This document shows positions 1-25,671 of a stretch of DNA of 25,671 nucleotides, one piece after another (within the stretch, counting starts at the first letter, position 1; each line of letters starts with the position of its first letter). The stretch covers positions 1 through 25,671 of IMG/VR virus record IMGVR_UViG_3300032086_000522; one strand, written 5' to 3'. The DNA is from a virus. A program made the translations under genes and the position numbers. A model generated the notes under the pieces. It had not been told where the DNA came from, did no database searches, and was given only the letters and a program-made list of their open reading frames with translations.

Positions 1-7
1 TTGTCAT
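1..7 (-). CDS. 43: DNA polymerase gp43, first codons only (partial)
   Basis: Only ATG-ACA-A is inside the window, so the protein itself cannot be seen. The start is marked by an exact AGGAGG Shine-Dalgarno at 17-22, 9 nt before the ATG, the strongest ribosome site in the window. The identity is inferred from synteny: in T4 and its marine relatives regA is followed directly by gene 43, the replicative DNA polymerase. A late promoter at 95-102 and two leader hairpins lie between regA and this start. It could be another gene if the order is rearranged here. Confidence 0.55.
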
Positions 8-16
8 TATTATTGT

Positions 17-22
17 CCTCCT
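17..22 (-). promoter_or_regulatory. Strong Shine-Dalgarno of the gp43 start
   Basis: AGGAGG lies 9 nt upstream of the ATG at 7-5. It is a full anti-SD match, in contrast to most starts in this window, and it fixes the start of the partial gene. Confidence 0.75.
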
Positions 23-42
23 ATTAGGCAGGGTTATTGTTG

Positions 43-63
43 TGAGACCCCGAAGGCATCTCA
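43..63 (-). promoter_or_regulatory. UUCG-tetraloop hairpin in the regA-43 leader
   Basis: On the minus strand, TGAGA pairs with TCTCA and an inner GCC/GGG region closes a C(UUCG)G tetraloop, with one unpaired base in the stem. C(UUCG)G hairpins are characteristic of T4 intercistronic regions. No U-run follows, so it looks more like a leader or processing structure than a terminator. Downstream lies AATAACCC, which resembles the operator loop AAUAACUC bound by T4 gp43. Confidence 0.5.
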
Positions 64-90
64 TTTAAGATAACGTCGTGCTATCTTAAA
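64..90 (-). promoter_or_regulatory. 5'-terminal stem-loop of the gp43 leader
   Basis: This is a perfect 9-bp inverted repeat, TTTAAGATA / TATCTTAAA, with a 9-nt loop. The late promoter at 95-102 would start transcription at about position 89, so this hairpin would form the very 5' end of that mRNA, where a stem could protect it from decay. Confidence 0.5.
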
Positions 91-94
91 AGTT

Positions 95-102
95 TATTTA
101 TA
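95..102 (-). promoter_or_regulatory. T4-type late promoter, overlapping the regA stop codon
   Basis: Exact TATAAATA on the minus strand, the -10 element recognised by gp55-containing RNA polymerase. It overlaps the TAA of regA and points into gene 43. The predicted leader is about 80 nt, with two hairpins and a strong Shine-Dalgarno. Confidence 0.6.
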
Positions 103-520
103 CACTTCTTGTGTTACCAATCGAGTATTTTGACTCTAAATTCCACTCTCTTTTATCTCTGTGAGAAATGATCTTAATGCTTCTCAATGAAGTTTTATCT
201 TCAGCCTTTGATTCATCAACGATATTGAGAAGACCCCAATCTGATAAGAGTGTAGTGATAGTATTTCTGCGATTTAAATCGTCTTGTGTAAAGTTAGAAG
301 GTTTACCATCAAGCATGAATAGTTCCTTAAAATGGACAATGAAATACCTACCTTGCTTATGGAGTATATGACAACTCTGGTAAAGCGTATTGTATTCTTT
401 CTTTGAAGAGACCCCAATTCTTGTGAGAGTTTCCTTAATCTTCAGAAAATCATCTGGCTCTGAAAGAAGAACTTCGAGCATATCATCAGGTGTCCATTTT
501 ATAATAGTATCATCATTCAT
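98..520 (-). CDS. regA: RegA translational repressor
   Basis: RegA is the T4 RNA-binding protein that represses early mRNAs by covering their start regions. From residue 14 the protein follows the RegA pattern: MLEVLLSEPDDFLKIKETL, then the near-invariant YQSCHIL, then YFIVHFKELF-LDG, then LLSDWGLLNIV, ending with W-LE-KYSIGN. It is 140 aa against 122 in T4. The excess is mostly a 13-residue N-terminal extension and a few C-terminal residues. The internal Met14 (ATG at 481) lines up with the T4 RegA start, so initiation at 481 is a real alternative. The ATG at 520 lies 5 nt after a late promoter, which would make that mRNA leaderless. The gene sits between the thioredoxin gene and gene 43, as in the T4 62-regA-43 order. 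Confidence 0.93.
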   Translation of the reverse strand: MNDDTIIKWTPDDMLEVLLSEPDDFLKIKETLTRIGVSSKKEYNTLYQSCHILHKQGRYFIVHFKELFMLDGKPSNFTQDDLNRRNTITTLLSDWGLLNIVDESKAEDKTSLRSIKIISHRDKREWNLESKYSIGNTRSV

Positions 521-525
521 ACTAT

Positions 526-533
526 TATTTATA
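526..533 (-). promoter_or_regulatory. T4-type late promoter of regA
   Basis: Exact TATAAATA, followed by ATAGT and then the ATG at 520. With T4 late-promoter geometry (+1 is the sixth base after the octamer) transcription starts on the A of the ATG. If translation instead begins at Met14 (481), the leader would be 39 nt. Confidence 0.7.
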
Positions 534-538
534 AAAAT

Positions 539-784
539 TTAACTTTCCAAAAGTTTCATTATATCATCGTTATTCTGAAGTCCTTTAAGTCTTCCGAGTT
601 CCTTTCCTTCTTCATTAATCTTAATTAAGGTGGGTACAGCACGTACATCATATTGCTTACACATATCTGAATCGGTATCAATATTGATTTTCTCAACTTC
701 CATGTTAAGATCCATTAAATCCAAGATGTGATCCATAGCTCTGCATGGCCCACACCAACTTGCTTCAAACTTTAATAATTTCAT
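539..784 (-). CDS. Thioredoxin-like thiol-disulfide oxidoreductase
   Basis: Small thioredoxin-fold protein of 81 aa from the ATG at 784. It has the active site W-C-G-P-C (residues 10-14) after a first beta strand, and the cis-proline loop A-V-P-T-L. The order beta-CGPC-helix, then the D-V-R-A-V-P-T region and a C-terminal helix, is that of minimal phage and archaeal thioredoxins. There is no signal peptide, so it acts in the cytoplasm, plausibly as an electron donor for nucleotide reduction. The chosen ATG overlaps the thyX stop as TAATG, implying translational coupling. An in-frame ATG at 793 would add M-E-I. The link to ThyX and nucleotide metabolism is inferred from context. Confidence 0.88.
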   Translation of the reverse strand: MKLLKFEASWCGPCRAMDHILDLMDLNMEVEKINIDTDSDMCKQYDVRAVPTLIKINEEGKELGRLKGLQNNDDIMKLLES

Positions 785-1425
785 TATTTCCATTCTAATG
801 CTTCAGCGACAACAGGGAATTGTTCAATAAAGATATCCCTGCATCCTTCGGCAATAATTCTGTGTTCTTTTTGTGTGTCTTGTTGTGTTCTTAGATCAAT
901 ATAGTGAACCCAAGAACGTAAAGTGCCTGCCATATACATTGTTGTTTCAGTGCAAAGTGGAAGAACCATTCGAGCGCATTCCTTTGCTACACCTTCGTTA
1001 ATCAAATCATTATAGAGTTCTAGATTCTTTTCCATAATGGAATTGATCAGAAACTCATTGGTGTGTTTCAATTCAAAGGGTTCATCACCGACCTGGCGAT
1101 TTGTCTTACCCTGTTTTCGATATTCAATAGGTGTTAGGGTAGTTGATTCACTATAACGTTGGCTAAACTCTTGAAAAGAGAATGACCTATGACGTAGAAT
1201 TTGTGCTGCGATTGCTCGACTTGTTTTCAATTCCAATGTCATTGATACCATCTCTAGAGGTGACCAATGTTTATGTTTAATCAGATACCTCAATAGCCTT
1301 GGTGCTGTCTCTGTATTCATCTGATTCGATGGGTTAGAGACTCGAGCACAATATGCTACAAGATCTTCTGCATTTTCAACACCCTCAACTGCGGGCTTAG
1401 ATACTGATATTAATTTAATTGACAT
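784..1425 (-). CDS. thyX: Flavin-dependent thymidylate synthase ThyX
   Basis: Makes dTMP from dUMP using methylenetetrahydrofolate, FAD and NADPH. The 213-aa length is normal for ThyX. The signature RHR-x7-S is present (R78-H79-R80 to S88), continuing Q-R-Y, and is preceded by the family-typical H-W-S-P-L-E and S-R-A-I-A-A-Q-I-L. The C-terminal half has an R-x-V-LP segment (ARMVLPLCTET) and the L-R-S-W-V-H-Y-I-D-L-R region expected around the nucleotide and flavin sites. It starts 2 nt after the gp62 stop and overlaps the thioredoxin start. T4 encodes the unrelated ThyA-type enzyme; ThyX is the usual choice in marine T4-like phages. Its place inside the clamp loader-regA operon is a departure from T4. 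Confidence 0.96.
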   Translation of the reverse strand: MSIKLISVSKPAVEGVENAEDLVAYCARVSNPSNQMNTETAPRLLRYLIKHKHWSPLEMVSMTLELKTSRAIAAQILRHRSFSFQEFSQRYSESTTLTPIEYRKQGKTNRQVGDEPFELKHTNEFLINSIMEKNLELYNDLINEGVAKECARMVLPLCTETTMYMAGTLRSWVHYIDLRTQQDTQKEHRIIAEGCRDIFIEQFPVVAEALEWK

Positions 1426-1427
1426 AA

Positions 1428-1835
1428 TTATTTTGTTCCACCTTTATCCATAAACTTTCGAAGTTTCTTCATGTCTATAAGATCATAAACCTCTTCGGCT
1501 CTTTCACGATTGATACAATATGCTTCTTTAATGAGTTCGATGTCTTTACTATCCTTTTCCTTCTTGTGCCACTTTGAGAATCTGCGTTTCTTTCTCACAC
1601 CATGGTATAAGAAATCATATTGCATCTTCTTGGTAAGTTCGAATCGTTGGTTCATCTCATTTGCCAACATTATTGTATCGACAAAATAAGATAAACCACG
1701 ATTCACCATAAAGGGTGGATACTTGCGATCTACTGAGTCTAGATCAGATGCTTCACCAGAGTTATCTGCCCGAACATCATCAAACAGATAAGCCTTCTTC
1801 TCATTAATTGAATTTAGAAAATCAAACGGAGACAT
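1428..1835 (-). CDS. 62: Clamp loader small subunit gp62
   Basis: Partner of gp44 in the sliding-clamp loader; in T4 one gp62 joins four gp44 subunits. It starts with M-S-P-F-D-F-L-N-S-I-N, followed by a P-P-F-M-V-N-R-G-L-S-Y-F motif and a basic R-K-K-R-R-F-S-K-W segment, all typical of short gp62 proteins. It is 135 aa, shorter than the 187 aa of T4 gp62, as in other marine relatives. No Walker motifs are present, as expected for this subunit. The start overlaps the gp44 stop as TAATG, the coupling known for 44/62. Position between gp44 and the regA region supports the call. Confidence 0.9.
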   Translation of the reverse strand: MSPFDFLNSINEKKAYLFDDVRADNSGEASDLDSVDRKYPPFMVNRGLSYFVDTIMLANEMNQRFELTKKMQYDFLYHGVRKKRRFSKWHKKEKDSKDIELIKEAYCINRERAEEVYDLIDMKKLRKFMDKGGTK

Positions 1836-2776
1836 TACTTGAATTTAGCGGTGCCCATAATCTCTGTGAGACAAGCGACCAAGTTTAGTTCACGGTCTGC
1901 AACGAATGCTGCTTTGTATTGATAATCAGCCAAGATAAGAATCGTTGGTGGAATAGATTGACTATCGAGTATATCGTAAGCATTATCATAGATTCTACGA
2001 AAAACAACAGAAGAATCGATGTCGGAATTTGCTGCTGCCCAGGCTCGCATCTGACGGAAATCTTTTTCTTTTAGATGTTTCACCAACTCTTTGATTTCTG
2101 ATTCTCCCGTAGTAACAATCTCGGGTGAGAGTGTACCAGAAGTCGAATATCGCTGACACTCATTGATAACACGGCGCCAGTCTGGTGCATGTTTCATAAT
2201 CAGATTAGCGATTGCTTGATTGTTGAATTCAACACCCTGTTCCTTCAGAATGAACTGCAGACGTTTCATAAATGTCGCGGCCAGCTTGGGATCATTGATT
2301 TTCACTTCATTGAAATCGATTACTGTGCATCGAGAATGAAGTGGTTCAATAATACGATTCTTGAAATTACAAGTAAGAACGAATCGGCAATTAGCGGAGA
2401 ACTCTTCGATGAATCCACGAAGGGCGGGTTGAGTTGATTGCGCATTGAGATAATCAGCTTCGTCTAAAATGATAACTTTATACTTCTTAGACATATCAAG
2501 TGTCATAGAAGAAGCAAATTGTTTGATCTTGTTTCGAAGCGTATCAATACCACTTTCTTCAGAAGCATTGATTAATAAGCAATCAAGGTCGAGCTCATTA
2601 CACAATGCTCGGGCGATAGTAGTCTTTCCTGTACCAGCTGGCCCAGCAAGAATAATATTTGGAATATCGTCATTCTTAACGAATTCCGCAAAGGTCTTTT
2701 TCAATTTTTGTGGTAGAACACAGTCCTCAATCTTTTGAGGTCTGTACTTCTCCACCCATAATAAATTTTCTTTCAT
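1835..2776 (-). CDS. 44: Clamp loader large subunit gp44 (AAA+ ATPase)
   Basis: ATPase that opens the gp45 clamp and loads it at primer-template junctions. Visible motifs: N-terminal W-V-E-K-Y-R-P, Walker A GPAGTGKT (45-52), Walker B with DEAD (105-108), and the clamp-loader SRC motif (148-150) that carries the arginine finger. The C-terminal part is the helical domain with W-R-R-V-I-N-E. The 313 aa length is close to the 319 of T4. The gene has its own early promoter and sits 42 nt after the terminator of the preceding gene. The ATG lies 6 nt after the -10 box, so its mRNA should have almost no leader. gp62 follows with a TAATG overlap. Confidence 0.96.
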   Translation of the reverse strand: MKENLLWVEKYRPQKIEDCVLPQKLKKTFAEFVKNDDIPNIILAGPAGTGKTTIARALCNELDLDCLLINASEESGIDTLRNKIKQFASSMTLDMSKKYKVIILDEADYLNAQSTQPALRGFIEEFSANCRFVLTCNFKNRIIEPLHSRCTVIDFNEVKINDPKLAATFMKRLQFILKEQGVEFNNQAIANLIMKHAPDWRRVINECQRYSTSGTLSPEIVTTGESEIKELVKHLKEKDFRQMRAWAAANSDIDSSVVFRRIYDNAYDILDSQSIPPTILILADYQYKAAFVADRELNLVACLTEIMGTAKFK

Positions 2777-2782
2777 TCAGTA

Positions 2783-2811
2783 ATGATATAATAATAAGTT
2801 TAAAAGGTCAA
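2783..2811 (-). promoter_or_regulatory. Sigma70-type early promoter of gp44
   Basis: TTGACC at 2811-2806, a 17-nt spacer and TATCAT at 2788-2783. Only 6 nt separate the -10 box from the ATG at 2776, placing the predicted +1 on or next to the start codon. The -35 box lies immediately after the T-rich tail of the terminator at 2811-2845. Confidence 0.65.
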
Positions 2812-2845
2812 GAGAAAGATGGTGGGCACATAAGCACCCACCATC
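2811..2845 (-). terminator. Rho-independent terminator after the 72-aa gene
   Basis: A 12-bp stem, GATGGTGGGTGC / GTGCCCACCATC (two G-T wobbles), closes a TTAT loop at 2818-2845. It is followed by TTTCTCT and begins 6 nt after the stop of the 72-aa gene. It separates that gene from the gp44 promoter. Confidence 0.75.
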
Positions 2846-2851
2846 AATAAC

Positions 2852-3070
2852 TTAACTATTTGTTTCTTCTTCAGGTTCTGACTCTGTTTCATCGGCGGGC
2901 TTATTTGCCTCGATGAAGTCGGCGAGTCGACCTCGGAGAATACCAACATCCTTCAATTCGGCGCCTTCAAATGCGCCTCGTTTCGAACAGATGTCGATAA
3001 GTTTAACTACCATAATAAAATCACCTAATGTGATCTCTGGTTGTGCTTGTGTTTCTACTTCTTCACTCAT
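2852..3070 (-). CDS. Small acidic protein between gp45 and gp44 (unknown)
   Basis: A 72-aa protein of unknown function. It has an acidic, disordered-looking N-terminus (M-S-E-E-V-E), a compact predicted helical core around V-V-K-L-I-D-I-C-S-K-R-G-A-F-E-G-A-E-L, and an acidic tail rich in E. Proteins with this K-R-G-A-F core occur next to gp45 in other T4-like marine phages as far as I recall; no function is assigned. It has its own late promoter (6 nt before the ATG) and its own terminator (6 nt after the stop), so it can be made from a monocistronic, essentially leaderless late mRNA. Its position between clamp and clamp loader suggests a replication or late-transcription accessory, but this is inference. 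Confidence 0.75.
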   Translation of the reverse strand: MSEEVETQAQPEITLGDFIMVVKLIDICSKRGAFEGAELKDVGILRGRLADFIEANKPADETESEPEEETNS

Positions 3071-3076
3071 AACTTA

Positions 3077-3084
3077 TATTTATA
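3077..3084 (-). promoter_or_regulatory. T4-type late promoter of the 72-aa gene
   Basis: Exact TATAAATA directly after the gp45 stop codon (3087-3085). A 6-nt TAAGTT separates it from the ATG at 3070, so the mRNA has a leader of 0-1 nt. Confidence 0.72.
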
Positions 3085-3765
3085 CTAGGATTTACTTGTT
3101 TTTTCAAGAGCGATATAATAATTCGCATCTGCGCCTTCCCACTTAGAAATGAGTTGGCTTGAAATGTTTACACGATATCCACCAGGTAGGAGCTTCAAGT
3201 TGGAGATCAAGAATCGAAAATCGACTCGAGAACTAAAGTCTTTGTCATATGCTTCTGACATTCCTTTAGCAACAGTGAGAGAATATGTATTCGCACTACT
3301 ATTGTTTGGATCGATTACTCGTGCTACACACTCGTCACCTTCAATAACAATCGAAAGAACAGACTGCCCAAGTGTCGTTGCCGCACGACGAATGTTGTTG
3401 ATATCACTTTCAGAAAGCGACACACTCAAATCAGCTGAAGGCATATTGATATCTTTTTCTTTCTTAGTAAGAATCTCAGTGTCAGCGAAATGATACTTCA
3501 CTTTTGCGCCATCGGGCCCTTTGATAGTAACAAAGCTATCGGAAAACTCAAGCTCTGGTTCACTAATCAGTGAAAGCGCACCGATGAATTCATTCAAGTT
3601 ATAGATGCCAAACTCGCGATCAAATGTTTCGGAAACATTTGCTTCGGCCGCGATGGTCTTAGCATCTGCCAATGTAGAAATAGTCGAGCCTGGCTTGACT
3701 ACGAGGTTAGGTTGGATAGCGCTGAAATTCTTCAGCACGTTGATTGTTTCTTTACTTAGTTTCAT
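3085..3765 (-). CDS. 45: Sliding clamp gp45
   Basis: Trimeric processivity clamp for gp43; in the T4 family it is also the mobile activator of gp55-dependent late transcription. The 226 aa match the 228 of T4. Typical family segments are the start M-K-L-S-K-E-T-I-N-V-L-K-N-F, the R-E-F-G-I-Y-N-L-N-E-F stretch, the central Y-H-F-A-D region and the C-terminal Y-R-V-N-I-S. The start overlaps the end of the upstream DUF5664 gene by 14 nt, so it is probably translated from the same mRNA. A late promoter for the next gene lies just past its stop. The late sigma gp55 in this window carries a C-terminal motif that could bind this clamp. Confidence 0.94.
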   Translation of the reverse strand: MKLSKETINVLKNFSAIQPNLVVKPGSTISTLADAKTIAAEANVSETFDREFGIYNLNEFIGALSLISEPELEFSDSFVTIKGPDGAKVKYHFADTEILTKKEKDINMPSADLSVSLSESDINNIRRAATTLGQSVLSIVIEGDECVARVIDPNNSSANTYSLTVAKGMSEAYDKDFSSRVDFRFLISNLKLLPGGYRVNISSQLISKWEGADANYYIALEKTSKS

Positions 3766-4135
3766 TATTTACTACTATATCAGAATTGAGCTCACTTTCA
3801 AGATAAAAAAGCAAGCAGGCGATAGAATGTGCAATATGGTGATAACCAGACTCGGGGTCTTGAATCTCGCCACGTTTAATGGCCCATGCATGTCGTTGAG
3901 ATGCATCGAAGTATCGATTTTTTAAATTGTCAAGTTTTCTCCAATTATCGCGATCGTATTTATTCGCACCAAATGTGAGAACCTTAACTACTTCCTCAAG
4001 TGCATAGGAAGGAAGTAATCCATATTCTGGTTTACCTCCATCGTATTTAATACCTTCACTAGATTTGACACCAATACTTTCTTCGTATCGTTGTTTCCAG
4101 TATTCGTTGGGTTTAGGTTGTTCTGTTGGATTCAT
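3752..4135 (-). CDS. DUF5664 / MazG-like nucleotide (pyro)phosphohydrolase
   Basis: A 127-aa protein from the ATG at 4135. It shows the pattern of the phage family annotated as dATP/dGTP diphosphohydrolase (DUF5664): K-Y-D-G-G-K-P-E-Y-G-L-L-P, then A-L-E-E-V-V-K-V-L-T-F-G-A-N-K-Y, N-W-R-K, R-H-A-W-A-I-K-R-G-E, D-P-E-S-G-Y-H-H-I-A-H. The E-E-V and H-H-I-A-H segments resemble the metal-binding helices of all-alpha NTP pyrophosphatases. It probably shapes dNTP pools beside ThyX; substrate unproven. A longer reading frame from a TTG at 4165 exists, but that codon lies in a hairpin and adds residues unlike the family. The 3' end overlaps gp45. No good ribosome site is visible. Confidence 0.72.
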   Translation of the reverse strand: MNPTEQPKPNEYWKQRYEESIGVKSSEGIKYDGGKPEYGLLPSYALEEVVKVLTFGANKYDRDNWRKLDNLKNRYFDASQRHAWAIKRGEIQDPESGYHHIAHSIACLLFYLESELNSDIVVNNETK

Positions 4136-4146
4136 AAATTTATAGT

Positions 4147-4178
4147 GAGGTGGTGCCCCGACCAAAGGACACCACCTC
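4147..4178 (-). terminator. Strong hairpin between cobS-like gene and DUF5664 gene
   Basis: A 13-bp stem, GAGGTGGTGTCCT / GGGGCACCACCTC (with G-T pairs near the loop), and a 6-nt loop. It starts 20 nt after the cobS-like stop. The bases that follow (ACTATAAATTT) are AU-rich but hold no clean U-run, so it may be a partial terminator or a processing and stability hairpin that lowers expression of DUF5664 and gp45 from the upstream promoter. Confidence 0.55.
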
Positions 4179-4197
4179 GATTGATTGAGTATGACTA

Positions 4198-5406
4198 TTA
4201 AAACGGGGACGGTTCAGCTGATTCAGCTACCGTTTCCGTTGTATTTTCACTTCGATTAATAAGCTCTTCCATTGTTGGAGTTGACTCATCAATCTTCGTG
4301 TAAAGATCGATAAATGCAGTCTTCGTTTCGGAGTCGAATCGATTCGTGCAGAGTTCAATCGCCTTAGTGCGATCCTTAAAGATTGAAAAGGTCTTCACGA
4401 TGTGGCACAGTCGGCGAGTCGAAATCACATCGTCGATTGCTTCATCGGCGAAGGTCTTTCGAATAACTGTTGACCAGGCGATCAGCTTCTCAAGAAAGGT
4501 GTCATCGTTCACCTCGAACTTCTCAGCATGCTTCTTGAGAATGTTCATCTCAACCCGAGGGGCGGCATAAGGCTGATCGATCGTCGCCACGAATCGCTCG
4601 AGGAAAGCATCATCAATAATTGAAGCGGCAGAGTACCGACCATCTTCAGAGCCTCGACCATTGGTGTTGGCTGTGGCAATCACGTTGAATCCATCAGCGG
4701 GGACAACCATTTGACCAGTCTTTTTCAGAAGAACAGGCTTACCCTCAAGAATACCTTGGAGGCACATAATCTTATTGGTAGCACGGTCGATCTCGTCGAT
4801 CAGAAGAATTGCGCCATGTTCCATAGCCTTAATAACAGGCCCCTTTTGGAAAACGGTCTCACCGTTAATCAGTCGGAAACCGCCAATCAGATCGTCTTCG
4901 TCAGTTTCAGGTGAAATCTGTACCCGTACATATTCCCGTTTGGCCTTCGCACAGGCCTGTTCGACCATGAAGGTCTTTCCGTTACCTGACATACCAGAGA
5001 TGTAAAGTGGAAAGAAGTGCTTGGACATAATCACATCAAACACAGTCTTGTACTCACCCCACTTGACATAAGTCTTGTCAACGGTGGGAACATAAACCTC
5101 GTCATCAGTCACAGAGGAAACCGACATCGCATTATTGAATCGAGCAGGAGCAGGAGCTGGTGTCACTGCGACGGGAGCGACGACAGGAGTAGCTTCTCCC
5201 GTGATGTTTGGAAAGTGATATTTACCTCGAGTGTCTGTAGGTGTAAAGAGCTCACGAACCGTTCGGTAAACGAGCCCTTCACTATAACCGGCCGAGACGC
5301 CAGCTGCAATAATATCTTTCATACGAACCATCGTGCTCAAGGTCGGTTTACCGAGCTCGGAGTGAATGGTCGTGATTTGGTCGTTATTTAATAGTTTTTT
5401 AGCCAT
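4198..5406 (-). CDS. cobS: CobS/MoxR-like AAA+ ATPase
   Basis: A 402-aa AAA+ ATPase. Residues 1-66 form a small helical domain. A Pro/Ala-rich linker follows (about 72-90). The AAA+ core has Walker A GMSGNGKT (138-145), Walker B I-L-L-I-D-E-I-D (200-207), sensor A-T-A-N-T-N-G (244-250) and an F-L-E-R-F arginine-finger segment (269-272). The segment D-E-D-D-L-I-G-G-F is typical of CobS/MoxR proteins. In bacteria CobS drives cobalt insertion into cobalamin with CobN and CobT; MoxR ATPases work with VWA partners as remodelling machines. Here the VWA partner is the next gene upstream, and both share a promoter module. No CobN is present in the window, so a B12 role is unproven. Confidence 0.87.
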   Translation of the reverse strand: MAKKLLNNDQITTIHSELGKPTLSTMVRMKDIIAAGVSAGYSEGLVYRTVRELFTPTDTRGKYHFPNITGEATPVVAPVAVTPAPAPARFNNAMSVSSVTDDEVYVPTVDKTYVKWGEYKTVFDVIMSKHFFPLYISGMSGNGKTFMVEQACAKAKREYVRVQISPETDEDDLIGGFRLINGETVFQKGPVIKAMEHGAILLIDEIDRATNKIMCLQGILEGKPVLLKKTGQMVVPADGFNVIATANTNGRGSEDGRYSAASIIDDAFLERFVATIDQPYAAPRVEMNILKKHAEKFEVNDDTFLEKLIAWSTVIRKTFADEAIDDVISTRRLCHIVKTFSIFKDRTKAIELCTNRFDSETKTAFIDLYTKIDESTPTMEELINRSENTTETVAESAEPSPF

Positions 5407-5437
5407 AATAATTTGTCTTTCTCAATCTTATAATAAT

Positions 5438-5466
5438 ATTATACCATAAATTACTGAATCTGTAAA
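5438..5466 (-). promoter_or_regulatory. Early promoter, module copy A (cobS-like gene)
   Basis: TTTACA at 5466-5461, 17-nt spacer, TATAAT at 5443-5438. The downstream bases ATTATTATAAGATTGAGA are shared with copy B. TATAAT-ATT-ATTATA forms a dyad over the -10 box. The 18-bp element at 5480-5497 lies exactly 13 bp upstream of the -35 box, as in copies B and C. Leader about 25 nt. Confidence 0.82.
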
Positions 5467-5479
5467 CCGTTTTATCTTA

Positions 5480-5497
5480 TTGAATACCAATAACTTA
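5480..5497 (-). repeat. 18-bp upstream element, copy A
   Basis: Promoter-sense reading TAAGTTATTGGTATTCAA. It shares TAAG-N4-TTG-N5-CAA with copies B and C (N4 = any spacing bases). It would occupy roughly -66 to -49, a position suited to an activator or repressor site. Confidence 0.7.
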
Positions 5498-5529
5498 TGA
5501 AAGTATTTTTGTTTTCTTTGAAAAAGTCG

Positions 5530-5547
5530 TAAGTCATTAGTATTCAA
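5530..5547 (+). repeat. 18-bp element, distal copy A' (inverted)
   Basis: TAAGTCATTAGTATTCAA on the plus strand, i.e. inverted relative to copy A and separated from it by 32 bp. It lies 4 nt past the stop codon of the CobT-like gene. Confidence 0.6.
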
Positions 5548-5551
5548 AGGA

Positions 5552-7714
5552 TTAGGCAACCTTGGTAGCAATCTTGGTCATCAGAACTCGAGTCTTCTTA
5601 TTTCCAGCATGGTGAGCCGAGAATTGTTTCGCCAACTTTGTTTGGGCTCGCTTGGACGATGCGATGTCCTCGTTAATATCTTTCGTGTTGAAGTCTTCGT
5701 CATCAATAGAAACATCATTCAGCAGGAAGTAGGAGTCATAGCCCTTTATGTTTCCACCTTCGATGTGTCCGTCTTTCTTCAGTGTCTTTTTCAACTTAGC
5801 CTGATCTCGGCCGAAGTTGTAGAGTTCCCGGTTCACTTCTCGTTTGCTAGTGGCGAGGTAAAACCCGATCGTGGTAACAGTTGGAATCTCACCCATTACT
5901 TTAATCAGCTCGGAAGTGGCACCGTAATTATTAATCTCGTGAACAGCATTACCAAATTTGAATCGAGTCTTTGAAGCCCATGAGTCATATTCACCAGGCT
6001 CACGGAAGGAAACTCGACTTGAATCACCATCTGTAAGAGTCACAAACATTGTCTTTTGAGTCTTATTCTTAGCGATAAAATCTTTAACAACTGTGAACAT
6101 CGCGGTGAGTGTGCTATCCAGTGGAGTTCCACCAAGAGATTCATAAGGAGCTGAAACCAAGTGGCGACTTCCACCAAGAGCAACCTGTAGCCACATGTTA
6201 TCCGAAGCTTTCTTAAAGTCACTCTTAGACATCTCACTTGAGAGATGGTGAAGAATCAAAGTGTCTTTCAGGTCGACTTCATTCGGCGCAGGAGAATAAT
6301 CATTCTTGTCAATTCCGTGGCGCCATACCGATGTGAATGAATAAACATCGTAGGGAATTCCGACCATTCGGCAAAATTCAACCAGATTCAAAGTCTGTTC
6401 GATCACATCACTCATCACTCCACCCATAGAGCCAGAGTAATCCAGTAGGAAAACCATGCCGTGGGACTTTGCGTTAGCTAGAACTGACTTGCTCAAGAAA
6501 ATCTCATCTGTGATCTTGTAAGAGTGAAGCTTGTTCACATCAATCACACCAGTCCGAGCTTCGGTTGAGCGAGAGTATTGATAAGCCGCTTTGCGACGTT
6601 CGAATTCACGAGCTAGAACTGCGGCTTTCTTCTTAGTCTTTTTTCTAAGTTCTTCTGCCTTGTTTTTATACTCGGGGTACCATTCATTCGCAGAGGCGAC
6701 TGCTTCAGTTTTTTCACGGTCGACAATCAATGTCTTATAGTCACAAATGTTCTTATAAACTGATTCCCGTCGAGGTAGAATCATCGTGTTATACCCAAGT
6801 TCTTTAGATGTTTGAACTTCTTCTTCAAGAGAGCGATCAAAGTTTTCTTGAGTTTCAGAAACGAGTTCTTTATTAATCTCTTCGGCACTCTCACCGTCAG
6901 CGACGGTTTCATCACCTTCGGCTTCCTCAGCGCCTTCATCAGATTCAATGTCAGAAGAGCTTGCCTCAGCATCGTTGTCGAAGTTCTCTTCGTCTTCTTC
7001 AGACTTCTCAGCCTCGGCTTCAGTACCGTCGTCACTCTCGGATTCATCACCAGAGTCATTCTCGTCACCAGAGTCATTCTCATCACTCGTGTCATCGGAA
7101 CCCTCGTCGGTTGAAGTTTCTTCATTGTCCTCGTCAGAGTCATTGTTCTCTGGCTCAGGCTCTTTCTTCATTTTCTCAGCAATCTCAGCACAGACCTCTA
7201 AAACATCTTCAAAGGTTTCAGCATCGACACACTTTTTGAAAATCACTTCCTCTTCATCAGAGAGTGGAATGTCGGAAATCGTACCAATCTTACCTCGGAG
7301 GTTGAGACGGTCAATAAACTTCATCTTGTTGACATCCTTGTCACCGATGCCGAAGAAGTCAGCCTCGACCAATTCATTGTAAGCCTCTTTAAAGAGTCGA
7401 GGCAAACCAGGATAAGTCGACTGAATCAGTCGTTCGATTCGAATGTCCTCAACGATGTTGCAGACATCAAAGGGTGTGCCAGGGCACTTCTCATTAAATT
7501 TTTCAACTGCATCAGCTGGAGTATAAAGAGCATGTCCGACTTCGTGTCCGATCAGCATATCCATAACTGAGATGCCGCGGTCTTTCCACTTGGGAAGGGC
7601 CAGCGTCCGATTCTTTATGTCAAAGTAAGCGGTCGACTTTGCGGTCGATGTCACATTGATATTCTCTTTAGCGAGAAGTCGGGCTAGGGTGGATTTAGTC
7701 TCAGTAATTTTCAT
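5552..7714 (-). CDS. cobT: HExxH metallopeptidase-VWA protein (CobT-like)
   Basis: A 720-aa protein with two domains. The N-terminal domain has a zinc-peptidase HEVGH (57-61) and a later N-I-V-E-D-I-R-I-E (86-94), placed where a third metal ligand is expected. An acidic, low-complexity linker spans about 183-290. A Lys/Glu-rich helical stretch follows, then a C-terminal VWA domain with a complete MIDAS: D425-Y-S427-G-S429, T530 in L-G-G-T-P-L, and D562 in L-T-D-G-D. VWA plus acidic linker is the layout of cobaltochelatase CobT, and marine phage homologues are annotated so. To my knowledge bacterial CobT lacks HExxH, so a peptidase-type chaperone partner of the adjacent AAA+ ATPase is at least as likely. 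The gene has its own copy of the shared promoter module. Its base composition in the linker is repetitive (GA-rich). Confidence 0.85.
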   Translation of the reverse strand: MKITETKSTLARLLAKENINVTSTAKSTAYFDIKNRTLALPKWKDRGISVMDMLIGHEVGHALYTPADAVEKFNEKCPGTPFDVCNIVEDIRIERLIQSTYPGLPRLFKEAYNELVEADFFGIGDKDVNKMKFIDRLNLRGKIGTISDIPLSDEEEVIFKKCVDAETFEDVLEVCAEIAEKMKKEPEPENNDSDEDNEETSTDEGSDDTSDENDSGDENDSGDESESDDGTEAEAEKSEEDEENFDNDAEASSSDIESDEGAEEAEGDETVADGESAEEINKELVSETQENFDRSLEEEVQTSKELGYNTMILPRRESVYKNICDYKTLIVDREKTEAVASANEWYPEYKNKAEELRKKTKKKAAVLAREFERRKAAYQYSRSTEARTGVIDVNKLHSYKITDEIFLSKSVLANAKSHGMVFLLDYSGSMGGVMSDVIEQTLNLVEFCRMVGIPYDVYSFTSVWRHGIDKNDYSPAPNEVDLKDTLILHHLSSEMSKSDFKKASDNMWLQVALGGSRHLVSAPYESLGGTPLDSTLTAMFTVVKDFIAKNKTQKTMFVTLTDGDSSRVSFREPGEYDSWASKTRFKFGNAVHEINNYGATSELIKVMGEIPTVTTIGFYLATSKREVNRELYNFGRDQAKLKKTLKKDGHIEGGNIKGYDSYFLLNDVSIDDEDFNTKDINEDIASSKRAQTKLAKQFSAHHAGNKKTRVLMTKIATKVA

Positions 7715-7739
7715 TGGTCAATCTCAATCTTATAATAAT

Positions 7740-7768
7740 ATTATAATCTATTTGGTCGATTTTGTAAA
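7740..7768 (-). promoter_or_regulatory. Early promoter, module copy B (CobT-like gene)
   Basis: TTTACA at 7768-7763, 17-nt spacer, TATAAT at 7745-7740, followed by ATTATTATAAGATTGAGA as in copy A. The 18-bp element at 7782-7799 is exactly 13 bp upstream of the -35 box. The ATG is at 7714. Confidence 0.82.
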
Positions 7769-7781
7769 GATATTCATCTCG

Positions 7782-7799
7782 TTGATAGTCAAGGGCTTA
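7782..7799 (-). repeat. 18-bp upstream element, copy B
   Basis: Promoter-sense reading TAAGCCCTTGACTATCAA. The TTGA-CTA-TCAA core is a perfect small dyad. The next bases, CGAGAT, are shared with copy C. Confidence 0.7.
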
Positions 7800-7832
7800 G
7801 GAAATCTGTTATTGGTGTTGTATTTAATTTCG

Positions 7833-7849
7833 TAAGTCATTGATTAAAA
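7833..7849 (+). repeat. 18-bp element, distal copy B' (degenerate, inverted)
   Basis: TAAGTCATTGATTAAAA on the plus strand. It matches A' and C' over TAAGTCATT and overlaps the stop codon of the GIY-YIG gene (7846-7844). It is the weakest of the six copies. Confidence 0.45.
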
Positions 7850-8152
7850 GTCGTTTAGAGTAGGGGCTAATTCAGCAATCAGCTCTCGTTCGCGAGAATA
7901 AGCGGCTTTCCGCCCTCTCACGACCTCCAGAACCTCGTAGTAAATGGTTTCATCGGTCTCACGAAGGAACTTACACATTGTCCAGTCCTTATTCTCATTC
8001 ATGGCACGAGAGATGTGCTGATTCACCCGTGTTTTAACTGATCTATAAAATGCGCGGCCTCGAGCAACGGTCAATCCGATGTATGTTTCATCACCTCCGC
8101 TCACACGGTAGAGAACATAGTTTCGGTCGTTTCTTCTTTTTCTATTAGCCAT
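7844..8152 (-). CDS. Small GIY-YIG domain protein
   Basis: A 102-aa protein consisting of little more than one GIY-YIG nuclease domain. It has a basic start (N-R-K-R-R-N-D-R), the two signature strands V-L-Y (13-15) and T-Y-I-G (23-26), R and H residues in R-V-N-Q-H-I, the R-E-R-E-L-I-A-E-L helix that carries the catalytic glutamate, and P-T-L-N near the C-terminus. No extra DNA-binding domain is visible, unlike T4 Seg homing enzymes of about 200 aa. The ATG at 8152 is preferred; a TTG two codons earlier has no support. It has its own early promoter module (copy C). It may be a solitary homing-type nuclease, a repair enzyme, or a protein attacking host DNA. Confidence 0.75.
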   Translation of the reverse strand: MANRKRRNDRNYVLYRVSGGDETYIGLTVARGRAFYRSVKTRVNQHISRAMNENKDWTMCKFLRETDETIYYEVLEVVRGRKAAYSRERELIAELAPTLNDF

Positions 8153-8170
8153 AACCAATCTTATACTAAT

Positions 8171-8199
8171 ATTGTATCATAGCTACCTCGATTTGTACA
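8171..8199 (-). promoter_or_regulatory. Early promoter, module copy C (GIY-YIG gene)
   Basis: TGTACA at 8199-8194, 17-nt spacer, TACAAT at 8176-8171, then ATTAGTATAAGATTG, a diverged version of copies A and B. The 18-bp element at 8213-8230 is again 13 bp upstream of the -35 box. Confidence 0.75.
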
Positions 8200-8212
8200 C
8201 TGTTATATCTCG

Positions 8213-8230
8213 TTGACTACCAACGGCTTA
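8213..8230 (-). repeat. 18-bp upstream element, copy C
   Basis: Promoter-sense reading TAAGCCGTTGGTAGTCAA, followed by CGAGAT as in copy B. Confidence 0.7.
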
Positions 8231-8270
8231 TATAACGCGGGAGCAATCTTAGAAAAAAAGATACAACCTG

Positions 8271-8288
8271 TTGAGTATCAATGACTTA
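8271..8288 (-). repeat. 18-bp element, distal copy C'
   Basis: Minus-strand reading TAAGTCATTGATACTCAA, in the same orientation as copy C and 40 bp from it. It overlaps the stop codon (8288-8286) of the 69-aa gene. Confidence 0.6.
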
Positions 8289-8495
8289 CAACTTCGATCG
8301 AATCTTATCCAATTCTTTGATTATTTGAGAATAGTTCTCATTAAATCTTATCTTAACTCCATACGTGTCATAGAATTGAGGTATCAGCGCATTCTTGAAA
8401 TATGCATCAAATAGAGTTCTAGCACTTGAATCATCTGACTTATCCAACATCGACTCTACAAGGTATCGAGTATTATTGAATACATCGTACTTCAT
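8286..8495 (-). CDS. Small protein coupled to gp46 (unknown)
   Basis: A 69-aa protein that I do not recognise. It looks mostly helical, starting M-K-Y-D-V-F-N-N-T-R-Y-L-V-E and ending in a charged helix with L-D-K-I-R-S-K-L. There is no signal peptide, membrane segment or metal motif. Its ATG overlaps the gp46 stop as TAATG, so it is translated as the last cistron of the gp55-47-46 operon. That makes a role near recombination or replication plausible but unproven. Its stop codon lies inside repeat C'. Confidence 0.7.
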   Translation of the reverse strand: MKYDVFNNTRYLVESMLDKSDDSSARTLFDAYFKNALIPQFYDTYGVKIRFNENYSQIIKELDKIRSKL

Positions 8496-10201
8496 TATTT
8501 GATGCCCGAGAAGTTATTGCGCTTGACGAATTCAATCTTGGCAGGAAACTTCCCATCCAACAGATCTTGCTTGTGTGAGATAATAAAGACATTTGAATCT
8601 TCACGAAGTGTGTATAGAATCTTTATGAGGTTATCTACACCATCGGAATCAAGTGAGGAGTCGAATGTCTCGTCAAGAATCAATAGATTCGTGTTAGCAG
8701 AGTTCTTCATCTTAGCGATCTGTCGCCAAGCAAAGAGAAGTGCTAAATCGATTCTTTGTTTCTCTCCTTCCGAAAATGAAGAATAAGAAAAGTCATCACG
8801 ATGCCGAGAACGAATAGTTTCATTAAAGGAATCGTCGAGTGTGAATGAAACAAAGAAGTCAAGAACCTGAAGATACTGATTAATCAACTTATTCATCACT
8901 GGAAGATATTCCTTAATGATCTTTGTTTTAATACCAGTGTCCTTCAATAACTCAAAGATGGCTTCGATATAAGAACGAACATGAGTCTGAGATTGCATTG
9001 TATTATTCAACTCAGTTAGTTCATTCTTATTCTCTTCAAGTTCTTGTTCTGCCTGAGTAGTATCAATAGATTTAACTTCTTCGCTTGATTGAAGAGAATG
9101 AATCTGAGATTCACAGTGGTGGATTGTTCCTTCGTTCATTCGAATATCAGTTCGAATCTTATCTAGTGAACTCTTAGAAGTATTGGCAGAATCAAGAGAT
9201 TTCCGAAGTGAAAAATCCTCGTTTTCAAGTTTAGTAATGGTCTCTTTAATGACCGATGCACGACTTGTGATCTCTTTTCTTTTGATGTTTTTAAAGTCTT
9301 CAGTGAGTGTCTGATCGCAAGTGGGACAACAATCATTCGATTCAAAGAACTTATCTTGCTTCACAAGTGATTTAATCTCGTGATTATGAGTCGTCTTCTC
9401 TGTAGAGATATCTCCAATCTTCAAATTCAATCCATCGATTGTTTTACATAGATCTGGCCATTCTGCATCAAACTGATCTTGAAGTTCTTTATTGCGCTCA
9501 ATAAGAAGAGCAACCTCCGCTTTTAGCTCTTCAACTTTCTTTTCATTCTTTAGAGATTGCTTCAGATCAATATCCTTCAATTCACGAATATGCTTCTCCT
9601 GTAGAAGAATCTTCTCGTTAATGATATTGATGTTATTACTAGTCTGTGCTAATTCATTCTTGAGTTTCGAATATCTTTCCTTGGTAAGATTGTTCATCTT
9701 AGTAAAGATACCGATATCAAGTAGATCTTCAATGACACCTCTACGCTGGGCAGCAGGTAATTGCATGAATGGAATAAACGAACTAGAACCAAGAACTACA
9801 ACCTGATGAAAAGACTTGTGATTCAATTTGAGAATATTACTCTCAAGAACCTTTTGATAATCTCGTGAATGAGATTCTTCATTAAGTAACTTATTGTTCT
9901 GATAGATGTGAAATCGATTTGGTTTGATAGAACGAAATACACGATATCGATTCGATCCTACTTTGAATGTGACCTCAACCTCGCACTGTTTACCATTGAT
10001 AGAATTAACTAACTGAGGTTTATTGATATTACGATGAGGTTTTCCAAAGAGCGCAAATGATAATGCATCAAGCATTGTGGACTTTCCTGCACCATTCGCT
10101 CCAACAACAAGAGTGGCGGAAGATCGATTCAAATCAATTACTGTTTCCTTATCTCCAGTTGATAGGAAGTTCTTATAGGATAGTTTCTCAAATGTTATCA
10201 T
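8495..10201 (-). CDS. 46: Recombination nuclease subunit gp46 (SbcC/Rad50-like)
   Basis: ATPase subunit of the Mre11-Rad50-type complex that resects DNA ends for recombination-dependent replication. The 568 aa are close to the 560 of T4. Visible features: Walker A GANGAGKST (34-42), long coiled coils on both sides of a zinc-hook C-P-T-C (292-295), the ABC signature S-F-S-E-G-E-K-Q-R (475-483), and Walker B L-L-I-L-D-E-T-F (506-513) with a following D-loop. The conserved FMQLPAAQRR segment (145-154) is typical of gp46. It overlaps gp47 upstream and the 69-aa gene downstream, each as TAATG. Confidence 0.96.
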   Translation of the reverse strand: MITFEKLSYKNFLSTGDKETVIDLNRSSATLVVGANGAGKSTMLDALSFALFGKPHRNINKPQLVNSINGKQCEVEVTFKVGSNRYRVFRSIKPNRFHIYQNNKLLNEESHSRDYQKVLESNILKLNHKSFHQVVVLGSSSFIPFMQLPAAQRRGVIEDLLDIGIFTKMNNLTKERYSKLKNELAQTSNNINIINEKILLQEKHIRELKDIDLKQSLKNEKKVEELKAEVALLIERNKELQDQFDAEWPDLCKTIDGLNLKIGDISTEKTTHNHEIKSLVKQDKFFESNDCCPTCDQTLTEDFKNIKRKEITSRASVIKETITKLENEDFSLRKSLDSANTSKSSLDKIRTDIRMNEGTIHHCESQIHSLQSSEEVKSIDTTQAEQELEENKNELTELNNTMQSQTHVRSYIEAIFELLKDTGIKTKIIKEYLPVMNKLINQYLQVLDFFVSFTLDDSFNETIRSRHRDDFSYSSFSEGEKQRIDLALLFAWRQIAKMKNSANTNLLILDETFDSSLDSDGVDNLIKILYTLREDSNVFIISHKQDLLDGKFPAKIEFVKRNNFSGIK

Positions 10202-11256
10202 TATATTTCGTCAAGAGTTTGCGCTTCAACATATAGTTCTTGCATCAATTTCTTCAACACACTTCTATTCAGATTAGTTTCAGTCGAATCAATATAACTG
10301 TTAAGAAGCGATTGAGTGTCTGCAGTACTGACAGAATCATCTTCAACATTCTCTCCAAGGTATTCTTCAAATGATTCCGCAACTTTAATTTCAAATGGGT
10401 TAGTGCGCTGTAATTGATCAAACCATCTGTCAAATCCATAAAGATCTTTTTTATTAAGAACAACAACCTTAACGTAAGTACCACTAAAGCGATCATCAAT
10501 AATAGGTTTAGAATCTTCATCATAAATCAGTCTGTGAAACATACTATCATTATTTTTGATAGGTGTCAATTCTCTTGTTTCGGTATCTAACACATGAAAG
10601 AACTTATCTTCATTCGCATCAGAGAACGTTAGTTGTAATTGAGTGCCAAGATAATGAATGTTATCACGATGACTCTTTGCATGGTAGTGACCTGATAGAA
10701 CCATATCAAATCTTTCGAATATCTTATGATCCATTCCATGGTCCTTTGATGTCACGCCTCGCATGACCTCGAAGTTCGCTAATTCAAGGTGGCCCGCGAC
10801 AACCGATGCTTTGCTTTCTTTAATCGCTGCCATGGAAGTTTCGTAATTATCCACGCTGATCCAAGGAAGCATAAGTATATCAAGGCTACCAAAAGAAACA
10901 GTTGTAGGATCATTCCAAATATTAATAGTGCCGTCATAGTGTCCTAGTATTTCGTTTAATGAGTTGAGTTCGTTAGTATTTTTGTAGTATACACAATGAT
11001 TACCTGGTATGATATCCATCGTCATTCCATATTCTTCGAGTTTCGAAATGAAATCTTTATAGTTCCGATTAAGAACCTTAAAGTTCACAAACTTACGATG
11101 ATCGAAATAATCACCAAGGTGGATTATTCTCTTGATGTCGTGTTCAAGTAAATAAGGAAAGAATGTATTCTCGTAGAATCTCTTAGAGTAATCTAAGAAT
11201 ATATCTGAGCCATTTCTCACGCCATGGTGAGTATCATTAATTACAGCTATCTTCAT
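10201..11256 (-). CDS. 47: Recombination nuclease subunit gp47 (SbcD/Mre11-like)
   Basis: Mn-dependent nuclease partner of gp46. Metallophosphoesterase motifs appear in order: D8-T-H10, G-D-Y-F-D-H (48-53), G-N-H (85-87), a G-H-L-E segment (155-158) and G-H-Y-H (189-192). It is 351 aa, against 339 in T4. The start lies 6 nt after the gp55 stop and the 3' end overlaps gp46 as TAATG, so gp55, gp47, gp46 and the 69-aa protein form one operon driven from the promoter in front of gp55. Confidence 0.96.
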   Translation of the reverse strand: MKIAVINDTHHGVRNGSDIFLDYSKRFYENTFFPYLLEHDIKRIIHLGDYFDHRKFVNFKVLNRNYKDFISKLEEYGMTMDIIPGNHCVYYKNTNELNSLNEILGHYDGTINIWNDPTTVSFGSLDILMLPWISVDNYETSMAAIKESKASVVAGHLELANFEVMRGVTSKDHGMDHKIFERFDMVLSGHYHAKSHRDNIHYLGTQLQLTFSDANEDKFFHVLDTETRELTPIKNNDSMFHRLIYDEDSKPIIDDRFSGTYVKVVVLNKKDLYGFDRWFDQLQRTNPFEIKVAESFEEYLGENVEDDSVSTADTQSLLNSYIDSTETNLNRSVLKKLMQELYVEAQTLDEI

Positions 11257-11262
11257 AATGTA

Positions 11263-11835
11263 TTAGGCGTAAAAAGATTCAAAAGAATCAATTACCTTCT
11301 TCTTTGCTCGTTGTCTCTTCTTCAACTGCTTTCCAAATTCTTTGATCTTATCATCTTTGGCTCGATTCATCTGACTCTTATAACGAACTCGTTCGACAAT
11401 GGAGTCCGAATCACATTGGCCATCAAATTCAGCAAAGGCATCAGCACCAGCATAATCAATGTATCTCTCTTTAATATCTTGTTGCTTCTTTTCCTTTGCG
11501 ATTCGACGAAGGAAAGCATAGTATGATATCTGTGTAAAGTACGCAAATGCATTTGGCAATCCTGTTCGTGTTGCCTTCTTCACATCATAATTCATAATAG
11601 CCTTAATACAATTCTCGACTGCATCCATTACCATCTCTTCTCGGTATGTATATGAAAAGAAGTTAGGCTTGTGTGATAGTCCCTCTGCTATTTTAAGGAA
11701 ACAAGAACCTATGTATTCAGTAACATTGGGTTCACTCTTATCTTGTTCTCTAGCTTCATTTACCGAATTCACATAATCCACTACAGCTTGAGAGAACTCT
11801 TTGTTATTTACATAATGATGTTTTGCTCGTTTCAT
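11263..11835 (-). CDS. 55: Late transcription sigma factor gp55
   Basis: Phage sigma factor that directs host RNA polymerase to TATAAATA late promoters. The 190 aa compare with 185 in T4. Family marks are H-Y-V-N-N-K-E-F near the start, I-A-E-G-L-S, the R-E-E-M-V-M-D-A-V-E-N-C-I-K helix and N-A-F-A-Y-F-T-Q-I-S-Y-Y-A-F-L-R-R-I, which corresponds to sigma region 2. The C-terminus ends I-D-S-F-E-S-F-Y-A after a basic stretch; it resembles the S-L-D-F-L-Y-E sliding-clamp-binding tail of T4 gp55. An early promoter precedes it, with only 8 nt between the -10 box and the ATG. The nine TATAAATA sites in this window are its expected targets. Confidence 0.95.
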   Translation of the reverse strand: MKRAKHHYVNNKEFSQAVVDYVNSVNEAREQDKSEPNVTEYIGSCFLKIAEGLSHKPNFFSYTYREEMVMDAVENCIKAIMNYDVKKATRTGLPNAFAYFTQISYYAFLRRIAKEKKQQDIKERYIDYAGADAFAEFDGQCDSDSIVERVRYKSQMNRAKDDKIKEFGKQLKKRQRAKKKVIDSFESFYA

Positions 11836-11843
11836 AATATAGT

Positions 11844-11871
11844 ATAATATACATCGTATTTAATATGTCAA
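11844..11871 (-). promoter_or_regulatory. Sigma70-type early promoter of gp55 operon
   Basis: TTGACA at 11871-11866, 16-nt spacer, TATTAT at 11849-11844; the ATG is at 11835. The predicted leader is only 1-3 nt. It is divergent from the plus-strand promoter at 11887-11915, with the two -35 boxes 15 bp apart. Confidence 0.65.
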
Positions 11872-11886
11872 TACCTTATTTGGGGT

Positions 11887-11915
11887 TTGACATCAAGTTG
11901 ACTTCTCTTTATAAT
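11887..11915 (+). promoter_or_regulatory. Perfect-consensus sigma70 promoter on the plus strand
   Basis: TTGACA (11887-11892), exactly 17 nt, TATAAT (11910-11915), all consensus. It reads against the 145-aa gene and uvsW. A dyad TTGATT-TG-AATCAA at 11915-11928 is centred on the predicted start site. No convincing plus-strand ORF follows, so the product would be an antisense RNA. Confidence 0.6.
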
Positions 11916-11939
11916 TGATTTGAATCAAACAAAGAATGC

Positions 11940-12377
11940 CTAATTATTCCCAGGTTTCCAATCCCATCTTTTGATATGTTCATTAAAACCTTGTTTGTCA
12001 AAAGCATCAAAGAAAGATTCATCTAAATTGTCCATCTCTAATAAGGATAGCATTGCATCATCTCGTTCATCCTGTCTTTGTTTATTAAGAAGAATGTATT
12101 TGAAGTAATGTGCTTTTAATTCGAATAATGCCTCCGAACGACTAACTATATTGTCAGCATTCAATTCGGTTAGATCATGTAGAGAAGAGAGATTCCATTC
12201 AACGATATGATATCCTTCTTCTGTATAGACTATCTGTGCGGGAAGAGTTACAAATATTGTATTACTGTATTCTGTCGATTCTTCGATGTCCACTTCTTCC
12301 GCAACGATGTAACTACCATCTGTGAGACGATAGGTGTAGATGTCTGCATCCAGTATTTTTTCAATCATATTAATCAT
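11940..12377 (-). CDS. Protein of unknown function, possible Lsm-like domain
   Basis: A 145-aa protein lying between uvsW and gp55. Residues about 13-60 read as a small beta-barrel: Y-T-Y-R-L-T-D-G-S-Y-I-V-A-E-E, then I-F-V-T-L-P-A-Q-I-V-Y, then G-Y-H-I-V-E-W. That strand order resembles Sm/Lsm-type proteins in T4-like marine phages, but the match is by eye only. The C-terminal half is helical and acidic, ending with K-R-W-D-W-K-P-G-N-N. The ATG at 12377 overlaps the uvsW stop as ATGA, implying translational coupling; a second ATG at 12368 is possible. A plus-strand promoter just past its 3' end would produce RNA antisense to it. Confidence 0.75.
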   Translation of the reverse strand: MINMIEKILDADIYTYRLTDGSYIVAEEVDIEESTEYSNTIFVTLPAQIVYTEEGYHIVEWNLSSLHDLTELNADNIVSRSEALFELKAHYFKYILLNKQRQDERDDAMLSLLEMDNLDESFFDAFDKQGFNEHIKRWDWKPGNN

Positions 12378-13849
12378 AAAGGTACTTCGTGTATTTGATA
12401 ATTAAACCTCTCTTTATTATATATCTTTACTCTTTCAACAGCGTGATTCAATGTGTAGTTCTTTCTCTTTTTCCAAGATAGATCATCTGCTAAATCATAG
12501 ACCACTGTTCCTTGTCCATTCTCACTCTTTCTCAAACCTCTACCGATGGATTGAAGAACTCGAATCTGTGACTTTGTTGGAGATGCGAAAATAATATTGT
12601 GAAGATTTCTTATATTTATCCCAGTACTAAATGTACCTACAGAAGCGACAATGATTGCATTCTTTTCCTTCTCTGTGACTGTACGAATCTTTTCTCTTTC
12701 TTCAGCATTTACTGAGCCAGATACAAAGAATACTTTTCTCTTTCCTGCTCTATCTCTTATCTCTTTGAATAGAGGTTCACCATGTTTCTTCACGAGATTA
12801 TAGAGAACCAAGGTATTACCTGTTTGATCCAGAGCCAGATTAGTAATGAATCGATTCCGTTTCTCGTGTGATACAATGAAATCAATCTCATCTTGATATT
12901 TCTGTTTACCAAATGCTTTTCGAACTTCATCACTATATTTAAGAACAAGAGACTGAATCTTCAAATCAGCAAGAGTATCAGAATCAATTAGAGTTTGTGT
13001 CGTGGTTACTTTATACACAGGCCCAAAGTTACCAATCAATGTCAATTCATTCACCTGTCCTCCATCAAGAGTACCAGTTGTTCCGATTCTCATCTCAGCA
13101 TGAATCAATCGATTCATAATCGTTGTGAGAGATTTTGCTTTGAATGTATGTGCTTCGTCTCCAATGATACATCCAAACTGTTCAAACCATTGTTGAGGTA
13201 ATTTAATAGCACTCTGCCATGTAGTGATAACAACAGATTGATCAAATGTCTTTTCCTTACCAGAATAGATTCTGTGTACATCTTCTTCTACATCGAAGTC
13301 AGAATCATTAGTTGAATAATCCGCAAAGTCTTTATACATCTGTTCAACCAGTGAAGTGGTTGGAACAACAATGATGACTTTCTTATTAAGTTCCTCTTGA
13401 AGATAATAACGAATCAGCATGTAGATAATAAGAGACTTACCAGAACCAGTTGGAGATACTAGAATTGCTTTTCCATTCTCTGTCGCAAATTCAAATGCTT
13501 TCTTCTGATAATCTCTTGCTTCAATCTCTTTTCCTCCAGAGCACAATGGCAAGGAATCAATATATGATTCGTCATAAGAGAATCTGTTTTCAATCTCATT
13601 CGAAAGATTTACTTGATAACCCCGATCTTTTGCAAATTGAAGAACTTCATTTAATAGACCATAAGGAATGGTACTATTCATACGATTATAAAGTCTAATT
13701 TTGCCATCCCACAACTTGTTCTTATATGCCGGCATCCATTTATAACCATCTGCAAAGAAAGTAAAGTACTCCCCCAGTTCCATCAAGATACCAGAATCAT
13801 CCGAAGTGATGTAAAGCAATGCTTCGTTCTTTTTATTAATTGAAATCAT
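12374..13849 (-). CDS. uvsW: RNA/DNA helicase UvsW
   Basis: SF2 helicase that in T4 unwinds R-loops and branched DNA and so switches replication from origin-dependent to recombination-dependent mode. It is 491 aa from the ATG at 13849 (T4: 503). Motif I S-P-T-G-S-G-K-S is at about 132-139, the DEAH box at 231-234, a T-G-T-L-D motif III-type segment follows, and motif VI is Q-S-I-G-R-G-L-R-K. The N-terminal 100 residues match the UvsW DNA-binding extension (W-D-G-K-I-R-L-Y-N). A TTG one codon earlier is not needed. The start has an AAAGAAG ribosome site. The 3' end overlaps the next gene. Confidence 0.95.
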   Translation of the reverse strand: MISINKKNEALLYITSDDSGILMELGEYFTFFADGYKWMPAYKNKLWDGKIRLYNRMNSTIPYGLLNEVLQFAKDRGYQVNLSNEIENRFSYDESYIDSLPLCSGGKEIEARDYQKKAFEFATENGKAILVSPTGSGKSLIIYMLIRYYLQEELNKKVIIVVPTTSLVEQMYKDFADYSTNDSDFDVEEDVHRIYSGKEKTFDQSVVITTWQSAIKLPQQWFEQFGCIIGDEAHTFKAKSLTTIMNRLIHAEMRIGTTGTLDGGQVNELTLIGNFGPVYKVTTTQTLIDSDTLADLKIQSLVLKYSDEVRKAFGKQKYQDEIDFIVSHEKRNRFITNLALDQTGNTLVLYNLVKKHGEPLFKEIRDRAGKRKVFFVSGSVNAEEREKIRTVTEKEKNAIIVASVGTFSTGINIRNLHNIIFASPTKSQIRVLQSIGRGLRKSENGQGTVVYDLADDLSWKKRKNYTLNHAVERVKIYNKERFNYQIHEVPL

Positions 13850-13876
13850 CAAATTCTTCTTTACTCACTATATCAA

Positions 13877-13888
13877 ATTCATTATAAT
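13877..13888 (-). promoter_or_regulatory. Possible -10 region in front of uvsW
   Basis: An exact TATAAT lies in the 76-nt uvsY-uvsW gap, about 30 nt upstream of the uvsW ATG. No good -35 box lies 16-18 nt further up and no clear MotA box was found, so only the -10 is supported. Confidence 0.3.
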
Positions 13889-13925
13889 AGATTTAATCGA
13901 AACGACATCTAACTAGAATTGTTTG

Positions 13926-14375
13926 TCAAATACCAGAAGTAAACTTGCGGAAGTCGATAATATTCTTGATGTGAGTATGCCTCCAGCGAATATTACCCAT
14001 AATCTCTTCCAAAGAATCAATGATTGATTTCTGATATTCAATCGCAGATCTGGCTTTAACTATATCTGCATCCGTACTATAATACATTTCCATTTCAGAT
14101 TTAAGAGGCTTAGTCATACCTTGGAAAGGATCATAAGCCCAGCCTCTTTTATCCATCTCGGCTTGAGTCATCTTTCCTGTATAATAGAGCCACTTATCTT
14201 TACGAATCTGCTCTAGTTCCATCTCCTTTTTCCTCAGTTGCAACTTGGATAATGTGAATATCTCAAGATATTTAGCGTGCAACTTTGATGTTTCAATAGT
14301 TACATCATCTAAAGCATGCTCATCGATTACTGAATCTTTCTTCCAAGATTCAAGGATATCATTTAAACTCATCAT
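13926..14375 (-). CDS. uvsY: Recombination mediator UvsY
   Basis: Loads the UvsX recombinase on gp32-covered single-stranded DNA. The 149 aa compare with 137 in T4. The charged helical pattern matches UvsY: an early L-x-x-W-K-K-D-x-x-I-D segment, K-Y-L-E-I-F, the lysine-rich helix K-D-K-W-L-Y-Y-T-G-K, K-S-E-M-E-M-Y-Y-S-T-D-A-D-I, and the end I-K-N-I-I-D-F-R-K-F. In-frame ATGs at 14375 and 14372 are both possible. It sits directly in front of uvsW. A late promoter overlaps the stop of the upstream gene and would give it a 4-5 nt leader. UvsX itself is not in the window. Confidence 0.88.
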   Translation of the reverse strand: MMSLNDILESWKKDSVIDEHALDDVTIETSKLHAKYLEIFTLSKLQLRKKEMELEQIRKDKWLYYTGKMTQAEMDKRGWAYDPFQGMTKPLKSEMEMYYSTDADIVKARSAIEYQKSIIDSLEEIMGNIRWRHTHIKNIIDFRKFTSGI

Positions 14376-14385
14376 AATATAGTTT

Positions 14386-14393
14386 TATTTATA
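14386..14393 (-). promoter_or_regulatory. T4-type late promoter of uvsY
   Basis: Exact TATAAATA overlapping the TAA stop (14391-14389) of the tail-tube-fold gene. There are 10 nt to the first uvsY ATG. Confidence 0.6.
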
Positions 14394-14850
14394 GGATTTT
14401 AAAATAGTCGTATCTAAATGTCACATCAGCTTGTAGATATTCCACATCAGTAGCCTGTGTGCTAAACTCTAATCCACTAACACTGGTTGGAAATAGATTA
14501 GTGAATTGAATCTTATTATTGGGTAAGTTGTGATTGGTAAGAACCATAAGTGTAGCATCATATACAATAGGATCAGTTGTATCTCTGTGCTTCATAACCC
14601 AATCATAAAGTTCTTTATAAACATTCATATCTTCGTCCATTGCGATTCGAATAGAAAAATCATCGAACGTAACATCACCAGAGATATAACCCTTATACTG
14701 TCTATGTGGTGTTTCAACTTGACCTAAAGATAAACCTGGAAGTGTTACACTAGTGGCAAAATACTCAAGATTCGATAGAGTGTTTCGATTGATAACTAAC
14801 TTGAATCCCGTTGGAGAAAGGAAGTTGTAATTGTTTGTTAGATTACTCAT
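14389..14850 (-). CDS. Tail-tube-fold structural protein (gp19/gp54-like)
   Basis: A 153-aa protein from the ATG at 14850. It begins M-S-N-L-T-N-N-Y-N-F-L-S-P-T-G-F-K, then F-A-T-S-V-T-L-P-G-L-S-L-G, D-V-T-F-D-D-F-S-I-R-I-A-M-D-E-D and a late T-S-V-S-G-L-E-F-S segment, ending V-T-F-R-Y-D-Y-F-K-I-L. The order of "sequence-specific ligand loop, V-x-L-P-G, F-x-I, helix with W, final beta strands" is that of phage tail-tube and tube-initiator proteins, distinct from gp19 in this same genome. A tube-initiator or sheath-completion role is inference. A late promoter lies 5 nt before the ATG (leaderless), and there is no Shine-Dalgarno. The reading frame also runs upstream to a TTG at 14868, which overlaps the promoter and is rejected. 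Confidence 0.7.
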   Translation of the reverse strand: MSNLTNNYNFLSPTGFKLVINRNTLSNLEYFATSVTLPGLSLGQVETPHRQYKGYISGDVTFDDFSIRIAMDEDMNVYKELYDWVMKHRDTTDPIVYDATLMVLTNHNLPNNKIQFTNLFPTSVSGLEFSTQATDVEYLQADVTFRYDYFKIL

Positions 14851-14855
14851 ATGAC

Positions 14856-14863
14856 TATTTATA
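14856..14863 (-). promoter_or_regulatory. T4-type late promoter of the tube-fold gene
   Basis: Exact TATAAATA, then GTCAT, then ATG (14850). The predicted +1 is the A of the ATG. It follows directly after the gp23 terminator. Confidence 0.75.
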
Positions 14864-14865
14864 CA

Positions 14866-14898
14866 CAAAAAAGAAGGGGCCTCTTTCGAGACCCCTTC
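14866..14898 (-). terminator. Rho-independent terminator after gp23
   Basis: An 11-bp stem, GAAGGGGTCTC / GAGGCCCCTTC, with one G-T pair and a GAAA tetraloop, followed by six Ts. It begins about 24 nt after the gp23 stop. It is the best terminator in the window and marks the end of the head-gene unit. Confidence 0.92.
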
Positions 14899-14921
14899 AA
14901 AAATAATTAATTAAATATTAA

Positions 14922-16175
14922 TTAAGCACCGGAGAACAAGTTAATGTTGCTCACGGTGAATGTACGGAAGTATGGATTCAGATCGGCTGAACCAACACCA
15001 GCATCAGTTACAGATGCACCTTGTACAGTTTCAACGAATGGGTTCTTGGTCATGCCATAGCGAGTCTTGAATCCAATCTTAGGTTGGAATGTGCTTTCAT
15101 CAACTGCACGAACCATAGTAAGTGGTACGTATGGGCAGTAGAAGAGACCAGCGTCATAAGCGCTCGTGCCACGATAACCAACTGTTACATAATCGGTTAG
15201 AGCATATGGATCAACATATACCTTAATGCGACCATTAAGAACACCAGCGAAGGTGTTACCAGTTGCGTCTACGTTAAGATTAGTGGCAAGTGCAGGAGTG
15301 TAGTCAAGTTGACCAGCGGCTGCAAGAGCAGAAGCCACGTTGCTGGAGCAGATAATGAAATTACCCTTACCACGGCGTGTTTCAGTTGCAATCTTATTAG
15401 CTTCGATTTCGATTTGGAAGATCAAGCTCTTGAACTTCTCAACAGCCCAGCGACCATCTGCATCAGCAGCAAGATCGAAGTCATTATCGATTGGCGACTC
15501 ATTTTCGACACCAGGCTTAGCCACTGTATTGATTGTGTTGATAACTTCGCGATTGATTTCAGCAAGGATTTCAGTCGAGAGGATGTTAGCCAACTCAGAT
15601 TCTGCATCGAGACCATGAACAGCTTTCAAGTCTTGTGCAAGTTCCATTGTGTATTCAGCCTTAAGACCACGAGTCTTAGCTTCAACAGCAGCCTTCTCAA
15701 TAGTGAAGCCCATGTCACCGAAAGCTGTACCACTTGGTGCACCAAGTGCTTCACCAACAGCTGTAGTGTGAGGACCAGAGAATGCGGTATCAGGCTCAGC
15801 AAGACCGAGTGCCTCATCATCAGTAGTAGTGATAAGATCTTCTGGCGAAGAGCTATTGTAACGAGCCTTCATTGCGAAGATGAGACCAGTTGGACCAGAC
15901 ATTGGCTGAACACCGGCTACATCATAAGCGATGAGATTAGGCATTGCACGACGTACAAGAGAGATAAGAACTGGATCGAACTTATCAACAGCTGCAGTTG
16001 TTACATTATTTTCATTAAGGAAACCAGCTTGTGCCTTCTCTTCACGAAGAGCTGTTTCTGTATTTTCGAGCAACTTAGCTGTTACAGCCTTGCGATACTC
16101 GTCTTGGAAAGCAGGAGCGTCCTTATGCTCAAGAACGGGAGCCCACTTTTGGATATCTTTTTCTGCATTAAACAT
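14922..16175 (-). CDS. 23: Major capsid protein gp23
   Basis: Forms the hexamers of the head shell (HK97 fold). It is 417 aa as a precursor, shorter than T4 (521). The family core V-R-R-A-M-P-N-L-I-A-Y-D-V-A-G-V-Q-P-M-S is unmistakable. A propeptide of about 55 residues precedes it; L53-N54-E55 fits the (L/I)-x-E cleavage rule of protease gp21 and sits where T4 gp23 is cut (L-T-E). Mature product about 362 aa. The C-terminal half holds K-T-R-Y-G-M-T-K-N-P-F, also typical. The ribosome site is weak (AGAAAG). No late promoter lies in the 36-nt gap after gp22, so it is expected to come from longer head-gene transcripts that stop at the terminator at 14866. Confidence 0.97.
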   Translation of the reverse strand: MFNAEKDIQKWAPVLEHKDAPAFQDEYRKAVTAKLLENTETALREEKAQAGFLNENNVTTAAVDKFDPVLISLVRRAMPNLIAYDVAGVQPMSGPTGLIFAMKARYNSSSPEDLITTTDDEALGLAEPDTAFSGPHTTAVGEALGAPSGTAFGDMGFTIEKAAVEAKTRGLKAEYTMELAQDLKAVHGLDAESELANILSTEILAEINREVINTINTVAKPGVENESPIDNDFDLAADADGRWAVEKFKSLIFQIEIEANKIATETRRGKGNFIICSSNVASALAAAGQLDYTPALATNLNVDATGNTFAGVLNGRIKVYVDPYALTDYVTVGYRGTSAYDAGLFYCPYVPLTMVRAVDESTFQPKIGFKTRYGMTKNPFVETVQGASVTDAGVGSADLNPYFRTFTVSNINLFSGA

Positions 16176-16211
16176 TTTTAATTTCTTTCTATGTTATTGG
16201 TTAGTGATATG

Positions 16212-17360
16212 TTATTTTCTGAGAGCTTCAACATACTGTCTCATAGAAGCAGGAAGCTTCTTGAGAGGATCAGCAGCACCCTCGATTACAATTTCTGTTT
16301 CTTCTTCAGAAGTTTCTTCTTCCAAAGATTCTTCTTGAGTTTGTTCTTCTTTAGACTCAAAGATTGAACTTTTGACTGTTTGTGCTTTCTTAGAGAAAGT
16401 TTCCTTATCAACAAATTCGACATCTTCCAAAATAGTATTGAGACGATGTGATTCTGTTTCGGAAAGGTCTTCGGAGAGAGAAGTCAATACTTCGGCTCTT
16501 TCGAATTTCTCAATCTGTTCTTGAAGAGCTTCAATCTCGATTTGAGCTTCAGAGAGTTCAGTTGCTGTTTCTTCAGCAGCTGTGTTGAGTTCTTCAACAA
16601 GGTCTCTCTTTTCAGCTGGAACTTCGATATAGTTCTCAATGAATAGATCTTTAAGTGATGTGATGAAGCCTTCTGCGATTTCTGTACGAAGTGTATTTTC
16701 AACTTGAACGGAATTCTCTTCAACCCAACTTTCAACTACATATGAAAGATAATCATCGATTCTTTCAATGAGGCTTTCACGGAGAGTTTCAACTTCTTCA
16801 TTCAATTCCGAATTGTATTTTGCTTCAAGGTTCTCTTGAATTTCAAGGGATCTTTCTGCGATTGCTGCTTCAAAAAGAGTTGCAGCTTCGGATTTGAAGT
16901 CTTCACTAAGAGTGGCTTCATTAGAGATAAGAAGATCAAGTGCTTCAGCGACTTTAGCTTTTTTACCTGAAGCAGACTTTTTGATACTCTTTACAGTATC
17001 ATCAACAGCTTCTTCGCCATCTTTATCTGCGTCTTCTTCAACTTCTTCTTCTTCGTCTTCCTCCTCGTCGTCTTCTTCAGACTCCTTTTTGGAAGACTTA
17101 GCTTCAGTTACTTCTTCTTCATCTTCTTCAGACTCTTCTTCATCTTCTTCTTCAGACTCTTCTTCGTCTTCTTCTTCCTTCTTTACGGCTTTCTTTTCAC
17201 CAAGGAGAATCGACTTGATAGAATCATCAAAAGAAGCTTCAGCTTCAGCTTCTTCAGAGACTTCTTCAGGTAAATCCTGTTCAAGCTCTTCATTAGCAGT
17301 AAGCTGTTCTTCAGTGACATCTTCAATGATGTCTTCTACTTCTTGTGTTTCTTCTGACAT
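16212..17360 (-). CDS. 22: Prohead scaffold core protein gp22
   Basis: Main internal scaffold of the prohead, degraded by gp21 during maturation. It is 382 aa, longer than T4 gp22 (269). The extra length is an N-terminal region (about 1-125) made almost only of Glu, Asp, Ser and Lys, with repeated E-E-D-E-E-E-S-E units encoded by near-repetitive GAAGA DNA. The C-terminal two-thirds is a long amphipathic coiled coil, as in other gp22 proteins, ending P-A-S-M-R-Q-Y-V-E-A-L-R-K. Several L/I-x-E sites for gp21 are present. The position between gp21 and gp23 is canonical. TAGAAATA plus 5 nt precedes the ATG, a one-mismatch late promoter in leaderless spacing. Confidence 0.92.
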   Translation of the reverse strand: MSEETQEVEDIIEDVTEEQLTANEELEQDLPEEVSEEAEAEASFDDSIKSILLGEKKAVKKEEEDEEESEEEDEEESEEDEEEVTEAKSSKKESEEDDEEEDEEEEVEEDADKDGEEAVDDTVKSIKKSASGKKAKVAEALDLLISNEATLSEDFKSEAATLFEAAIAERSLEIQENLEAKYNSELNEEVETLRESLIERIDDYLSYVVESWVEENSVQVENTLRTEIAEGFITSLKDLFIENYIEVPAEKRDLVEELNTAAEETATELSEAQIEIEALQEQIEKFERAEVLTSLSEDLSETESHRLNTILEDVEFVDKETFSKKAQTVKSSIFESKEEQTQEESLEEETSEEETEIVIEGAADPLKKLPASMRQYVEALRK

Positions 17361-17380
17361 AGCTTTATTTCTATTAATGA

Positions 17381-18028
17381 TTAGAGTTTGGAGAGGAAAT
17401 CACTAAAGACTCTCTTCTGCGCTTCTGCAAGTTCAGAACTTGATGCCTTTTTAATTTCAGTCTCATATTCTTCAATCTGTTGAGGTTTAAGAATACCATT
17501 CTCATAAATCCATTCTACACCTTCCATGATTCCGTTAACGAATGCTTCTGGTGCGGACGGATCTTGAACAATATCTACAGTGGAGAGCATAAAATCACCC
17601 TTCACATAAGACTTGCTATTCTTATTTTCAACTGTTCCCATACCACGACTTGAGACACCCAACTTACATCCACCTTCCATAAGTCCTTTCACGATATTAC
17701 CCATCGGTGTATTCAGAATGAGTGCCTTTCCAACAACATTATTACCTTCCCATTTAAGTTCAGTAATTCTGTGTGAAACTTTATCAAGATTGATTGCGGG
17801 ACCATCTGGGTGATTCAATTCACCAACAGCTCGACCCGTTTCAACTTGTTCCTTAATGTATTTGTTACATGCTGCCTCTAGGACAGTCTTCGGATAAATT
17901 CTATTATTACGGTTTTGTTTTTCCGCCTGCATAAAGACACCTTCAATGAAGGTATTCTTGTTTCCTTTATCATCAGCTTCTGTGATGAAACTAAGGTTTG
18001 AATCTAAATGTTCTGTGATTAATTTCAT
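17381..18028 (-). CDS. 21: Prohead maturation protease gp21
   Basis: Serine protease that cuts gp22, gp23 and core proteins during head maturation. The 215 aa match the 212 of T4. The N-terminus I-E-G-V-F-M-Q-A-E is followed by N-R-N-N-R-I-Y-P, the catalytic His in E-L-N-H-P (His73), then V-S-H-R-I and the catalytic Ser in L-G-V-S-S-R-G (126-127). I-T-E triplets near residues 4-6 and 15-17 and L-A-E near the C-terminus fit its own (L/I)-x-E specificity and suggest self-processing. It starts 5 nt after the upstream gene and is probably co-transcribed. Confidence 0.96.
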   Translation of the reverse strand: MKLITEHLDSNLSFITEADDKGNKNTFIEGVFMQAEKQNRNNRIYPKTVLEAACNKYIKEQVETGRAVGELNHPDGPAINLDKVSHRITELKWEGNNVVGKALILNTPMGNIVKGLMEGGCKLGVSSRGMGTVENKNSKSYVKGDFMLSTVDIVQDPSAPEAFVNGIMEGVEWIYENGILKPQQIEEYETEIKKASSSELAEAQKRVFSDFLSKL

Positions 18029-18033
18029 AAATT

Positions 18034-18495
18034 TTATGCGTCCATTGCACCAGCTGCATATTGATCAGCCCAAATAGCTGCAGCAAGTGTTCCAGACTTA
18101 TGAGGGTTTTTATCAGATCCACCATCATAACCAAGCTTATATGCTTTCTTATAATTCATATCTTTCTTCACCATCTTATCCCAAGCATCAAACATTTTCA
18201 TATCTAAGTTACCATACCAACGCATATATTCATCATCCGATACTCCCCGTATCTGTTTTGCTTTTTTAAGCATATTAGCCAAATCCTTTGGAGATTCTGG
18301 CTCTTCAAGCTTTGCTTCTGTTAGATCGGTGGATTCTTCAACCACAGCCTGATTAAAGACTTCAGAAGAAATGGCTACTTTCTTTACAGCCATAGCTTGA
18401 TTCAATTTATCTTGAATAGCACCTTTGAATGATTCAAGTGCTGATGCCTCATCTCCATTAACGAGGTCATTAAAAAGTTTTTCTGTGTTTTTCAT
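18034..18495 (-). CDS. Prohead core protein (gp67-like) with RMF-like C-terminus
   Basis: A 153-aa protein in the place where T4 has genes 67 and 68, between portal and protease. Residues 1-50 (L-F-N-D-L-V-N-G-D, then S-F-K-G-A-I-Q-D-K-L, then V-K-K-V-A-I-S-S-E-V-F) resemble the short helical gp67 core protein. L-T-E (58-60) followed by A, and L-E-E (63-65), are candidate gp21 cleavage sites. Residues about 85-153 form a second domain. Its end, A-Y-K-L-G-Y-D-G-G-S-D-K-N-P-H, then a spacer and W-A-D-Q-Y-A-A-G-A, resembles ribosome modulation factor/CrpP-type sequences (A-x3-G-Y-x2-G, N-P, W-x2-G/A). The core role is inferred from position and the N-terminus; the RMF-like match is by eye. A late promoter lies 12 nt upstream of the ATG. 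Confidence 0.72.
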   Translation of the reverse strand: MKNTEKLFNDLVNGDEASALESFKGAIQDKLNQAMAVKKVAISSEVFNQAVVEESTDLTEAKLEEPESPKDLANMLKKAKQIRGVSDDEYMRWYGNLDMKMFDAWDKMVKKDMNYKKAYKLGYDGGSDKNPHKSGTLAAAIWADQYAAGAMDA

Positions 18496-18507
18496 AATAG
18501 GTATTAA

Positions 18508-18515
18508 TATTTATA
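18508..18515 (-). promoter_or_regulatory. T4-type late promoter of the 67-like/21/22/23 genes
   Basis: Exact TATAAATA in the 33-nt gap after gp20. The ATG at 18495 is 12 nt away, giving a leader of about 7 nt. It probably also serves gp21, gp22 and gp23, which lack an exact late promoter of their own. Confidence 0.68.
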
Positions 18516-18528
18516 ATAATTCGTGTTT

Positions 18529-20031
18529 TTAGATGTCTAAATCATCCTCGGGTTCTTCCTTTTTCTCAGTCTCGATCTCATCTTGAATCTGTCTGATATC
18601 TTCATCAGTCTGACGAAGAATTGTTCTACGTACCCAAGCTTTAGAGTAATATTGACCAACAAATTCATTAACAATATTAAGAGCTTCGACTCTTTCTTTA
18701 ATGATTTCTGCTTCTTTTAATTCAGAGAAGTAATTGTCTTCGACATAATCAATCGCAATACTCTCTTCGATTGCTTCCCATTCAGATTGTTTAATGATAC
18801 CCTTGAGAATGAGTTGAATTCGAAGCGCATCAATCAACAAGAAAGAGAAGCGCTTTCTCAACTTATCGATGAACTTCTGGAATTTAACTTCATCACGAGA
18901 GACTTCAGAAGGTCGACCAAAGGCATAACTTGTATCCTGTTCAAGTCTTGCGATTGGAACATTCAATGATCTATAAAGTTTTCTTTGGAAGAATTGAACA
19001 TCTTCGATCTGACCAAGATTCTCTCCACCAGGAAGTGTTGTGATTTCAGTACCTCTACCACCTTCTCGTCTTGGCATGTAGAAATCTTCAAGCATCGACA
19101 TATGACGGCGATCATCACGAATCTCGCCTGTAGAAGAATCATATACAAGTTTATTCCGATATTTACTCATCACCGATTGTACATATTCTTCCGCCTTACC
19201 CTTTGGAAGATTGCCGACATCGATATAAAAGATTCTTCTTTCTGGTGCACGTGATACACGATACATCACCAATGAATCTTCCATCATTCGAAGTTGATTA
19301 ACCAACTTCATTGATTTGTGTAAATGTGATATTACTTTCTCTTGATTGATATCAAGCAAGCCAGATGGGCAGGAAATAATAGCCTCTTTGGCAATTTTGA
19401 TACCTACATTATTTTCAGAAGCGATATCGCCTCCTTCAGAATAAATGTAATATTCCGCTACAGTTTTAGGCATCTTGACACCTGTCTTTGGATCAAGTAC
19501 CTTTTTGACTTCTTTTACTTTTTTAAGATATAAAGGATTTATCTGTCTAAGTTCTTTTATTCCTTTATTGAAATTCTTTTCGTCTGTTACGACATGAAAA
19601 TATAAACGACCATCTACATACCATTCTTTGAATAGATCAGGCGCCTTCCGATTAAATTTATACAAAGATAAAACTTTATCAAATTCATCTTGAATCTGTT
19701 TCTTGATTGAATCTGGTAATTCAGAATCAATCATATTAAGTGCCGCGGGCGCAGAATCATCACCTGAGGCAATAGCACCATCCACAATATCATTGATAGC
19801 CTGATCACACTCGGGTTGTGATGCAGTCTCACGATATTTAATAATTAGTTCGGATTCAGTGTCACTACTTGTTCCGTCAATATCAACATATTGACCAAAA
19901 TAGCCTCCTGTCGTGACTACAGAAGAAGATCCCTCATCATCACGTTTAGGGACAAATGATTTTAGATCCTTATCGAGTTTCTCTTCTCGTGATCCAATCT
20001 TTTTAGTAATTTGATATCCAAACAGCTCCAT
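18529..20031 (-). CDS. 20: Portal vertex protein gp20
   Basis: Dodecameric portal through which DNA is packaged and to which the tail attaches. The 500 aa compare with 524 in T4. The start M-E-L-F-G-Y-Q-I-T-K-K, followed by G-G-Y-F-G-Q-Y-V-D-I-D-G, is that of marine gp20. Conserved segments include E-C-D-Q-A-I-N-D-I-V-D-type, R-A-P-E-R-R-I-F-Y-I-D-V-G-N-L-P, Y-R-N-K-L-V-Y-D-S-S-T-G-E and the Y-M-P-R-R-E-G-G-R-G-T-E-I segment used as a diversity marker. The conserved N-terminus fixes the ATG at 20031, which is only 6 nt after a late promoter and has no Shine-Dalgarno. A terminator separates it from gp19. Confidence 0.96.
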   Translation of the reverse strand: MELFGYQITKKIGSREEKLDKDLKSFVPKRDDEGSSSVVTTGGYFGQYVDIDGTSSDTESELIIKYRETASQPECDQAINDIVDGAIASGDDSAPAALNMIDSELPDSIKKQIQDEFDKVLSLYKFNRKAPDLFKEWYVDGRLYFHVVTDEKNFNKGIKELRQINPLYLKKVKEVKKVLDPKTGVKMPKTVAEYYIYSEGGDIASENNVGIKIAKEAIISCPSGLLDINQEKVISHLHKSMKLVNQLRMMEDSLVMYRVSRAPERRIFYIDVGNLPKGKAEEYVQSVMSKYRNKLVYDSSTGEIRDDRRHMSMLEDFYMPRREGGRGTEITTLPGGENLGQIEDVQFFQRKLYRSLNVPIARLEQDTSYAFGRPSEVSRDEVKFQKFIDKLRKRFSFLLIDALRIQLILKGIIKQSEWEAIEESIAIDYVEDNYFSELKEAEIIKERVEALNIVNEFVGQYYSKAWVRRTILRQTDEDIRQIQDEIETEKKEEPEDDLDI

Positions 20032-20037
20032 GTATAT

Positions 20038-20045
20038 TATTTATA
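20038..20045 (-). promoter_or_regulatory. T4-type late promoter of gp20
   Basis: Exact TATAAATA, then ATATAC and the ATG at 20031. The predicted leader is 0-2 nt. It lies 10 nt past the terminator hairpin. Confidence 0.75.
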
Positions 20046-20084
20046 ACAGAAAATACATGGGCTCCCCATAGAGAGGAGCCCATG
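20046..20084 (-). terminator. Rho-independent terminator after gp19
   Basis: A perfect 10-bp stem, CATGGGCTCC / GGAGCCCATG, with a 9-nt loop (20056-20084), followed by the T-rich TATTTTCTGT. It starts 13 nt after the gp19 stop and ends the tail-sheath/tube unit. Confidence 0.85.
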
Positions 20085-20097
20085 ATTTCTTTAAGAT

Positions 20098-20622
20098 TTA
20101 TGTTGTAGTATTGGACTCCCAATATTGATAAGCCAATTCCACATCGAATTCAGCGATGGTGTCATTGGTTTCATAATTGAGATCAACAGCGGCAACATTC
20201 ACAGGGAATGCACCACGAATTGTGTAACTTTTTGTTACATTTTCGGACTTGTCGAATTGCTCAATAAGCATATCAGCTTGATAATCATTTGGATCTGTCA
20301 ATCCAAGATTATTCTGGTGCTCATTGATACCATTCATCCATGTTTCGAATGCGTTACGAATAGTCAAGCCAGCATCACTCAATACTGTGACTGTCCAATT
20401 TTCAAATGTACGATCTCCAGCGATCTTTAATTGACGACCACGGAATGGTACATCAATCTGAGCGATAGTACTTGCAGGCATCTGAGCACCTTTAATCATA
20501 AAAGATGTGAACTCAGAATCTCCGCCAGCATATGCTGGGAAATTGATCGTGCAACGAAAGAGGTTCGGTCTTTGACCGCCTCCGATTAATTTTGCTTTAA
20601 AATCATCTACTCCTAGTGACAT
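20098..20622 (-). CDS. 19: Tail tube protein gp19
   Basis: Hexameric rings of this protein form the inner tail tube. The 174 aa compare with 163 in T4. The start M-S-L-G-V-D-D-F-K-A-K-L-I-G-G-G-Q-R-P-N-L-F, then I-K-G-A-Q-M-P-A-S-T-I, V-P-F-R-G-R-Q-L-K-I-A-G-D-R-T-F and W-T-V-T-V-L-S-D are diagnostic of gp19. It has both a late promoter (20646-20653) and a proper Shine-Dalgarno AAGGA, 8 nt before the ATG, so it contrasts with the leaderless genes. A terminator follows, consistent with separate high expression of the tube. Confidence 0.97.
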   Translation of the reverse strand: MSLGVDDFKAKLIGGGQRPNLFRCTINFPAYAGGDSEFTSFMIKGAQMPASTIAQIDVPFRGRQLKIAGDRTFENWTVTVLSDAGLTIRNAFETWMNGINEHQNNLGLTDPNDYQADMLIEQFDKSENVTKSYTIRGAFPVNVAAVDLNYETNDTIAEFDVELAYQYWESNTTT

Positions 20623-20645
20623 AATAGTTTTCCTTTCTTATTAAG

Positions 20646-20653
20646 TATTTATA
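20646..20653 (-). promoter_or_regulatory. T4-type late promoter of gp19
   Basis: Exact TATAAATA abutting the gp18 stop codon (20656-20654). The leader is about 18 nt and holds AAGGA (20635-20631), a conventional arrangement. Confidence 0.75.
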
Positions 20654-22267
20654 CTATTTACCAACGATTTCGGAGAACTCAACTCCTGTGCGTGTCGCAA
20701 TGAAGTTAAGAGTGATGAAATTAATCGAACGAGCTGGCTTGATATAGATATCAGCCACGAAACGGTTAGTATCGATAACTTCGCCTGTGTTATTTGTTTC
20801 ATCACAAATAACTGCGAAATCATAGATACCACGACGACCTTTAACATCCCGTAGGAATGGTTCAGTCATGTTTCTGAACATTGCACGAGTGAATTCATCA
20901 TTCAACTCAAATAACTGGTATTTAGCTGCTGTAGAGATTGCTTTCTCTAAAACAATGAACAAACGACGAACATTAATACGATCGAAAGCCGATGGCTTGC
21001 TCAATGCTGTCTTATCCCCAAATAGGACTGTACCTTGACCTGGGAATGATACGATTGGATTAACACGTTTCTTATAAAGATCATCTCTTTGTACTTGATT
21101 TGGGCTATATCCTAATTTAACAATGCCACGGAATTGACCACGGTTATATCCAGCAGGAGAGAACCAAGGTTCAGCAACATCATCTGTATTAGCACAAAGA
21201 CCAGCGATATGACCAGCACATCCAATCCAACGGTATTTGTCATTATATTTGTCATAGACATATACCATAGTTGAACCGAGAATACCATACGAGCTAGAAT
21301 TTATACCATCAGCCCATGTAATAGCATTACCAACTGCGGTAGCTGTATCAGATTGAAGCTTTGTGTCATCACCTGGAGATACAATAGCTACACAATCTCT
21401 TCTAGTTTCAGCAACTGTGATTACACTATTTGAATCACTTGAAGTGTTAGATGCAGGGGCAATCAAAAGATTGACATCAACATCATCAGAGAATGCTGTT
21501 GTATATGCAGTTGATAATTGTGTAGATGTACCGGCTGTACCATCAGCTGCACCACTTAATGATAATTCAACAGAATCACTAGCATCCGTAGTAATATCAG
21601 TATCTGCAGCTGTATCTGTATATACATATGCAGACTGGCTATTAATTACATCAATGTAGTAATTGGATGCACCATCCTTCTTCGCGCCTGCTGTAGTATC
21701 AACAAATGCAAATGTTTCAAGAATAGTTCCAGCAGTTCCACTGATATCACCATCTTCATCAACAACAGCAATGTGTCTTTCGGAACCAGCTGGTGCTGAA
21801 TCGAAAGACCCGCGGGAGAGAACAGTTGTGTCCGACTCCATTGTCGAGAAGTTAGAAGGTGTATAAACTTCTACCTTAAGAGAATTGCCCAAAGCGCCAG
21901 GATATCTAGCAGCAAATGAATCATCTTGGCCGAAAACGGCGTCTTCTAATCCATCAGCATTTTTAATCGTGATAGCAGTTCCACTGGCGGTCGCATTTTC
22001 TGCACCTGTTGGAATATAACGATATACCTTAAGAGAATTACCGTATTGAAGAAAAGCTGCAGCTTGAAGCCACTGCTCGTATGTGTCGTCATTTGGTTTA
22101 CCAAATAAGGCAACCAAGTCTTTTTCCGATCCGATACTTACAACTTGTTCACCGGGGCCCCATTGGAAATTTCCAACGATTCCAGCAATTGATGTTGATA
22201 CAGCAGGGATCACATTTGTCAAGTCGATTTCATTAACCTCGACTCCTGGTGATACTAAGAACCCCAT
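20654..22267 (-). CDS. 18: Tail sheath protein gp18
   Basis: Contractile sheath subunit. It is 537 aa, shorter than T4 (659), with the variable outer domain (about residues 150-300, rich in Ser, Thr, Asp and Ala) reduced. The conserved N-terminus V-S-P-G-V-E-V-N-E-I-D-L-T-N-V-I-P holds the strand-exchange arm. The C-terminal domain shows P-S-A-F-D-R-I-N-V-R-R-L-F, then F-R-N-M-T-E-P-F-L and a late A-D-I-Y-I-K-P-A-R-S-I-N-F-I. The AAAGGAT ribosome site is 5 nt before the ATG, and a late promoter at 22333-22340 gives a leader of about 60 nt. Confidence 0.96.
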   Translation of the reverse strand: MGFLVSPGVEVNEIDLTNVIPAVSTSIAGIVGNFQWGPGEQVVSIGSEKDLVALFGKPNDDTYEQWLQAAAFLQYGNSLKVYRYIPTGAENATASGTAITIKNADGLEDAVFGQDDSFAARYPGALGNSLKVEVYTPSNFSTMESDTTVLSRGSFDSAPAGSERHIAVVDEDGDISGTAGTILETFAFVDTTAGAKKDGASNYYIDVINSQSAYVYTDTAADTDITTDASDSVELSLSGAADGTAGTSTQLSTAYTTAFSDDVDVNLLIAPASNTSSDSNSVITVAETRRDCVAIVSPGDDTKLQSDTATAVGNAITWADGINSSSYGILGSTMVYVYDKYNDKYRWIGCAGHIAGLCANTDDVAEPWFSPAGYNRGQFRGIVKLGYSPNQVQRDDLYKKRVNPIVSFPGQGTVLFGDKTALSKPSAFDRINVRRLFIVLEKAISTAAKYQLFELNDEFTRAMFRNMTEPFLRDVKGRRGIYDFAVICDETNNTGEVIDTNRFVADIYIKPARSINFITLNFIATRTGVEFSEIVGK

Positions 22268-22332
22268 ATTAATCCTTTCAGTTATTTTTGTTGAATGATA
22301 AGTTAAACATTACAAGAGTTATTCAATATCTC

Positions 22333-22344
22333 TATTTATAAATA
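22333..22344 (-). promoter_or_regulatory. T4-type late promoter of gp18 within a 12-bp palindrome
   Basis: TATAAATA on the minus strand (22340-22333) points to gp18. The full palindrome TATTTATAAATA also gives a plus-strand TATAAATA at 22337-22344, pointing back into the 3' end of gp17. Confidence 0.7.
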
Positions 22345-22352
22345 TGAGTTTT

Positions 22353-23948
22353 TCAAAAATTCAACCAGTCCTTCTGTTGTTGGACGAGATTGTCATATCT
22401 TTCTGTTTCGTACGATTTAGTTCCACTATCAATGAAACCAAATGGTATTAAATCATCTTCAATCTCCTTTATACGATCTTGGTATAATATTCCTTTTAAA
22501 TCCATATCTAGTATATCAGAAAAAGCATCAGAAGAAATAAACCAAGAAAACATAACAAGATTCATCACCAAATCATCGTGATTGTTACCACTTGCTTCGT
22601 ATGAAGAACCCTTTGCTTCAAATGTTGAAATCTCGGATATAGTCTCAGAATCTACAACCTCAAGTTTCTTTTGCTCGATTAAATCTTTTAGATTAGAACA
22701 TCCAATCCGTTTAATCTTCTTAGTCATAGTTACACCAATGCCACCCGCCTTGATAGTGGATTGAACAAATGTATTTTCATATTCGTAGTCATAATACACA
22801 GCATTGCAGACTACGGTACCTACATCATTATTTTCGATCAGAACGATAGCTTGATTATACAATGATGCAATTTTAACAATGATGTCTGGAAAGATAAGAG
22901 GAGAAATCATATTATCTCTAAAGACACAAACTTGCTTGAATTTATCTTTCTCTATTCTAAAGACATTAAATGTTGAATAATCTTGGCCTCTTCCCTTCGA
23001 TACATCGACACACATCACATATGTGTGACCTTCCTTAGGTTTTTCATAATAGGAAATATTACTCTTGAATTCTTCGGGTGATTCAGACACCAATGATAAA
23101 ATAGAATCAGAATTAATTAGGGTATTTGATCGACCATGAAAGTTATTTCCGAACTCCTGTTCAAATTGAAGTTCTGATGTATTCGCTATAGTCTGTTTCT
23201 TCCATTCTTCATCTCGACCAGGTACATCCCACCAGTCAACTCTGAATGCTTTATATTCATTTCTATTTTGAACAGCGCCTTCATACAATCGATGAAATAC
23301 ATTTCCAACACCATTAGCCGTAGATGTGATAATAACCTTTGTTTCTTTACCCGCAGAGACAACAGGATACGTTGATGTATAGAATTCAGCAGCATTTTCA
23401 ACAAAAGCAAACTCATCGAGAAAGAGAAGATTAACTGATAAACCACGAATCGATGAACCCGAAGTCGCAGCCGCGATAATCTTTGTATTATTCCCAAATG
23501 TTATATTACCTTTGTTTAACGCCTTACATCCAGGTTGAAGAAAGAATGGAAGATTCTCAAGTGCAAGAGTAACTCGAGCTAACATCTCTCTTGCGGTTGA
23601 ACCTTTATTGGCTAGAATCGCAATAGTCTTTTCGGGGTGAAAGATTGCATACCATAGAATATAAATGACTGTGCTAATTGATTTACCAGATTGTCGACAA
23701 GCAAGAACAATAGAGAATCGATTCTTATTGAAGTGTTCGAACATCCTTTCTTGATATTCATAGGGCTTAAATGGAACAAGACCTTCATCAAGCGAGATCA
23801 CCTTGATATACTTTTCCGCAAAGTATATCGGATCTTTCATACACTTCAGGTATTCAGAAACCTGTTCTTGCGTAAATTCATCTTGGACACCATCTCTCTT
23901 AACTAAATTATTACCAAGGTATCCTTTATCTCCATTAATTAATGTCAT
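22353..23948 (-). CDS. 17: Terminase large subunit gp17
   Basis: DNA packaging motor and headful nuclease. The 531 aa compare with 610 in T4. ATPase domain: Y-E-Y-Q-E-R-M near residue 65, Walker A C-R-Q-S-G-K-S (84-90), Walker B L-L-F-L-D-E-F (174-180), coupling motif T-S-T-A-N-G (208-213). RNase H-like nuclease domain: first Asp in C-V-D-V-S-K-G-R-G-Q-D (D315), Glu in L-I-E-N-N-D (E372) and the late H-D-D (458-460). It overlaps gp16 by 14 nt. Confidence 0.97.
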   Translation of the reverse strand: MTLINGDKGYLGNNLVKRDGVQDEFTQEQVSEYLKCMKDPIYFAEKYIKVISLDEGLVPFKPYEYQERMFEHFNKNRFSIVLACRQSGKSISTVIYILWYAIFHPEKTIAILANKGSTAREMLARVTLALENLPFFLQPGCKALNKGNITFGNNTKIIAAATSGSSIRGLSVNLLFLDEFAFVENAAEFYTSTYPVVSAGKETKVIITSTANGVGNVFHRLYEGAVQNRNEYKAFRVDWWDVPGRDEEWKKQTIANTSELQFEQEFGNNFHGRSNTLINSDSILSLVSESPEEFKSNISYYEKPKEGHTYVMCVDVSKGRGQDYSTFNVFRIEKDKFKQVCVFRDNMISPLIFPDIIVKIASLYNQAIVLIENNDVGTVVCNAVYYDYEYENTFVQSTIKAGGIGVTMTKKIKRIGCSNLKDLIEQKKLEVVDSETISEISTFEAKGSSYEASGNNHDDLVMNLVMFSWFISSDAFSDILDMDLKGILYQDRIKEIEDDLIPFGFIDSGTKSYETERYDNLVQQQKDWLNF

Positions 23949-24351
23949 TATTATTCTTCAAAAACTTTTGTAGTTCTGTAGTCGAACCAACAAAGATTGC
24001 ATTATTTGTAGTATTACCACCAGACGCGGCTCTCTGCTCTTCAGCTTGTGTGAGTTCTTTTCTCTTCTTTTGAAGAGTAATTAATTGATCCATCATATCA
24101 GTAGTAGTTTTAAACATACCTGCAAGAACTTCAAATGCACGAGGATGTTCTGTCTCACTTGCAAGAGCCATCATATTATCAATGGCTTCTTCTGCTTTTG
24201 TTATTAGCTCTTTAATCTTATCTCTTGAATAAACATAATCTTCCTCTGTATCAGCAACAATCTCTGTCTGAGCTACCTCAGTTTTTATTTGTTTTAATTG
24301 TTGGGGAAGATTTGTTTCAAGCGCTGTTAAAATATCATCTTTTGTTTTCAT
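23935..24351 (-). CDS. 16: Terminase small subunit gp16
   Basis: Regulates gp17 and recognises DNA for packaging. It is 138 aa (T4: 164). The protein is almost entirely helical with a central coiled coil: Y-V-Y-S-R-D-K-I-K-E-L-I-T-K-A-E-E-A-I, then H-P-R-A-F-E-V-L-A-G-M, then a K-K-R-K-E-L segment. This is the gp16 oligomerisation core. Its start shares the A of the gp15 stop (TAATG), and its end overlaps gp17, as in T4. Confidence 0.93.
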   Translation of the reverse strand: MKTKDDILTALETNLPQQLKQIKTEVAQTEIVADTEEDYVYSRDKIKELITKAEEAIDNMMALASETEHPRAFEVLAGMFKTTTDMMDQLITLQKKRKELTQAEEQRAASGGNTTNNAIFVGSTTELQKFLKNNNDIN

Positions 24352-25103
24352 TACGGAGAATCATCAAATCCAAATGTGGTTGTCACTGTAAAACTGTCTG
24401 GAGTATCATTCTCTCCAACACTCACATCTATTCTTTCAATAGGATCAAGTGATGGATCGACAGTCTCAGAATCATATAGGTCGACTGTTGCACTTCTAAT
24501 AATTGCCTTAGGTAGAACCATTCCAGTAAATCTAACCTTCATTGTGAATGAAAGAGTATAGATTATAGTTCTTCTCGTTTCAAAGTCTCCTTCATAATCA
24601 TCTTGAAGACTTATCGAGTTCAATATGATAGGAACATCGGCGGAACAGCCTGGCCCATTCATATCATTAATAGCTACAGTATATTCAGGTGTAAAGGTTG
24701 GAAGAATCTGCTCAAGAATTTGAAGCGCCTCATCTTGTGTCTTTGATAAAATACTTAAATCAATAGAAAGAGTATACGGCACACTTTGATTCATTATATC
24801 TCTCGATAGTGTAGTACCTTCAGTCGGAAAAGACAATTTATTCATCTTATTCAGACTTGTCGTAGTATCATAAGCCAGATCAGTGATCTCAAAACTCATT
24901 CTCGGTACTTTAATCGCAACAGTCTCATCTTGTTTAGAAGATTGTTCAATTCTAGCCAAGAATTTTTGTCGAGGGCCATAAGCAATGGGCACCCTTTCCT
25001 CAACTCCTCCGTGTTTAACGACACGAATATTATTGAAGATCGTTCCAAAAACTGAAACAGATTTCTTGAGTGTTTGATTATAGAAATGTTGTCCTGTGAG
25101 CAT
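24351..25103 (-). CDS. 15: Tail sheath stabiliser / tail terminator gp15
   Basis: Caps the end of the finished tail before it joins the head. The 250 aa compare with 272 in T4. The N-terminus H-F-Y-N-Q-T-L-K-K-S-V-S-V-F-G-T-I-F-N-N-I matches the gp15 start (F-Y-N-x-S-x-R-R). It is followed by V-P-I-A-Y-G-P-R-Q-K-F-L and P-R-M-S-F-E-I, and the Y-T-L-S-I-D-L-S-I-L-S-K-T-Q-D-E-A region, all conserved. It overlaps gp14 and gp16 as TAATG on either side, so the three are translationally coupled. Confidence 0.95.
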   Translation of the reverse strand: MLTGQHFYNQTLKKSVSVFGTIFNNIRVVKHGGVEERVPIAYGPRQKFLARIEQSSKQDETVAIKVPRMSFEITDLAYDTTTSLNKMNKLSFPTEGTTLSRDIMNQSVPYTLSIDLSILSKTQDEALQILEQILPTFTPEYTVAINDMNGPGCSADVPIILNSISLQDDYEGDFETRRTIIYTLSFTMKVRFTGMVLPKAIIRSATVDLYDSETVDPSLDPIERIDVSVGENDTPDSFTVTTTFGFDDSP

Positions 25104-25671
25104 TATGTTATATCTGGTATTCCGAATGGATTCTGTTCACTAAAGTCAATGAAATTGCCTTCACTAACAAACGTTTCAAGTTCTTCATTATCTGCGAATG
25201 GATCAATATCATCAATATTCTTAAAGTCAGAATCTCGTGATAATATCTCATAAGATGCACTTGATGTTGAACCAATAAGATTTCCATTAGAACCGCCCGT
25301 GGGTTTGAAAGATGTATTGGTACCATCACTGGATGTAATTCCAACAAGGTCGATTTCTCCAGTTCTAATTTCAGCAACTTCACCGTTGATAGTAAGAGAA
25401 TCAACTACCTGAGTGACATCTTCTCCAACTGTGAATGTTCCTGTTCCTGTTCCAAGTGTTAATGTAGTCCTACTAGCAAACTCAGTTTCGAAATTATCGA
25501 TAGCATCAACACCTGTATCAAGTTCTTCATTCGAATATTCAAATAATTCACAAGTGAGTTTGAATGTTGGAATATTCTGCAATTGGTAGAATGGTGTTTC
25601 TTCTTCAACATAGTGAATCTCAAACAATCCATTTACAAGTGGGAAATAGATAAGATCTCCTTCTTGAGGTC
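25103..25671 (-). CDS. 14: Neck protein gp14 (5' end outside the window)
   Basis: Part of the collar joining head and tail. The open frame runs through the right edge: before the first listed TTG codon it reads G-D-L-I-Y-F-P-L-V-N-G-L-F-E-I, a strongly conserved gp14 segment, so the gene starts beyond the window. Next come E-E-T-P-F-Y-Q-L, then F-K-L-T-C-E-L-F-E-Y-S-N-E-E-L-D-T-G, and a beta-rich Gly/Thr region. The C-terminus N-P-F-G-I-P ends in a TAA that overlaps the gp15 start. At least 189 residues are visible. Confidence 0.93.
   Translation of the reverse strand, partial: PQEGDLIYFPLVNGLFEIHYVEEETPFYQLQNIPTFKLTCELFEYSNEELDTGVDAIDNFETEFASRTTLTLGTGTGTFTVGEDVTQVVDSLTINGEVAEIRTGEIDLVGITSSDGTNTSFKPTGGSNGNLIGSTSSASYEILSRDSDFKNIDDIDPFADNEELETFVSEGNFIDFSEQNPFGIPDIT

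Follow-up and report, generated by a model that had tools for sequence, protein, structure and literature searches.

The window, as we call the whole stretch of 25,671 nucleotides analyzed here, is a fragment of an uncultivated marine T4-like (Kyanoviridae-type) phage. Three genes on its minus strand are considered. The CobS-like AAA+ gene corresponds to the gene annotated as 'porphyrin biosynthesis' in cyanophages. The phage peptidase gene is a core gene of marine T4-like phages, in which it adjoins CobS, and the order gp46 - peptidase - CobS is the same in the window and in S-PM2. The window differs from the S-PM2-type CobS/peptidase pair in having a GIY-YIG-like gene inserted before the peptidase gene, and in having a predicted early promoter of its own for each of the three genes. 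The GIY-YIG-like reading frame matched the Pfam GIY-YIG model with E=0.008, which is below the curated cut-off, and a GIY-YIG gene was present in only 14 of 80 CobS loci.

Genes, predicted early promoters and IHF-type sites of the three cassettes (M1, M2, and M3) in the window
Feature	Position	Strand	Remark
AAA+ ATPase, CobS-like	4198..5406	-	AAA_5; phrog_249, E=3e-104
Phage peptidase, HEVGH and VWA-like motifs	5552..7714	-	phrog_459, E=3.7e-159
GIY-YIG-like small ORF	7844..8152	-	102 aa from ATG at 8152
M1 early promoter TTTACA-N17-TATAAT, AAA+/CobS gene	5438..5466	-	predicted start ~5431
M1 promoter-proximal IHF-type site TAAGTTATTGGTATTCAA	5480..5497	-	1 mismatch to WATCAANNNNTTR
M1 proximal site in IHF orientation, 13-mer TACCAATAACTTA	5485-5497	+	
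M1 inverted partner of the 18-mer	5530..5547	+	32 bp upstream of proximal site; arms 86% complementary
M2 early promoter TTTACA-N17-TATAAT, peptidase/VWA gene	7740..7768	-	predicted start ~7733
M2 promoter-proximal IHF-type site TAAGCCCTTGACTATCAA	7782..7799	-	1 mismatch to WATCAANNNNTTR
M2 inverted partner	7833..7850	+	33 bp upstream of proximal site
M3 early promoter TGTACA-N17-TACAAT, GIY-YIG-like gene	8171..8199	-	predicted start ~8164
M3 promoter-proximal IHF-type site TAAGCCGTTGGTAGTCAA	8213..8230	-	1 mismatch to WATCAANNNNTTR
M3 inverted partner	8264-8281		33 bp from proximal site; 1 mismatch to IHF consensus
M3 upstream double site TAAGTCATTGATACTCAACAGGTTG (- strand)	8264..8288	.	TTG-N5-CAA-N4-TTR in both orientations

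Each of the three genes is preceded by one minus-strand copy of a repeated module, and the repetition is real. The composite reads TAAG-N3-TTG-N5-CAA, 13 bp, TNTACA, 17 bp, TANAAT, and both spacings are exact in M1, M2, and M3, in agreement with the positions and spacings given in a preliminary description of this DNA. The same description had written the 18-bp element with N4, which makes a 19-bp motif that has no match in the window. A scan for the 60-bp composite with up to three mismatches allowed gave exactly three matches in the window, each with no mismatch, compared to a mean of 0.01 expected from shuffled sequence; the earlier statement that the module is absent from all other genes of the window was thereby borne out. 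The -35 and -10 boxes described as shared were found in all three copies, as TTTACA/TATAAT in M1 and M2 and as TGTACA/TACAAT in M3, while the run following the -10 box is ATTATTATAAGATTG in M1 and M2 and only the variant ATTAGTATAAGATTG in M3. The cassettes are pairwise identical at 35-42 of 60 positions, and copies diverged to this extent do not represent a recent duplication.

A second, inverted copy of the 18-mer is located 32-33 bp further upstream in each cassette, although the copy in M1 is weakly matched. The M2 partner holds an exact IHF consensus, AATCAATGACTTA, at 7833-7845 on the minus strand. The double site of M3 holds an exact IHF consensus at 8276-8288 (plus strand) and overlaps the stop codon of the ORF at 8286-8495. 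The preliminary description had missed the second inverted copy, the match to the IHF consensus and a fourth exact 18-mer, which is found at 8271-8288 on the minus strand and is without a promoter of its own.

Sites were scored against the published IHF consensus WATCA[A/R]NNNNTTR. In related viral contigs both copies resolved into the IHF consensus WATCAANNNNTTR (PMC8942017; PMC8421141), with an AT tract on the promoter-proximal side. The two copies gave the same logo, consisting of the IHF core, an AT-rich left side and TTG before the core. The core match thus holds at the family level. Within the window, the proximal sites have one mismatch each and the partners of M1, M2, and M3 have two, none and one, respectively; that all three proximal sites are one base off, and the M1 partner two, was counted against an assignment to IHF. 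The M1 partner has a single mismatch in the closest relative (L177). The A/T tract expected to the left of the core was also found: at the promoter-proximal copy, the six positions 9 to 4 bp ahead of the -35 box show 77-100% A/T, and in M1 the tract GATAAA of the 13-bp spacer precedes the proximal site. The searches did not select for the upstream copy, yet it contained an exact WATCAANNNNTTR in 30 of 88 modules compared to 0.5% of shuffles.

When only TTG-N5-CAA and the promoter were fixed in the scan, TA or CAA was found at the YAA position in 31 of 50 modules, and TTG was followed by A (34), T (28), and W (43). The consensus of the unfixed positions, YAANNNNTTGATW, is the reverse complement of the IHF consensus. 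A second family of T4-like phages lacks CAA and has TAAG-N3-TTGATT followed by AAAATAAAT at the same position, so that the IHF consensus and the AT tract are what the two families have in common. IHF introduces two kinks into DNA at a distance of 9 bp, wraps about 35 bp and bends the DNA by about 160 degrees (PMC8421141). In TTG-N5-CAA the steps TT and AA have the same 9-bp distance, which is compatible with this geometry. The layout TTG-N5-CAA-N4-TTR with an A tract on the left is also that of the H' IHF site in lambda attP. However, H' serves integration, whereas the module site keeps a fixed phase to an early promoter and in most cases has an inverted copy 32 (or 14) bp away.

The module recurs at the same spacing in related uncultivated phage contigs. 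These contigs are related and the module counts are therefore not independent. When the gap between the 18-mer and the -35 box was left free from 0 to 30 bp, it was 13 bp in 24 of 52 distinct matches; the next largest class, with six matches, was 23 bp, i.e., one helical turn more. Gene specificity was assessed in loci chosen by CobS homology only, without use of the motif, and with non-redundant promoters. The site was found before 33 of 79 promoters of the GIY-YIG, peptidase and CobS genes, but before only one of 96 promoters of the core genes (gp44, gp45, gp46, gp47, gp55, and dGTPase). The position of the IHF consensus peaked at 18 bp before the -35 box, with 30 cases among the promoters of the three genes and none among the core promoters, whereas permuted-consensus controls were flat across positions. 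A phased element at about -66 to -49 that is predicted to bind a protein, as proposed earlier, is in agreement with these counts. The proposal that it is private to the three genes had to be given up, since 50 of the 75 modules with a downstream ORF in the relatives precede other, mostly small unknown genes. Several copies occur on one contig, and two modules before other genes share a 20-kb contig with a full set of the three.

Outside the related contigs, the search of 12 phage records (8 with a strict and all 12 with a relaxed pattern), including HTVC008M, Mosig, Melnitz-3, C48C1, S-PM2, P-TIM40, DLP_6, XG4, RB49, and T4, gave nothing beyond three-mismatch noise. The absence of the module from the E. 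coli phages T4 and RB49, although their host has IHF, was counted against the involvement of IHF. Two cassettes compared by BLAST to 50,697 phage records gave partial matches only, e.g., to the promoter part in T4-type phages. A host origin of the module was rejected, as the four matches in 84,980 bacterial and archaeal genomes, all in the Bacteroidetes group, are at chance level.

The promoter part has the strong sigma-70 -35 and -10 boxes and the 17-bp spacing of T4-type early promoters, and resembles these in TTTACA/TATAAT and in the AT-rich upstream region. It aligned to intergenic DNA of T4 and relatives with 79-81% identity over 47 nt (E about 0.1). Unlike the module promoters, those of T4 and RB49 have no IHF-type site; T4 early promoters use UP elements and Alt (PMC2988021).

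The sequences themselves show the motif, its constant distance to the promoter, its arrangement in pairs, its preference for certain genes and its likeness to the IHF consensus. Judged by these features, the cassettes are probably T4-type early promoters assisted by host IHF or a close DNABII relative. IHF binding, an activating effect and the timing are what we infer from them. The protein would bind at about -66 to -49, with the TTR end distal and the AT-tract arm beside the -35 box; each cassette also has the second, inverted site 32-33 bp further upstream. The sharp bend would bring the upstream DNA back into contact with RNA polymerase, and this would stimulate early transcription of the GIY-YIG-like, peptidase and CobS-like genes. 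In the relatives the same stimulation would extend to many small accessory genes. Core replication genes use promoters without the IHF-type site. This suggests that the phages enlist a chromosome-folding protein of the host for a subset of their early genes.

Lambda pL is a phage early promoter that is stimulated by IHF. In phage Mu, deletion of the IHF site reduces the early promoter Pe (PMC3820752), and the likeness that we propose is to an early lytic promoter stimulated by a host architectural protein bound upstream. Pe and pL are single promoters, whereas here a whole class of T4-like promoters has a predicted IHF site, at a fixed place at about -55 and often with a second inverted site. 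A targeted literature search, with most subscription papers outside its reach, found no report of IHF sites at T4-like early promoters. More tentatively, uncultivated marine T4-like phages could have a distinct class of early promoters with two inverted, phased IHF sites, at which a host nucleoid protein wraps upstream DNA onto RNA polymerase and sets an early regulon, made up of the CobS/peptidase, GIY-YIG-like and small accessory genes, apart from the genes for replication. T4 has a different scheme, with UP elements, Alt, and MotA, to which this would be an alternative.

Little is known of how the abundant T4-like phages that infect marine hosts other than cyanobacteria take over transcription, because most of these phages have been seen only in metagenomes. 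A class of promoters whose host-factor site may be read from sequence offers a concrete and testable entry. It predicts the host protein needed, the genes expressed first, and hosts that carry IHF, so that it could help to predict hosts from sequence. To our knowledge cyanobacteria lack IHF. The widespread and functionally obscure CobS/peptidase pair is singled out as a candidate member of an early accessory regulon.

A host or phage regulator more specific than IHF could instead read the TTG-N5-CAA dyad with its TAAG extension, the likeness to IHF being fortuitous. We consider this unlikely, but the elements more conserved than IHF requires, i.e., the TTG/CAA dyad, G/C at position 4, and Y-R-R-S inside N4, leave room for such a protein. 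The dyad and TAA[GC] of the first family are tighter than the IHF consensus demands, and near-full palindromes YAA-N4-TTG-N5-CAA-N4-TTR occur at 8264-8288 and in loci L118 and L155. However, the second family drops CAA and keeps YAA-N4-TTGATW and the AT tract, and the dyad is itself part of the lambda H' IHF site. An immediate-early promoter would also need a factor already present in the cell or injected, and no host genome contained the composite above chance. An FNR-like site, TTGAT-N4-ATCAA, was rejected as a candidate, since its spacing does not agree with the TTGAT-N-ATCAA of the module.

Promoter-early stem-loops (PeSLs) of T4-like phages were reportedly described by Arbiol in 2010 and Comeau in 2014, and RB49 is reportedly the phage of their description. 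If the cassettes were of this type, the inverted arms would form an RNA stem-loop at which transcription from upstream ends, and the early promoter behind it would serve the next gene. The cassettes do resemble PeSLs in that an early promoter and an inverted repeat lie between accessory genes in several copies per genome, in line with how PeSLs are described in work cited in PMC4503421. M1 folds with z = -4.3 (18-bp stem) and M2 with z = -2.6, and the arms of the second family co-vary at four variable positions (P=0.003, nine related sequences). On the other hand, M3 folds no better than shuffles (z = -0.7), and the 26 cassettes of the first family show no arm co-variation (P=0.22-0.49). No U tract follows the 3' arm, the terminator scan found none in the cassettes, the loop length is constant (32-33 nt or 14 nt), and the upstream arm is missing from many modules. 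RB49 shows GC-rich hairpins and T runs just before the -35 box, which the cassettes lack; the arms of the cassettes are AT-rich and repeat one protein-type site. Only M3 has a weak hairpin and a U7 inside its loop. On folding, co-variation and the RB49 comparison, and despite the co-varying arms of the second family, PeSLs were rejected as the main explanation and are quite improbable; the module is not a classical PeSL terminator-promoter cassette.

Least probable is that copies of an early promoter of a generic kind spread through the genome, with the 18-mer as a functionless hitchhiking relic. This would fit the many unrelated small genes behind the module and its multiple copies on one contig, but the 18-mer and its spacing were kept in the window while other cassette bases diverged, the core-gene promoters of the same loci are without the 18-mer, and the upstream copy is independently conserved.

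The virus record of 25,671 bases carries T4-like genes on the minus strand, encoding RegA, gp44, sliding clamp, dGTP diphosphohydrolase, a CobS-like AAA+ protein, a peptidase, gp46, gp47, gp55 (late sigma factor) and capsid and tail proteins. The major capsid protein shares 59% identity with its counterparts in OM43 and Pelagibacter myophages. The gene order gp46 - peptidase - CobS is that of cyanophage S-PM2, but the window has an extra 102-aa ORF between gp46 and peptidase that matches Pfam GIY-YIG only weakly (E = 0.008, which does not pass the cut-off).

The three promoter modules previously described (18-bp element, 13 bp, -35 box TNTACA, 17 bp, -10 box TANAAT) were recovered exactly. The element reads TAAG-N3-TTG-N5-CAA rather than having an N4 spacer. 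A scan with the 60-bp composite allowing three mismatches found only these three matches (0.01 in shuffles), in agreement with the claim that no other gene in the window has the module. The preliminary description had missed a second, inverted copy upstream in all three cassettes. The copies of M1, M2 and M3 have diverged from one another.

Features located in the window
Feature	Position	Strand	Remark
Module M1 (CobS-like gene)	5438-5497	-	exact match
Module M2 (peptidase)	7740-7799	-	exact match
Module M3 (GIY-YIG-like ORF)	8171-8230	-	exact match
Inverted upstream copy, M1	5530-5547		32 bp from proximal site
Inverted upstream copy, M2	7833-7850		33 bp from proximal site
Inverted upstream copy, M3	8264-8281		33 bp from proximal site
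Fourth exact 18-mer	8271-8288		overlapped by M3 inverted copy
Terminator-like hairpin	2818-2845	-	12 bp, weak T tail (TTTCTCTT); between ORF 2852-3070 and gp44
Promoter directed at gp55	11871-11844	-	TTGACA-N16-TATTAT
Promoter antisense into ORF 11940-12377	11887-11915	+	perfect TTGACA-N17-TATAAT

The proposed search of relatives for the 18-mer with 13-bp spacing gave 28 exact loci in 2.9 million viral contigs; all samples of relatives were metagenomic contigs only, and sequence kinship inflates the counts. When the distance from element to -35 was allowed to vary from 0 to 30 bp, 24/52 distinct sequences had 13 bp and 6/52 had 23 bp; the remaining lengths had 1-5 sequences each, several being clusters of near-identical sequences. 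A mismatch-tolerant scan found at most five modules per contig, while the reversed control pattern matched once in 30 records. In the 23-bp class (contigs L118, L155, L136, L158, L115) the element lies one helical turn further from -35, and some sites are almost complete palindromes, YAA-N4-TTG-N5-CAA-N4-TTR. Two relaxed scans each freed a different part of the motif. With TTG-N5-CAA fixed (family 1), TAA stood seven bases upstream in 28/50 distinct cassettes, and the majority extended TTGAT[AT]. Fixing TAA-N4-TTG revealed a second T4-like family (polymerase 57% identical to that of phage C48C1), with the element TAAG-N3-TTGATT followed by AAAATAAAT, no CAA, and the inverted copy at 14 bp.

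Both families share YAA-N4-TTGATW and, towards the promoter, an A/T tract. The complementary strand reads WATCAA-N4-TTR with the tract to its left, which by sequence is the consensus for integration host factor, IHF (PMC8942017; PMC8421141); the promoter-proximal sites of M1, M2 and M3 each differ from it by one base. Three checks were independent of the selection motif. The unselected upstream copy matched the consensus exactly in 30/88 modules (shuffles: 0.5%), with 32 and 14 bp as the favoured distances; the logos of proximal and upstream copies were the same; and the TTG-N5-CAA-N4-TTR layout was also seen in the lambda H' site, as retrieved from the phage collection. The two prolines of IHF enter the DNA 9 bp apart (PMC8421141); TT and AA within TTG-N5-CAA are separated by 9 bp as well and are the putative intercalation steps. 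In Table 2 of PMC6907758 the H-NS and IHF motifs are apparently interchanged, WATCAANNNNTTR being printed under H-NS. Family 2 contigs L212, L213, L221, L257 and L303 have conserved direct repeats TTACAATTTRTTACAATTT immediately upstream of the inverted IHF-type pair.

The two arms could instead pair in RNA as a hairpin or terminator. M1 folded well (z = -4.3) and M2 weakly (z = -2.6), but M3 did not (z = -0.7). In a shuffle test that ignores kinship, the four variable arm positions co-varied in nine related family 2 cassettes (P = 0.003), but not in 26 family 1 cassettes (P = 0.22-0.49). No U tract followed the 3' arm, and a terminator scan called none in the cassettes. RB49 promoters, in contrast, have the classical promoter-early stem-loop layout, a GC-rich hairpin and T run directly before -35. 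Paired protein sites account better than a terminator for the fixed 32-33 bp spacing, the single-site cassettes and the helical-turn spacing class.

The arrangement read from these sequences is a predicted promoter that carries one IHF-type site in fixed phase, centred near -55, and another in inverted orientation. IHF would occupy both and bend the DNA sharply, folding upstream DNA back toward RNA polymerase and raising early transcription. In phage Mu, deletion of an IHF site lowers the early promoter (PMC3820752). T4 differs in achieving strong early transcription through UP elements and Alt (PMC2988021); scanning the T4 and RB49 records found no IHF-type site.

To avoid motif-based sampling, specificity was assessed on non-redundant promoters from 80 loci found by CobS homology. 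The site was present at 33/79 promoters of GIY-YIG-like, peptidase and CobS genes vs 1/96 promoters of gp44, gp45, gp46, gp47, gp55 and dGTPase genes. Counted by locus, the GIY-YIG-like gene had it in 13/13 testable loci. The consensus peaked 18 bp before -35 (30 in trio promoters, 0 in core-gene promoters), and permuted controls were flat. This supports a candidate promoter class apart from that of replication genes. On other contigs, however, the module preceded many small unknown genes (50/75 modules with an ORF), and the exclusive three-gene regulon is therefore too narrow. Because the 75-module set and the 80 loci both over-represent the trio region, other genes probably make up a larger fraction than this.

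At promoters of gp44, gp45 and some other genes of relatives (e.g., L055:10873, L056:5512, L069:9409) an ATG lies only ~5-8 nt past TATAAT, which suggests leaderless messages. In the window, back-to-back promoters (11844-11915) occupy a 104-bp gap beside gp55, and the plus-strand one may produce an antisense transcript.
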